DNA from: Thermoplasmatota archaeon
GTDB taxonomy: Archaea > Thermoplasmatota > JAKEGO01 > JANQNJ01
Assembly (NCBI GenBank): GCA_028279645.1
Contig: JANQNJ010000012.1
Coordinates: 1-51,860 of the forward strand
DNA length: 51,860 nucleotides
Direction of reading: 5' to 3'
In this document: one piece after another, positions 1-51,860 of the stretch
Layout: every line of letters begins with the position of its first letter
Position numbering within the stretch: the stretch's first letter is position 1
Translations under genes and position numbers: made by a program
The notes under the pieces: generated by a model
The model's database searches: none
Seen by the model: only the letters and a program-made list of their open reading frames with translations
What the model was told of the DNA's origin: nothing

Positions 1-650
1 CTGGCGGCTACCTGCTGAAACACTACAGAGAGACACGCGAGGCCGCCAAGAAGGCACAGGAAGAGCGGGAGGAGAAGGAGGGGTCGGAGAAGGCCACCAA
101 GGAGGAGAAGCCCAAGAAGGCGCCCTCCAAGAAGGTGGAGAAGAAGAAGGTCAAGAAGGAGGCCAAGAAAGAGGAGCCGCCCGAGGAGAAGGAAGAGCCA
201 GAGGAGGAAAAGGCCGAGGCCGAACCGGAGGAGGCTGCTCCCTCGGAGGAGGACAAGAAGGGGGCCAAGGAACACGGGGACCTGGAGGTCTCCATCGAGG
301 GCCTTTCCGACACCGTCCTCGACGCCCTGGAGAAGGCCCTTCCAGGCGCCGAGATCCGGTCCGCCAAGCTCGAATCCGAGGACGGTATCACCCAGTACGA
401 GCTCGACGTCATGCACGAGGGGAAGCACTACGAGGTCGAGATCACGCCCACCGGCGAGATCATCGAGGTGGAGGAGGAGGAGGAGGACGACACCGAGCTC
501 TACGGCGCCGGCTCAGATGATGATGATGACGATACCGAGCTCATGGAGGAGGACCCGCGGAAGACCCGGGCCCAGGAGGAGGAAGCCGTCGTCGAGACCG
601 AGAAGGACCACGACGAGGATGAGGACGACGACAGGCGCCTAATGGGATGA
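1..650 (+). CDS. C-terminal part of a Lys/Glu-rich protein with PepSY-like domain (5' truncated)
   Basis: The reading frame is open from base 3 to the TGA at 648-650, giving about 215 residues; the true start lies upstream of the window. The visible part begins with GGYLLKHYRE, which reads like the cytoplasmic edge of a membrane segment. A long Lys/Glu/Pro coiled-coil-like stretch follows, then at about residues 95-155 a compact alpha/beta unit containing YELDVMHEGKHYEVEI. That unit resembles PepSY-type domains, which are often found in secreted or membrane proteins. The tail is extremely acidic, with Asp and Glu runs. The function is unknown. The PepSY resemblance is a judgement by eye. Confidence 0.6.
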   Translation, partial: GGYLLKHYRETREAAKKAQEEREEKEGSEKATKEEKPKKAPSKKVEKKKVKKEAKKEEPPEEKEEPEEEKAEAEPEEAAPSEEDKKGAKEHGDLEVSIEGLSDTVLDALEKALPGAEIRSAKLESEDGITQYELDVMHEGKHYEVEITPTGEIIEVEEEEEDDTELYGAGSDDDDDDTELMEEDPRKTRAQEEEAVVETEKDHDEDEDDDRRLMG

Positions 651-759
651 TATCGGACCATCGGCACGACCTTTTTAAAGAACCGCTCACGGAGAAACGA
701 ATCCCGGCCGGAGAGTCGTAAATTCGGTCACAGGACCACTATTCCAGCCTTTACGCAAC

Positions 760-770
760 CTATATATACA
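760..770 (+). promoter_or_regulatory. TATA box for the PGF-CTERM gene
   Basis: A run tatatataca lies about 30-40 bp upstream of the TTG start at 801, with an AGGTGAT ribosome binding site (791-797) between them. This is the normal archaeal promoter geometry. Confidence 0.55.
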
Positions 771-800
771 GTATCCATCTTCGGTAGCTCAGGTGATATA

Positions 801-1334
801 TTGCGTAAAGCACTGTATTTGATGATGACGATCGCACTGCTGATGGCGCCTTTCGCAAGCGCTGCCGACGAACCGACCGTAACAGATCACGAGTTCAGCC
901 CGTCCTCCCCAGAGGTCGACGACGACTTCACGATCAATCTCACTGTGGACAACTATGAGAACATCACGAGCATCACGGTCGATTGGTGCCAGGACGATAT
1001 CTGCCACACACCGAAGGACATGACCGAGGTGGCCAATGGCAGCTACACCTACACCTACGACGGAGACACCTTCGAAGAGGGCGAGATCAACATCAGCGTG
1101 ATCATTGAGTATACGTACCTCAACGATACCAACGTGACCGTAACCGACGATGTCCTCTGGTACAAGCTCGTCGATGTGGACGCTGACTCGGCCGGCAACG
1201 GCGGGAACGGCGGCAATGGCGGGAACGGCGGCGACGACGACGATGACGACGACGACGGGATCCCCGGCTTCGACGCTGTCATCGTTGCTGGTGCAGCCAT
1301 GTCAGCCATCGTCATCTTCTCTCGAAGACGATAG
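801..1334 (+). CDS. Secreted surface protein with PGF-CTERM-like sorting signal
   Basis: 177 residues starting at TTG, chosen because AGGTGAT sits four bases upstream and the N-terminus is a clean signal peptide (MRKALYLMMTIALLMAPFAS). A single Ig-like beta domain (about residues 25-125) contains many N-glycosylation sequons and two cysteines, followed by a Gly-Asn repeat and a run of eight aspartates. The C-terminus is IPGFDAVIVAG, a hydrophobic helix and SRRR. That layout (low-complexity linker, PGF, TM helix, basic end) is the PGF-CTERM signal processed by archaeosortase A, so the protein is probably lipid-anchored on the cell surface. No archaeosortase is in this window. Confidence 0.75.
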   Translation: MRKALYLMMTIALLMAPFASAADEPTVTDHEFSPSSPEVDDDFTINLTVDNYENITSITVDWCQDDICHTPKDMTEVANGSYTYTYDGDTFEEGEINISVIIEYTYLNDTNVTVTDDVLWYKLVDVDADSAGNGGNGGNGGNGGDDDDDDDDGIPGFDAVIVAGAAMSAIVIFSRRR

Positions 1335-1354
1335 GCACGACGTGTATGAATGAA

Positions 1355-1391
1355 AGCGGGAGCTTCGCTCCCGCTCTGTATTCTTTTTTCT
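1355..1391 (+). terminator. Hairpin plus T-run terminator
   Basis: A perfect 9-bp stem (agcgggagc / gctcccgct, loop ttc) begins 20 bp after the stop codon and is followed by ttcttttttc. It should end transcription of the PGF-CTERM gene. Confidence 0.65.
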
Positions 1392-1412
1392 ATCATCGAT
1401 AAATCCAGCGTA

Positions 1413-1584
1413 GCGTGGGTGCCGGCGATATTCTAGCATGGGTGCAAGCATTCTCCGGCATGGGTCCAAGAAATGTCCCGGCGTGGGTTTGGAGTGTCAC
1501 TAAGTACATGGAAAGACAATTGCATTGAACATATGCACGATACATACTTATAATACGAATGCAATTATCCGCGGGGGCGTGGGT
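1413..1584. repeat. Degenerate tandem ~23-bp intergenic repeat, locus 1
   Basis: The motif GCRTGGGT occurs at 1413, 1436, 1458 and 1481 (spacing 23, 22, 23) and again at 1577. Between the first four, the sequence loosely repeats as a unit like GCATGGGTSCAAGCATTYTCC. The same motif on the opposite strand, at the same spacing, recurs at 11048-11162 and 11746-11890. No coding potential is seen. The last copy abuts the toxin start at 1587. Confidence 0.65.
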
Positions 1585-1586
1585 CG

Positions 1587-1871
1587 GTGATGAATCCCAT
1601 ATTCGAAGGACATCAGTTGGTTCCAACACGATCAGCAATGGTGGAGATGTTCAGGTTCCGATTGGATATGAACGATGTCAAGGATATCCTTGAGCTCGGA
1701 TATGATTGTTCAAGGTCCAGGAGATCAGGAGGAACGATAGAGAGGTGCGTCGACATCAAGGATAAAACCCTGAGAGCGGTCGTTGTACAATCTTTCAACC
1801 ACTCTCTCGAGGAGGATGTGTGGGTGATCACACATGTTGGTTTGACCGCAGGACCGGGTGTGAGGAAATGA
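1587..1871 (+). CDS. DUF4258-like toxin of a toxin-antitoxin pair
   Basis: About 94 residues, with start GTG 1587 or ATG 1590 (the two codons are adjacent). The core FRLDMNDVKDILELG ... LRAVVV ... WVITHVG follows the DUF4258 pattern: an N-terminal helix pair, then beta strands ending in an I/V-rich strand. DUF4258 proteins are usually RelE/ParE-like toxin candidates. The stop overlaps the next start by four bases (ATGA), and the next gene encodes a zinc-finger/AbrB-type protein, which supports a toxin-antitoxin module. A TATA-like sequence (cttataata, about 1547-1555) precedes it. Confidence 0.6.
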   Translation: MMNPIFEGHQLVPTRSAMVEMFRFRLDMNDVKDILELGYDCSRSRRSGGTIERCVDIKDKTLRAVVVQSFNHSLEEDVWVITHVGLTAGPGVRK

Positions 1872-2188
1872 CAATAAATGGCATGAAATGCACATCGTGC
1901 GGCAAAATTGCACAACCAGATAGACTTCGGTTCCAAGGGATCGAGATAGACGGCTGGAGATGCAATTGCGGAGAGGACTATTTCGATCCCGAACAGGCCC
2001 AAAGGATCCTTCTGCTGAACAAGGTCCGATCTAAGGAATACGAGGTCACGATCGGCCAGATAAGGAGCAATCTGATCATCAGGATACCGACAGAACTTGC
2101 AGAGGCCCTTGATTTCCACAAGGGTGAGAAGGTCCATCTGAAAGCTGAAAGCGAGAACTCGCTGCATGTCGAAGCCAGCTCATTGTGA
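1868..2188 (+). CDS. YgiT-like zinc finger plus AbrB/SpoVT-type antitoxin
   Basis: 106 residues from ATG 1868, which overlaps the toxin stop. I prefer this start to the GTG-type extension because the overlap is a typical TA coupling. The N-terminus has a two-CxxC-like zinc finger (CTSCGK ... CNCGE, about residues 7-36). The C-terminal half (about 58-106) looks like an AbrB swapped-hairpin DNA-binding domain: YEVTIGQIRSNLIIRIPTEL followed by a KGEKVHL strand. It likely neutralises the upstream DUF4258 protein and autoregulates the operon. Confidence 0.6.
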   Translation: MTINGMKCTSCGKIAQPDRLRFQGIEIDGWRCNCGEDYFDPEQAQRILLLNKVRSKEYEVTIGQIRSNLIIRIPTELAEALDFHKGEKVHLKAESENSLHVEASSL

Positions 2189-2212
2189 ATACGTTGGGCA
2201 TGATCCCCGAGG

Positions 2213-3052
2213 TCACTTCCCCTTCGTCACCTTCGTCGACCTCGTCGAATGCAGCTCGATGCCCCCCCCGTACCTATCCTGTTTCACGACGGCATCCCTT
2301 ACAACGATCTCCTCGCCGATGACGACGTTGCATTCATTCATGGGGTCGGAATCCCAGAACACGGCGGCGATCTCGCCGGTCCCGTCGAACAGGGTCAGCC
2401 TCTTGATGGTGCCTGTGGTGCCGTCCCTTCGTCCGAACTCCTTCAGGGGCATGTCCGACGTGATGACGCCCTTCACCGAGCACCAGGCTCCCTCTTCAAG
2501 AGAGGCGATGTCGGCAGTAGCGACACCTGAACCCTGTCCAAAGGCGCCCTCGGTCATCTTGATCAACGAGCCTGAACCGAGATGGACCTGCTTGGATCGA
2601 CTATCTCCGTCCTCCTGGCGCACTGAGCCGTTGATGATAAGTATCTCGTCGCCTGGCTCAGCGGAGGCCATCGCCTCCATGTCCGCAGGGCGCCACAGCT
2701 TCAAGCGAATACGCCCGGTGGCGTCCTCGACGAGGAGGCTCGATGCGATATCATGCGCGTCATCATCGGCCTTCTCTTCGTCCTCGCATACCCCCTCGGC
2801 CGCGGCAGCCGCACCATAGACGTTGACGACGGATGCGGTGAAGTTCACGAAGCCGGTCCTGATCGCCGATATCGATGTCATCTTCCCCTTGATCGCTCCC
2901 ATCTCGGAGATCACGAACCAGGCGGCTGCGTCGCGGGTGAACGATGGGTGTTTTCCGACGAGGGCATCTACCTGTTCGTCGAACTCGCTCCGCTCTAGCT
3001 TCTTCTTGACAAGGCGGTATGCTTCGTCTGCTGTAAGGAGCGGCGCTGCCAT
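2213..3052 (-). CDS. RPA-like OB-fold single-stranded DNA-binding protein
   Basis: 279 residues. A short helical N-terminus (about 1-60) is followed by two OB-fold-like segments, about 62-160 (KGKMTSISAIRTGFVNFTASV ... GRIRLKLWRPADME) and 185-275 (GAWCSVKGVIT ... GTGEIAAVFWDSDP). The DGTGEIAAVFW and RIRLKLW phrases are typical of archaeal replication protein A OB folds. It would coat single-stranded DNA in replication and repair. No zinc finger is seen, unlike RPA41-type proteins. It is divergent from the GNAT at 3107, sharing a short AT-rich promoter region. Confidence 0.75.
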   Translation of the reverse strand: MAAPLLTADEAYRLVKKKLERSEFDEQVDALVGKHPSFTRDAAAWFVISEMGAIKGKMTSISAIRTGFVNFTASVVNVYGAAAAAEGVCEDEEKADDDAHDIASSLLVEDATGRIRLKLWRPADMEAMASAEPGDEILIINGSVRQEDGDSRSKQVHLGSGSLIKMTEGAFGQGSGVATADIASLEEGAWCSVKGVITSDMPLKEFGRRDGTTGTIKRLTLFDGTGEIAAVFWDSDPMNECNVVIGEEIVVRDAVVKQDRYGGGIELHSTRSTKVTKGK

Positions 3053-3106
3053 CCCGTCTGAACTGGTGAGATAACTATTTAAGTTGATTCATCGTATTCC
3101 GCAGTG

Positions 3107-3556
3107 ATGGCCCATCTGCGGAGGTTCGAGAAGAAGGACCTCACAGCTGTTATGAGGATCGTGGAGAAGACCTTGGGCGAGAACTACGATCCTAACCTCT
3201 ATATCACGTTCTTCAACCTCTGGCCCGAGGGCTTCATAGTCGCAGTGCAGAACGGAAAGGTCATCGGTTTCGCCCTGGGCGCTCTAACAGAGCCAAAGGA
3301 GGCCCGTCTTCTCATGTTATCGGTGCAGAAACAGCACCGTGGGACCGGGCTCGGACTGCTCCTCTGGAAATGGTTCCGGAAGGCAGCCCTGATGAAGGGC
3401 GCCGCCAAGATCACGCTGGAGGTCCGGATCACCAACAAACGTGCCATACGCTTCTATCAGCGGCAGGGGTTCACCATCACCGGGATCATCTCCAACTACT
3501 ACTCGACCGGAGAGAGCGCCTACACCATGGTCAAGAAGCTCTCCGATACCCCCTGA
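3107..3556 (+). CDS. GNAT N-acetyltransferase, RimI/Ard1-like
   Basis: 149 residues from ATG 3107 (GTG 3104 is adjacent; a short or absent leader is likely because the TATA-like sequence is close). The acetyl-CoA binding signature is clear: LSVQKQHRGTGLGLLLWKW (motif A, R/QxxGxG/A), then NKRAIRFYQRQGF (motif B). Overall size and motifs match the archaeal RimI/Ard1 N-terminal protein acetyltransferase type. The exact substrate cannot be told from sequence. Confidence 0.8.
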   Translation: MAHLRRFEKKDLTAVMRIVEKTLGENYDPNLYITFFNLWPEGFIVAVQNGKVIGFALGALTEPKEARLLMLSVQKQHRGTGLGLLLWKWFRKAALMKGAAKITLEVRITNKRAIRFYQRQGFTITGIISNYYSTGESAYTMVKKLSDTP

Positions 3557-3740
3557 TGGACCCATGTTCGACGATCACAGGTCGATTTTTCCAAAGCCCC
3601 TGATTTCCGGCGAAAAGCTTATTACCACCTTCTATCCAAGACCGTATCATGCAGACATCGGCGGCCTGTCGGTCGCGATCCGAGAAAATACAGCCGAAAA
3701 CGGCGAAAACCCGGCCTAGGGCTGGTGGCAGCAGAAAGCA

Positions 3741-3752
3741 AAGTATATATAG
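3741..3752 (+). promoter_or_regulatory. TATA box for the DUF6015-like gene
   Basis: aagtatatatag lies about 50 bp upstream of ATG 3797, with a GGGGGT ribosome binding site between. The upstream A-rich tract could serve as the BRE. Confidence 0.6.
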
Positions 3753-3796
3753 AATGAGTTTTAATAGTAACTTTCATATCACTTCGGGGGTCCCAT

Positions 3797-4213
3797 ATGA
3801 CCGAATTAACGTTGAATGAGTTGACGACAGCCATACGCAACTCAATAGAGTCCGGAAGGATCGGCGAGGATGAGGCCAAATCGCTCGCTGAGCACGTACT
3901 GAACTTCTTCGGTTACAACAACCGGATCATAGACAACATCCTCCAGCCCGAGGACCGCGACGTCTTCTACATGATGGAGGACTCCGGGATCCTCACCACA
4001 GAGCGGGAGGAGACCACCCTCTACGACGGCCGGGAGTGGCGGATCCACTACTGGATCTTCCAGAAGGAGAACATCGACCGGCTGATCTCCATCGAGTCCG
4101 ACGAACCCGACGCCGCCCTCACCGATTGCGTCTATCAGGAGATCTTCCAGAACGCGAAGGTGATGGACGACATCTGGGGACGGAAGGACGACGAAGAGGA
4201 AGAAGAGGAGTGA
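3797..4213 (+). CDS. DUF6015-like acidic-tailed protein (paralogue 1)
   Basis: 138 residues. A helical N-terminus precedes a probable winged-helix-like core (about 25-95), with LAEHVLNFFGY, DVFYMMEDSGIL, and a beta-wing EWRIHYWIF. The tail is a run of glutamates. It is clearly paralogous to the convergent gene at 4306-4695, which carries LAEFIVNLFGF, NIFYSLEEAGLL and NWRLNYWVL. I recall this as a Thermoplasmata-type family (DUF6015). A role as a nucleic-acid-binding or RNA-polymerase-associated acidic protein is only a guess. Confidence 0.6.
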   Translation: MTELTLNELTTAIRNSIESGRIGEDEAKSLAEHVLNFFGYNNRIIDNILQPEDRDVFYMMEDSGILTTEREETTLYDGREWRIHYWIFQKENIDRLISIESDEPDAALTDCVYQEIFQNAKVMDDIWGRKDDEEEEEE

Positions 4214-4305
4214 GCGGGTCCGTTAGGCCGTTCTACCCCATAGCGATGCAACTGTCTTAGAGCCTATGCTATCGGAATAAGGATGACGGATCGGGGGAGC
4301 TTAAC

Positions 4306-4695
4306 CTATTCCTGCTCCTCTTCGTCCTCGCTGTGCCTGTGCCACATCTCCTCGTCGAGGTCGCTGTAGACAGAGACCTCCGCCTTCTTCTCGGGCTTGC
4401 TCTCCGCAAGGGCGATGAGCTTCTTCTTCTTCAGGACCCAGTAGTTCAGGCGCCAGTTCTTCCCCTCCAGGAGCTTGACCTCGTCCTGAAGCGTTCCTAG
4501 AAGGCCGGCCTCCTCGAGGCTGTAGAAGATGTTCCTCTCCTGGGGCGTGAGGCGGTTGTCGGGGATGTAGTCGTCGAATCCGAAAAGGTTGACGATGAAC
4601 TCGGCGAGCCTGCGCTGCTCAGAATCCTCGAGCCCGCTCGTGTCAGGTACCTTCTTCAATACCTTCACCATCGTCTCCAGCGAAACCTCTTCCAT
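4306..4695 (-). CDS. DUF6015-like acidic-tailed protein (paralogue 2)
   Basis: 129 residues on the opposite strand, tail-to-tail with its paralogue at 3797-4213. It has the same order of elements: helices, LAEFIVNLFGF, PQERNIFYSLEEAGLLG, a wing NWRLNYWVLKKKK, then an acidic/His tail (RHSEDEEEQE). The GGAGGCGA ribosome binding site precedes the ATG on the minus strand. The function is unknown. The pair most simply arose by inverted duplication. Confidence 0.6.
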   Translation of the reverse strand: MEEVSLETMVKVLKKVPDTSGLEDSEQRRLAEFIVNLFGFDDYIPDNRLTPQERNIFYSLEEAGLLGTLQDEVKLLEGKNWRLNYWVLKKKKLIALAESKPEKKAEVSVYSDLDEEMWHRHSEDEEEQE

Positions 4696-4853
4696 AGCAT
4701 CCTCGCCTCCTGACCGGTCCTAAAATCCAGGTGTGGCTATTTAGACTTTTGGTAGAATGGAGAGTTCGGGACCGGCTTTTTCTCGCTCCTGATATAAAAG
4801 ACAATTGATATAAGGATGAAATCCCATACCCCTTGGTAGCAGGTGAAGGTAAG

Positions 4854-5399
4854 ATGGTCGTCAACATTCGGATCGGCATCACAGGGCTACCTAGGGTAGG
4901 TAAGACCCAGGCCCTCATCAAGGTAATTCGCCTGCTGGAGGAGGAGGAGATCTCGGTGGGAGGGATGGTCACGGAGGCCATCATCAAGAACGGGCAGAGA
5001 CAGGGCTTCTACGTCATGGACTGGGAGACCAGGAAGAAGGGGGTCATGGCGAAGAAGGGGCTGGTGTCCAAGGTCAACGTCGGCGAGTACGGCGTCGACC
5101 TCGAGACATTGGAGGCCATCGGGGTCGCTGCCATCGAGCGAGGGCTCGAGACCAAGGACGTCGTCGTCATCGACGAGGTAGGGAAGATGGAGGTGGAGAG
5201 CAAGCACTTCGTCGAGGTCGTCAAGGACGCCTTCGAGACTACCACCCCGATGCTTTTAACGCTGCACAAGAAATCGCGGAACCCGCTCCTGCAGGACATC
5301 CGGCGCAGGGACGACGTGAGGATCCTGGAGGTGACCGAGATCAACAAGGACTTCCTGCCCTTCAAGATCCTGCGCCTCCTAAAGGGTGAACAGCTTTGA
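4854..5399 (+). CDS. THEP1-type nucleoside-triphosphatase
   Basis: 181 residues from ATG 4854, preceded by AGGTGAAGGT; the upstream GTG at 4833 is not needed. The Walker A motif is GLPRVGKT (residues 8-15), Walker B is VVIDEVGKME, and a LTLHKKSRNP segment follows. These are the hallmarks of the THEP1/DUF265 NTPase family, which hydrolyses several NTPs in vitro and whose cell role is poorly defined. The stop overlaps the trm1 start (TTGA), so the two genes should be translationally coupled. Confidence 0.85.
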   Translation: MVVNIRIGITGLPRVGKTQALIKVIRLLEEEEISVGGMVTEAIIKNGQRQGFYVMDWETRKKGVMAKKGLVSKVNVGEYGVDLETLEAIGVAAIERGLETKDVVVIDEVGKMEVESKHFVEVVKDAFETTTPMLLTLHKKSRNPLLQDIRRRDDVRILEVTEINKDFLPFKILRLLKGEQL

Positions 5400-6562
5400 C
5401 CGTCGAGAAGGTCACCGTCACCGAGGGACTTACCAGACTTGAGATACCAAAGCGCACCGAGAGGAAGGGCCCGAAATCGTCCCGGACCCCGGGCTTCTTC
5501 AATCCCGACATGGTCGTCAACAGGGACATGTCGGTGATGATGTCGCGATATCTTCATTACAGTTCGAGGGAGGGTCCGGTGGCCTATCTCGATCTGTTCT
5601 CGGGCTGCGGAGCGATGGGATTGCGGGTGGCCATGGAATCGGGTGCTGCGGTTGATGTTACATTCAACGACAGGAGCTCCAGTGCTCTCGGTTTTGTGAA
5701 GAGCAACATCGCTCTCAACAGGTTGGATGCGGGCACTGGCCAGCCTCCAAAGGTAATATGCCGGGAGGCGCAGTCGCTCCTCGGTGATGAACGGTTCGAG
5801 CACATCGATATCGATCCGTACGGAACCCCGGCGCCGTTCATCAGGCCCGCTATGTCGTCACTTGCCTTCACACGAACTGTTCTTGGGGAGAGGGGAGCCG
5901 TTGTCTCCTTGACGGCAACCGATACAGCTCCTCTATGCGGCACATATCCGAAGGTGGCGTTGAGACGATACCGTGCAGTCGTAAGGAAGACCCCGTTCAT
6001 GAAGGAGGTCGGTCTTCGCGTTCTGATCGGCTATGCCGTGCTGGAAGCGGCGCAGCTCGACCTCGCCGCAATACCTATTCTCTCATTCTATCACGGACAC
6101 TTCTTCAGGGTGTTCACCGGAGTCCGTCCTGGAGCGGAGCCGGCGAACGATCTGATCGGTTCGATGGGATACATTCAGTACGATCCAGAACGCTATACCT
6201 GGAGCATCCTTCCCTACGGCCGGACGGACCTACCAGCTGACAGAGATGGTATCCTCCTGGGGCCCATGTGGATGGGCGACATGGTCCTGCCGGCGCTTCG
6301 GAAGAACCTGTCTAGGATGTCTCATCCCCAGTTCTCGCAGACAACGCTCAGAGTGTTGGGGAAGTTGACCGACGAGATCGAGACCCGGTTCCACTACGAG
6401 GTCAACGAGCTTGCATCGATAGCCGGTGTGAGCACACCTAGAAGGGACGTGCTCCTCTCTCGGATAAAAGATGCCGGACACAGGGCATCGGTGACGCATT
6501 ATTCTCCTACCTCGATCAAGACCAGTGCATCAACGGAGGAACTGGTCGAGCTGATGGGATGA
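5396..6562 (+). CDS. trm1: tRNA (guanine-26 N2/N2)-dimethyltransferase Trm1
   Basis: 388 residues from TTG 5396 with AAAGGGTGAA just upstream; the start overlaps the THEP1 stop by four bases. The N-terminal FFNPDMVVNRD motif, the SAM-binding motif LFSGCGAMGLR (about residues 64-74), the NDRS acidic motif and the catalytic DIDPYGTP (about 138-145) identify Trm1. It methylates G26 of tRNA using S-adenosylmethionine. The C-terminal region (about 310-388) is a winged-helix-like extension typical of the family. Length is normal for archaeal Trm1. Confidence 0.92.
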   Translation: MTVEKVTVTEGLTRLEIPKRTERKGPKSSRTPGFFNPDMVVNRDMSVMMSRYLHYSSREGPVAYLDLFSGCGAMGLRVAMESGAAVDVTFNDRSSSALGFVKSNIALNRLDAGTGQPPKVICREAQSLLGDERFEHIDIDPYGTPAPFIRPAMSSLAFTRTVLGERGAVVSLTATDTAPLCGTYPKVALRRYRAVVRKTPFMKEVGLRVLIGYAVLEAAQLDLAAIPILSFYHGHFFRVFTGVRPGAEPANDLIGSMGYIQYDPERYTWSILPYGRTDLPADRDGILLGPMWMGDMVLPALRKNLSRMSHPQFSQTTLRVLGKLTDEIETRFHYEVNELASIAGVSTPRRDVLLSRIKDAGHRASVTHYSPTSIKTSASTEELVELMG

Positions 6563-6614
6563 ACACGGAACCTGGGTCCAATTAAGTTATAGAATGCTGA
6601 AAGCTGGATCGAAC

Positions 6615-9600
6615 TCATTCTAGGTTCGACGAAACGAAACACTTGGTGCTGTAGCCGGTCCTCTCCACCGTGATCTCTCCGGACCTCTCCAGCTCGGAGA
6701 TGTGGTAGTTGACCAGCTGCCGGCTGACGCCGACGACCCTCGCGATCTGGGACTGCGACAGGCCGGGGGTACCCATGATGCTCCGGAGGATGCTCTTCCT
6801 CAGCCTCTCGCCGGACCCCTCGCCGTTCATGTTCTCTCCGGGATAGGGGTAGAACTTGGCCACCGACTCGCCCCAGTGGGATGCCACCTTGCCCCTGTCG
6901 AGGTAGAAGTACCTGTGCCCCTTGTTCCTGATCGAGTGGACGAACCCCTCCTTCTTAAGGACCTCGAGATGGTAGACGAGGGTCCCGTTCTTCATGTTGA
7001 GGCCCTTCTTGATCTCCATCAGCGATGCGCCTGCGTTGACAAGGAGGTAGTCGCAGATGTCCATCCTCTTGTCCTTGAGGATGTCCTTCTTCTTCAGTTT
7101 GGAATAGAGCGGGAACAGCAGCAGTAGCAGGGCGTACTTGCCTATCTCGGTTGCTGCTATCGCAGAGAAGATCGCAACTCCTCCGATCACCACCGGCACC
7201 ATCGATGGTGATTCGGGATCGGGTACGACGGGTTCCTCTACGGGCGGGATGCCCTCGACGAAGATCCAGACGTAGCCGCTGTCTCCCTCCTGCGAGTGCT
7301 GCTCGAAGTCGCTCTCGATGACGTATATTATCCTGTGAGGTCCGGTCTCGTCCAGGTTCCAGGTGAAGCCCAGCGTGGCCTCCTCACCTGCGTCGAGGGT
7401 CCTGTCGATGGAATGAAGCTCGTGGGTGCGGTGCGCCTCGTCGAGATAGAACCGGACGGTCATGGCGCCTTCCTCGTCACCGGCATTGACGATGGTGATG
7501 ACGGTCTCCGCCTCGTCGAAGTGAACGAAGCCGCTTGTCACGACTGGTCCCTCGACGACCTGGAAGTCCGGTGCCCGGACATGGAACGTGATGGTATCCG
7601 AAGCATACCTGTGCCTAACTCCGGATAAGGAGACCTCGAGGCGGTGAACGCCGGGTGCCAGCTCGTGCGTGAAGGTCCTCGTCGTCGAAATGATCGCGCC
7701 GTTGTCCTTCCACACCAGCTCCTGGTCGTTACCGGCATACGCGGTGAACGTGCCGAAGTCGAATACGGTGTGGTCGCCGCCTACATCCGGAAGAGCTATA
7801 GCGACGACGTCGTCGGAGATCTTGAGATCAGGGATAAGGCTCAAGGGTCTGAAGTCGGCAGCGAGGGCTGGGCCGTCGATGTAGACGACGCTGTCAGCGA
7901 AACCCCCATCGGTCGATCTCTCCCTTCCCGACCAGTAGTTCCCTTCAACATCCCGCCACTTGTTCGTGGGTCCGCTGTCGTAGGCATGGGCAATGGTGCC
8001 GTTGCCGTTATTGAGGAACGCGTTCTCGTGTATGACGGAACCTCCGCCATCCTCCAACCGTATACCATATACCTGGTTCTTGTGGATGATGTTCTCGGTG
8101 ATGATATGGTCATCGGAGCCGTCGATATGGATGCCGTCCCCGTTCTGAGTGATCGTATTTCCGCTGATCGTACATCCGTCGGCCTCGTACTTCAGCCTGA
8201 TACCAGCAGAGCCTGAACCCGAGAACTCGTTCCTGTCGATCAAGGTGGCTCCCTTATCGACCCGCAGACCGACGTCGTTCTCCCGGAAGACGTTCCCTGT
8301 GAGCGTGATCCCCTCCCCATCCCATATCTCCAGACCCGAGCCATCACTACCAGTTATGGTGTTGTAGCCGATCGCTCCCGCGGTTGCCCTGTCGATCTTG
8401 ACTCCTGTATTTGTGCAATCGATGATATCATTCCCATTGATCCCGATGTCTGTCACCGTGGCCAGGTCCAGTCCGATGTTGCATCCCGTTATCGTGCTTT
8501 TAACAATATTCAGGCCGTCCACCGATGTGGAGGAAACGCCGTAATTGCTTTCGGCAATAATCGCAGATGATAACTTGACACTGCTTCCGATGGTCATTGA
8601 CACACCGAAACTGCCTCCGTCGATCTCCGCACCGGTGATGGTGGCAGCCTCGACGTCCTCTAGCAAGATGCCCGTCCCATACCCCTTCACATGGACCTCA
8701 TCGACAGTTATCCCGATGGAATCGATGATCGCCAGACCTGTGGAATCCGCAATTACCTGGTCTTCCGGGACAGTGATGGTGATCTCATCGAGGTCCAATT
8801 GATCGGAGTTTATTATCTTGATCCCGTCCGATCTCTCCTCTATGATTATCTCCGAAATGTCGAGGTCGATGCTCTTGTCGATATAAATGGCATCGAACTT
8901 ATCGTGAACAATGTTCGAGAACGAGGCACCATCGATGGATACGCCGTTGACAGATGTGATAAGTATACCGTAACCTCCCGACGTAAAGACGTTGTCATCC
9001 AATGTCACGGTGCTGCCCGATGAGATCTTGATCGAACCGAGGGCGATGTCCTGGAACCGATTGTCGTTGATGGTGGCATCGATGGCCGACACGGTCCTGA
9101 TCCCGCGGGACATGCCGGTGAACGAGTTGTCGTTGATCACAGAGGATCTGATCTCCCCTATCTCCATCCCAACGGTGGACGATGAGAGCTCGTTCCCCAT
9201 CATCGTCATGGCGGATATCTCCTCGGCCCAGATCCCATACTCGTTGTCTCGGAGCTCATTGTCGGTGACGGAACCTCCCAAGCTATCGGCCATGATCGCT
9301 CGCGAGGTGTCGTGGATAACGTTGGAATCGAAATACGAAATCGTGGAGAACGCCATCTTGACACCGATCTCGATATCGGATATCGTGTTCGATCCGATGT
9401 TCATGGACGAGGTCACTAGGCTGATACCTCTTCCCACATCCTCCTCCGCGGTCCCTGTGATCGAATTATCATAGACCGAGACAGAATTGGATCTGGAGCA
9501 GTCGATGCCAGTCTCGACCCCTTCCAGGACGTTCGAACTGATGACCGTTTGTGACGATTGAAAGAGCTCGATGGCCTCATCTACGTCCTTGAACCTTGAG

Positions 9601-10514
9601 CCTGTGATTACGCTCCGTCCACTATAGGCCAGATGAACGCCATCGCTCGATCCACTGATCTCTGATCCCATAAAATTCGTACCACCGGCCCATTCCAGAT
9701 AGGCCGCGGTGTCATCATGATCGTTGAAGGTACATCCGTCGATGTCAAGGTCCGAGGCATCGTAAACGAAGATGCCGAATGCGCCACCAGTGAAGCTCGA
9801 GCTCTGGATAAAGCCGGTATCAATGCGACGCATATCGATACATGCGAGATCGTCGGGTTGCTCCTCCCCCTCGGGCATGATCACCTCGAACTCGGTCGAA
9901 TCGATGATCAGGTCGTTGGAATCCCAGAGGAACAATCCGGTCGCTGCCCTTATCTCGGTGCCATTCAGGGTGATCTCGTCGATGTCCTTCGCGTAGATGC
10001 CGTATGAGCTTGCAGAGATGACCGTGTCGATTATCGACACCTCTGCACAGTCATCGAGATCGATCCCGGTGGACCCGGCATCGATGACAACGTCCTTGAT
10101 GAAGAGGTCATTGATATCGACGGCCTTTATTCCCCTTCCATCTTCAATGTCCAGGCGTACGATACTAATGCTTTGAATGGTCACATCCTCATGCGTGATC
10201 AGAACGATGTTCCCTGCGTCCGACTCTATGACCGTCGATCTTGCTCCGTCACCGAGGAGGGTCACCGGTCTGTCTATGAGGATCGATTCACCATAGGTTC
10301 CCTGGTGAACTTGGATCGTATCATGATCCTCGGCAGCCTGTATCCCCTCCCCGATCGTCTGGAACGGGCTGTTTTCAGAACCGTCGCCGCCTTCGGCGGC
10401 GCCGGCGTCGACGTGGATTTCATCCGCTGCGGCGGTTAGACTGAACAGAATAAATATAGCCAGAGCTGCGACGATGAGGCTCAGAACCGATGTTCTACGG
10501 GCTTCTGCCAACAT
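6615..10514 (-). CDS. Giant membrane-anchored beta-helix protein with two cytoplasmic winged-helix domains
   Basis: 1,299 residues. I place the start at the ATG read from 10514 because AAGGAGGC lies just upstream and a signal peptide follows (MLAEARRTSVLSLIVAALAI). Residues about 33-880 are a right-handed parallel beta-helix (NosD/pectate-lyase type) with dozens of repeats of the form I.DN.I/F. About 895-1085 are Ig/CARDB-like beta domains. A hydrophobic segment (about 1105-1137) crosses the membrane. The last ~160 residues hold two winged helices: LMEIKKGLNMKNGTLVYHLE (ArsR/MarR-like) and LSQSQIARVVGVSRQLVNYH. This looks like a surface sensor that directly carries DNA-binding domains inside the cell, a one-component regulator. 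The ligand and target genes are unknown. Confidence 0.8.
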   Translation of the reverse strand: MLAEARRTSVLSLIVAALAIFILFSLTAAADEIHVDAGAAEGGDGSENSPFQTIGEGIQAAEDHDTIQVHQGTYGESILIDRPVTLLGDGARSTVIESDAGNIVLITHEDVTIQSISIVRLDIEDGRGIKAVDINDLFIKDVVIDAGSTGIDLDDCAEVSIIDTVISASSYGIYAKDIDEITLNGTEIRAATGLFLWDSNDLIIDSTEFEVIMPEGEEQPDDLACIDMRRIDTGFIQSSSFTGGAFGIFVYDASDLDIDGCTFNDHDDTAAYLEWAGGTNFMGSEISGSSDGVHLAYSGRSVITGSRFKDVDEAIELFQSSQTVISSNVLEGVETGIDCSRSNSVSVYDNSITGTAEEDVGRGISLVTSSMNIGSNTISDIEIGVKMAFSTISYFDSNVIHDTSRAIMADSLGGSVTDNELRDNEYGIWAEEISAMTMMGNELSSSTVGMEIGEIRSSVINDNSFTGMSRGIRTVSAIDATINDNRFQDIALGSIKISSGSTVTLDDNVFTSGGYGILITSVNGVSIDGASFSNIVHDKFDAIYIDKSIDLDISEIIIEERSDGIKIINSDQLDLDEITITVPEDQVIADSTGLAIIDSIGITVDEVHVKGYGTGILLEDVEAATITGAEIDGGSFGVSMTIGSSVKLSSAIIAESNYGVSSTSVDGLNIVKSTITGCNIGLDLATVTDIGINGNDIIDCTNTGVKIDRATAGAIGYNTITGSDGSGLEIWDGEGITLTGNVFRENDVGLRVDKGATLIDRNEFSGSGSAGIRLKYEADGCTISGNTITQNGDGIHIDGSDDHIITENIIHKNQVYGIRLEDGGGSVIHENAFLNNGNGTIAHAYDSGPTNKWRDVEGNYWSGRERSTDGGFADSVVYIDGPALAADFRPLSLIPDLKISDDVVAIALPDVGGDHTVFDFGTFTAYAGNDQELVWKDNGAIISTTRTFTHELAPGVHRLEVSLSGVRHRYASDTITFHVRAPDFQVVEGPVVTSGFVHFDEAETVITIVNAGDEEGAMTVRFYLDEAHRTHELHSIDRTLDAGEEATLGFTWNLDETGPHRIIYVIESDFEQHSQEGDSGYVWIFVEGIPPVEEPVVPDPESPSMVPVVIGGVAIFSAIAATEIGKYALLLLLFPLYSKLKKKDILKDKRMDICDYLLVNAGASLMEIKKGLNMKNGTLVYHLEVLKKEGFVHSIRNKGHRYFYLDRGKVASHWGESVAKFYPYPGENMNGEGSGERLRKSILRSIMGTPGLSQSQIARVVGVSRQLVNYHISELERSGEITVERTGYSTKCFVSSNLE

Positions 10515-10642
10515 AGCGCCTCCTTGGTCTAATAAATTAATACATTGCACCGTTTATAAATCGTTTGGTCGTTTTTTACAGGTATGTCAATCGTTGACAT
10601 ACGCCTGGAACGGCAGTTTACAGCCGTTTGGGGCCGATTTCC

Positions 10643-10972
10643 TTAGATCAGCTTGAACTCGAGGACGTTCTTTTCGTACATCTTTGTGGGCTCTATGGTG
10701 ATAAAGCGCTTTTTGCGGTCTGCGAGCGCTGGACCCATCCATTTCTCCATGACCTCGTAGAACTCGTTCCGTTCCTCCCTGGAGTCGGTTGGACGCACCT
10801 TTATGACGTGCAGACCGTCGTGTGCGAAGTGCCCCCAGAGCACTCTATCCTCAATAGCGACAAGGTGCCATTTTCCCACTTTCGGGAGCCGGTTCCTCTT
10901 GGCGGTGTTCGGCTGTCCGAGGTCGATGTACGGCTGCTTGTCGAAGTTCAGCTTGACGAAGTACTTGTACAT
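10643..10972 (-). CDS. Conserved-looking hypothetical protein
   Basis: 109 residues from the ATG read from 10972, chosen over the track start at 11053 because AAGGGGGAT precedes it and the upstream extension overlaps the repeat region. The product is basic (pI looks high), with MYKYFVKLNFDKQPYIDLGQ, a central WHLVAIEDRVLWGHF and a C-terminal EKNVLEFKLI strand. No family is recognised. The alternation of strands suggests a compact, soluble, possibly nucleic-acid-binding domain, but this is weak. Confidence 0.55.
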   Translation of the reverse strand: MYKYFVKLNFDKQPYIDLGQPNTAKRNRLPKVGKWHLVAIEDRVLWGHFAHDGLHVIKVRPTDSREERNEFYEVMEKWMGPALADRKKRFITIEPTKMYEKNVLEFKLI

Positions 10973-11047
10973 CTTGTAGATCCCCCTTCTCTTGTGAGCC
11001 GGAATGGATTGGTTCTCATGGATATTTAATGATATCGCGGCGACGAC

Positions 11048-11162
11048 GCCCACGCCGGGAAAACGCTTGTGGGAGAAGCCGATCTCGATTAGTGTAAGCT
11101 CGGCTTCTCCTTAGAGAAACTGCGGTTTCTCTACCCATGCTTCATATAGCTTGGACCCGCCC
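11048..11162. repeat. ~23-bp intergenic repeat, locus 2, with inserted palindromes
   Basis: On the minus strand this locus reads as the same repeat seen at 1413-1584 and 11746-11890 (GCRTGGGY cores at 11155, 11133 and 11048). One unit is interrupted by a block containing two perfect inverted repeats: an 11-bp pair ggagaagccga/tcggcttctcc (11072-11082 and 11100-11110) and an 8-bp pair agagaaac/gtttctct (11113-11120 and 11125-11132). The flanking halves still match the repeat consensus, as if the hairpins were inserted. Confidence 0.6.
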
Positions 11163-11186
11163 AACGGTCAGCGTCACGATCTCCAG

Positions 11187-11197
11187 CATATAAATAT
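11187..11197 (+). promoter_or_regulatory. TATA box for the gene at 11251
   Basis: The sequence catataaatat sits about 60 bp before the ATG, and GGGGATGT precedes the start as ribosome binding site. Confidence 0.5.
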
Positions 11198-11250
11198 CAA
11201 TTCCGACAGATTAATAACCTGTCAAACCGATTCTTAATGGGGATGTTATC

Positions 11251-11631
11251 ATGGCATGGAATGTAAGATATCTCCCAGAAGAAGGCATAATCGAAGAGAC
11301 CTTCACTGGCTATGTGACCGCTGCCGAGGTGGGGGCAAGTGAGAAGGAATGCTTCAAGATCGCTGCCGAGAAGGATGTCTGGCTATTCCTCACTGATATG
11401 AAAAATGCAGACATCAAGGTGAGTGTAACAGAGATCTTCAATGTCTGCCAAGGGTATTCCACCGAGGAAACGAAGCGATCGATGAGGGTCGCCACCATCC
11501 GGCCGACCGATCACAAAGGAAGGGAATCAGTCGGTTTCTATGAGACCGCTTGCACCAATCGAGGGTGGTTCGTCAAGAACTTCGACGAAAGGGATGCCGC
11601 CATCGAATGGCTGCGTGGTTTCCAGGATTAA
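11251..11631 (+). CDS. SpoIIAA/STAS-like hypothetical protein
   Basis: 126 residues. It opens with a strand pair (WNVRYLPEEGIIEETFTGYVT), a helix rich in Glu/Ala, and a central strand VWLFLTDMKNADIKVS, then an alternating helix/strand pattern. This alpha/beta order resembles the SpoIIAA-like (STAS-superfamily) fold of small cytosolic proteins. The C-terminal GWFVKNFDERDAAIEWL is typical of that group. The biochemical role is not known. It stands alone between two repeat loci. Confidence 0.55.
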   Translation: MAWNVRYLPEEGIIEETFTGYVTAAEVGASEKECFKIAAEKDVWLFLTDMKNADIKVSVTEIFNVCQGYSTEETKRSMRVATIRPTDHKGRESVGFYETACTNRGWFVKNFDERDAAIEWLRGFQD

Positions 11632-11745
11632 GATCCGTTGAACAGGATAGAAGCGGACATCGAACCGATAGGTGGAGCTGCTCTCCTCAATGGCCTCGTG
11701 CAAATCTTGTTAATATTATCTAATAAGAGATCGGCGTACGACGAC

Positions 11746-11890
11746 GCCCTCGCTTGGAAAACGCTAGCACCCATGCTAGCATTCAGTTGGGACCCGCCCA
11801 CTACGGATCCCGCGCTTGGAAAACGCTTTGACCCATGCCGGGAAAGCAAATACACCCTCGCCTGAATGCAGCTTGCACCCGCGCCTCCGC
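11746..11890. repeat. ~23-bp intergenic repeat, locus 3
   Basis: The gap 11632-11957 contains no credible gene. Cores occur at 11746, 11769, 11792, 11808, 11831, 11854 and 11877, with spacing 23, 23, 16, 23, 23, 23. Reverse-complemented, the best units read GCATGGGTGCTAGCGTTTTCC and GCATGGGTCAAAGCGTTTTCC. The right border (cctaacgg) resembles that of locus 2 (cccaacgg). Locus 3 is the most regular of the three. Confidence 0.65.
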
Positions 11891-11957
11891 CTAACGGTTT
11901 CAGGGCAAGATTAAAAACGGACGGAACGATTGTACATCAGATACAAGGTGATGCATC

Positions 11958-12362
11958 ATGGAAGCGGACCTCGAGCTGATCGGAAAGTTCCACGGGCATG
12001 TCGGACCGTACGTAGTGCTGGGATACAGGATGGGGCAGCTCGCCAGTGAGCAGCTCGGCTCCAGCGCCTTCGACAAGACCGTGACCGTGTACACCGGTAC
12101 CAAGCCGTCGTTATCATGCCTGATAGACGGTATTCAGATCGGGTCGGGATGCACGCTGGGCAAGGGCACGGTCGAGGTGGTCGATGAGAAGGTGGCCAAG
12201 GCCGTATTCAAGGGCAAGGTCGAAGGAGAGGTGACCATCACCTTGAAGCAGGAGATCTCCGACAGGATCAAAGAGGTGTTCGAGGCCCACACTGGAGAGG
12301 AATACTCCGAATGGATCATGAACGCTGGCTACGACGAACTTTTCGATATCGACGTTTACTAG
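11958..12362 (+). CDS. FmdE-domain protein
   Basis: 134 residues. It matches the FmdE (formylmethanofuran dehydrogenase subunit E) domain: FHGHVGPYVVLGYRMG near the N-terminus and GIQIGSGCTLGKGTVEV in the middle. The usual FHGHLCPG cysteine is replaced (HVGPY), while the GCTLGKG cysteine is kept. There is no C-terminal zinc ribbon. Many FmdE-domain proteins are not part of the dehydrogenase, and no other subunit gene is in the window, so the substrate is unknown. Its TAG stop shares the CTAG palindrome with the convergent protease stop. Confidence 0.8.
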   Translation: MEADLELIGKFHGHVGPYVVLGYRMGQLASEQLGSSAFDKTVTVYTGTKPSLSCLIDGIQIGSGCTLGKGTVEVVDEKVAKAVFKGKVEGEVTITLKQEISDRIKEVFEAHTGEEYSEWIMNAGYDELFDIDVY

Positions 12363-14707
12363 AACGAGCTCAGACCGTTCTCCTTCCAGTAGGTTCCCGA
12401 CTCTCGGTATATTGTAGTCACCACAACATGATACGGGACGTTGTCGCCGTCGTCGGTGCTGCCGGTGCCGACGAACAGTTCCCCTGCGTCCCGGATGCCG
12501 TCGTCGTCGAGATCGATCTGAATATGCTCGACGCAGTCCATTTCTCCTGCCTCCTGGATATAATAATTGTAGCGCGCGCCGTTGGTCCCGTCGGTGAACG
12601 TGTAGCCGGCGTACAGGTCGGCGGTCCCACCGGTGTTGTTCCAGTACACGGTCAGGTTCAGGTACTCCATGTCCGTTGTGATATCGATGGGCTGGTAGTC
12701 GCGGAACGCTCCGTCGCTCGAGCCGTCCCATTCGAGGTCGACGCGCTCGGCCCTGAGATCGACATCGAGCTTGTCGGATACCCTCCACATGAGGTCCTTC
12801 GACAGGTTCAGCGCCTCCCAGGACGGAAGGACACCTGGCTGATATAGACCGTCCTGGTACATGTCGATGGCCTCGTCGATGAGGCCGAGCACCCTTTCGG
12901 AATCCTGATACCATTGTCCGGAGATCGCGTTCCTGCCCTTGGATAACAGCATCTCGTAGACTATGTCGACGTTCCGCCGGGCGTCGTTGGTGTTCTCCAT
13001 GATGTGGCCCCGGGCGATCTGGTCCATGTCGAGTCCGTCGCATCGATATGTGTGGGTGCGGTACGACATGATCGTGGCGCTCTGGTCCCACAGCCAGTGC
13101 TGGGCGCTCCTGTAGTCGCCGTCGGTCCCGTCCGTGCCGTGGCTCCTGATATAACCGTCATGGGGATGATGCAAGCCCCAGAAGTGGCCGCACTCGTGTG
13201 CTCCCGTCGATGTCCATGGGAACACGCCCTCGCCTGGAGCATCCCAGTCCTCTGTCCGCCTGTGGAACTCGTTGTTGGACTGGAGCACGCCCCAAGGCGT
13301 CCCGTCCGGCGAGTTCATGGCCACACCCTGTGGAGCGACGGGCGCTGCAAATGTATAATGGCTGTCCTCGAACTGGACGAACCCGGCGAAGATGTTGAAT
13401 GCTTCCTTCGGTCCCAGATAGTACTGGTCCCTGTTCGTCTCGACCTGCCTGATGACCGGCTGGGCGTTGACGTACGTGTAGCCGCCGTCCTCCTTCCCCT
13501 GCTCCAGGGCGTTGTACATCCCGTGGTCGTCGTTGGGCAGATCGTAGATGTGGACCTCGCCGTTGATCGTGCACCAGGGGAACGATTGATTGAGACGGTT
13601 CATCATGTCCTCGAAGTCGAGCTCGATCCTGGCGTCCTGTACAACCCCCTGCTCGTAGTAAACGTGGGCGTTGATGTAGTATTCGTCGGCGAACTCGGGA
13701 TGGTAGATGTATGACGGCGAGAATCGGAAGTTCAGGGCGTAGTGAAGGTCTCGGGCGTTGTTGTCGTTGAAGTCGTCGACGTTGAACGTCCCTGGTGCAT
13801 AAGCAGGAACAGGATTGCCTATATCCCATATCGGCGGGTCGTCGTCGGCTGAGCCCCACATCAGGTCGTCGTCGACGACCTCGTAGAAGTTCGGCGCCGC
13901 ACCGACGTCGAGCCAGAGGAAGCCGTAGTCGCCTCCCCACGACCTCATTGTGTGCACGCCTCTCCGTATCCAGTCGGCCTCGTAGAACTTGTAATAGTGA
14001 TACTTGTCCACCGGCAGGACGTTGCCGAAATCGGATTCCATCCTGGTCCAGGAGTCGATGAGGAAGTAGGTATAGGAGTTGGACTCGAACTCCAGGCCGT
14101 AGTTCGAGCGGTTGGAATCGATCCACTGCTCCAGTTTGACCGCGTCTATGAACTGGACGTTCTCGTCGACAACGATGCGGTTGTGGTGGGCGTGAAGAGG
14201 ACGGGTATCGTACTCCTTGAGATACTCGTAGTTCTCCTCGTCCATGTGGACGCGCCCCTCATCTCCCAGATCGCCCCATTCGGATACGCTGTCGGCGTAG
14301 TTGAACAGGTCCTGCGCGAACTCGTCGGGTGCGGTATGGAACGTGAAGTTGTAGTGCATCAGCTGCGGCTCATGGAACCGCGGGAATCCGTTGATGGCCG
14401 ACCTGATCGTGTCCACCGGCCTGTATTCCGTTGGCAGACGGTCTATCATCACCTGCTCATCGATGACCCCGTCCTCGAACCCGACCAGGACTATGTGGTA
14501 CTCCATCCAGTGCTCGATCACCTGCGGCGACCTGATGCCGTGAGTGGGGAGCTTCCTGCCCTTGCTGTCGCCGTCGTCGGGACTGTACGCCCACATCGCT
14601 GCAAGGATGAGCATGAGCACGACGAAGACAGGCAGGGCTGCCTTCTTGAGGTTCATTCCCTCCACGACCTCTGCCTCTACGATGACGTCTTCCCCGCTCT
14701 CTGACAT
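12359..14707 (-). CDS. Membrane-anchored metzincin-like zinc protease
   Basis: 782 residues. The N-terminus is cytoplasmic and acidic, followed by one TM helix (about 21-41), so the bulk should be extracellular. The zinc site is HECGHFWGLHHPHD at about residue 504, that is HExxHxxGxxHxxD. About 40 residues later IMSYRTHT supplies a Met-turn, so it is metzincin-like. The ~460-residue N-terminal region is unusually long and rich in Tyr, Asp and Asn. A C-terminal beta domain with DLDDDGIRDAGE looks like a calcium-binding dockerin/EF-type loop. It probably degrades or remodels external proteins. Confidence 0.75.
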   Translation of the reverse strand: MSESGEDVIVEAEVVEGMNLKKAALPVFVVLMLILAAMWAYSPDDGDSKGRKLPTHGIRSPQVIEHWMEYHIVLVGFEDGVIDEQVMIDRLPTEYRPVDTIRSAINGFPRFHEPQLMHYNFTFHTAPDEFAQDLFNYADSVSEWGDLGDEGRVHMDEENYEYLKEYDTRPLHAHHNRIVVDENVQFIDAVKLEQWIDSNRSNYGLEFESNSYTYFLIDSWTRMESDFGNVLPVDKYHYYKFYEADWIRRGVHTMRSWGGDYGFLWLDVGAAPNFYEVVDDDLMWGSADDDPPIWDIGNPVPAYAPGTFNVDDFNDNNARDLHYALNFRFSPSYIYHPEFADEYYINAHVYYEQGVVQDARIELDFEDMMNRLNQSFPWCTINGEVHIYDLPNDDHGMYNALEQGKEDGGYTYVNAQPVIRQVETNRDQYYLGPKEAFNIFAGFVQFEDSHYTFAAPVAPQGVAMNSPDGTPWGVLQSNNEFHRRTEDWDAPGEGVFPWTSTGAHECGHFWGLHHPHDGYIRSHGTDGTDGDYRSAQHWLWDQSATIMSYRTHTYRCDGLDMDQIARGHIMENTNDARRNVDIVYEMLLSKGRNAISGQWYQDSERVLGLIDEAIDMYQDGLYQPGVLPSWEALNLSKDLMWRVSDKLDVDLRAERVDLEWDGSSDGAFRDYQPIDITTDMEYLNLTVYWNNTGGTADLYAGYTFTDGTNGARYNYYIQEAGEMDCVEHIQIDLDDDGIRDAGELFVGTGSTDDGDNVPYHVVVTTIYRESGTYWKENGLSSF

Positions 14708-14797
14708 ACGAATCGAAGTTAGTTACCTTCTTTAATATATATTTTGGTAAAGAGGTTCTGTGAATGTACCCTGACGATCCATTATTGATGGCGATTC

Positions 14798-14824
14798 GGC
14801 CTGGCGGCATACAGCCGCCAGGCC
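14798..14824. promoter_or_regulatory. Perfect 11-bp inverted repeat
   Basis: ggcctggcggc and gccgccaggcc flank a 5-nt loop in the divergent region between the protease start (14707) and the gene at 14946. No T-run follows, so a terminator is less likely than an operator or RNA hairpin. Confidence 0.45.
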
Positions 14825-14876
14825 TCGCGGTCCGTAACCCATCGAAACGTACTGGACATGTGCAAATCGACCAACA

Positions 14877-14886
14877 GATTTATATC
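14877..14886 (+). promoter_or_regulatory. TATA box for the gene at 14946
   Basis: gatttatatc is about 60 bp upstream of the TTG start. A GGGGGATCC ribosome binding site lies 6 bp before TTG 14946. Confidence 0.5.
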
Positions 14887-14945
14887 AGTGAACATCAACA
14901 ATAAATACCAGCAGGGGGATAACTGGATACGTGGGGGATCCTTAG

Positions 14946-15323
14946 TTGATCTGTGATCATATTTCCTCATGGGAGACTATATGGCTGCCGTCGATGAAGA
15001 GGGAGGACCTCAGCACGCTGCAGTCCTACAGGTACTGCCTCCATTGCGGTCAGGTGAGGGAGCGGACGGGTAGGCCGTTCGGCTACTTCATCGACTGCCT
15101 GAAGGAGGTCCAGTTCCAGCTCGGTCTCAGAGGAAGGAAGTTCGGAACGAGGGCGTTGACAGAGGCGGAGAACAGGCTGGCGGTAAGGGAGATACAGGAG
15201 TCGGTGATCTATGCCGACCCCTACGGGGTCCGGTTCGAATGCCAGTGCGAGGCCTTCACCGAGATGATCAGGAGGTACAGGCCCGGGGTCCCCGAGAGCC
15301 TGATCGAGGACATACTGTGGTAG
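14946..15323 (+). CDS. Putative zinc-binding hypothetical protein
   Basis: 125 residues from TTG 14946, favoured by the purine-rich GGGGGATCC just upstream; ATG 14994 is an alternative. A pair CLHCG (about 31-35) and a pair ECQCE (about 99-103) are separated by a helical segment rich in Arg and Glu, which suggests a split zinc ribbon. No family is recognised. It is the first gene of a run of small zinc-ribbon and membrane genes on the same strand. Confidence 0.5.
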   Translation: MICDHISSWETIWLPSMKREDLSTLQSYRYCLHCGQVRERTGRPFGYFIDCLKEVQFQLGLRGRKFGTRALTEAENRLAVREIQESVIYADPYGVRFECQCEAFTEMIRRYRPGVPESLIEDILW

Positions 15324-15415
15324 GCCGCCGGGACAACCGATCCCGATGTTGGGAGATGAGGAGAAGGCCGGAGGTCCCAGCGGATGCCATGGTCAATTAA
15401 TCGGGAGGAAATAAA

Positions 15416-15811
15416 ATGAGCGATAACAAAGAACAGCCGTTCCAGGTGAGATATTCGAAGATGCTTCTACTTGAAAGATACAGTGCGTACAAGAAGGGAT
15501 TGTTCATTGCAGGTCTGATATTCTTCATATTGACTGTGATCATGGCGTTCTTGCACTGGTTGCACTATAACGATCATGTATACTGGGATTTTGATAGTGT
15601 GTTCGATATCTATCTCATGTACCGTGTATTCTCGGCCTGCATGATCTTCACCATCTTCATAACGGTCATGAAGATGTTCGAACTGAATATCGATATGCAG
15701 CGAATGGACTCGGACCCGCGGGGAGAGTTCGTTGTGGACGCGAAGAGAGGGGCGCATTACAACTATCATCAGGTCCACGATGAGACGCGGGGGCGGGGGC
15801 CGGGGCGGTGA
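15416..15811 (+). CDS. Two-TM membrane protein (paralogue of 17334)
   Basis: 131 residues from ATG 15416 with a GGGAGGA ribosome binding site. Two hydrophobic helices (about 29-48 and 68-87) are followed by MKMFELNIDMQRM, then a hydrophilic tail. The same KMFEL-x-LNL/IDM signature after the second helix occurs in the protein at 17334-17834. Function is unknown. The tail ends in Arg/Gly repeats. Confidence 0.6.
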   Translation: MSDNKEQPFQVRYSKMLLLERYSAYKKGLFIAGLIFFILTVIMAFLHWLHYNDHVYWDFDSVFDIYLMYRVFSACMIFTIFITVMKMFELNIDMQRMDSDPRGEFVVDAKRGAHYNYHQVHDETRGRGPGR

Positions 15812-15851
15812 GCAAAAGACACATCAATGACCAGAACGTTCTGGAGATCGT

Positions 15852-16130
15852 ATGCCCGTCCTGAAGAAGACGAAGAAGCGAGAGGAGCTCAACGAGATCC
15901 TCAAGGCGTCGTTCAAGAAGTGCCCGCAGTGCGACGGCGAGCTGGAGTTTGCCTACTTCGGGACAGGCTACCCGTTGATGTACGGCCAGCTCGACAGGAT
16001 GTCCGGCGTCAAGAGGCCCTTTATCATATTGTCTGGACTTGGTGGCCCGATCCAGGCTGTGCCTGCTGCGCTGTGTAGACATTGTGGTATAGTTATAGGA
16101 CAGGTAAGGGACAAGGACGAACTTGTCTGA
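15852..16130 (+). CDS. Zinc-ribbon protein of the CPxCxG...CRxCG type (tandem copy 1)
   Basis: 92 residues. A basic helix (KKTKKREELNEILKASFKK) leads into CPQCDGELE, an aromatic stretch FGTGYPLMYGQ, and a closing CRHCGIVIGQV. The layout resembles small zinc-ribbon families such as PF20097-type proteins. A second copy follows directly in the same reading frame after the TGA. Binding partner and role are unknown. Confidence 0.6.
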   Translation: MPVLKKTKKREELNEILKASFKKCPQCDGELEFAYFGTGYPLMYGQLDRMSGVKRPFIILSGLGGPIQAVPAALCRHCGIVIGQVRDKDELV

Positions 16131-16148
16131 TCCACAGGAGAGATCGAT

Positions 16149-16421
16149 ATCTCAAAGAAGGAAACACGGGAGGAATACAGGGAGGAGCTCGAAGCGTCCT
16201 TCCAGCGATGTCCCAAATGTGGAGGTCCTCTGGAGGATGGCTATGTCGGTTCAGGTTATCCGATCGCCTGGGGGAAGATCGGTAAAGCGGGTTTCTTCAA
16301 GAAGCCCTATGTTCGACTGACCTACTTCTGGGCGCCGATCAATCAGATCCCGACCTTGCTCTGTCGCCGTTGCGGCATCATCATCGGACAGGTGAGGAAG
16401 GGGGGCGAGCTGAGCAAGTAG
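16149..16421 (+). CDS. Tandem paralogue of the zinc-ribbon protein, no canonical start codon
   Basis: The frame 16131-16421 encodes KKETREEYREELEASFQR, CPKCGGPLE, VGSGYPIAWG and CRRCGIIIGQV, a clear paralogue of the preceding protein. No ATG, GTG or TTG occurs in this frame between the upstream TGA (16128-16130) and the conserved region. GGAG at 16137-16140 is 8 bp before an ATC (16149), used here as a provisional start. The track ORF 16123-16320 is the wrong frame. Either a rare start codon is used, the TGA is read through, or the copy has lost its start. Confidence 0.5.
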   Translation: MSKKETREEYREELEASFQRCPKCGGPLEDGYVGSGYPIAWGKIGKAGFFKKPYVRLTYFWAPINQIPTLLCRRCGIIIGQVRKGGELSK

Positions 16422-16438
16422 TGTGATCTGGAGGTTCA

Positions 16439-16993
16439 ATGATCGATCAATCGCGGTTTCGAGATATGTTCATCCTGATCACAATATGTTCGATACTTAT
16501 GGTATCAAGTATTGGCTGCATCGGTTCCGATGACGACGACGAACCGGACCGCTATCACAATCTTTCGATCACGCTGGTCCCGAAGGACCTTGCCGAGAAC
16601 GGGTCCGAGAACTACACCGTGATCCTGCCTTTTCCTCTCGGCGACGATGATGTCTTCTTCTATCTGAACCGTTCGTTCGTCTTTCCTGGCCTGAGCCATC
16701 TGGAATACTACGTCCATGGAAAGGACCAGATCCGGTTCGAGATCGGCGAGAACGTCTCCTTCGAGATCGTCTGCGATTATCACAAGTTCGTGGATAAGGA
16801 CGATGTCTACAGGGACGGGTCTGGTCCTCATAAGAAGTTCAACATCTACTATTCAGGCGATTACGACTCTGTCGAGGTCTATTACTTCGAACGATTCGTT
16901 CGAGACACCGAGCTCATCGAGGCGCAGAAGGAGACGACGATAACATCGGGCTGGACCGAGATCAAGACGGAGTACAAGCACCGGGTCGATTGA
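16439..16993 (+). CDS. Lipoprotein of unknown function
   Basis: 184 residues from ATG 16439 after a GGAGGTTC ribosome binding site. The N-terminus is a signal peptide with the lipobox SSIGC, so the mature protein starts at Cys about 27 and is lipid-anchored. A short Asp-rich spacer follows. The remainder is a single beta-rich domain with aromatic residues (VFFYLNRSFVF, VEVYYFERF). It has several N-x-S/T sites, as expected for an archaeal surface protein. No family recognised. Confidence 0.7.
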   Translation: MIDQSRFRDMFILITICSILMVSSIGCIGSDDDDEPDRYHNLSITLVPKDLAENGSENYTVILPFPLGDDDVFFYLNRSFVFPGLSHLEYYVHGKDQIRFEIGENVSFEIVCDYHKFVDKDDVYRDGSGPHKKFNIYYSGDYDSVEVYYFERFVRDTELIEAQKETTITSGWTEIKTEYKHRVD

Positions 16994-17087
16994 TCCCGGG
17001 GTTGTAAGAAGCACCGCTTCTCCACTGATTAAGTGACGATGAAGCCATCCTTTCGGGCATGCTGTATATGAGGTGCCGGAGGTCGGG

Positions 17088-17183
17088 GTGGGGCTGGTAG
17101 GCGGAACGATCCTCGGCGGAGCGGCACTCTGGATATTCAAGAAATGGAAGGACTCCCGGAACAAGAGCGGATCGGAGAGGTAA
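17088..17183 (+). CDS. Small single-TM protein (31 aa)
   Basis: This ORF is below the track cutoff. From GTG 17088 (GGAGGT at 17078-17083) it encodes MGLVGGTILGGAALWIFKKW and then a basic hydrophilic tail (DSRNKSGSER). One glycine-rich TM helix with a positively charged end is evident. It lies four bases before the next small membrane ORF, which supports it being real. The alternative start is GTG 17073. Confidence 0.45.
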   Translation: MGLVGGTILGGAALWIFKKWKDSRNKSGSER

Positions 17184-17186
17184 TCG

Positions 17187-17303
17187 GTGAAGGAGAAGGC
17201 TATTATCGTTGGAGGTGCTATATTCGTTCTGCTGGTATCATGCTTCATGATCAAGGTCTGGCGCGAGGCGAAGCGTCAGAAGGTCATCGTTGACGATCCA
17301 TAG
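17187..17303 (+). CDS. Small single-TM protein (38 aa)
   Basis: From GTG 17187 the sequence reads MKEKAIIVGGAIFVLLVSCF, then MIKVWREAKRQKVIVDDP. There is one TM helix, flanked by a basic cytoplasmic tail. GAGAGGTAATCG precedes the start and the upstream small ORF ends three bases before it. It resembles the small TM proteins at 17088 and 46951 in size and shape, though sequence identity is low. Confidence 0.5.
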   Translation: MKEKAIIVGGAIFVLLVSCFMIKVWREAKRQKVIVDDP

Positions 17304-17333
17304 AGGAAGTAATTTCAATAGGAGGTTAAAACA

Positions 17334-17834
17334 ATGGAGAGAAAGAACGTCTCTCAAGAGAAGGAGAAGGCCGGACAAGTGGACGGTCAAAATTCGAAAG
17401 TGAAATGGGATAAGAAGAAAACAGACGAGGTAGATCTGGGCTCCCCGATCGACATCCCTAAGCTGAAGCTCGTGTACAGTTACACCAAGGACAAGGAGCT
17501 GCTGGAACAGATCGGATTCACAGCGATCGCATTGACCCTGATCCTGTCCCTGTTCAGGGTCGGATATACCACGCTTGGGACAGCGACCATGACCCAGCTG
17601 CTCATCGTCGATCTCATCATCCTGATAACTTTCCTGATCTTCCTGATGGTGCTGTTCCAGATATTCATCAAGATGTTCGAGCTGCACCTCAATCTGGTCC
17701 GGTTCGAAGCAGTACCCGATAGCCGTGATACAATACTTCAGCCTCGACTGGACCCCCGAAAGAGAATAACGAAAGGAGCGAATGATTACCTTGAAATTGA
17801 TCCCGTTCGATACGAGAGAACACAGGGTCTCTGA
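17334..17834 (+). CDS. Two-TM membrane protein (paralogue of 15416)
   Basis: 166 residues from ATG 17334 with TAGGAGGT upstream. A hydrophilic N-terminus rich in Lys, Glu and Gln (about 1-60) is followed by two TM helices (about 63-85 and 90-120). The second ends in FIKMFELHLNLVRF, which matches MKMFELNIDMQRM of the gene at 15416. The 3' end overlaps the following GNAT start by 53 bases. Probably co-transcribed with the two small TM ORFs. Confidence 0.6.
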   Translation: MERKNVSQEKEKAGQVDGQNSKVKWDKKKTDEVDLGSPIDIPKLKLVYSYTKDKELLEQIGFTAIALTLILSLFRVGYTTLGTATMTQLLIVDLIILITFLIFLMVLFQIFIKMFELHLNLVRFEAVPDSRDTILQPRLDPRKRITKGANDYLEIDPVRYERTQGL

Positions 17835-18399
17835 TGTCGCTGATCTCATTTACGAGACCGACATCGGCCTGATGCAATTCATCTTTGGCAAGAACAGGGA
17901 GAAGGCTCGGGCCAAGATCGGGAAGCTGATCATGGCCGGGAACAACTCCTTCGGGAAGGAGAACATCTCTGTTGCTCTCGATGGTGAAGAGATCGTCGGT
18001 ATAGCGATCACGCACAGTACGATGGACCATGACACAGAAAGCAAGGTGTATTCGAAGAACTTCGGTCTATGGGACCTGATGAAGCTCGGGTTGGTGGTCG
18101 AGCCCGCTGTGAAGAGGTTGTTGACGACTGAGATCTCATCGACCGAGCTTTATCTCAGCAATCTCTGTGTTGATGGTGATCGGAGGGGTCAAGGGGTGGG
18201 GGGTTTCATCATGGAGAAGGTTATCGAGATGGCTAGGGAGAAGGGCTATAACAGAGTAGTGCTGGATGTTTCTGCTGACAATCCTGGAGCGAAGCGGTTC
18301 TATGACAGGGTCGGGTTCGTAGTTACGAAGGAGAGGCATGCGAGGATATTGGGGGAGAAGGCGGGGACGTTTCAGATGGTCTATGAACTTGATGCGTAG
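17782..18399 (+). CDS. GNAT acetyltransferase
   Basis: 205 residues from ATG 17782, preceded by GAAAGGAG and located inside the end of the previous gene. The acetyl-CoA pocket is LSNLCVDGDRRGQGVGGFIM (about 127-146), followed by NPGAKRFYDRVGF (about 170-182). Both are diagnostic GNAT motifs. The N-terminal 110 residues are longer than in RimI-type enzymes, so a small-molecule or peptide substrate is possible. Substrate unknown. Confidence 0.8.
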   Translation: MITLKLIPFDTREHRVSDVADLIYETDIGLMQFIFGKNREKARAKIGKLIMAGNNSFGKENISVALDGEEIVGIAITHSTMDHDTESKVYSKNFGLWDLMKLGLVVEPAVKRLLTTEISSTELYLSNLCVDGDRRGQGVGGFIMEKVIEMAREKGYNRVVLDVSADNPGAKRFYDRVGFVVTKERHARILGEKAGTFQMVYELDA

Positions 18400-18477
18400 T
18401 GCAATAAGAACTGAGTAGTTGGTTTGGACCTGACCCCCATTATCCCTCATCGAGATGTTCCGAGGACGGTGTGGCTA

Positions 18478-18651
18478 GTGAGTGAATGGACCTTAGGAAA
18501 TGAAGTGAAATGCCCTAGCTGCGGTAAGTACAATACATGCAGCTTGCACAAATATGCATACCGTAAGTATGTAGAAAACCGAAGAAAAGGGATCGCCAAG
18601 TTCATAGGTGTCTCAGAGGACGAAACAACTGTTAGAGAAGATAATGCGTGA
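18478..18651 (+). CDS. Short zinc-finger-like protein
   Basis: From GTG 18478 the ORF gives 57 residues with CPSCGKYNTCSLH (about 12-24), a C-x2-C-x5-C-x2-H arrangement fit for one zinc ion, followed by a basic helix KYAYRKYVENRRKG. The track start (TTG 18424) adds 18 residues of unlikely sequence. It sits just upstream of the transposase. Confidence in the start is low. Confidence 0.4.
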   Translation: MSEWTLGNEVKCPSCGKYNTCSLHKYAYRKYVENRRKGIAKFIGVSEDETTVREDNA

Positions 18652-18756
18652 AGAGCAGATATCTTGATCATGTATAGCTTTCGTTGAATCCTTAATCGAC
18701 TTTCACCGCCCCCGCTCCACAACGCCTATACCTCACTCCACCCATGAAATCATAGA

Positions 18757-19191
18757 ATGCCCAAGAAGAACCAACCACTACGGCTACGACGTGACAACCA
18801 CACAGCATCCACCCTGACCGACCACATCGTCTTCTCACCGAAATACAGAAAACCGGTACTGAAGGGCAAGATCGCTCGAGCCTGCGACGAAGAGATCAGA
18901 CGAATATGCCGAAGATTGAATGTACATGTGATCGACCTCGCCGTGACCGAAGATCATGTTCATTTGTTCATCAGATATCCTCCTAAGCTTTCGCCGAGCG
19001 TGATCGCGCAGAGGGTGAAGGGGGTGTCCAGCAGGAGACTGAGGAGGAGGTTCCCGGAGCTGCGGATGTGGTGTCCGAAGGGGTTGTGGGCGCCGGCGTG
19101 CTATCATGGGAGTGTTGGTCAGGGGGTGGAGGTGGTGAGTGCGTATGTGCGGGCGCAGGATCCGTTGCGGTGGGATACGCGGAAAAGGTAG
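18757..19191 (+). mobile_element. tnpA: IS200/IS605-type Y1 transposase TnpA (solo)
   Basis: 144 residues. The HUH motif is HVHLFI (about residues 68-73) and the catalytic tyrosine is in AYVRAQ near the C-terminus, the equivalent of YIxxQ in IS200 TnpA. These enzymes cut and rejoin single-stranded DNA at hairpin-bearing ends. No TnpB gene is adjacent, so this is IS200-like or a REP-associated (RAYT) enzyme. The gene appears intact. It is directly upstream of the cassette-like array, but no direct link is proven. Confidence 0.8.
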
Positions 19192-19207
19192 CTTGGTCTG
19201 AGGCATA

Positions 19208-19228
19208 GTGCGGGGTGTATACCCCGTA
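19208..19228. repeat. Hairpin downstream of tnpA (candidate right end)
   Basis: cggggt-gtat-accccg (19211-19226) is a perfect stem 20 bp after the tnpA stop, as expected for an IS200-type end. A partial copy (agtgcggggtatctta) lies at about 19270-19285. A matching left-end hairpin was not found. Confidence 0.45.
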
Positions 19229-19311
19229 CTTGTTCTCGGATAGATCTTGTACTAACAGGCCTTGTAGTTCAGTGCGGGGTATCTTAGATATTGCTTATAT
19301 TAGATGATAGA

Positions 19312-19352
19312 AGATAATATACTGCTTTGATAGATCAATATAGCTGATATAA
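19312..19352 (+). promoter_or_regulatory. Candidate promoter leading into the cassette array
   Basis: Very AT-rich stretch with TATA-like ataatatac (about 19314) and gatataagc (about 19345) just before the left 19-bp repeat remnant. It could drive the whole + strand array. The rest of 19230-19360 shows no gene. Confidence 0.35.
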
Positions 19353-19363
19353 GCTGTATTGTG

Positions 19364-19382
19364 ACTCAGGCGGCGAGCGGAT
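19364..19382 (+). repeat. 19-bp left-end remnant of the cassette repeat
   Basis: ACTCAGGCGGCGAGCGGAT is identical to the last 19 bp of every full repeat copy (at 20041, 20834, 21701 and 23151). No other part of the repeat precedes it. It forms the left edge of the array, 18 bp before the first cassette ORF. Confidence 0.8.
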
Positions 19383-19400
19383 TAAGGAAAGGCGATAGAT

Positions 19401-19862
19401 ATGAACGAGAAAAAGAAGTATCTTTATGGATTACTCTGTTTCATTTCTGCGCTTGTTATTCCGGTTTTAACCTTCATCGTTACTGGATTGTTAATAGAAT
19501 TACTTGGAGACACCGGTTTTGAAGATATGATCTTCTTTGCTGCAATGTTTTCTCTCCATCCGGTTTTAACCTTAATGGGTTTATACATCATTAGAGGAAC
19601 GAACGGAAAACGAAAAAATCTCAATATGTTTCTTACGGTGATTACGTCATTTTACATTCTAACATATTTCCTTTTAATCGCTATGGAAGCCCATTTCATG
19701 GGATTATCCTATGCAACATATTGTTGGCTAAGCATTGTATTCTTAATATTGCAGATCATGATGCTCATCCTACTAATTGAACGAGTTATCTATTGCTTCG
19801 GAAGATATGATCATTATAGATATCCATTGATGAGCGAGCCGCCCCGGCGGGAACAGACTTAA
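19401..19862 (+). CDS. Cassette 1: four-TM membrane protein
   Basis: 153 residues from ATG 19401, with AGGAAAGGCGAT upstream. Four hydrophobic helices are visible (about 8-32, 42-66, 74-97, 102-130). AT-rich codon use contrasts strongly with the flanking chromosome, suggesting horizontal origin. The last residues, SEPPRREQT, are encoded by the start of the following repeat, and the stop codon lies within it. No family recognised. Confidence 0.7.
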   Translation: MNEKKKYLYGLLCFISALVIPVLTFIVTGLLIELLGDTGFEDMIFFAAMFSLHPVLTLMGLYIIRGTNGKRKNLNMFLTVITSFYILTYFLLIAMEAHFMGLSYATYCWLSIVFLILQIMMLILLIERVIYCFGRYDHYRYPLMSEPPRREQT

Positions 19863-20059
19863 AGCAACGGTAGCCGACCGTGGATGCCTCGCCCCGAACG
19901 AGCCGTCCTTCGAACAACGAGAAGCCAGGCGAGGAGGGGTTGGGTTGATATGAATACCAGTGCCGCCTTAAACCCAATCCCATGGGAGAGGATATCAACC
20001 TCCTAACGACGCCTCGACCGTTCAGGACGGGGAGGTCGTCACTCAGGCGGCGAGCGGAT
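19834..20059 (+). repeat. Cassette repeat copy A (226 bp, full)
   Basis: First full copy. It starts GCGAGCCGCCCCGGCG and ends with the 19-bp ACTCAGG...GGAT block. Internal complementary segments are cctcgcc/ggcgagg, ggggttgggtt/aacccaatccc and ccgt-tcag-gacgg, and terminal gccgcc pairs with ggcggc. It belongs to the same subtype as copy D by its variable middle segment. Confidence 0.9.
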
Positions 20060-20073
20060 AAAAATGTGATTTA

Positions 20074-20622
20074 ATGAACTGTCCTAAATGCGGAAAAACT
20101 TCGCGGCATATTGCTTACTATAATCGATACTATTGTTATCAGTGCAATGAATACTTGAGAAATATCCGCTATAGTATCATTATAGTCGTCATATTTATCG
20201 TATTATTGATCTCTTCTTGTACGGTCCTATATTACTGGGCTGTATCATTTTCTGGGCGTCCTCATGACGCCCCGAGAGGTGCATTATGGGCTCAAAAGTT
20301 TTCCAATAACTGGACAGTAAAGGTAACTACATGTTCCCCTCCTGTGAATTTCAAAGATATCTTGTTCAAGTTTTATCCAGTGAACGGATCCTTTGATTAT
20401 TTCTATTATGAATGGGATCCTTATAATAAAACAACAAAAGAATTATCGTTCGAGAGTGAATTCATATCCATTATCGATCAGAATAATGACGGTAACCTGA
20501 GCAGTGGGGACAGAATAATCCTAATTAATGTAGAGAATAATGGCATTTTTAAAAAGGACGACGTGATGGAAATATATTATAAGCCTACAAAAACTACAAT
20601 AACCCGAGTGGTGCTTGAATAG
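20074..20622 (+). CDS. Cassette 2: zinc-ribbon leader, one TM helix and external domain
   Basis: 182 residues. The N-terminus CPKCGKTSRHIAYYNRYYCYQCNEYL is the window's recurrent zinc-ribbon leader. Then a TM helix (about 31-54) and an extracellular beta domain (about 65-182), which contains DQNNDGNLSSGDRI, a calcium-loop-like sequence. The external part resembles type IV pilin-like domains in archaeal surface proteins (WTVKVT). The start is 14 bp after repeat A. The stop TAG is four bases before repeat B. Confidence 0.7.
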   Translation: MNCPKCGKTSRHIAYYNRYYCYQCNEYLRNIRYSIIIVVIFIVLLISSCTVLYYWAVSFSGRPHDAPRGALWAQKFSNNWTVKVTTCSPPVNFKDILFKFYPVNGSFDYFYYEWDPYNKTTKELSFESEFISIIDQNNDGNLSSGDRIILINVENNGIFKKDDVMEIYYKPTKTTITRVVLE

Positions 20623-20626
20623 CAAA

Positions 20627-20852
20627 GCGAGCCGCCCCGGCGGGAACGATGAATAATTAACGCAAGCCGACCGTGGATGCCTCGCCCCGAACGAGCCGTC
20701 CTTTGAATGACGAAAAACCAGGCGAGGAGGGGTTGGAGCGGAGATGTATAAGCGCCGATCGAGCGAACAATCCCATGGGAGAGGATATCAACGTCCCAAC
20801 GACGCCTCGACCGTTCAGGACGGGGAGGGCGTCACTCAGGCGGCGAGCGGAT
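20627..20852 (+). repeat. Cassette repeat copy B (226 bp, full)
   Basis: Full copy. The middle segment reads gttggagcggagatg..., a different subtype from copies A and D but nearly identical to C. The outer parts match the other copies very closely. It begins four bases after the cassette 2 stop and ends 16 bp before the cassette 3 ATG. Confidence 0.9.
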
Positions 20853-20868
20853 CTAGGATTGATTTGAT

Positions 20869-21495
20869 ATGAAATTGAATAAGCGAGTACTAATTGGATT
20901 CGTCATCATCAATATCCTGATCATAATCTCTGCATCTTATCTTAGTATGATAAATTCACAACAGGATTCTAATGATCGAATACACATTGAGGGAACCTCC
21001 ATAATTTTGAGTACAAGTGGAGGAACTCCAGGAATTCCCCTCCCAATATCAGTTGATAGTACAACTGTTTCAGATCTAGGTAATTCAACTTTTCTTATAA
21101 GAATCACCATTGGAAACTCCAACTTCTCAAATGAGTATCAATTTCATTACAACGATAACATATCAAATCCTCGATTATTTGTAAACGATTCGGCATATCA
21201 AAGAAAGATTCATTGGTATATGGGAATCGAAGCTGAGACATTCTACAACTTTTCCATTGAGGGAATAGTACAATCCGACAATCCCTCGATTAAGAACATT
21301 ACATTTTTCAACGGTACCAATTCAATAAATGGATGGTTCTTTTATCGGCGGAACTATTGGGATGGAGCCCAAATTGACACATTAGAGAATATTGGAATTG
21401 GATCTAATTACATCAATGGTGTCTGGAACAATGAGATTACCGCAAATGGTTTATCATTTGGAATAATAAGTAAATACAACTATTTTCGGGCGTAG
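20869..21495 (+). CDS. Cassette 3: membrane-anchored secreted protein
   Basis: 208 residues from ATG 20869. The N-terminal hydrophobic helix (about 7-27) is a signal anchor; the rest is extracellular, beta-rich and loaded with N-x-S/T sequons (for example NSTFLIRITIGNSNFS). No family is recognised. The coding sequence is AT-rich. The TAG stop (21493-21495) merges with the start of repeat C, whose first base is the G of TAG. Confidence 0.65.
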   Translation: MKLNKRVLIGFVIINILIIISASYLSMINSQQDSNDRIHIEGTSIILSTSGGTPGIPLPISVDSTTVSDLGNSTFLIRITIGNSNFSNEYQFHYNDNISNPRLFVNDSAYQRKIHWYMGIEAETFYNFSIEGIVQSDNPSIKNITFFNGTNSINGWFFYRRNYWDGAQIDTLENIGIGSNYINGVWNNEITANGLSFGIISKYNYFRA

Positions 21496-21719
21496 CGAGC
21501 CGCCCCGGCGGGAACGATGAATAATTGACGTAAGCCGACCGTGGATGCCTCGCCCCGAACGAGCCGTCCTATGTGTGCCGCCAAACCAGGCGAGGAGGGG
21601 TTGGAGCGGAGATGTATAAGCGCCGATCGAACGAACAATCCCATGGGAGAGGATATCGTAACCAAGCGACGCCTCGACCGTTCAGGACGAGGAGGGCGTC
21701 ACTCAGGCGGCGAGCGGAT
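21495..21719 (+). repeat. Cassette repeat copy C (225 bp, full)
   Basis: Full copy of the same subtype as B but one base shorter, in the segment after gatatc. That length change argues against the repeat coding for a protein. It ends 17 bp before the TTG start of cassette 4. Confidence 0.9.
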
Positions 21720-21736
21720 GTAAAGAAGGTGATAAA

Positions 21737-22972
21737 TTGCTAACAAAGCATGGAATATTCCTATCGATATTTCTTATTACCCTTTCAGTCTATTGCACAG
21801 TAACTGTTGATGCTAATCCATATTATTCCTTCGAGAGATCAGTGTTTTCTCAAGATTGCAGAATTGATGCAATTGATGTTTCAACAAATGGCACTCATCT
21901 TGTTTTCGGTAATGTATTGTATTCAACAGCACAGGCAATGGATATACAGAGCGGAGTTATTCGATCCCTTCCTCAGTATGACGATGATATTGATGAAGTA
22001 CAATATTCGAAAATGGGCGACCTTGTTGCGATTAGTAATCATGACACTGTGATGCTCTACCAATCCACAACCTTCGATGAGATTGTGGAGTTTAGATTCA
22101 ACGACACCATTTTTGATATTGAGATATCCAATGATGACCGATTACTCGCAATTGGGCATGGTGACGGTCTTTCAATAATATATCTTGAAAACCTCACGTA
22201 TTGGAACATAACAAATGGTCCTGCCGTATTACGTTTGACCTTCTCATATGATAACCATCGATTAGCCTGCTGGACGTCTGACACTGGCGTGATTAGCTTC
22301 TGGAACACACGGACCTGGGCATTAATTCATAACTTCTCCTTCCAATTTCTAAACATCACTCTAAATTCGATAAAAAATCTAATATTTTCACCTACTCATA
22401 ATCACTTATATCTTTATACATGGCTCAATCCAACAACATTCGAAGATATCCATGAGATTCAAGTCCTAGACACAGCAAACTATTCCGTGATTAGGTCATT
22501 GAGACTCTATGATTGGCCTGTGAAAATGATTGTTACAAAAGATGGAAGTCATTTAATGTATATCGGGTTTAACAAATTCATAATCCAACGACTATATGAT
22601 GGTAAATTGATTCAAAAAGTAACACTTAATCAAGAAATCTTAGATTTTGCGATCTGTAGTGATGAAAAGGACATCTATTTATCTCGATATGTAGGTGAAG
22701 ACAAGAGATACAGTTGTAGAATTGAATTATGGGGCCTAGACTTCGACAAGGATGGATGTCCAAATTCGTTGGATGCTTTTCCTCGCGATTCAAACGAATG
22801 CTCTGATTTAGATGGCGATGGTATCGGGGATAATGCGGATCCTATTCCGAGTTTCAAGTATATACGATCTTGGTGGGAGATTGGAGCCATTACCATGTTC
22901 ATTGGCATATTTTTTGTCTGGAAGCACAAGATGAAAAAGCAAAGTGAGCCGCCCCGGCGAAAGCAGACTTAA
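21737..22972 (+). CDS. Cassette 4: secreted WD40-like beta-propeller with calcium-binding repeats
   Basis: 411 residues from TTG 21737, with AAGGTGAT upstream. A signal peptide (about 1-26) precedes seven or so propeller blades with the pattern GHGDGLSIIYLEN and VISFWNTRTWALIHNF. A thrombospondin type 3-like calcium segment follows (DFDKDGCPNSLDAFPRDSNE, DLDGDGIGDNADP, about 333-370), then a TM helix and a short cytoplasmic tail. The final SEPPRRKQT is encoded inside repeat D. It is a surface protein, probably for binding or adhesion. Confidence 0.75.
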   Translation: MLTKHGIFLSIFLITLSVYCTVTVDANPYYSFERSVFSQDCRIDAIDVSTNGTHLVFGNVLYSTAQAMDIQSGVIRSLPQYDDDIDEVQYSKMGDLVAISNHDTVMLYQSTTFDEIVEFRFNDTIFDIEISNDDRLLAIGHGDGLSIIYLENLTYWNITNGPAVLRLTFSYDNHRLACWTSDTGVISFWNTRTWALIHNFSFQFLNITLNSIKNLIFSPTHNHLYLYTWLNPTTFEDIHEIQVLDTANYSVIRSLRLYDWPVKMIVTKDGSHLMYIGFNKFIIQRLYDGKLIQKVTLNQEILDFAICSDEKDIYLSRYVGEDKRYSCRIELWGLDFDKDGCPNSLDAFPRDSNECSDLDGDGIGDNADPIPSFKYIRSWWEIGAITMFIGIFFVWKHKMKKQSEPPRRKQT

Positions 22973-23169
22973 AGCGACGATAGCCGACCGTGGATGCCTC
23001 GCCCCGAACCAGCCGTCCTTTGGGTGTCGAGAAGCCAGGCGAGGAGGGGTTGGGTTGATATACATGGGGACAACGGCTTAAACCCAATCCCATGGGAGAG
23101 GATATCAACCTCCCAACGACGCCTCGACCGTTCAGGACGGGGAGGGCGTCACTCAGGCGGCGAGCGGAT
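22944..23169 (+). repeat. Cassette repeat copy D (226 bp, full)
   Basis: Full copy of the A subtype (ggttgatat and ttaaacccaatccc present), starting GTGAGCC rather than GCGAGCC. Ends 17 bp before ATG 23187. Confidence 0.9.
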
Positions 23170-23186
23170 TTAAACGGTGACAGAAT

Positions 23187-23848
23187 ATGTTTCCAATGGA
23201 TTCACTGGAAGATAGAGTTCAATCCAAGAAAATTGAAACAGAGCAATTCATAGCACGTGAAGAACTATTAAGGAAGCATAAGTCAAATCTACATAAGAAG
23301 CCACGCCCTAATAGACATCTGATTATAGCTATCGTCATAGCTATCATCTTTATTCATGTCTGATATACTATTACCAATATTCTTATCGTTATAATAGGTC
23401 CAATAAAGAATACAGCATTAATATAGAGACAAATGCTACGAATGAATATACTATCTATGTTCCGGTCGCTCAAATGAATAGTAAAGAAATATCTGATGTC
23501 ATGAAGGATATCAATAAGAAGTCAGTCAAGATGATAAACACGAATTATGGAAAAGCGTTAAGGATTACAACAATTGGAAACTTCTCAATTTCATTATCAA
23601 CTTCAAAATACGAGGACGAAGTTAATATTCTTTCAATGCGGTATTTTAATGAAACCCATCCTAGACGGAAGTTAATGATAAGGATTTATTATAATGGGAC
23701 AGAAGACATCCATTTGTCTATCGAATGCAGATCGGATGTATATGGTTATAGATCATCCAGTGATCATAGGGAATGGTGTGATAGGGTCAAGATTTCTGAA
23801 AACGGATGGCATCATATCGAATTTAGGTCTGAAGGTGGCGGTGACTGA
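23187..23848 (+). pseudogene. Cassette 5: frameshifted one-TM membrane protein
   Basis: ATG 23187 opens MFPMDSLEDRVQSKK, a basic stretch, then a TM helix HLIIAIVIAIIFIHV and a stop at 23361-23363. A second frame, open from about 23315, continues from there with YYYQYSYRYN and NIETNATNEYTIYV and joins the track ORF 23474-23848 (MNSKEISDVMKD ...). The two frames differ by one position, so one indel near 23315-23360 would restore a single protein of about 220 residues. Either a true pseudogene or a sequencing error. The external part has no recognisable family. Confidence 0.6.
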
Positions 23849-23869
23849 TAATTAATAAATGCTATTAGA

Positions 23870-23947
23870 GCGAGCCGCCCCGGCGAAAACCGACTGAAAA
23901 CAACGGTAGCCGACCGTGGATGCCTCGTACTCAGGCGGCGAGCGGAT
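23870..23947 (+). repeat. Cassette repeat copy E (78 bp, internally deleted)
   Basis: Keeps the first ~59 bp (to gatgcctcgt) and the last 19 bp (ACTCAGG...GGAT). The retained 3' block begins at the same base as the left-end remnant at 19364. Confidence 0.85.
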
Positions 23948-23997
23948 TAAAGCAATCTATAAGTATTATAAGTGATATAGAACCTATAGGTGTTATA

Positions 23998-24180
23998 ATG
24001 GCAACAACAATTGCTATTTCACAAGAGACCAAGGAAACACTTCGTTCTTATGGAGAAAAAGGCGAGAGTTACGAGAAGATCATAAACCGTCTCTTGCACG
24101 ATGCAGCTTGGAAGAAATTGGATGAGCGATGGAACAGAATTCTGGAAACTGAAGAATTTATTCCATTGGATGAATTGTAA
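23998..24180 (+). CDS. Cassette 6: antitoxin of RelE-type module
   Basis: 60 residues from ATG 23998; the track start at 23920 lies inside repeat E and is rejected. The sequence TIAISQETKETLRSYGEKGE and SYEKIINRLLHDAAW is a short ribbon-helix-helix-like antitoxin with a Glu-rich C-terminus that could wrap the toxin. The TAA stop overlaps the toxin ATG by one base. RelE partner follows directly. Confidence 0.7.
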   Translation: MATTIAISQETKETLRSYGEKGESYEKIINRLLHDAAWKKLDERWNRILETEEFIPLDEL

Positions 24181-24455
24181 TGTATTCGGTAACTACATCT
24201 GAAACCTTCAGAAAGCAGTTAAGCAAGTTGGAGACTAAGGATAAGAATCGAATAAGAAAGGGTCTTCAATGCCTCTGTGAGGATCCTATAACACCTAGAT
24301 CCGGTGCGGATATTTTACTGATGGAACGTACTGATCCTCCGAAGTATAGGATTCGGATCGGCAATTTCAGGGTTGTATACAGGATCGAGAAGAAGGTCGT
24401 TAAGATTATTGAAGTATTCCCGAGAGGTCGGGGATATCGAATAATAATACCATAG
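24180..24455 (+). CDS. Cassette 6: RelE/ParE-family toxin
   Basis: 91 residues. FRKQLSKLETKDKNRIRKGL, then a KYRIRIGNFRVVYRIE strand pair and a C-terminal VFPRGRGYRI are the RelE/ParE fold signatures. RelE-type toxins usually cleave mRNA at the ribosome. The stop TAG (24453-24455) directly touches repeat F, again with the G of TAG as the first base of the repeat. Confidence 0.8.
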   Translation: MYSVTTSETFRKQLSKLETKDKNRIRKGLQCLCEDPITPRSGADILLMERTDPPKYRIRIGNFRVVYRIEKKVVKIIEVFPRGRGYRIIIP

Positions 24456-24477
24456 CGAGCCGCCCCGACGAGCGGAT
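24455..24477 (+). repeat. Cassette repeat copy F (23 bp, only the two ends)
   Basis: GCGAGCCGCCCCG joined to aCGAGCGGAT: the extreme 5' and 3' ends of the repeat fused with everything between lost. It marks the right end of the array. Confidence 0.75.
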
Positions 24478-24687
24478 AATAGGTGATGAAATCTCCGAAA
24501 AGCATGATCGATTCAACTATTTCGCAACTCCGTATATTCTCGTCATAGTTGGGTTAATATCTCTTATTGACGGGCTAGTCAACTCATCGCTTTCAAAGCT
24601 ATTGCTAGGATTCCTTCTAATTAGTCTTGGTGTAATTGTTTTCTTAATCATGGGAAATGCTGGGAAGACCGAACGGCCCAGACGCTA
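24478..24687 (+). pseudogene. Remnant small membrane ORF after the array
   Basis: A frame open through 24485-24687 (stop TAG) encodes FATPYILVIVGLISLIDG, SSLSKLLLGFLL, LGVIVFLIMGN and ends GKTERPRR, a two-TM protein. It lacks ATG, GTG or TTG at its beginning; the only well-placed ATG (24487, after AGGTG) is in another frame that stops after about 20 codons. Probably a decayed cassette with a frameshift near its start. The stretch 24688-24870 holds no gene, only a TATA-like ataaacttaag near 24781. Confidence 0.4.
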
Positions 24688-24870
24688 GCAGAAGTGATCG
24701 AATGGCCGCCTTTCAATAATGATTCAACACAGCCTAAAGGGCACGCCGACGTCGATCGAACAATATTCAAATCCATCACCAATAAACTTAAGTAACGCAA
24801 TATTCCAGGTTTTCTCAAGGGAGGGAGTAAGTACGATACGCCGTTCAACGATCGATCTGGAGGTAGCGGA

Positions 24871-26214
24871 ATGAGAGGAAAGGTCCAGGGCACGATCAGA
24901 CCGAAGATACTGGTCCTGGTCGCTCTTCTCTCTATGATAATGGTCTCATTATCAGGATGCGTTAACGAGACGCATCAGTACAAGTATGACTATGAGAACC
25001 TGAACATGACCATCGACGAGGACGGGAACGTCCATGTTGTCTGGCAGCAGATCAAGAAGGGAACTGCAAGGACCTACTACAACAAGATCGCGAACGATGG
25101 AAAGGTGCTGGTAAAGCAGAAGCTGCTCCATGCCGGCAATTCATCCAGACACGAGACAAGGCCCCAGTGGTTGATCGATCCTGATATCGCCATGGCCCAC
25201 GACGGCGACGTCCTGATAGTGTTCTCGGACAACTGGGAGATCTACGTCACGAAGCTGGACAATGACGGGGCCTTCATCATCACTCCCATCGTGATCTCGG
25301 GCGATCGGATCTCATCCGATGCCAGGGCCGTGGTGGACAGCCTGGGGCGGCTGAATGTAGTTTATACCGTTGATAACGGCACTATGACCGATCTGGTCCA
25401 TGTCGTGATCGACGGCAGCTTGACCATGGTCTCCTACCATGTCCGGACCGGACGCGATTACTTCGATCCATCTATCGTCATGAGCCCAACGGGCGATATC
25501 TACGTCTGCTATGGGCATGAATGGACCTATTCACCATGGTTCCTAGGCAGCTATAAGATCCAGAACCTTCACGTGACCCACTATGACCCGACAGGCGACC
25601 TTGTCGACCATCACAATATCTCGAAGGCGACAAATGACCAGTCGGTCTATTCACCCGAGATCTGCATCGGTCCCGATGACAAGATCGGCATCGTTTACAA
25701 CAACGACTCGGGACTGAAGTACTATCCCTTCGATAATCATACGGCGATCATGAGCTCGGGTGTCCGTTACAACGGAATGGTCCGAGAGAACACCTCCATT
25801 CACAAACCTGCTGTTTCCTATGACGGGTTCAGCGGGTACGACATAGTCTGGCAGGATGAGAGTTCGGAGAAGCAGAGCGTCTATCATGCCAGGATCGACT
25901 CCAGTGGAAGGATGTTCACATTCCCCCATCGGCTCTCACCAAAGTCACACAACGCCCATGATCCCGCGATCGTCACCGATGAGCAGGGAGACTCGCACAT
26001 CACATGGGTACGTACCATCGGTGGAGCACAGAAGCTCTGGTACATGAAGCTCGATAGGACGGGTGAGGTCCACGTCATGAAGAACATCATGATCGGGGAT
26101 GACGAGATCGAGCGGATCGTGTTCAGCGAGTTCCTGCTTTATGGGACCGCGATCACGATCGTAATGGCCGTTGCCTTCGGGGTCGTTTACAGGCGGGACT
26201 ATCCAGATGAATAG
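24871..26214 (+). CDS. Lipoprotein with beta-propeller-like domain and C-terminal TM helix
   Basis: 447 residues from ATG 24871, preceded by GGAGGTAG. The lipobox LSGC (Cys about 27) ends the signal peptide. Repeated motifs of the type DEDGNVHVVWQQ, SPTGDIYVCYGH and DEQGDSHITWV occur about every 50-60 residues, as in BNR/sialidase-like propellers. A TM helix near 420-440 and a short basic/acidic tail end the protein, so it may be anchored at both ends. Probably recognises an external ligand. No catalytic site is seen. Confidence 0.7.
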   Translation: MRGKVQGTIRPKILVLVALLSMIMVSLSGCVNETHQYKYDYENLNMTIDEDGNVHVVWQQIKKGTARTYYNKIANDGKVLVKQKLLHAGNSSRHETRPQWLIDPDIAMAHDGDVLIVFSDNWEIYVTKLDNDGAFIITPIVISGDRISSDARAVVDSLGRLNVVYTVDNGTMTDLVHVVIDGSLTMVSYHVRTGRDYFDPSIVMSPTGDIYVCYGHEWTYSPWFLGSYKIQNLHVTHYDPTGDLVDHHNISKATNDQSVYSPEICIGPDDKIGIVYNNDSGLKYYPFDNHTAIMSSGVRYNGMVRENTSIHKPAVSYDGFSGYDIVWQDESSEKQSVYHARIDSSGRMFTFPHRLSPKSHNAHDPAIVTDEQGDSHITWVRTIGGAQKLWYMKLDRTGEVHVMKNIMIGDDEIERIVFSEFLLYGTAITIVMAVAFGVVYRRDYPDE

Positions 26215-26282
26215 ACTAAACGTCGCTGCTTCCATCTGCAGCACGAACATTGAAGAGATCACTACAGGAAAGAGATGATACT

Positions 26283-26501
26283 ATGCGACCTCCAAGTCGA
26301 GTTCCGTTGGCATACTACTATGACTACGGTGAAGGCATGGATCAGAACAGGTACTCTGCATTCGAGCGATCAGAGATCGAGAGTTCGATGCGCGAGTCCG
26401 AGATCCCGAAGAGGAAGTTGGAGGATAAGGCCTCAACGATCATCATCATCGCCGTCGTCGTGTTCTTTCTACTGGTATTCATCAATCTGTTTGTCCTTTG
26501 A
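26283..26501 (+). CDS. Small tail-anchored membrane protein
   Basis: 72 residues from ATG 26283 (the track start TTG 26250 adds 11 unlikely residues). The N-terminal part is hydrophilic with Tyr, Arg and Glu; a C-terminal helix STIIIIAVVVFFLLVFINLF anchors it. The function is unknown. It ends close to a ferredoxin-like remnant on the other strand. Confidence 0.5.
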   Translation: MRPPSRVPLAYYYDYGEGMDQNRYSAFERSEIESSMRESEIPKRKLEDKASTIIIIAVVVFFLLVFINLFVL

Positions 26502-26754
26502 CCGTTCCACCATGGTGACCGCATCTGCGGGACAGGTGGAAACGCAATCGCCGCAACTATTGCCTTTTTCCTGATCGCTATAAAACTTCCCGTCGACGTT
26601 CTCCCTTGCCTTGATTTTACGCGACGCATCCGTCCATGGGTTCGACACCTTTCACCAGCTCCCATTTGGAATAGATGATAAGCTTAGGGACAGAATCTAC
26701 CTGAAATTCAGTTATCAGAGCGTTAAGATTATAATCAATTGAAATTATTATCAT
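26469..26754 (-). pseudogene. Ferredoxin-like remnant with a frameshift
   Basis: No ORF of the track covers it. On the minus strand one frame from ATG 26754 reads VPKLIIYSKWELVKGVE and MDGCVA, then stops at 26617-26619. The next frame, down to the TAG at 26469-26471, reads RKIKARENVDGKFYSDQEKG, then SCGDCVSTCPADAVTMVE. CxxCxxxCP is the [4Fe-4S] ferredoxin signature. One indel would join the two. It overlaps the end of the + strand gene by about 30 bp. A functional gene is unlikely as it stands. Confidence 0.4.
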
Positions 26755-26771
26755 GTGCAAGGAGGAAAGGA

Positions 26772-27464
26772 ATGGTCCTGGAGCAGAGATCCGTGAGCGA
26801 AGGAGTAAGAGATCTTATCGAGTATCTCAAGGTCCAGAAGATGTACGTCGAGGGCGTCATCAGGGACACCGAGGTCGGCGATATCATGAAGGTGTTCCGC
26901 GAGGTGTCCGAAGAGAACGGGTTGAGGGTAAAGATGAGCAATCACACCGAGGACGACGGCCAGCATCTGGCAGTTCGCGGCGGCGGTCTTACCGGGACCG
27001 TGGTGAACCTTCTTCCGCTCGGAGACCTTACCCGGACCGGTTCCCGGGAGGCGATCGAGATGAACGTCGCAAGGTTAGAGGACGACCTCGTCGTGGACAT
27101 CTCCGTCGTGCCTTTGATGATCCTGATGGACGATGAGGAGGCCTTCGTGTTCACTCAGGGGATATTCGAGAGGTTCACCGACAAGAAGAACGTGAAGGAG
27201 ACCTTCGACGGCATCCTGTACAGCCTGAAGGCGAAAGGCATCGAGCTCAAGAATGACGTTCCAGGAGAGTACCGGGAGACCCTCGCCTCATCGGAGTTCA
27301 TGTACAATCCGAAGAAGAACCACTACTACCTGATGCACCAGATGAAATGTCCGAAGTGCGAGTACGAGTACAGATCGAGGACAATACTGGGATCGAAGCG
27401 GGACCTGAAGGGGTTGTCGACCTGCACGAAGTGCAACGGTAGGTTCAGGGTGACGCTGAGCTGA
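26772..27464 (+). CDS. Protein with C-terminal zinc ribbon, unknown function
   Basis: 230 residues from ATG 26772, preceded by AAGGAGGAAAGG, so the track start 26739 is not used. A helical N-terminus (about 1-50), a central beta-rich region with LAVRGGGLTGTVVNLLPLG, and a C-terminal zinc ribbon (CPKCEYEYRS ... CTKCNGRF, about 195-225). The family is not recognised. It begins a gene run with two more zinc-ribbon proteins. Confidence 0.6.
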   Translation: MVLEQRSVSEGVRDLIEYLKVQKMYVEGVIRDTEVGDIMKVFREVSEENGLRVKMSNHTEDDGQHLAVRGGGLTGTVVNLLPLGDLTRTGSREAIEMNVARLEDDLVVDISVVPLMILMDDEEAFVFTQGIFERFTDKKNVKETFDGILYSLKAKGIELKNDVPGEYRETLASSEFMYNPKKNHYYLMHQMKCPKCEYEYRSRTILGSKRDLKGLSTCTKCNGRFRVTLS

Positions 27465-27476
27465 TGGTCAGATCCT

Positions 27477-27872
27477 ATGCACGTCGATGAATATCTGAAA
27501 CGGATGCGCGCGATCCACTTCGGAGCGATCCTGTTGATAACAATTGTCTTCGTGATGATCTTTGCGGGAATGAGGCCTCCTAAAGGACCTTTCGGCCAGC
27601 TCCTGACGATCATGTTCATGCTGATCGCGATCCCACTCGTTTCGTATCGATCAAGGGTCGGAAAGGCACTGAAGTATCAGTGTCCCGACTGTAACGCGGT
27701 GAACGAATACTCGATCATCAATAACGAGACCACTGATTGGGAAGTGACCGAGATAAAGCGCATCATCAAAGGATGGGAGCTGGTTCGATGCAACGGATGC
27801 TATTCGGAATACCGGCTGGAATATCATCGATATCAGGACCTCGCACCTGATTATTCGGACCTGATCGATTGA
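27477..27872 (+). CDS. Two-TM membrane protein with zinc-ribbon-like domain
   Basis: 131 residues. Two TM helices (about 13-32 and 39-57) followed by a cytosolic domain with CPDCNAVNEY (about 70) and CNGCYSEYR (about 105), likely one zinc site. It starts 12 bp after the previous stop, so the two are probably co-transcribed. Unknown function. Confidence 0.6.
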   Translation: MHVDEYLKRMRAIHFGAILLITIVFVMIFAGMRPPKGPFGQLLTIMFMLIAIPLVSYRSRVGKALKYQCPDCNAVNEYSIINNETTDWEVTEIKRIIKGWELVRCNGCYSEYRLEYHRYQDLAPDYSDLID

Positions 27873-27891
27873 GTTCAGAAGGAGGTATCAA

Positions 27892-28128
27892 ATGGACCTG
27901 GATTATACATGCCCTGTATGCGGATCGAAAGAACCCTACTTCGCCGAGGTCTATGCACGGTACAAGGTAAAAGCATCGATATTCACACCAACGATAGACC
28001 AGGTGATCTGCGGCAAATGCGGCTTTGTCCGCGACTTCGTCAAACAGGAGTACCTTGAAAAGATGAGGAAGAAGTACGAACGGATCGATCCGTCCGGTCA
28101 CAAAACGGAAGGAAAGGCCGGGACGTAA
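27892..28128 (+). CDS. Small zinc-ribbon protein
   Basis: 78 residues after an AGGAGGTATCA ribosome binding site. CPVCGSKEPYF (about 7) and CGKCGFVRDF (about 42) form the zinc site. A basic, charged helix ends the protein. It sits in line with the two preceding zinc-ribbon genes. Confidence 0.6.
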   Translation: MDLDYTCPVCGSKEPYFAEVYARYKVKASIFTPTIDQVICGKCGFVRDFVKQEYLEKMRKKYERIDPSGHKTEGKAGT

Positions 28129-28157
28129 CATGTGTGGTAGGTTGAACAGGTGATCGA

Positions 28158-28742
28158 ATGAAGATGCCCGAGGAGAGAAATAGGCAGGACTGGCGCATCA
28201 TCGCACTGATCTTGATCATCAACATCATCTTCTTAGGAAATAGTCTCTATTCGTTGTATAGACCGGCACCGATCGACATGTTCATCATGGAAACAGACAC
28301 CATCGGGAAGGTCATCAACGTGACCATGACAGATGGACATTCCATTCGCTACTCCATCGAGAACCTTTCCGATGGGGATCAGGACGACAATCTATACCAA
28401 GTCAAGGTCAGGTTCTATCTTCGGGGCCAACGGAGAGTGGACATCGGCTCCGACAGCATCGAGCTAAGGATCGAGAACTGGACCAATCGCTCTGATCTCA
28501 GGTACATTGGTACGGATCGTTACTTTCACCGGATCGCGGAGATACACGATCTGAACGTGTCATATGCCAAGTTCGAAGAGAGCGTCCATCCGAAGGACGA
28601 TCCACATACCCGCATCTACATGTTCAGGGTCCCTCGGGGATTCGATGCAAAGCGGATCCGGATCGATGACGGGGCGTCCCATGGATCCCAACGCCTGTTC
28701 CCGAAGATCGATTGGAAAAAGGTCAGTGAAGGTTATCAATAG
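28158..28742 (+). CDS. Membrane-anchored protein of unknown function
   Basis: 194 residues. A single N-terminal hydrophobic helix (about 13-36) with a cytoplasmic basic start, then an external beta-rich region with several glycosylation sites (ENWTNRS). The C-terminus (IDDGASHGSQRLFP) is not distinctive. No family recognised. Confidence 0.6.
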   Translation: MKMPEERNRQDWRIIALILIINIIFLGNSLYSLYRPAPIDMFIMETDTIGKVINVTMTDGHSIRYSIENLSDGDQDDNLYQVKVRFYLRGQRRVDIGSDSIELRIENWTNRSDLRYIGTDRYFHRIAEIHDLNVSYAKFEESVHPKDDPHTRIYMFRVPRGFDAKRIRIDDGASHGSQRLFPKIDWKKVSEGYQ

Positions 28743-28804
28743 GGTCCGACAAGGTCCAGAACCAGAGGGAAAACCTCATCATCCATCACATCGATGCGGT
28801 AGCA

Positions 28805-29143
28805 ATGGCGGAATATACGGGACCCTCGGACCGATTGGAGCTGTACGACAAGCTTGTCAACTCGGTGGAAGGCTTCGAGCGCAAGGGAAAGACGATGCCG
28901 TACACCTCTCACAACGGGCACATGTTCTCACACCTTTCGAAAGAGGGTACGCTGGGGATCAGGCTCCCCAAGGACGAGCATGCTGCCTTCATCGAGAAGT
29001 ATGATGCGGAGCAGTACATGCAGTTCGGGAAGAAGATGAGAGGGTATGTCGCCGTTCCCCGCGACCTGCTCGAGAGGACCGATGAGCTGAAAGCGTATCT
29101 TGAGATGAGCTTCGAGTACATCAAGACGCTCGAACCGAAATAG
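28805..29143 (+). CDS. TfoX/YjbR-like domain protein
   Basis: 112 residues. The sequence HNGHMFSHLSKEGTLGIRLP followed by a long helical half (DELKAYLEMSFEYIKTL) resembles TfoX N-terminal or YdhG/YjbR-like small domains, seen in DNA-binding or stress-related contexts. Start ATG 28805 directly follows a GATGCGGTAGCA stretch. Function is uncertain. Confidence 0.55.
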   Translation: MAEYTGPSDRLELYDKLVNSVEGFERKGKTMPYTSHNGHMFSHLSKEGTLGIRLPKDEHAAFIEKYDAEQYMQFGKKMRGYVAVPRDLLERTDELKAYLEMSFEYIKTLEPK

Positions 29144-29248
29144 AACAGATAATTCGGTCGATCTTCCGTTTGGTCATTGCCTACGACCAGAACCTTATCA
29201 GATTTGAACCATGATAATATCGAACTATGATCTCCTCGGGGGTGTAAG

Positions 29249-30187
29249 ATGAGATGCGGTAACTGCGGTAAACCTGCGAACTACGTCGACGAATATTCAA
29301 GATGGTACTGCTATCCATGCCAGCAGTATCTGCCTGAGGATGCTGTTAGAGCGGTGGAGAGGGAGCACGCAATGATCGACCTTCCTTCGTTGGTCTTGAA
29401 GGCACGGGATTCCAACGATCAGCACCTGATCGACACGATCCACACCCGGGTTCTGAGCGCCTATCAATGGTTCTATATCACCAAGGACCCAGCCCATACT
29501 ACCCCCTCCGATGGCCCTGCACAGGCTCCCGTCATGACCGGTCTGGAGGATGGGAAGAGGTCGATGTTCCTCTTTACCAGCACCGATCGATTGAACGATT
29601 TCATGAAGAAGGAAGGGATGGTAGGCGAGGGAGGGGATCAATGGGTGATCGCCACGACGCCGATATCGATCATAAACAGTTCCGAGCAGCATGCAAAGGA
29701 CGGCATCGATGTGATCCTGGTCAACGACAACTGGGAGATGCCCATGGCCAGCCTCCGTTCCACATACTATCATTATGTGAAACCCCACGACTTCAAGACC
29801 TTGATAGAGACAGCGACGAGGACGGATGCAACAGAGGATTACGGTAATCTTTGGAAGGCCGTGTTCGATCTTCCGATGTGGTTCTTCATAGGACGTCCCG
29901 AGGACGGCGTTCTGCTGATGACCGGCGGTCCCGGCCGGTTCGAGGTCCATCTCTATCTATCCTACGCTCTCGCGGAGAAGGAGCTGATATCGGTCAACCG
30001 ATCGAAGCCGGGGATGAACTTCAGGGTATTCCCTCTCACACCCGACGAGTCGTTGGGATTCCTCAGACATCTTGGCGAGTCCGTCAAACCTGCCGGTCTG
30101 CTTCTGCGGGACGAGGGCGCGACCACGGGGATAACGTTCACGAAGATATTCGATATCAAGCGCTTGATGGACCAGAACGCCTTCTGA
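29249..30187 (+). CDS. Zinc-ribbon leader protein with SseB-like domain(s)
   Basis: 312 residues from ATG 29249, with GGGGGTGTAAG upstream. The leader CGNCGKPANYVDEYSRWYCY and its PCQQYLPE form the recurrent zinc-ribbon. The remainder holds two SseB-like alpha/beta repeats (RSMFLFTSTDRLNDF at about 105 and RPEDGVLLMTGG at about 215). SseB folds occur in secreted and cytosolic proteins of unclear role. No TM helix, so it is cytosolic. Confidence 0.6.
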   Translation: MRCGNCGKPANYVDEYSRWYCYPCQQYLPEDAVRAVEREHAMIDLPSLVLKARDSNDQHLIDTIHTRVLSAYQWFYITKDPAHTTPSDGPAQAPVMTGLEDGKRSMFLFTSTDRLNDFMKKEGMVGEGGDQWVIATTPISIINSSEQHAKDGIDVILVNDNWEMPMASLRSTYYHYVKPHDFKTLIETATRTDATEDYGNLWKAVFDLPMWFFIGRPEDGVLLMTGGPGRFEVHLYLSYALAEKELISVNRSKPGMNFRVFPLTPDESLGFLRHLGESVKPAGLLLRDEGATTGITFTKIFDIKRLMDQNAF

Positions 30188-30248
30188 GCCGGTGAGGAGA
30201 TCGATCTCAACACGGAGAGATTATTATGGACCATGACGAAGTGATCGG

Positions 30249-30728
30249 ATGAGGACGGAACGACCGCCCGATCGACAGGGCGATGAATGGCTGGTATCCG
30301 ACCATGGACGGACCATGGGCCCAATGCCGTGGGGCGAGGTAATGAACGGTCTGCATTCCGGCCGGATATCGAACGCCGCTCATATCAAGAACGTTCATCA
30401 TCGGGACTGGGCGCCGCTCATGCAACTCCTACATCCGCCTCAGGCCCCCTCCGAGTTGGACGGGTTGCTGCCAAGCCGCTATGATGCGCTCTTCTACCTG
30501 GGGGTCGGCATCTTCATGATCGGCATCGCGCTCATCTTCGATCATCCGCTGATCGGACTCTCACTGCTCACGGTTTCTCCCGGGATCGAGGTCCTTGCTC
30601 TGATCCTCGAGGCGAGGGACAAGAGGACCACGATCGCCGGCGCCATTGGTAATGTGATGGCCATTCTGTGGATCATCGTCCAGGTCATCGTCACATACTT
30701 CATGGCGGAGACCTGGGTGTTCAATTAG
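30249..30728 (+). CDS. GYF_2-domain membrane protein
   Basis: 159 residues. The N-terminal domain (EWLVSDHGRTMGPMPWGEVM, then HSGRISNAAHIKN and DWAPL, about 12-58) matches the GYF_2 pattern of bacterial and archaeal membrane proteins. Three or four TM helices follow (about 80-155). It may be a peptide-binding regulator of a membrane partner. Partner unknown. Confidence 0.65.
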   Translation: MRTERPPDRQGDEWLVSDHGRTMGPMPWGEVMNGLHSGRISNAAHIKNVHHRDWAPLMQLLHPPQAPSELDGLLPSRYDALFYLGVGIFMIGIALIFDHPLIGLSLLTVSPGIEVLALILEARDKRTTIAGAIGNVMAILWIIVQVIVTYFMAETWVFN

Positions 30729-30753
30729 GACCCTATTCAACACGATGCCCGGC

Positions 30754-30975
30754 TCACCTTTTCTTCGCCATTATGGCCGGGATATAGCCGATGAGCTGGA
30801 TCACACCGACTATGATCAGATACAGTCCGACTATCAGCTCTATCGTCACTATCTCCAGGAGGACGATCACTCCAAAGATTATCGTGACGATGGCAGCGAT
30901 CATTCCTGTTATTCCCAGTTTTCCGAATATCTTTCCAACGGTGTCGTCGATCACATTTTCCGACATGTTGACCAT
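30754..30975 (-). CDS. Small two-TM membrane protein
   Basis: 73 residues on the minus strand; ATG 30975 (alternative ATG 30966). Two hydrophobic helices (GMIAAIVTIIFGVIVLLEIV and IELIVGLYLIIVGVIQLIGY) separated by a very short turn. The N-terminal VIDDTVGKIFGKLG may be amphipathic. It is convergent to the GYF_2 gene. Confidence 0.6.
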   Translation of the reverse strand: MVNMSENVIDDTVGKIFGKLGITGMIAAIVTIIFGVIVLLEIVTIELIVGLYLIIVGVIQLIGYIPAIMAKKR

Positions 30976-31091
30976 CTCTTTGTGATGACCCGGTTCGGAT
31001 GATATAAGGATTTACGCTATCATCTTCGACCGATCTCGATCGGGTTGGCTGATCATGATACACACAGAGAAGCAACACAGGCCGTGATAGG

Positions 31092-31283
31092 ATGCCAGTT
31101 CGAATAGGTAGCATCGAGGACCGCATCATCCGGGTGATGCTGGCCATCGGTCTCCCGGCCGTGATGATCTGTACCTGGTATCTTGCCACGAACAGCCTCC
31201 AGGACCCTTTCGACGAGGAACTGGCGATCCTCATCATCGTCCCCTTCTTCACAACCTGGCTTTACCTGACACGAAGAAGGTAA
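31092..31283 (+). CDS. Small two-TM membrane protein
   Basis: 63 residues from ATG 31092. Helices at about 14-31 and 41-58, with a basic C-terminal RRR. The function is unknown. It stands divergent to the gene at 30754. Confidence 0.5.
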   Translation: MPVRIGSIEDRIIRVMLAIGLPAVMICTWYLATNSLQDPFDEELAILIIVPFFTTWLYLTRRR

Positions 31284-31362
31284 TGGGCGATACGAACCTA
31301 TATGTGAACCGGGGTCCATATATCATCTGAGGCGGGGACGCCACGAGATCAGAGGTGATCAC

Positions 31363-31704
31363 ATGGACCTACCATCGGGTCATTCCGTAGTTATCGATGT
31401 CAACGAGTACGTCAGGCTCACGCCTGAGAAGTGGATCAACTACACCCTCACGCCGGTGAACGATTGCTTGCTGAGGCTGGGGATCTTCGAAGGGGAGTTC
31501 CACTGGCACCATCACGACGATGAGGACGAGGTCTTCTTCGTCCTCTCCGGCGAGCTGATCCTGGACGTGGAGGACGAGTCGTTCAGACTTGGACCGAACC
31601 AGGGTTACACTGTACCTCGTGGGGTTGAACACCGGACCCGGGCCGAGGTCAAGACGGTCTGCCTGATGATCGAGGGGAACACCGTCGATCCCAAGGGCGA
31701 CTGA
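31363..31704 (+). CDS. Cupin-domain protein
   Basis: 113 residues. The metal site HWHHHDDEDEVFFVLSG (about residues 46-62) fits the cupin motif G-x5-HxH-x4-E-x6-G, and the second motif (PRGVEHRTRAE, about 86-96) supplies the fourth ligand. Single-domain cupins are often sugar isomerases or metabolite-binding proteins. AGGTGATC ribosome binding site upstream. The substrate cannot be inferred. Confidence 0.8.
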   Translation: MDLPSGHSVVIDVNEYVRLTPEKWINYTLTPVNDCLLRLGIFEGEFHWHHHDDEDEVFFVLSGELILDVEDESFRLGPNQGYTVPRGVEHRTRAEVKTVCLMIEGNTVDPKGD

Positions 31705-31761
31705 GCGAGGAGGGGTCCAGGGTCGGAACCGGTCCCTGAAAGTAGTTAACAATCGAGGAGG

Positions 31762-32535
31762 ATGAAGGAGATGATGAAGAGCTGTCCCAAGTGCAGGGGA
31801 CCGATCCCGTTCGAGGGGGACGAGGAGTGGATCGAATGTAGACCATGCAGGACCAAGGTCCTGGTGAAGAAGGTCACATACCAGCCGATCTGCATCCGAT
31901 GTCCGTCCTGCGGTAACCAGTTCCTTGCCCATGCGGAGAACAAACATATCGTTTGCACCCGGTGCGGGGCAAAGGGAATGCCACGGGGAACGAAGGGGCC
32001 TGGACCGGATTCGGAGCTGGTCGACTGCCCCCGTTGCAGGACAGATTTCGAGATCGGCAAGGACGATACCAGGCTCAAGTGTCCGAAGTGCGGGCTTACA
32101 GGAACCAGGGTGTCCAAAGAGGAACCAGCTCCCAAGCCACCGCCACCGAAGAGTACCGGCTCGGAATTCCTGGACGATGTTCCGGTTTCAAGTACCAGGA
32201 AGCCCTCTGGTGGACGTATGGACCTGAGAGCGAACCCTGAAGCGACCGGCAACGTCATCGATTATCACGACGGAGCCGTAGTGAGCAAGACAGTCATTGA
32301 CAAGCCGGTGGGAACGGTCACGTTCTTCGCCTTCGACAAGGGGGAGGGGCTGAGCGAGCACACCGCTCCATACGACGCGATGGTGCAGATCATCGAGGGG
32401 GAGGCGGAGGTCACCGTCTCATCGGTCGAGCACAGGATGAAGGCCGGCGACATCATGATCATGCCGGCCAACGAACCACACGCCCTTCTTGCAGTGGAAC
32501 GTTTCAAGATGATACTCACCATGATCAGAGCCTGA
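31762..32535 (+). CDS. Triple zinc-ribbon/cupin fusion protein
   Basis: 257 residues from ATG 31762 (ATG 31771 and 31774 also possible). Three zinc-ribbon units occur in the first 130 residues (CPKCRGPIPF ... CRPC; CPSCGNQF ... CTRCG; CPRCRTDF ... CPKCG). A Pro-rich linker (about 125-140) precedes a C-terminal cupin (about 180-257), with TAPYDAMVQIIEGEAEV and NEPHALLA. The cupin lacks the HxH and Glu ligands seen in the neighbouring cupin, though a trailing His is kept. It lies next to the single cupin gene. Confidence 0.7.
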   Translation: MKEMMKSCPKCRGPIPFEGDEEWIECRPCRTKVLVKKVTYQPICIRCPSCGNQFLAHAENKHIVCTRCGAKGMPRGTKGPGPDSELVDCPRCRTDFEIGKDDTRLKCPKCGLTGTRVSKEEPAPKPPPPKSTGSEFLDDVPVSSTRKPSGGRMDLRANPEATGNVIDYHDGAVVSKTVIDKPVGTVTFFAFDKGEGLSEHTAPYDAMVQIIEGEAEVTVSSVEHRMKAGDIMIMPANEPHALLAVERFKMILTMIRA

Positions 32536-32551
32536 CGGAACCGTGGGGAAG

Positions 32552-34189
32552 ATGGACATCTCGAATGAGATCGGATCGCTGAAGGCCTCGCACGAACCCT
32601 CCTATTCGAGAAGCCTCGTCCGTATCGCAAAGAGAGCCGTCAACGAGGGACTGGACCTCGGCCTGATCATCGAGGCCGCCAGAGGAATGAAGGATCCATA
32701 TTATATCGCATCTACCCTAAGCGGCGTCGGCAAGCTCACGGGTGATGCATCACTTTTCAAGGACGCCATCGGGATCGCCTCCACCGTTGAACCGCAATGG
32801 CGGAGGGCTGAGATCGCCGGCAGGATGATCAAGGACATGGTCAAGGGCGGAGCCCGCGACCTCGATGCCGCCATCCCGGTCGTCCTCGGATTGACAGAGA
32901 CGGAGCCAAGGAGGGAGGCGGTCAAGGACCTTATCAAGGGGATGACCAGGACAGGGAGCCTGAGGATGACGAGGCTCCTAGACTCCGCATCCGACCCCCG
33001 CGAGATGGTCATGATCGTCAAGAGCTCGGTCTCGGGCACCATCAAGCACGAGGGCGGAGACCTATCCGGCATCGAGGCCGGGATACTCGAGGTCGGGGAC
33101 CCGATGGTCCGGGGCAAGTCGCTTGCCTATCTCGGGTCCAAGGTCTATCGCGAGGTCCCCTCACGGGGAAGGGACCTCATCGAGTCGGCACTTGACGGGA
33201 TCACAGAGATCGAACCGGTGGAGGACCGCCTCGACCTTCTGCGCGATGTCGCGGACAAGCTGCTGTCGATCCATTCCAAGGAGCTCCGGAAGGGTAAGAT
33301 CCCTCCCGAGGGTTCCGCAGCGATCATCAAGACCCTGTGCGGAAAAGCGAAGGTCCTCGACGGGATCCACGATCGAGCATCGTATCACGGCTACCTCGCG
33401 GGGAGGATGTCAAAGTACGGTATCGATGGCTATCCTGTCCTCTTCGAGGAGGCACTGGCCATGGCCGATGGCATCGAGGAACCGGATATCAGGGACAGGG
33501 TCCGCAGGAACATCGCCAAGGGCATGGACAGATCCGGTATCGAACTGCCCGACGATCTCTCTTCCCTGCTAAAGAGGGAGGTGGAGGAGGGTGAGGTTCA
33601 ATGCCGGACCACGCCCGAACCTGGGAGAACGATCGAACGGGACGTCGGCGACGACCATGTTTCCGTGGGACGTCCTCGTCCGGTCCTGGGACTCTACAAC
33701 ACCTACGAACGAAAGCTCGCCCCCGCCCACGTGCGAGCCGTTGCCAGGGCGGCCCCGCTCTGCATCGCCTTCGATCTCGACCTCGCTCTCATCGGATTCC
33801 CGTTCGGATCGAATGAAGAGGTCGTCCGGCGGGTGAGCGCAGATACCAACGTCGGCAAGGGCGGTGAATATCTGGGACAGCTCGCCGATCAGGACCGGCT
33901 CTCCTTGTATGAGGATATCAACGTAATGGGAGATCACACTCTGATCGCTACCACATCACACCCTGACGGAAAGAAGTTGTTAAGGATATCAAAGGATGCC
34001 GGGATCCCGGCTGATGTCGTACCGTCCGGAGCGGTCTACCTGCTTGGCGTTGGCAAGGCGGGACTGCCCGGATCGGTCCTGGCGCGGGCGGATAAACACC
34101 TCGAGTTCACAGGCAAGAACATCCCGCTCGAGACCGGCACCGCCATGGGCGTGCTGGCAAACATTCTGAAGGGAAACCCTGCGGAATAG
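32552..34189 (+). CDS. Helical-repeat/DUF531 fusion protein
   Basis: 545 residues from ATG 32552 (GTGGGGA upstream; track start GTG 32543 is nine bases earlier). Residues about 1-350 are all-helical repeats with a period near 35 residues (KRAVNEGLDLGLI, ISTVEPQWRRAEIAGRM), like a HEAT/TPR-type scaffold. From about 374, RPVLGLYNTYERKLAPAH, then LCIAFDLDLALIGFPF and GVGKAGLPGSVL are DUF531, an archaeal family usually found as a stand-alone protein. DUF531 is thought to be a SPOUT-like fold, so an RNA-methylation role is possible but not shown. Confidence 0.7.
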   Translation: MDISNEIGSLKASHEPSYSRSLVRIAKRAVNEGLDLGLIIEAARGMKDPYYIASTLSGVGKLTGDASLFKDAIGIASTVEPQWRRAEIAGRMIKDMVKGGARDLDAAIPVVLGLTETEPRREAVKDLIKGMTRTGSLRMTRLLDSASDPREMVMIVKSSVSGTIKHEGGDLSGIEAGILEVGDPMVRGKSLAYLGSKVYREVPSRGRDLIESALDGITEIEPVEDRLDLLRDVADKLLSIHSKELRKGKIPPEGSAAIIKTLCGKAKVLDGIHDRASYHGYLAGRMSKYGIDGYPVLFEEALAMADGIEEPDIRDRVRRNIAKGMDRSGIELPDDLSSLLKREVEEGEVQCRTTPEPGRTIERDVGDDHVSVGRPRPVLGLYNTYERKLAPAHVRAVARAAPLCIAFDLDLALIGFPFGSNEEVVRRVSADTNVGKGGEYLGQLADQDRLSLYEDINVMGDHTLIATTSHPDGKKLLRISKDAGIPADVVPSGAVYLLGVGKAGLPGSVLARADKHLEFTGKNIPLETGTAMGVLANILKGNPAE

Positions 34190-34220
34190 AACGATCATTT
34201 TCCTTTTTATATTGTCCGGG

Positions 34221-35141
34221 TCAGCGTCCCGGATAGTACCTGTCGCATCGCTGACAGTACATGTCCCTGCTTCCCCTCACCTGGTCCATGGGGAAGTAGC
34301 ACTCGGGACATTCGGCGGCCTGTCCCGCCGGTCTGTACGGCTGGGGTCTGTCGCCTTGAGGGCCTCCCATATGGCCTCCGGCGCCCGGGCTTTGGCCGCC
34401 GTGGCCGGGCACCTGTTGACCACCGCGCCCTGGAGTTACACCTCCGCGGACAGGCTCTGGTCCTTGGGCTCGCTGCCCGTCCATCGGGTAGCCTTCTGGG
34501 CCTGGCCCATCATCTTGATATCGGTCCCGGCCTGGGCCATGGTCATGATCGTGATGAGGACCATGTTCGGGGGGACCTCGTTCGAACCCGCCCTGATCGT
34601 AACCTCCGCCCTGTTCCTGCCACTCCTGCGGACCGCGATCGAACCGGCCGCCGCCGGACCCATGCCCCTGAGGATCATGGCCGTGATGCCCTGCAGGGAC
34701 ATGATGATCCTCCTCTTCGTCATCGTACCCGTCGTCAGCGTACTGTCGGTACTCCTGACGGTCCTGCGGTCCCCGTCCATGGGCGTGCCTGGGCGGTTGA
34801 CCGTATCCTCCCTGCTGGTATCCGCCGTGCTGGGGTCCTCCTCTGCCGTATTCCGGATAGTGCTGGGGCCCGCGTCCGTGGCGGTGATCCTGACGGTAAC
34901 CGCGGTCATCGTATCCGCCGTCGTACCGCTGCTCCTTCTTGACCGCTGAATAGTTGAGCAGAAGGAAGACCAGGGCGACCACCATGCCGATGGATGCCCC
35001 GATGAAGGTCCACATCGCCGCGATATGAAGCCAGTTCATCGACAGGACTATGCCCACGATGTAGGCGATGAAACCGAGTATCATGAATATCAGACCTATC
35101 AGTCCGGTAGGTCTCCTAAAATCTAATCTGGCGCTTCCCAT
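34221..35141 (-). CDS. Two-TM protein with Gly/Gln/His/Pro-rich linker and C-terminal zinc ribbon
   Basis: 306 residues. Two TM helices (about 13-35 and 43-63) are followed by a ~190-residue low-complexity segment (repeats of GGYQQGGYGQ, HGHDPQGHG) and a zinc ribbon CPECYFPMDQ ... CQRCDRYYPG at the C-terminus. The low-complexity part could be disordered and metal-binding through His. The overlapping + strand ORF 34212-34949 is a shadow. Confidence 0.6.
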   Translation of the reverse strand: MGSARLDFRRPTGLIGLIFMILGFIAYIVGIVLSMNWLHIAAMWTFIGASIGMVVALVFLLLNYSAVKKEQRYDGGYDDRGYRQDHRHGRGPQHYPEYGRGGPQHGGYQQGGYGQPPRHAHGRGPQDRQEYRQYADDGYDDEEEDHHVPAGHHGHDPQGHGSGGGRFDRGPQEWQEQGGGYDQGGFERGPPEHGPHHDHDHGPGRDRYQDDGPGPEGYPMDGQRAQGPEPVRGGVTPGRGGQQVPGHGGQSPGAGGHMGGPQGDRPQPYRPAGQAAECPECYFPMDQVRGSRDMYCQRCDRYYPGR

Positions 35142-35193
35142 ATACCGGGTAACGCCGTTTACAGTAAAAAAGATTTACTGAAGGGCGCCCGAT

Positions 35194-35394
35194 CTAGGCG
35201 CCCTTCTCCAGCTCCGCGATCGCCTCGTCGACCCCCTTGGTCTCCTTGACGAGCCATTCGCGGTACTGCTTCATCTTCTCTACTTTCTCCTCCCGGGAGA
35301 GGAAGTGGCGGCCGCAGCCGCAGTGGCCCTTCCCCTTTCCGGGATGGTGTCCATGGCCCATACCGGGCGCTCCGTGACATCCTCTGTGATGCAT
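35194..35394 (-). CDS. Small His/Cys-rich protein, PadR partner
   Basis: 66 residues. The N-terminal third is CHGAPGMGHGHHPGKGKGHC plus GCGRHF, rich in His and Cys, suitable for metal binding. The rest is a coiled-coil-like helix (EEKVEKMKQYREWLVKET). It reads away from the PadR gene at 35567, and the two share the promoter region with four palindromic sites. It may be the target of that regulator. Confidence 0.6.
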   Translation of the reverse strand: MHHRGCHGAPGMGHGHHPGKGKGHCGCGRHFLSREEKVEKMKQYREWLVKETKGVDEAIAELEKGA

Positions 35395-35442
35395 CTTCTT
35401 TCCTCCTGGGGCCCCGGGAGGTCACATCTGTCGAAAGCAACC

Positions 35443-35556
35443 TATCGGATTCCCGATATCGGTTATGCGACAACGTCTACTTAAGCATATCGGTTATCCG
35501 ATAGAACTCACATCCTCCAACAGACCACCCAACCCTTTAATATCGGCTATACGATA
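35443..35556. promoter_or_regulatory. Four palindromic operator-like sites between the small His-rich gene and padR
   Basis: Sites close to TATCGGNTATNCGATA lie at 35443-35458, 35457-35472, 35488-35503 and 35541-35556. The third is a perfect palindrome (TATCGGTTATCCGATA). The fourth overlaps the TATA region of padR (ctttaatatcgg), and the third overlaps an aagcatat TATA for the minus gene. This is the arrangement expected for an autoregulated PadR repressor. Confidence 0.75.
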
Positions 35557-35566
35557 AGTACGATCG

Positions 35567-35965
35567 ATGATCCCGGACGAACGTCCGCACATGGGAAGGC
35601 GTTTCGGAAAGCACCGTCATCCCCATAATCATCCGCACTCCGGCCACGGTCATCCGGCGCACTGCCATATGAAGGGCTTCCTGTCCTTCCTAATCCTCTG
35701 GATGATCAAGAAGCAGAGCATGAACGGGGCCGATATCGCCACGGAGATGGAGAAGCGCAAGGGCCGAAGGCCGAGCCCCGGCACACTCTATCCAGTGCTG
35801 AAACACCTACGGGATGCCGGTCTTGTGGAGATGGACGAGAACAAGGTCTATACCATCACAGCAGAGGGGGAGAGGGAGCTTGAGACGTCCATAGAGTCGT
35901 TCTTCAACACCTTCTGGGACATCGACGAGATGCGGGCGCACTGCGGATGCAAGGGGCATAAGTAA
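35567..35965 (+). CDS. PadR-family transcriptional regulator with His-rich N-terminus
   Basis: 132 residues from ATG 35567. The PadR winged helix is KGFLSFLILWMIKKQSMNGAD, then SPGTLYPVLKHLRDAGLVE, and a wing DENKVYTITAEGERELE. The first 35 residues and the last few are His/Cys-rich (HRHPHNHPHSGHGH; HCGCKGHK), which is not typical of PadR and suggests metal sensing. Four operator-like palindromes precede the gene. Probably represses itself and the divergent small protein until it binds a metal. Confidence 0.85.
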   Translation: MIPDERPHMGRRFGKHRHPHNHPHSGHGHPAHCHMKGFLSFLILWMIKKQSMNGADIATEMEKRKGRRPSPGTLYPVLKHLRDAGLVEMDENKVYTITAEGERELETSIESFFNTFWDIDEMRAHCGCKGHK

Positions 35966-36018
35966 TTGAAATAATAGGGCCGGTCAGTTCCGGTAATGAA
36001 AGACATGGGAGATCGTAC

Positions 36019-36384
36019 ATGAGGTACACCGATATCTATCTAGAGGCGGACATCGAGCATACCAAGCAGGTGGTACAGGGTGTGTTCCAACAGAACAAGT
36101 TCAAGATCCAGTGGACGAGCCCGTATTCTGGAACTGCCTCCAGGGGCAGTAAGGGATGGAACGTTGTCGGCGGAGCTCTTGCTCAATACTACGAGGTCGG
36201 ATTCCAGATCTACGAAGCGCCGGAAAGCCCTATCACGGTCAGGTTGACGAAGATGAACATCGGAGGGTTCGGCGGCCTCACCGGAACTGTGATGGTTGAC
36301 AAGAAGTTCGAGGATATCGTGAAGGCCTTCGCCGACCACTTCATACAGATCGGCCTTTACAGAGGATATCACAACGGAAAGTGA
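36019..36384 (+). CDS. Hypothetical protein
   Basis: 121 residues from ATG 36019. A beta-strand/helix pattern with YLEADIEHTKQVVQGVFQQN, then NIGGFGGLTGTVMV and a C-terminal helix. There is no TM helix or zinc motif and no family is recognised. The next gene starts 15 bp later, so they may be co-transcribed. Confidence 0.55.
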   Translation: MRYTDIYLEADIEHTKQVVQGVFQQNKFKIQWTSPYSGTASRGSKGWNVVGGALAQYYEVGFQIYEAPESPITVRLTKMNIGGFGGLTGTVMVDKKFEDIVKAFADHFIQIGLYRGYHNGK

Positions 36385-36399
36385 CCGAGGGTCGATGAT

Positions 36400-36897
36400 A
36401 TGCAGTGCGGAGTTTGCGGGAACGAAACAAGTTTCATAGAGGAACATTCCAGATGGTACTGCTACACCTGCGAATATTATCTGGAGGAGGAGCAGGCTCC
36501 CCGTGGCGAGCTCATCGAGAAGCGGTACCCGATCTCGAAACCTGCCCCCAACAGCAGCCATTTCCTCTTCATGTCATGTCAGGAGATGATCGTTGTCCGC
36601 ATCGACACCAGCCCCCATGGATACTTGACCGAATCACAGAAGGCCCTTGATCAGTGCGAGACCATCGAGGAGCTCAAGTACGAGTTCTCCAACGGATGGA
36701 TCATCCCGCATTCGGTCATCGACCACATCGATATCAAGGACAGGACCATCCTGGGTCCGAAGGTCACCGTCGGTTATCTGAACGCCCAGGATAAGGTGGT
36801 GACCCTCAAGTTCGGCATCGACCGGGAGAGCCTGGCCGAGCTGATGCCGACGTTCCAAGCGCTCTATGGAGAGAGGCTGAACACATCATGGAGCTGA
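36400..36897 (+). CDS. Zinc-ribbon leader protein with PH-like domain
   Basis: 165 residues. The leader CGVCGNETSFIEEHSRWYCY and TCEYYLEEE is nearly identical in layout to those at 29249, 42867, 43464 and 20074. The C-terminal half (about 80-160) forms a beta-rich unit (GWIIPHSVIDHIDIKDRTIL, KVVTLKFGID) like a PH-type or GRAM-like domain. It has no TM helix, unlike the paralogues at 42867 and 43464. Role unknown. Confidence 0.6.
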   Translation: MQCGVCGNETSFIEEHSRWYCYTCEYYLEEEQAPRGELIEKRYPISKPAPNSSHFLFMSCQEMIVVRIDTSPHGYLTESQKALDQCETIEELKYEFSNGWIIPHSVIDHIDIKDRTILGPKVTVGYLNAQDKVVTLKFGIDRESLAELMPTFQALYGERLNTSWS

Positions 36898-36927
36898 GAA
36901 CTCCATGACGTACAGGCCCTTGGAGGG

Positions 36928-37443
36928 ATGATCGTTCCGTTGACCCCCTTCCATCTTGGACCTGGTCTGTTCATCGGCGTGGCGCTCCGGAAGCGCGTTG
37001 ACATCGTTGCCGTGCTGCTGTCGAGCGTTATCATCGACATCAGAACTGCAGTATGCTATTTCACCGGGTGCGAACCACTGCACGGTCCGCTTCATACCCT
37101 CATCGGCGCGACCGTGTTCGCTCTCATCCTAACAATAGTTCTGCTCAAGCTAGGGCGATTCATTGAGCACATCACTGCCATTTTCCATATCGAAAGACAA
37201 GGCTCCTGGACCGCTGTGGTCTCCGGTTCCCTTATCGGAGCGTGGGTCCATATCCTATTGGACAGCTTCCTCTACTCGGATATCAGACCTTTCTATCCGT
37301 CCTCATGGAACCCTCTTCTTGATATGGTCGGGCGTGAGATCGTCTACATTGCGAGCATATTCCTGCTATTGGCGGGAGCAGTCCTTTATCTGATCACGTT
37401 AATACCGTACCTGCAGAACAAGGGAGAACCCTCGGAGAAGTGA
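36928..37443 (+). CDS. YdjM/DUF457-like membrane-bound metal-dependent hydrolase
   Basis: 171 residues with start ATG 36928. TPFHLGPGLFIG at the N-terminus and WVHILLDSFLYSDIRPFYP toward the end match the LexA-regulated YdjM/YbcI (DUF457) group of membrane-bound proteins. Three to four TM helices are seen. His and Asp residues within the membrane core could bind metal. The physiological substrate is unknown. Its TGA stop overlaps the next Cys-rich ORF by two bases. Confidence 0.65.
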   Translation: MIVPLTPFHLGPGLFIGVALRKRVDIVAVLLSSVIIDIRTAVCYFTGCEPLHGPLHTLIGATVFALILTIVLLKLGRFIEHITAIFHIERQGSWTAVVSGSLIGAWVHILLDSFLYSDIRPFYPSSWNPLLDMVGREIVYIASIFLLLAGAVLYLITLIPYLQNKGEPSEK

Positions 37444-37594
37444 TCTTATCGACCTGACCTGCTTCGATTGCGCCCACATCGACGGGACGAAGTGCGGCCA
37501 CCCCGACAGCCCCAACGTCGGCAAGGAGCTGACCATCTTCATGCACTGCGAGCATTTCAAGCCCGGACCGCAGGTCCAGTGGGTCCGGGATTGA
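37442..37594 (+). CDS. Small Cys-rich protein without a canonical start codon
   Basis: A 50-residue frame immediately after the DUF457 stop: LTCFDCAHIDGTKCGHPD, then HCEHFKPGPQVQWVRD. Cys/His spacing (CxxC, CxH, HCxH) suggests a zinc site and the reading looks well conserved. The frame has no ATG, GTG or TTG between the upstream in-frame TAA and the first cysteine. Possible starts are CTG 37454 or ATC 37448, with GGAG at 37434-37437. The start given is the first base of the open frame after the previous stop. Confidence 0.4.
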   Translation, partial: DLIDLTCFDCAHIDGTKCGHPDSPNVGKELTIFMHCEHFKPGPQVQWVRD

Positions 37595-37653
37595 TCGGGC
37601 AACTGCCCATGGAAACTGTCATACGCAACTGTCCCAGCCTGAGCTCTGGTTCT

Positions 37654-37694
37654 GTTTCCGAGGAGAACCTATACCCTGTTTGATCCTCGGAAAC
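37654..37694 (+). terminator. Long hairpin upstream of msrB
   Basis: gtttccgagga and tcctcggaaac form a perfect 11-bp stem around a 19-nt loop. No T-run follows; it may end the upstream transcript or shape the msrB promoter region. Confidence 0.4.
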
Positions 37695-37709
37695 ACCGTG
37701 TCGGGATTC

Positions 37710-37719
37710 CATATATATA
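37710..37719 (+). promoter_or_regulatory. TATA box for msrBA
   Basis: catatatata lies about 30 bp before ATG 37744, the spacing expected for a leaderless or short-leader transcript. Confidence 0.6.
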
Positions 37720-37743
37720 CTATTATCAACAGATTGGTCGATA

Positions 37744-38166
37744 ATGGAAGGAACTGCGGGATCGAGGGAGACCTCGACCGATATCGAGAAGGAGATGCGG
37801 GACCGGCTCACCCGGCTGCAGTACCACGTGATGAGGGAGTCCGGGACGGAGAGGCCGTTCAGCGGCGAGTATCTGCATACTGATGAGAAGGGGACCTATC
37901 GATGCGCCGCATGCGGCCACGAGCTGTTCTCGTCCGAGGCGAAGTTCGACTCGCACTGCGGGTGGCCCGCTTTCGACGCTCCAATGACCGATGAAAGCGT
38001 CACCGAGATGGAGGACCGGTCCCACGGCATGGTCCGGGTCGAGGTCAGGTGCCCCAACTGCGATAGCCATCTGGGCCATGTCTTCAACGACGGACCGACA
38101 TCCACCGGGATACGGTACTGCATCAACTCGTGCGCCCTGGACCTCCAGCGGGAGGAGAGCAAATGA
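37744..38166 (+). CDS. msrB: Peptide methionine sulfoxide reductase MsrB
   Basis: 140 residues from ATG 37744. The two zinc CxxC pairs ([18 protein letters not shown]) and the catalytic RYCINSCAL near the C-terminus identify MsrB, which reduces the R form of methionine sulfoxide. The stop overlaps the msrA start (ATGA). The pair gives full repair of both stereoisomers under oxidative stress. Confidence 0.93.
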
Positions 38167-38645
38167 GCGAGACCGCCACAATTGCGGCCGGCTGCTTCTG
38201 GGGCGTAGAGGAGGCCTTCCGTACCACGCACGGGGTCATCAGCACCGTTGTCGGATATACGGGAGGAAGGACGAAGGATCCGACCTACTCCCAGGTGTGC
38301 ACCGGCAGGACCGGCCATGCGGAGGCGGTTCGCATCGAGTTCGATCCGGAGATCGTCGAGTACGAGCAGCTTCTAGAGATCTTCTGGAGGATCCACGACC
38401 CCACCCAGATCAACAGGCAGGGGCCCGACGTAGGGACCCAGTACCGATCCGCGATATTCTATCACGACGATCAGCAGAAGAGGGAGGCGGCAAGGTCCAA
38501 GGCCGCGCTCCAGGAGAGCGGCAGGTTCAGGGTTCCGGTCGCAACCGAGATCGTTCCCGCACCCGAGTTCTACGAGGCGGAGGAATATCATCAGAAGTAC
38601 ATCCAGAGGACAGGAATGGCGTCCTGCCACAACGTGAGGATGTGA
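38163..38645 (+). CDS. msrA: Peptide methionine sulfoxide reductase MsrA
   Basis: 160 residues from ATG 38163 (the track start 38130 lies inside msrB). The catalytic motif [10 protein letters not shown] (about residues 10-19) and YHQKYIQ near the C-terminus are typical MsrA. It reduces the S form of methionine sulfoxide, with thioredoxin as electron donor. It is translationally coupled with msrB. Confidence 0.93.
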
Positions 38646-38760
38646 ACCGGAGCTAAGCTATGTGGTGTGTCCGTGGCTCTTCGAGAACACTCAAACAGGG
38701 TATAACGTCCTCTAATGGGCGGTTAGGCCTGTATCATCCCTTATCATGCTATTGCACAGG

Positions 38761-38769
38761 TATTTATAA
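38761..38769 (+). promoter_or_regulatory. TATA box for the gene at 38841
   Basis: tatttataa lies about 75 bp before the start, with an AGGAGA ribosome binding site at 38829. The region 38646-38800 contains no gene. Confidence 0.5.
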
Positions 38770-38840
38770 GAGTACTTTGTTGCACACATCGCCCAAGATG
38801 GATGGCCAAGGCCATCCGGGCCAATAATAGGAGAAATAAA

Positions 38841-38984
38841 ATGTATCAAGAGAGAGAAATGCACAAGGCGGTTTGCGCCGACTGTGGTCAGGACTGCGAA
38901 GTACCGTTCAAGCCCGACCCCAACAGGCCAGTTTACTGCCGGGATTGTTTCCAGAAGCACAGACCCCCGAGACGCAGGTACTGA
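38841..38984 (+). CDS. Small CxxC-x17-CxxC-type zinc-ribbon protein
   Basis: 47 residues from ATG 38841, which follows AGGAGAAATAAA; the track start 38802 is not used. VCADCGQDCEVPF and YCRDCFQKHRPPRRR form a zinc ribbon with a basic tail. Such small proteins are common in archaea and the basic end suggests nucleic acid or ribosome binding, which is unproven. Confidence 0.7.
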   Translation: MYQEREMHKAVCADCGQDCEVPFKPDPNRPVYCRDCFQKHRPPRRRY

Positions 38985-39005
38985 GAAACCGTCCTGAGCC
39001 TCGAA

Positions 39006-39093
39006 TGTCCGGCACGGCCGGACACCGAATCTAAATAACCGCCTGATGCCTGGATCGCCCTCTCCCCTTCGGGATCGGGGGTCCAGGTGCTTT
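39006..39093 (+). terminator. Two strong hairpins, the second with T-run
   Basis: tgtccggc-acg-gccggaca (39006-39024) is a perfect 8-bp stem. It is followed by a TATA-like ctaaataac and then cctgga ... tccagg (39049-39087), which encloses cccc-ttcg-gg and leads into tgcttttcaattttt. The second is terminator-like. The rest of 38985-39287 contains no gene I can support. Confidence 0.5.
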
Positions 39094-39287
39094 TCAATTT
39101 TTATCAACTTCAACAGGAGGTAGCGGCCGCTCTATCCATCCTCTTGTGGCGTGCAGCTTATCGGTGGGGGCCATATTGCAGATCCAGGGCTCGGAATGTG
39201 AGGCCCTGCCCGTGATGGCGAAAAAGCGAAAGTTATTAATGTTCTCAAACCAATATATTAATGCGATCACGATACAGAGGTCTGTCG

Positions 39288-39389
39288 ATGTACCTGTATC
39301 ACCTCAAGTGCGAAGGATGTGGGCGTCCGTTCACTGCAATGTCCGGATATCAGAGGTATTGCGATACCTGCGACCAGATAAGCTGGTGA
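39288..39389 (+). CDS. 33-aa zinc-ribbon protein
   Basis: Below the track cutoff. MYLYHLKCEGCGRPFTAM and CDTCDQISW give two CxxC pairs at a normal zinc-ribbon distance. A TATA-like sequence (caatatatta, about 39251) lies some 35 bp upstream, implying a short leader. Small size lowers confidence. Confidence 0.5.
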   Translation: MYLYHLKCEGCGRPFTAMSGYQRYCDTCDQISW

Positions 39390-39496
39390 TCGGCATCCAC
39401 GGTCAAGCCCCTAGCCAACAACAACTAGGTTAGGCCATATTTTCAAATATCGTCACCACACAGGTCAGACCATCGGGAAACAGGCTTGTGCTTCAT

Positions 39497-39784
39497 ATGA
39501 GCTCTGATAGGATCATAACACTGCATCCGGAAGGCAAGGCTGGAGTGAACATCGAGGTCGATAAGTACGATGCTGTGAAGGTAGCGATCATCACGTCGCT
39601 GACGACCCGAGGACCGATGACCTTCAGCGATCTCGGAACGAAGGTGGCAGACCACGTTGGAGAAAGCTTCGATGGATCGATCAGCTGGTACTACACCACC
39701 GTCAAGCTTGATCTTGAGGCAAGGGGTATGATCAGGAGGATACCGGGGTCCAGGCCGCAGATGATCGAACTCGTCCAGCATTAG
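39497..39784 (+). CDS. Winged-helix-like protein, DUF6958 type
   Basis: 95 residues from ATG 39497 (the track start adds three residues). ITLHPEGKAGVNIEVDKYD then a predicted helix-turn-helix (TFSDLGTKVADHVG, then ISWYYTTVKLDLEARG). This resembles the DUF6958 winged-helix-like family. It could be a DNA-binding protein. It is convergent with alaX. Confidence 0.55.
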   Translation: MSSDRIITLHPEGKAGVNIEVDKYDAVKVAIITSLTTRGPMTFSDLGTKVADHVGESFDGSISWYYTTVKLDLEARGMIRRIPGSRPQMIELVQH

Positions 39785-39819
39785 GTCATGGACCTCTGAA
39801 GATATCCAGACTGGATGGA

Positions 39820-40509
39820 TCAATCGGTGAGATCGACGTAGATCCGCTTGTTCCTCGCTCCCTTCGACTTGTATTCCGACAGGACCATCGTGCCGATCTC
39901 TGAAGTGTTGGCAACGTGGGTGCCTCCGTCAGCCTGCATGTCGAACCCCTCGATCTCCACGATGCGGAACTCCTCGAACTTGTCGTATAGATGTCCGGCC
40001 ACCCGCATGAGCTGAGGCCTGGACCTGAACTCCTCCTTGGAGATGTAATACGCCTTTACCGGCAGCCCGCGCTTTGCAGCTGCATTGGACGCCTCTATGA
40101 TCTCCTCCGCCAGCTCCCTTGTCATATTGTCGAAGGAGAGGTCCAGTCTTCCGCGTGCTGGATACAGCTGGTTCCCGGTGATATCGACGCTGTACTCCTT
40201 GTACGCGATCCCGTCGATGACATGGAGGGAGGTATGGGCCCTCATGATCTGGTGGCGTCGCTCCCAGTCGAGAGCGGCCTTCACCGAGGTCCCTGCAGGC
40301 GGTATGTCACCCTTGCAGATGAGCCGATCGCGCTTCCCTTCGACCTCGCATGATCCTCCATCCCATTCGAGCCTGCCGGTATCCGACGGCTGTCCTCCGC
40401 CTCCTGGATAGAATGCGGTCCTGTCCAGTAGGACCCTGTCCTCCTCGACCTCCTGCACCACTGCGTCGAACTCCTTGAGGTAATGATCGGCAAGGTAGAG
40501 CTTCTCCAT
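39820..40509 (-). CDS. alaX: Trans-editing alanyl-tRNA hydrolase AlaX
   Basis: 229 residues from ATG 40509; the track start adds 56 residues that do not fit. FYPGGGGQPSDTG (about 33-45), HTSLH (92-96) and ADGGTHVANTSEIG near the C-terminus are the AlaX/AlaRS editing-domain motifs. The HxxxH and the last GGTH supply zinc ligands. In AlaRS the equivalent is CGGTH; here the residue is Asp, as in some AlaX-type enzymes. It hydrolyses mischarged Ser- or Gly-tRNA(Ala). Confidence 0.85.
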   Translation of the reverse strand: MEKLYLADHYLKEFDAVVQEVEEDRVLLDRTAFYPGGGGQPSDTGRLEWDGGSCEVEGKRDRLICKGDIPPAGTSVKAALDWERRHQIMRAHTSLHVIDGIAYKEYSVDITGNQLYPARGRLDLSFDNMTRELAEEIIEASNAAAKRGLPVKAYYISKEEFRSRPQLMRVAGHLYDKFEEFRIVEIEGFDMQADGGTHVANTSEIGTMVLSEYKSKGARNKRIYVDLTD

Positions 40510-40783
40510 GATATCGGTCACCAACCGCCTGATACGGATATCAACGTTTCCATCATACCTCAATGGCTGTAAGATAAGGTCCTGCCGAGGGGAAACCATC
40601 AAAAATCGCAACTGTTCCCGGCTGTCCCTTAACATTTTTCCCCAGAACCTCTCGAAGGTCCATACGTCCAGCCCCACTAGCCTACTTTCAAGGGAAATTG
40701 TTAATAACGGCTACGTAATCCCCTGTTTCACGGGAGAGCACCTACCTCTCCGATCGGGTAATGACCACACAGGATCGAGGTGC

Positions 40784-41269
40784 ATGAGCGAGAACGTCAT
40801 CATCAGGAAGGGGCGCATAGCCGACTGGAAGGATGCCTTCGAGATATGGCTGCAGCTCGTAGACTATCACAGGGAGCTCGCCGACCGTCCAGGCTTCGAC
40901 CTGGCCGACGATGTGGAGGAGCAGTACCGGATGATGTTCAGCAAGCACATCAGGTCGAGGAAATCCGCCATCTATATTGCCGAACGGAACGGGGATGTCG
41001 TCGGCGTGGTCCAGGGCACCATCGAGAAGCGAATGCCGCTCCTGAAGGTAAAGGAACAGGCCATGGTGGAGGAGCTCGCGGTCCGTGAAGGGGAGCGCGG
41101 CAAGGGGATCGGCAAGATGCTCCTGGACAGGTTCCTCGAGTGGACCGAGGAGAAGGACCAGGAGTTCGCCATCCTGTACGTGATCCCGGAGAACGAGCCC
41201 GCTCTGAAGCTGTACGAGAGGACCGGTTTCCAGACCGGCATCCTTCTTCAGCGCAAGCACATGAAGTGA
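40784..41269 (+). CDS. GNAT acetyltransferase
   Basis: 161 residues from ATG 40784 (GAGGTGC upstream). MVEELAVREGERGKGIGKML (about 95-115) is the acetyl-CoA motif and ENEPALKLYERTGF the motif B. The long track ORF starting at 40508 is not supported upstream of 40784. Substrate unknown. It is the first of a run that includes the RibD-like reductase and another GNAT. Confidence 0.85.
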   Translation: MSENVIIRKGRIADWKDAFEIWLQLVDYHRELADRPGFDLADDVEEQYRMMFSKHIRSRKSAIYIAERNGDVVGVVQGTIEKRMPLLKVKEQAMVEELAVREGERGKGIGKMLLDRFLEWTEEKDQEFAILYVIPENEPALKLYERTGFQTGILLQRKHMK

Positions 41270-41355
41270 GGGATCTATCCCACTTCTTCCCGAACAGCTT
41301 TTTATCATGCTAATGGATATAGGGGACCGTATCAAAACGATCGAGGTGGAGGACG

Positions 41356-42036
41356 ATGAGACCAAGGGTGATAGTCCACAACATGACGAGCATCGACGGC
41401 AGGATAACGGGTTTCGATATCGACATGGAGACCTACTACGGCCTCGTCTCCACCTGGTCCGAGGACGCGACCCTTGCCGGGAGCGACACGATCCTCAGCA
41501 CCATGGAGGAGATCCCGCCGGAGACCCCGGCAGATATGGAACCGGTTGAGACCGGGCCTGACGACGCCAGGTCCATCATGGCCATCATAGACAGCGGAGG
41601 CCGCGTCCGGATATGGCACATACTCAAGCAGTTCGGCGCATGGAAGGGCTATGTCGCACTGGTGTCGGAGACCACGCCCGTGGATTATCTCGATTACCTC
41701 GCGGAAAGGCATATCGACCACATCGTGTGCGGACCCGACAAGGTCGATGTGTCCATGGCACTCGAGATGCTCAACGAGAGATACGGCGTCGAGACGGTAC
41801 GGGCCGATTCTGGCGGGACCCTGAACGGGATCCTTATCGAACGAGGTCTCGTGGATGAGGTCTCCGTCCTCGTCAGCCCCCACGCGGTCGGAGGCGAGGC
41901 ATCGAAGACGATGTTCGATACCGACGAGGCCTTCGTCGAGGGAGCGGGTATGAGGCTGGAGCTATTCCATTTCGAGAAGCTCAAGAACGGTATCGTCTGG
42001 CTCAGATACAACGTGAAAGGAACTGATGGAACATGA
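41356..42036 (+). CDS. RibD C-terminal-like/dihydrofolate-reductase-fold reductase
   Basis: 226 residues from ATG 41356 with GGAGGAC upstream. VIVHNMTSIDGRITG (start), DTILSTMEE and RADSGGTLNGILIERGLVDE are characteristic of the RibD C-terminal domain. Such enzymes reduce riboflavin precursors (diaminopyrimidine-type) or related pteridines with NADPH. In archaea a stand-alone reductase acts in riboflavin synthesis, but no other rib gene is in the window, so the exact step is uncertain. Its stop overlaps the next start. Confidence 0.8.
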   Translation: MRPRVIVHNMTSIDGRITGFDIDMETYYGLVSTWSEDATLAGSDTILSTMEEIPPETPADMEPVETGPDDARSIMAIIDSGGRVRIWHILKQFGAWKGYVALVSETTPVDYLDYLAERHIDHIVCGPDKVDVSMALEMLNERYGVETVRADSGGTLNGILIERGLVDEVSVLVSPHAVGGEASKTMFDTDEAFVEGAGMRLELFHFEKLKNGIVWLRYNVKGTDGT

Positions 42037-42245
42037 TCGATCCAAGGTACTTCTCCATCAAGATCGAGCTGATCGTTCTCGCCGTCGTCGTCGCCGTGTT
42101 CGCAGCGGCAATGATGCATTTCGGACCATCGGTCCTCATGCTGGCCGCTCTGATCCTTCTTCTTCTGATACTCGGCCACCGGATCACCTGGAAGCTGATC
42201 GGCAGCTGGCGTAACACACACGGCGGAGGGAGGGACGAGGACTGA
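42033..42245 (+). CDS. Small two-TM membrane protein
   Basis: 70 residues from ATG 42033, overlapping the reductase stop by four bases (ATGA). Two hydrophobic helices (about 11-29 and 33-50) with a basic/acidic tail. It ends in TGATG overlap with the following GNAT, so the three genes are one transcription unit. Unknown function. Confidence 0.55.
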   Translation: MIDPRYFSIKIELIVLAVVVAVFAAAMMHFGPSVLMLAALILLLLILGHRITWKLIGSWRNTHGGGRDED

Positions 42246-42760
42246 TGCTGACGATCGGGACCGCTGTGATCGAGGACCTCGACGAGGTGCTCGCCCTCGT
42301 CCGCGAGGCCATAGCCGATATGAACGAGAGAGGGATCCATCAGTGGAACGAGCAGTATCCTCAGGACTATCTTATCAAGTGGGACATCGAGAAGGATATG
42401 CTGCATGTTGCCCGGGATGGAGATGTCATCGTCGGATCGATATCCCTGACCTACGAGGGCGACGTCGAGTACCGTGATGTCGAGTGGACCGACATCGACG
42501 GGAAGTACCTCGTCGTTCACCGGCTTGTCGTACATCCCGAACATCAACGGTTAGGGGTTGCCTCAACATTGATGGAGCACGCCGAGAAGATGGCCCGCGA
42601 CACTGGCTGCACCTCCATGCGGCTCGATACGTTCAGCGAGAACCCGCGCAGCCTCGCATTCTTCACGAAGCAGGGCTACGAACGGAAACCCGGCCATATC
42701 CATTTCCCGGAGAACGTCGAACCGTACTTCTGCTTCGAGAAGGTCTTCCAGACAGATTGA
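42245..42760 (+). CDS. GNAT acetyltransferase
   Basis: 171 residues from ATG 42245 (TGATG overlap). VVHRLVVHPEHQRLGVASTL and NPRSLAFFTKQGY give the GNAT motifs. The N-terminal REAIADMNERGIHQWNEQYP is typical of a small-molecule GNAT. Substrate unknown. Confidence 0.85.
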   Translation: MLTIGTAVIEDLDEVLALVREAIADMNERGIHQWNEQYPQDYLIKWDIEKDMLHVARDGDVIVGSISLTYEGDVEYRDVEWTDIDGKYLVVHRLVVHPEHQRLGVASTLMEHAEKMARDTGCTSMRLDTFSENPRSLAFFTKQGYERKPGHIHFPENVEPYFCFEKVFQTD

Positions 42761-42866
42761 GAATTCGAGCATTTGGTCAGTATTATTCTCTCTATTTGGT
42801 GTGATTATTGCACAAATCGTAAATACAGTCGACCGAAATTCACAACCTGCATAGGAGGTGATCGAA

Positions 42867-43454
42867 TTGAACTGTCCGAGCTGCAGCGGTGAGGCCAGTT
42901 ATATCGAGGAACATTCGAGATGGTACTGCTATAGTTGTGAGGAATATCTAGAGGAGGGGTTGCCGGGACCAGAGACCGCACCGGCGCCGACCGGGGTCAT
43001 GGTCATCGAATCGAGGAAGATCGCCTACAGCGTCGGGTTGATCGTCGTGGGCTTTCTGGCTCTCCTAACACTAACGATGGAACCGTATCTGCTCATGATC
43101 ACATTGCTCACCCGTTTCATCATGTTCATCGCCTGCCTGATATCGGCCATCCTGTTCCTTCTGCCGGTCCGGCTCATCGTCGACCCGGCCGGGATCTCGG
43201 TGAACAGTTCCAGGCCGACGGTCGGTCAGGGCAGCCAATACACCCTGCCATGGAACACCATCCACATGATAACATCCAAGAGCGGGCTGTATCGCACCAT
43301 TACACTGACATCGACCCTGGGCGACCAGGTGATCAGCGAGAAGGACTTCAAGACCGGGGAGCTCAAGAAGATCCTGAAGTTCGTCAGGGAGGAGTACATA
43401 CCATATTACCGCCACATCCAGTTCCACGACACCCTGGGTTGGTCGTACAAGTAG
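42867..43454 (+). CDS. Zinc-ribbon leader protein with two TM helices and PH-like domain (tandem copy 1)
   Basis: 195 residues from TTG 42867: the perfect GGAGGTGAT box is five bases upstream, and the family start MNCPSC matches. The leader CPSCSGEASYIEEHSRWYCY then YSCEEYLEEG is followed by TM helices (about 50-70 and 76-97) and a PH-like beta domain (about 105-175, VNSSRPTVGQGSQYTLPWNT). The second copy follows immediately with the same starts and ending (HIQFHD). It is presumably a membrane regulator of unknown ligand. Confidence 0.65.
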   Translation: MNCPSCSGEASYIEEHSRWYCYSCEEYLEEGLPGPETAPAPTGVMVIESRKIAYSVGLIVVGFLALLTLTMEPYLLMITLLTRFIMFIACLISAILFLLPVRLIVDPAGISVNSSRPTVGQGSQYTLPWNTIHMITSKSGLYRTITLTSTLGDQVISEKDFKTGELKKILKFVREEYIPYYRHIQFHDTLGWSYK

Positions 43455-43463
43455 GTGATCGAA

Positions 43464-44045
43464 TTGAACTGTCCGAGCTGTAGCGGAGGTACCCATTACA
43501 TAGAGGAGCATTCGAGATGGTATTGTTACGCCTGCGAGGAATACCTGCCTGAAGGGCTGCCGGGACCGGAAGAGGTCCAGGCGCCTTCGGCTGTCTTCGT
43601 TATCAATTCAAGGAAGGTGAAGCAAGGCCTCGGAATGATATTCTTGGGGTTGTTCATATTCCTGACAACGATCACGGACACATTCATCATCCTGGAGTTC
43701 TTCATCATCGAGATGGTCCTTGTGCTCATTGCCATCATCATGGGGATCATTCAGTTCCTGCCCATGGACGTTACCGTCGATGCAGAAGGGATCTCGGTGG
43801 ACAACTTCCGTCTCTCGACGAGGTCAGGTAGATGGTCTTTTCCCTGGAACACCATCACCATGATCGAGACCAAAGGCGGTACGCAAAAGACCATGACCAT
43901 CACTACGACGACCGAGAGTTACCTGATCAAGGAGAACGATCTGAACCCCGAGGACATCAAACGTCTGGCCCATTTCATACGCTGGAACTATCTGGGATAC
44001 TACAAGCACATCCAATTCCACGATAGGGCCGGATTAGGCAACTAG
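43464..44045 (+). CDS. Zinc-ribbon leader protein with two TM helices and PH-like domain (tandem copy 2)
   Basis: 193 residues from TTG 43464, with AGGTGAT upstream. The leader CPSCSGGTHYIEEHSRWYCY and ACEEYLPEG, two TM helices (about 52-73 and 78-98), and a PH-like domain with DNFRLSTRSGRWSFPWNT repeat the features of the gene at 42867, including the ending HIQFHD. Tandem duplication is evident. Together with 36400, 29249 and cassette gene 20074 they form one domain family. Confidence 0.65.
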   Translation: MNCPSCSGGTHYIEEHSRWYCYACEEYLPEGLPGPEEVQAPSAVFVINSRKVKQGLGMIFLGLFIFLTTITDTFIILEFFIIEMVLVLIAIIMGIIQFLPMDVTVDAEGISVDNFRLSTRSGRWSFPWNTITMIETKGGTQKTMTITTTTESYLIKENDLNPEDIKRLAHFIRWNYLGYYKHIQFHDRAGLGN

Positions 44046-44078
44046 GCGAGGCCGCGATCCTCGATACTGCCGCTCCTA

Positions 44079-44621
44079 TCAGTGGAAACCTACGCCCATC
44101 AGTATGGCCGCCATTATCATGGCGAATCCGAGCAGTATGTACGGCTGTCTCTTGTCCTTGGGGTTGGCCCTGAGATACTCACCGACGAATCCGGTGAAGA
44201 ACATGATCAGAAGGAACGCTCCGACGTAGAACAGGATCGCTCCCACGATCCCCAGTCCTCCTGCCGTTCCTCGGCTGAAATCGTTGAACCTCGTGTAATA
44301 GGTCGAGATGCTCTCGAGCATCCCTCCCAGGAGCATCAGTCCGAGACCGATGCCCATGGGCATCATGAGACCGGTCTTGCCTTTCATGAAGTCGAGACCT
44401 GATGGCTCTCTCGGCGGACCATACTGCTGCTGCGGACCGTAGTTGTAGCCGCCCTGTCCTCCGTATCCCTGTCCACCTCCGGGCGGTCCCCTGTTATCGT
44501 AGCTCTCGGAACCCTGTCCGTAATGACCCTGAGGACCCTCGCCCCGGCCGCCGCCCTCGGGCGGGCGGTCCTGTGGTCCAGGGCCTCCTTGAGGTCCATC
44601 CTGCTTCTGTTGATCTTCCAT
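44079..44621 (-). CDS. Gly/Pro/Gln-rich N-terminus plus three TM helices
   Basis: 180 residues. The first ~75 are low complexity (GGQGYGGQGGYNYGPQQQ); the rest holds three hydrophobic helices (about 85-105, 122-145, 158-178). Arrangement recalls the protein at 34221, where a similar disordered segment follows the TM helices. Unknown function. Upstream GGTGTGAACC for the ATG read from 44621. Confidence 0.55.
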   Translation of the reverse strand: MEDQQKQDGPQGGPGPQDRPPEGGGRGEGPQGHYGQGSESYDNRGPPGGGQGYGGQGGYNYGPQQQYGPPREPSGLDFMKGKTGLMMPMGIGLGLMLLGGMLESISTYYTRFNDFSRGTAGGLGIVGAILFYVGAFLLIMFFTGFVGEYLRANPKDKRQPYILLGFAMIMAAILMGVGFH

Positions 44622-44690
44622 GGTTCACACCCTGTGGGCTGAATGGGAATGGAACGTATATAAAAGGATGCGGGGAGGCGCCTCTGGAGC

Positions 44691-46103
44691 TCAGTACTGG
44701 GACAGCTTGGTCCGGGGGTCGGTATCCCTTATGATGGTATCGACGGAGTCCTGGTCGAAACCCTTGTAGCCGTCGTTCCGTTCTATGATCTCCATATGGC
44801 TGCCCATGATGGGATAGGTCCTGACCTCGTAGAACTGCTCGTTCATGAGCTGCTCGGCCTCGAAAAGTGAACGGGCCCTCTTCTTCAGCGCCATCCATCC
44901 GTCGCCCTCGGTGAACGACTGCTTGAGATGATCGTAGTACGAGAACGGCTCCATTACAGGGACCTTCAGGCGCGGCAGGACCGAACGAAGGGCCGCATGG
45001 TTCGCCCTGAGGGCGAGGTGGTGCATACCGGCCGTGAAGATCGAGTCGCCGTGGAGGGCGCACCAGATGCCGATGGTTCCCAGCTTGTGGCTCTGTCTGA
45101 GTGGCTCGACCGCGAGGTTCACATCCTTTTCGTTCGGCAGTAGGTCGACGTCGGCAAAGACGACGCATCCGGCCTCCGCGTTCTCCAGGACCTGGGCCCC
45201 CCATCCGGCCTCGTCGCCGGCATAGAACCTCTCCCTCTCCTCAAGGCCGATGAGCTTGAGGAGCTCCAGGAGGTCGACCATGTTCTCCCTGGACGATCGG
45301 AAGGCATGATGATCGTGATTGGCCAGGCCGAGGCCGAGGTTGTCCTGCCTCTTCTTCTGGATGCGGCCTGCCTTGTTTCGCCGGAGCCAGAACGCCCTCT
45401 CCGCCCTGAGGAAGGCCTGCGTCAACCTGGGCCGGGAAAGGCCGGAGAACCTGTCCTCCACCGTTTCGTACAGGTCCCTCAGCATGCCGAGCCTGTCCAC
45501 CGGTTCCAGACCGCGCTTCCTGGTCTCCCTTGTCTTGAAGAACCTCACGGCCTCCTCGTACAGGTTCATGTCGGTCTCGGGCTGGACGACGAACCCGCTG
45601 TATCCGTTCCTCTCCACCGCCGAGAAGATGAAATAGTCCTGGCGGGCCATCACGACATGGGAGAACGGGGCGTGGCTCCTGCCCATCTTCGGGTCCTTTG
45701 TCGCATGGGTCTTCGTGAAGCTGTCCAGATGTCCGACCCTGATGGCGAGCTCCTCGATGCCGCCGGGCCTGACGATGATGGGGAATATCGTACTCCCCTC
45801 GTGCCTGAACAGGCGGCCGTCCTGGATGAGCCGCTCATCTTTGACCTCGGTGAAGCCGAGATCGGTCAGGACCTTCGTATCGAAGTCCTCCTCCGCAAGG
45901 ACCATGTGATCGACCCAGTCGATGAACCGCGTGGAGGTCGCCCTCTCGATGCGGCCGGCAAGCTCGGTGACGTACTTGTGGTAGTTCATGAAGAGCTTGA
46001 CACGCGCGGCTAGGAACTTCCACGCATCGGGGTAGAGCTTCCATCTACCCATGTCGAAGGTCTCCTCGCCGCCGATCATCGTTGGATTAATGCCGCATTT
46101 CAT
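44691..46103 (-). CDS. Possible metal-dependent enzyme, unrecognised family
   Basis: 470 residues, mostly cytosolic. HMVLAEEDFDTKVLTDLGFT near the N-terminus, then FSHVVMARQDYFIFSAV and LGLGLANHDHHAFRSSRENM, with conserved-looking His (HDHHAF, GMHHLALRA) and Asp residues (VVFADVDLLPNE). These repeat-like halves hint at a vicinal-oxygen-chelate or DUF1338-like enzyme. I could not assign it. Start ATG read from 46103; no other feature of operon is visible. Confidence 0.45.
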   Translation of the reverse strand: MKCGINPTMIGGEETFDMGRWKLYPDAWKFLAARVKLFMNYHKYVTELAGRIERATSTRFIDWVDHMVLAEEDFDTKVLTDLGFTEVKDERLIQDGRLFRHEGSTIFPIIVRPGGIEELAIRVGHLDSFTKTHATKDPKMGRSHAPFSHVVMARQDYFIFSAVERNGYSGFVVQPETDMNLYEEAVRFFKTRETRKRGLEPVDRLGMLRDLYETVEDRFSGLSRPRLTQAFLRAERAFWLRRNKAGRIQKKRQDNLGLGLANHDHHAFRSSRENMVDLLELLKLIGLEERERFYAGDEAGWGAQVLENAEAGCVVFADVDLLPNEKDVNLAVEPLRQSHKLGTIGIWCALHGDSIFTAGMHHLALRANHAALRSVLPRLKVPVMEPFSYYDHLKQSFTEGDGWMALKKRARSLFEAEQLMNEQFYEVRTYPIMGSHMEIIERNDGYKGFDQDSVDTIIRDTDPRTKLSQY

Positions 46104-46293
46104 TGTTATAGCTTATCGTTGAACAGGGTCTACCTCGGGGCTCCTCCGGGCGGTTCTATCTTTGGCATATCCATCGCTCCATGCTCATTTACCTTTGATA
46201 TCCTCCCGGAAACAACGTTATTAACCACGACCTGCATATCATCGAACGGGGAGGTGGCGACGGGCGGACGATGCATGGATGGTGATGTTGCGA

Positions 46294-46929
46294 ATGGCGG
46301 TACCCGAAGTGTACAAAGGCGAGCTGGTGGCCTCGATCTCCGATATCGACATCGACGGGATATGGCGTATGCGCAGCTCGCTCCAGGCGCTGAGATCGAT
46401 CGCTGAGGATATCGACGGTCCGAACGGTGAGCGCGTCGAGCTGATGCTCGATACCAGCGCAGACCTTCTGAGGCTCATGAACTCGCTGGAGACGACCTCG
46501 AAGGCTGCGGATTTCAACAGGCTGGCGAGGCTCCTCAACACCGGCGGGGAAGCGATCAATGCCGCGGAGGAGATCCTCACGAAGGAGGATGCGAGCTTCG
46601 CCGAGATCCTGGTGAACGGTCTGACCGTTTCCCTGGGCATGCTCGGGAACACCGCCTATGTCAGCTCGGCTCTTCAGGGGTCTGAGATGGCTGTACGTAA
46701 CCAGGCGACCCAGTTGTACGATACTCTCTGGGAGTTCATGCGTATACACAGGGAGGGGATCGGGGCTGACGAGGTCGAGGATGTTCGGAAACAGCTCGAT
46801 ACGGTATTCGATCTTCTAAAGGATAACGACACGGCAGTGGATGCACGGGCTCAAGCACTCGTGCTCCTGTATAGGACGCTCATCATTGCAGGCGTGACCG
46901 ATCTCGTTCAGCGCGTGCAGTGGGAGTGA
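46294..46929 (+). CDS. Helical hypothetical protein
   Basis: 211 residues from ATG 46294, favoured because GGTGAT lies seven bases upstream (track start 46279 is in frame). The protein is almost all-helical with heptad-like Leu/Ala (ELMLDTSADLLRLMNSLETT, NRLARLLNTGGEAIN) and no TM helix, similar to scaffold or coiled-coil-type cytosolic proteins. Unknown function. It is followed at once by a small membrane ORF. Confidence 0.55.
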   Translation: MAVPEVYKGELVASISDIDIDGIWRMRSSLQALRSIAEDIDGPNGERVELMLDTSADLLRLMNSLETTSKAADFNRLARLLNTGGEAINAAEEILTKEDASFAEILVNGLTVSLGMLGNTAYVSSALQGSEMAVRNQATQLYDTLWEFMRIHREGIGADEVEDVRKQLDTVFDLLKDNDTAVDARAQALVLLYRTLIIAGVTDLVQRVQWE

Positions 46930-46950
46930 GCCATCAGAAGGTGATGATGG

Positions 46951-47067
46951 ATGGACCTGGGATTGACATCGGGCGTCCTCGGTCCCGCTCTCATCGTCGG
47001 AGGCATCGTCGCTGGCATTATCATCTACTTCATCGTCAAGATGCTCAGCGAGAGGCACGAGCATTGA
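46951..47067 (+). CDS. Small single-TM protein (38 aa)
   Basis: From ATG 46951 (AAGGTGATG upstream): MDLGLTSGVLGPALIVGGIV, then a TM helix continuing AGIIIYFIVKMLSERHEH. It fits between the helical gene and the metzincin gene on the same strand. Similar in shape to the ORFs at 17088 and 17187. Confidence 0.5.
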   Translation: MDLGLTSGVLGPALIVGGIVAGIIIYFIVKMLSERHEH

Positions 47068-47093
47068 GACGTTCTCATTCAAGGTGGCATCCA

Positions 47094-48068
47094 GTGGGTA
47101 AGTCTGTCGAAAAGAAAAGGAGTGTCAAGAGGCCGCCAATCGATGTCATTGCCATCGTTGTACTGCTCATCATTCCCTCACTGATCGTTATAGGTTCTGA
47201 GGCCGGTCCGGGCAGGGTGCGAGTCGGAATAATGATGACCGACGACAGGGTCCGAGAAGATGCCGAGATCGCGAAAGATGCGTTCAACGATTTCCACGGG
47301 ATATTCGATGCCATCATCGTCGACGAGCTGTTCAACGAGTCCGGCGTGCGGCAGAAGAACGGCCTATATCTCACTAATGACTATCACGACATCGATGTGG
47401 GAGATGATATCCGTAGGAGATACGACGTGGATATCGTACTTATCATCACCTTCAGATCGATCAACAACTGGCTGGGAAGCGGGCTCGCTCATTACGGTCA
47501 TGCCAGCATGGAGACCTCCATGGCCATGATGACGACCAAGGAGTACGTTGATGACGATGCCAAGCACATGAGGTATATACAGCAGGTCTCCGTTCACGAG
47601 GTCCTCCATCTTCTAGGGTACGAACACCATGAGCGAGAGAAGGACTGTATCATGGTCTACGGCATCAGTTCCACCGAGCTCTGCAGCGAGGACGAAATGG
47701 AGCTGGACCTTCGAGCCTCGTTCTGGAAGGCCGGCGCCGGCAAGGAGTTCTCTCGCGGCGTGTTCGTCATCAACCTTCTGGTAACGATCATCATCGCCAT
47801 GTATGTCGCTGCCCTTCTGCTGGTGGTGAGAAGGGTCATCAAGCGGTATCTCTACAAAGGTAACGATATGGGGCTCAATCCAATGATATTTGGAGCAGGT
47901 ACCCTGATCATGGGCGTCATCCTCGTGTCCAGGTTCAGGGCGCTGTTCTACGGCAAGGTGGTCTTTCTGCTGCTTGCTGTTGTACTCTATGCACTGATGG
48001 AGCTCGGAGCGAGGGAGATGCAGCGCGGGAAAACCATTTCAACAGGTAAGGAGATGGAGAAGCAATGA
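47094..48068 (+). CDS. Archaemetzincin-like membrane protease
   Basis: 324 residues from GTG 47094, with AAGGTGG upstream; the track start 46920 is in-frame but overlaps the other ORFs. After an N-terminal TM helix (about 15-35) comes a zincin domain: HEVLHLLGYEHHEREKDCIM (about 179-198) is HExxHxxGxxH followed by Cys-Ile-Met, and a further Cys follows (TELCSEDE). That resembles the archaemetzincin signature, but the usual second Cys pair is incomplete. Three TM helices (about 225-310) end the protein. Substrate unknown. Confidence 0.65.
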   Translation: MGKSVEKKRSVKRPPIDVIAIVVLLIIPSLIVIGSEAGPGRVRVGIMMTDDRVREDAEIAKDAFNDFHGIFDAIIVDELFNESGVRQKNGLYLTNDYHDIDVGDDIRRRYDVDIVLIITFRSINNWLGSGLAHYGHASMETSMAMMTTKEYVDDDAKHMRYIQQVSVHEVLHLLGYEHHEREKDCIMVYGISSTELCSEDEMELDLRASFWKAGAGKEFSRGVFVINLLVTIIIAMYVAALLLVVRRVIKRYLYKGNDMGLNPMIFGAGTLIMGVILVSRFRALFYGKVVFLLLAVVLYALMELGAREMQRGKTISTGKEMEKQ

Positions 48069-48754
48069 AGATCATCGGACTCATCGGAGGTATGAGCTGG
48101 AAGTCATCAAAGGATTACTATTCTGTAATCAATGAGTATGCCAACGAGCTGAGAGGCGGTTACGATACCGCACCATGTGTGTTGTACTCATTGAACTTCG
48201 GCACCATCGATCGGCTGCAGCGTGAAGGGAACTGGTCGAAGCTCGCGTCGCTCATGATCTACGGAGGCAACCGGTTGGAGGACTCCAACTGCGAGGTCAT
48301 CCTGATCTGCGCCAACACCATGCACAAGCTGTACGACGATGTCTGCGGCGGACTGCATACTCCGGTCCTCCATGTTGCGGATTGCGTCGCTGACAAGATA
48401 AAGGAGCAGGGTCTGGCCACCGTCGGACTGCTGGGAACGAGGTTCGTCATGAACGAGAGCTTTTACGTCGATAGATTGGCCCAGAACGGAGTGACGGCAC
48501 TTGTTCCGGAACCAGTCGAGAGAACGCTCATCGACAGCGTGATCTACGACGAACTGGTCCACGGCGTGATACACGAGGAGTCGAAGAAGGCTTATCTTGA
48601 GATCATCGAGAAGCTGAAGAGCAAGGGTGCCGAGGGGATCATACTCGGGTGCACCGAGATACGTATGCTCGTCGGTCCGGATGACATCGACGTTCCTGCT
48701 TTCGATTCGCTCGAGATCCATGCGAAGGCCGCAGTGGATGCGGCGATGAAATGA
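48065..48754 (+). CDS. Aspartate/glutamate racemase family
   Basis: 229 residues from ATG 48065, overlapping the protease stop. The family start IGLIGGMSWKSSKDYYSVIN and the two catalytic cysteines (ICANTMH, about residue 80, and LGCTEI, about residue 198) are conserved. This enzyme class interconverts D and L aspartate or glutamate (or related) without cofactor. GVTALVPEP sits between. The precise substrate is uncertain. Confidence 0.85.
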   Translation: MKIIGLIGGMSWKSSKDYYSVINEYANELRGGYDTAPCVLYSLNFGTIDRLQREGNWSKLASLMIYGGNRLEDSNCEVILICANTMHKLYDDVCGGLHTPVLHVADCVADKIKEQGLATVGLLGTRFVMNESFYVDRLAQNGVTALVPEPVERTLIDSVIYDELVHGVIHEESKKAYLEIIEKLKSKGAEGIILGCTEIRMLVGPDDIDVPAFDSLEIHAKAAVDAAMK

Positions 48755-48835
48755 GCGATGAAGCTGAATGAAGCCTTCGCTGGTTCCTGAATTAAGGAGA
48801 AGCTCTTGGTCGTCGTAGAGCTCGATCTGTTCATC

Positions 48836-49297
48836 TTAGATCTTGCACTCTCTCCCGATCTCCCTCACAAGCATAACAGGACAGCAAGCGTGCCTCGACA
48901 CCTTTTCCGCGTTCGATCCGAGGAAGAACGAAGCCACCGCCCCGTGCCCCATGCTGCCGATGATCACTAGGTCGTGATTCGAGGATTCCTTGACGATCTC
49001 GTCGGCAGTATGTCCGATCAGGACCTCGGACGTGATCTGTACTCCGGCCTCCTCTCCGAGATGAACGTACTTGTGCAGCATCTCGGCGATGTCACCCTTC
49101 TCGTCGATATTGACGCCCTCTCCCGTGGGCATGTGGGACGGTTCGAACGGGTCGACCATGCCCAAGTGCGGCTCCAGAACATGGACCACCTTGATCTCGC
49201 CCTCGGTGATCTTGGCGAGCTCGAGGGCCTGCTCGAAGGCCATCTTGGACATCTTTGAACCGTCAACGGGAACTAGGATCTTCTTATACCTCTTCAT
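48836..49297 (-). CDS. Universal stress protein (UspA family)
   Basis: 153 residues. ILVPVDGSKMSKMAFEQALE (start) and the ATP-binding GSMGHGAVASFFLGSNAEKV near the end are UspA. It likely binds ATP and is induced by stress. Convergent to the racemase gene. Confidence 0.88.
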   Translation of the reverse strand: MKRYKKILVPVDGSKMSKMAFEQALELAKITEGEIKVVHVLEPHLGMVDPFEPSHMPTGEGVNIDEKGDIAEMLHKYVHLGEEAGVQITSEVLIGHTADEIVKESSNHDLVIIGSMGHGAVASFFLGSNAEKVSRHACCPVMLVREIGRECKI

Positions 49298-49469
49298 TTC
49301 AAGTCACCTGGTCGTCAATCCTTTGTTGCATATATGAAGTTTCAGCCGAAAATGCAGTATATCCATTTATTGAGATGGGGGATGATGATCGACTTGGACA
49401 GGCTCCTCATTGACCTGTTAGGGATCCAGGGTGTCCTGTTCGGAAGAAACCTTTTCATTGAGAAGAGGA

Positions 49470-49982
49470 ATGATATGGTCAGTGAGCCCGAACTACCCCA
49501 AGCTGCTGGACGAGGCCGAGAGCCTGCCTGACATATTCGAGGTCGTGAAGAAGGCTGTACGCCGGGTGCTTAACAGGAGCCGGGGCGGCCTGATGCTCGG
49601 ACTCGCCAACCTCGGCAATCAGCCCAACGGCTTCTTCGGCGGGTTCCACTACGTCGGGTCGAATGTCATCGTCATCAACAGGATCCCGCTTGAACGTATC
49701 CGACAGACCGACCCCGAACTGTACAAACCCTACGTGTTCCACGTCCTGCTCCACGAGTACATCCACACATTGGGCTTCCTCGACGAGAAGGAGGTCAGGA
49801 GGATCGCCCTCGATATCTCCCGGCAGCTGTTCGGAGATGATCATCTGACGACGCAGGTCGCCGCCGATCCGAGACAGTTCTTCCCCAACCTGGCATTCCC
49901 CTACGTCGGCTGGCAGCCGGACGGCGTCGGCATCGAGCTCGTGGAGGGCTTCGACAGGTCCAGCGTCTCCTATATCGGATGA
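49470..49982 (+). CDS. Predicted zinc metallopeptidase (HExxH)
   Basis: 170 residues from ATG 49470 (GTG 49482 is an alternative; both follow GAAGAGGAA). VLLHEYIHTLGFLDEKEVRR (about 107-126) gives HExxHxxG. No TM helix or signal peptide is seen, so it should act in the cytosol. It lacks a visible third ligand of the classic spacing. The function is unknown. Confidence 0.65.
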   Translation: MIWSVSPNYPKLLDEAESLPDIFEVVKKAVRRVLNRSRGGLMLGLANLGNQPNGFFGGFHYVGSNVIVINRIPLERIRQTDPELYKPYVFHVLLHEYIHTLGFLDEKEVRRIALDISRQLFGDDHLTTQVAADPRQFFPNLAFPYVGWQPDGVGIELVEGFDRSSVSYIG

Positions 49983-50092
49983 GCATCGGCACTGTCCCTG
50001 TGATCCTTATCTACTTCAACAGTTTGCTCGGCCGCGCGTACGCGGGCCGGGGAAGTTATACATTCAGATGGGTTGGTGGATGCGAGGTCGAC

Positions 50093-51151
50093 CTAGAGCC
50101 AGAAATGCTTTATTATCCCGATGACGGAGACCGCGGCTGTGATCGCAACGGCTGCCACCTTGGCCCATGAGATTGGTTTGTATCCGTGCAGTTCACCCGT
50201 CTGTCCATTGATCAGGAAGTGGTACAGCTTGCCTTTGTAAATGTAGGAGGCTGTCCATATCGGCAGGAGTATGTGCTTGTAGGTGATGTCGCTGAACTTC
50301 GTGTTGACATTGAGGTTCCTGTATGTGTCTCCGGGAACGTCGTTCCCGCATCGTTTGTACTCGTCCTTCTTGACGTTGTCCTTGGCGATGTACCATCCCT
50401 GCCTCACTCCGATGGAGTACTCCTCCGCAAGCCATCCGCTGAGATACTCCGGTTTGTAGGTGACAAGACCGTCGAGGTGGAACGGGTAGATCTCGAACAT
50501 GAGGTGGTAGTCGATACCCTTCGAGGCCACTATCAGCTGGTCGTCGTAGAACCCCTTTCGAGATCCGGAGGACGGATACCAGCGGACCTTCCTTACCCGT
50601 CTGGTCTTGCTGACCCTTTCTCCGTTCTCCCAGGTGGTGTAGGACTCCGTCTCGTAGTAGTAGTCGCCGCTGGTCGCCGTCCACTCCGAATAGGTGTGAC
50701 AGTCATAGGTCCAGAACGGTGTGTATATCCCCTTCAGCTTGTCCAGACGGGCGACCTTCTTGAGGTTCCCTGGTCTGAAGAACCCGCGGCCGATCCAATG
50801 GAAGTAGAGGGTCCTGGCCTCGTCGTGGTCGATCCTGAACGGCACCAGGTTCTCCGGAGTGATGATGTCCTCGTGCTGCGGCAGCCTCTTGATCATGGGC
50901 GAATCGCAGAAGGCGCATTCATCGGCCAGTTCGACACCGAGGACCGTTGTGGCACCACAGCTTTCGCACTTGATCGTCGTCGCCTTCCTCTCCCATCCGG
51001 TCCTCGATGGGACCTCGTCAAGGCGATGTTCAACTATCGGGTCCTTGACCCTTTCCACTCGTACCATGGTGCCGCAATATGGGCACTTCATCGCCTGCTC
51101 GTCGGCATCGAACTCCAGGTGGGCTCCGCATCCATCGCAATCGAACTGCAT
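50093..51151 (-). CDS. Zinc-ribbon protein with large unassigned C-terminal domain
   Basis: 352 residues from the ATG read from 51151 (GGGAGA just upstream); the track start adds 23 residues. Two zinc ribbons: FDCDGCGAHLEF ... CPYCG (about 3-27) and IKCESCGATTVLG ... CAFCDS (about 60-83). A long beta-rich middle (IGRGFFRPGNLKK, YTPFWTYDCHTY, KHILLPIWTASYIYK) follows, ending with a TM helix near the C-terminus (VAAVAITAAVSVIGIIKHFW). Similar proteins in bacteria and archaea are called TFIIB-type zinc-ribbon proteins without a proven role. Confidence 0.65.
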   Translation of the reverse strand: MQFDCDGCGAHLEFDADEQAMKCPYCGTMVRVERVKDPIVEHRLDEVPSRTGWERKATTIKCESCGATTVLGVELADECAFCDSPMIKRLPQHEDIITPENLVPFRIDHDEARTLYFHWIGRGFFRPGNLKKVARLDKLKGIYTPFWTYDCHTYSEWTATSGDYYYETESYTTWENGERVSKTRRVRKVRWYPSSGSRKGFYDDQLIVASKGIDYHLMFEIYPFHLDGLVTYKPEYLSGWLAEEYSIGVRQGWYIAKDNVKKDEYKRCGNDVPGDTYRNLNVNTKFSDITYKHILLPIWTASYIYKGKLYHFLINGQTGELHGYKPISWAKVAAVAITAAVSVIGIIKHFWL

Positions 51152-51267
51152 TCTCCCGTTGATGACAATGCCTTTTGGATGCTTATCATTTTCTACATAT
51201 GTCGGCGGGGAAACCTCCAACGAAGGGGTTATATCCGAAATCGGCGATCGAGTTACGGAGATATTGC

Positions 51268-51860
51268 ATGGGAACGAAGCCTACCACGGCATCACGGACC
51301 GTCCTGCAGATCATAATCATTATCACGATCGCCTTGCTGATCGTCATACCCGTCATTGCACTTACCCGAACCGTCAGCGATGAGGCTCCGACCTTCGACG
51401 AGGTGGACATCGACGGGAAGCGCATCGATCTCGAGGATCATATCGGTGACAGGGTCATCGTCCTGGACTTCATGTTCACCGACTGCACAGGCTGCAAGGC
51501 GCAGATGCCGATCCTGGTCGATATCGAGGACCAGTTCGGCGATGATATCCTGATGGTCACCCTGGACGTGTACCATGGGGATTCAAAGGACGACGTCGAC
51601 GAATTCAGGGACGAGTACAACGCCGATTGGTCGTTCGTTCTCGCTGCTGGCACGTCGATCCCGACAGATTTCGAGGTGACGGAGACCCCGATGATCGTGA
51701 TCATAGATCTGGAGGGCAGGATATCGTTCAGGGAATCGGGGGTCACCAGTGAGAAGGTCCTCGAGGAGGAGATCGAGGATGCCATGGAGACGAGGTCCGA
51801 TCTCGGATGGATGATCGTCGTCGAGCTTATCCTTCTGATCCTCATGATCGGGCTGATCTA
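51268..51860 (+). CDS. TlpA/thioredoxin-like protein, 3' truncated by the window
   Basis: Not in the track because the frame runs off the end. From ATG 51268 (ACGGAGATATTGC) about 197 residues are visible. One TM helix (about 13-33) is followed by a thioredoxin fold with CTGCKAQMP (about 72-80), DIEDQFGDDILMVTLDVY and TPMIVIIDLEG (about 142-152). A second hydrophobic segment starts at the end (LGWMIVVELILLILMIG). A CcdA/DsbD-type extension is plausible. It would reduce or oxidise protein thiols outside the cell. Confidence 0.75.
   Translation, partial: MGTKPTTASRTVLQIIIIITIALLIVIPVIALTRTVSDEAPTFDEVDIDGKRIDLEDHIGDRVIVLDFMFTDCTGCKAQMPILVDIEDQFGDDILMVTLDVYHGDSKDDVDEFRDEYNADWSFVLAAGTSIPTDFEVTETPMIVIIDLEGRISFRESGVTSEKVLEEEIEDAMETRSDLGWMIVVELILLILMIGLI

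What the first reader, a model, noticed from the sequence alone, without database searches (positions are those of the whole stretch)
23929..23947. A 19-bp terminal module marks identical breakpoints in independent repeat remnants
The left-edge remnant at 19364-19382 and the deleted copy E (23929-23947) both keep exactly ACTCAGGCGGCGAGCGGAT and lose what precedes it. In the full copies this block follows a gtc. Two independent truncations ending at the same base suggest a defined cleavage or strand-exchange point before ACTCAGG. Copy F keeps only the extreme ends, so both ends appear essential.
Basis: partly seen in the sequence, partly recalled or inferred. Interest (0 to 1): 0.8.

Follow-up and report, generated by a model that had tools for sequence, protein, structure and literature searches.

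The report
Archaeal gene-cassette array with attachment site
The 19-base block marks the exact joint at which single genes were added one after another next to a small transposase gene in uncultured archaea, in a layout that resembles bacterial integrons but lacks their integrase and their recombination site.

Summary
ACTCAGGCGGCGAGCGGAT occurs six times, and the 19364 and 23929 copies keep it without the normal left neighbour. The 19364 copy is not a truncation, however. It is the start of a gene-cassette array. Four ~227-bp structured repeats plus two deleted ones alternate with low-GC, same-strand ORFs, including a toxin-antitoxin pair. A covariance model built only from another archaeal MAG of the same phylum hits exactly repeats A-E. 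The same arrays occur in three further MAGs of that phylum.

Every array start reads hairpin motif, TATA-like box, GTG|ACT. Internal repeats read TC|ACT (window, G321, G356) or GG|(A/G)CT (G079). Two array right ends stop exactly at TC|. One cassette head is 30/30 identical behind a start and behind an internal repeat, and only 8/30 identical upstream. So a defined joint before ACT is strongly supported. The second case (copy E) is weak, because other deletion endpoints are scattered.

An intact Y1 (IS200/IS605) TnpA, the only one found in its MAG, sits directly upstream of an array in the window and in G356. I propose an integron-like system in which TnpA inserts cassettes at one fixed site. 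Arrays and joint are shown by comparison; the enzyme is inferred.

The parts
18757..19191 (+). Y1 (HUH) TnpA, IS200/IS605 type, 144 aa, intact; the only Y1_Tnp found in this MAG
   Evidence: PF01797 E 8e-29; NF033573 118.5 bits against a cut-off of 55; matches ISHp608 TnpA structures; single copy in the MAG
19260..19282 (+). Attachment-site hairpin motif CCTTGTAnnnnnGTGCGGGGTAT
   Evidence: Found at the start of the window array and of arrays C48 and C198 of G079 and nowhere else in 390 phylum genomes at up to 1 mismatch; variants at G356 and G321 array starts. Pairing is weak in the window when folded as DNA
19283..19363 (+). TATA-like spacer of the start site, ending ...GTG
   Evidence: Local alignment of the start region to the C48 start scores above all 1000 shuffles; promoter role inferred
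19364..19382 (+). Head of the first cassette (ACTCAGGCGGCGAGCGGAT) joined to GTG of the start site
19401..19862 (+). Cassette 1 ORF, 153 aa, no Pfam match
19833..20059 (+). Repeat A: folded tail plus next head (20041-20059)
   Evidence: model R1 E 3.5e-7
20074..20622 (+). Cassette 2 ORF, 182 aa
20626..20852 (+). Repeat B: folded tail plus next head (20834-20852)
   Evidence: model R1 E 1.3e-8
20869..21495 (+). Cassette 3 ORF, 208 aa
21494..21719 (+). Repeat C: folded tail plus next head (21701-21719)
   Evidence: model R1 E 2.2e-7
21737..22972 (+). Cassette 4 ORF, 411 aa, beta-propeller-like
   Evidence: weak propeller matches in Pfam, below curated cut-offs
22943..23169 (+). Repeat D: folded tail plus next head (23151-23169)
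   Evidence: model R1 E 3.3e-6
23187..23848 (+). Cassette 5 ORF, interrupted reading frame
   Evidence: only 23474-23848 is open
23869..23947 (+). Repeat E: internal deletion, keeps the 5' hairpin and the head (23929-23947)
   Evidence: model R1 E 9e-4
23998..24180 (+). Cassette 6, antitoxin (DUF7557)
   Evidence: PF24434 E 6.5e-9
24180..24455 (+). Cassette 6, ParE-family toxin
   Evidence: PF05016 E 8.6e-8
24454..24477 (+). Repeat F: 24-bp relic of both repeat ends

Best explanation
The 19-bp block is the head of a mobile gene cassette. A cassette is [19-bp head, ORF, ~206-nt folded tail ending in a terminal hairpin]. New cassettes enter at one fixed attachment site (hairpin motif + spacer + ...GTG|) beside a Y1 (HUH) TnpA gene, and the joint is immediately 5' of ACT. 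Each newcomer pushes older cassettes downstream, so internal joints read tail-TC|ACT-head, the first joint reads GTG|ACT-head, and the last tail ends at TC| against arbitrary DNA. Shown by sequence: the arrays, the conserved folded tail, the joint at array starts, at internal repeats and at two right ends, and the physical link to TnpA. Inferred: that TnpA (single-strand peel-and-paste chemistry of IS200/IS605) cuts and joins there, that the tail acts as folded DNA, and that the array is transcribed from the start-site promoter. Copies E and F are ordinary internal deletions of the folded tail.
For: Joint: five undecayed array starts read GTG|ACT, 22 internal repeats of window, G321 and G356 read TC|ACT, two right ends stop at TC|; one head is 30/30 identical behind a start and behind an internal repeat but 8/30 upstream. 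Homology: a model from G079 copies alone finds exactly A-E in the window; 7 of 8 pairs of the first hairpin show double changes. Cassette nature: ORFs 34-41% GC in a 55-56% GC genome, flush with repeats; toxin-antitoxin and Fic cassettes in window, G079 and G356. Enzyme: the single Y1 gene of G000 and of G356 each sits directly upstream of a start site; a broken Y1 lies there in C48; the start motif occurs only at array starts in 390 genomes.
Against: No excision, circle or cleavage was observed. Three start sites (C198, L142, L138) have no TnpA gene beside them, and G321 has only a frameshifted TnpA of that kind elsewhere. The start hairpin is weak as DNA in window and C48. Frequent G-U pairs fit RNA as well as DNA. 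The head has no hairpin, unlike known IS200/IS605 left ends. MAGs are incomplete, so another enzyme may be missing.
Confidence: 0.58

Rival explanations
1. A tyrosine recombinase (integron IntI or the host's XerA-like enzyme) makes the same arrays by attI x attC-like exchange, and TnpA is a bystander.
For: The layout is that of an integron; archaeal integrons exist (PMC9668308). PF00589 proteins occur in all four MAGs: 1 in G000, 5 in G079, 5 in G321, 6 in G356.
Against: None of those proteins lies at a start site of the loci examined. The repeats lack paired RYYYAAC/GTTRRRY cores, and none lies at the joint. Conservative exchange should leave the shared core at the right end; two right ends lack it.
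Confidence: 0.13
2. The folded repeat acts as an RNA: a guide for an RNA-guided recombinase or nuclease (IS110 bridge-RNA-like or TnpB omega-RNA-like) that directs insertion at the ACT joint.
For: Large covarying structure on the + strand with many G-U pairs. The start-site hairpin also occurs alone in ANME/Methanosarcinales MAGs, directly followed by rTG|ACTT in most copies. Bridge RNAs are known for IS110 (PMC11208160 abstract).
Against: No Rfam match to the repeat; no IS110 or TnpB gene was noticed beside the arrays (not searched genome-wide); right ends lack a shared core.
Confidence: 0.13
3. The repeats are ordinary intergenic mobile elements or structured operon spacers; the ORFs did not move, and the shared block at 19364 and 23929 reflects chance or hairpin-slippage deletion.
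For: Deleted copies E, F and several in G079 and G356 lost hairpins; E's endpoint lies at the foot of the terminal hairpin. Some G079 copies stand alone upstream of a gene.
Against: Cassette ORFs are 34-41% GC in a 55-56% GC genome and abut the repeats within -30 to +50 bp. All lie on one strand. Array starts with identical joints recur in four MAGs placed in different families, and one head is found in two contexts.
Confidence: 0.08

Closest known systems
Integrons, including archaeal integrons (PMC9668308)
   Same: Array of promoter-less-looking single-gene cassettes in one orientation, each with a folded recombination-site-like tail; entry site beside the enzyme gene; first joint is a platform/cassette hybrid; many toxin-antitoxin cassettes
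   Different: No IntI beside the start; no attC core at the joint; tail ~206 nt with conserved sequence; right ends keep no shared core; enzyme gene is a Y1 HUH transposase
IS200/IS605 transposons (TnpA, ISHp608, ISDra2)
   Same: Y1 TnpA with HUH and Tyr motifs; sharp ends without target duplication; hairpin close to the right-hand joint
   Different: Cargo genes stack at one fixed site instead of inserting at many; the left end (head) is short, without an evident hairpin, and the right end is a large multi-hairpin structure
PATEs of haloarchaea (PMC3119063)
   Same: Transposase-free elements with IS605-like near-terminal palindromes
   Different: Described as palindrome elements too short to code for a transposase and dispersed; not gene cassettes in tandem arrays
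REP/RAYT systems
   Same: A Y1 protein linked to many structured repeats (own knowledge)
   Different: The window TnpA is IS200-type and far below the RAYT cut-off; repeats are ~227 bp and bound genes

Membership tests
Integron | Integron integrase gene (tyrosine recombinase) beside the array | tested here: not met
   Only one PF00589 protein in G000, on another contig (C136); a Y1 TnpA is beside the array. The MAG is 82% complete.
Integron | attC sites with RYYYAAC / GTTRRRY cores, exchange at G|TT | tested here: not met
   No RYYYAAC on the + strand; one stray GTTGGGT in A and D, absent in B and C, none at the joint GTC|ACT
Integron | Tandem cassettes in one orientation behind a single entry site | tested here: met
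   Window, G079 C48, G356 L141 and L142, G321 L138
Integron | Site-specific excision and integration of circular cassettes | not testable with these tools
   Needs reads or experiment
IS200/IS605 | Y1 HUH TnpA | tested here: met
   PF01797, NF033573, PDB matches
IS200/IS605 | Both element ends carry a short subterminal hairpin near the cleavage site | tested here: inconclusive
   Tail ends in a hairpin at the joint; head is 19 nt with no evident hairpin (by inspection)
IS200/IS605 | Cleavage by TnpA at the ends | not testable with these tools
   No assay
PATE | Short dispersed transposase-free element with palindromes at both ends | tested here: not met
   Units carry genes, stack at one site, and the folded part lies on one side only
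REP/RAYT | RAYT-type transposase | tested here: not met
   NF047646 23.5 bits against a cut-off of 80

The most novel reading that the evidence does not exclude
A Y1 HUH transposase, not a tyrosine recombinase, has independently evolved an integron-like way of life: it captures genes as single-strand cassettes at one fixed site beside its own gene and stacks them into expressed arrays in Thermoplasmata-type archaea.
Probability: 0.5. Interest if true: 0.95.

Novelty: categorically new. Interest (0 to 1): 0.85.

Why it matters
Integrons are the textbook platform for stepwise gene capture. A second, unrelated platform in archaea, built on a transposase that acts on single strands, would show that cassette capture evolved more than once. 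It would also explain clusters of small, low-GC orphan and toxin-antitoxin genes in these genomes, and give a searchable signature (GTG|ACT starts, TC|ACT joints, the covariance model). The joint is precise enough to test directly in vitro.

Tried and rejected
Rfam at gathering and relaxed thresholds: no match for the repeat. Plasmid, phage and viral collections: nothing beyond short chance matches. Idea that the repeat is a 23S rRNA fragment (GTGGATGCC): no rRNA match in Rfam, dropped. Blastn across 390 genomes of the phylum with a G079 copy: too insensitive, only short chance-level matches outside G079. MAFFT plus RNAalifold on the mixed set misaligned the covarying hairpin; solved by modelling five G079 copies and aligning the rest to the model. 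Direct pairwise alignment of window and G079 repeats: only 1-30 of 1000 shuffles score as high, so weak on its own. TnpA as an array-specific subfamily: window, G356 and G321-C115 share a WC motif, and G356 with G321-C115 group at 0.94, but the tree is small. Idea that all Y1 genes flank arrays: rejected, the G079 Y1 genes examined show no such motif or repeat just downstream.

Full report
Observation. The block ACTCAGGCGGCGAGCGGAT is present exactly at 19364, 20041, 20834, 21701, 23151 and 23929 and nowhere else in the window at up to 3 mismatches. Four full repeats (A 19833-20059, B 20626-20852, C 21494-21719, D 22943-23169), a 79-bp deleted copy E and a 24-bp relic F alternate with ORFs, all on the + strand. 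ORFs end -30 to +20 bp from the next repeat and start 14-50 bp after the previous one. They are 34-41% GC, while the repeats are 61-65% and the flanks 55-56%. One unit is a ParE-family toxin with a DUF7557 antitoxin. Blastn finds the repeat at this one place only in the MAG.

Relatives. A weak DNA hit led to G079, a MAG of the same phylum. Its contig C48 has the length of JAEHCK010000013 and carries the same motif, so G079 appears to be Thermoplasmata archaeon SG225.bin14 (identification inferred from the contig match). It carries at least a dozen related repeats between genes. A covariance model built from five G079 copies only was run over the window without filters. Its five best hits are A-E (E 1e-8 to 9e-4); the next hit is at 0.74. 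On 17 copies the hairpin 5' of CCGTGG keeps pairing through double changes at 7 of 8 pairs (31 double-changed cells, 11.1 in shuffles, 0/500 reach it). That alignment was fitted to the model and so leans towards the structure, but the first five-sequence MAFFT alignment already gave 11 against 4.4. Searching 390 genomes of the phylum with the enlarged model added G321 and G356, where arrays are plain to see. Single weak hits in other genomes were not followed.

The joint. I tabulated the sequences around the boundary. Array starts: window TTGTG|ACTCAGG, C48 AAGTG|ACTTGTG, L141 and L142 GACGTG|ACTTGG, L138 GCGTG|ACTTGG; a sixth, C198, is decayed (AAGTG|ATTCTG). Internal repeats: window GTC|ACTCAGG, G321 TTC|ACTT, G356 GTC|ACTTG; 22 in all. 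G079 reads CGG|ACT or GGG|GCT. Right ends: L137 GCATTC|ACACGATTCC and L138 GCAATC|CGCCCAG keep the tail and lack the head. The L138 start and an internal L137 repeat are identical for 30/30 bases after the joint and 8/30 before it. In the window and G079 the tail ends in a hairpin whose foot is at or within one base of the joint.

Platform. Roughly 60-80 nt before each start lies a hairpin motif, CCTTGTAnnnnnGTGCGGGGTAT in window and C48, CCTCGTCTGnAAGGnCGGGGTAT in G356, CCTCGTTTGTAAGGACGAGGTAT in G321, followed by a TATA-like box. At up to one mismatch the first form occurs in 390 genomes only three times, each time at an array start. The window start aligns to C48's better than any of 1000 dinucleotide shuffles. 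Upstream of it in the window is a Y1 TnpA, the only one found in that MAG. The only Y1 gene found in G356 lies in the same position, 57% identical. C48 has a broken one, C198 only a short stretch resembling its last codons, L142 and L138 none. In G079 the other Y1 copies examined look like ordinary solo elements. MAG gaps limit all 'only one' statements.

Mechanism. If cassettes enter at GTG| and their tail ends in TC|, stacking of newer cassettes upstream yields exactly the three kinds of joint seen. A conservative core exchange (integron, IS110) would leave the shared core at the right end as well; two right ends do not show it, which favours Y1-type insertion. That is an inference from two cases. 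The TnpA retains the HUH and Tyr motifs (by inspection) and matches solved TnpA structures. That TnpA does the work, on which strand, and whether the fold acts as DNA or RNA, are not shown.

The coincidence of the 19364 and 23929 copies pointed to the right place, but for partly wrong reasons. The first is the first-cassette joint. The second, E, is one internal deletion whose endpoint is uncertain by a few bases. Other deleted copies end roughly 30 to 120 bases upstream or inside the head (by inspection), so endpoints of deletions are scattered.

Known systems. Integrons work alike, but two defining features were tested and not met. IS200/IS605 elements share the enzyme but not the end structure or the stacking at one site. 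In the papers searchable here I found no description of such arrays; preprints and most subscription journals were not searchable, so prior description cannot be excluded.

Noticed in passing
L080, L081, L084, L085, L089-L098 (Methanosarcinales and ANME-2 MAGs): A solitary element, up to 5 copies per MAG, with the same hairpin motif (CTTGTACTTAAGTGCGGGGTAT), followed in most copies by rTG|ACTT and then unrelated sequence; no array or TnpA noticed beside it.
   Followed up: partly
window 23187-23848: The cassette 5 reading frame is interrupted near 23360 (frameshift, pseudogene or assembly error).
   Followed up: no
window 19209-19231: Second hairpin GTGCGGGGTGTATACCCCGTAC between the TnpA stop codon and the start motif; may be a TnpA binding or end site.
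   Followed up: no
L142 7651-8268 (minus strand): The first cassette of a G356 array encodes an Arf-family small GTPase (PF00025 E 1.8e-14).
   Followed up: no
L048 12730-10944; L142 6414-6019; L141 6102-5538; L049 7126-7410; L027 1325-1576: Cassettes encode Fic/Doc, HicBA, PIN-domain and ParE toxin modules.
   Followed up: partly
L020 14878-15008: Group II intron domain (RF02003, E 4.5e-11) on a G079 contig that also carries a repeat.
   Followed up: no
L007 7062-7388: A further Y1 TnpA lies near the downstream end of the G079 C124 array, on the opposite strand.
   Followed up: no
L007 18289, 12584; L019 408: In some G079 repeats ACT is followed by an extra AT-rich hairpin (CTAAAAATGG..CCATTTTTTAG) instead of the usual head.
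   Followed up: no
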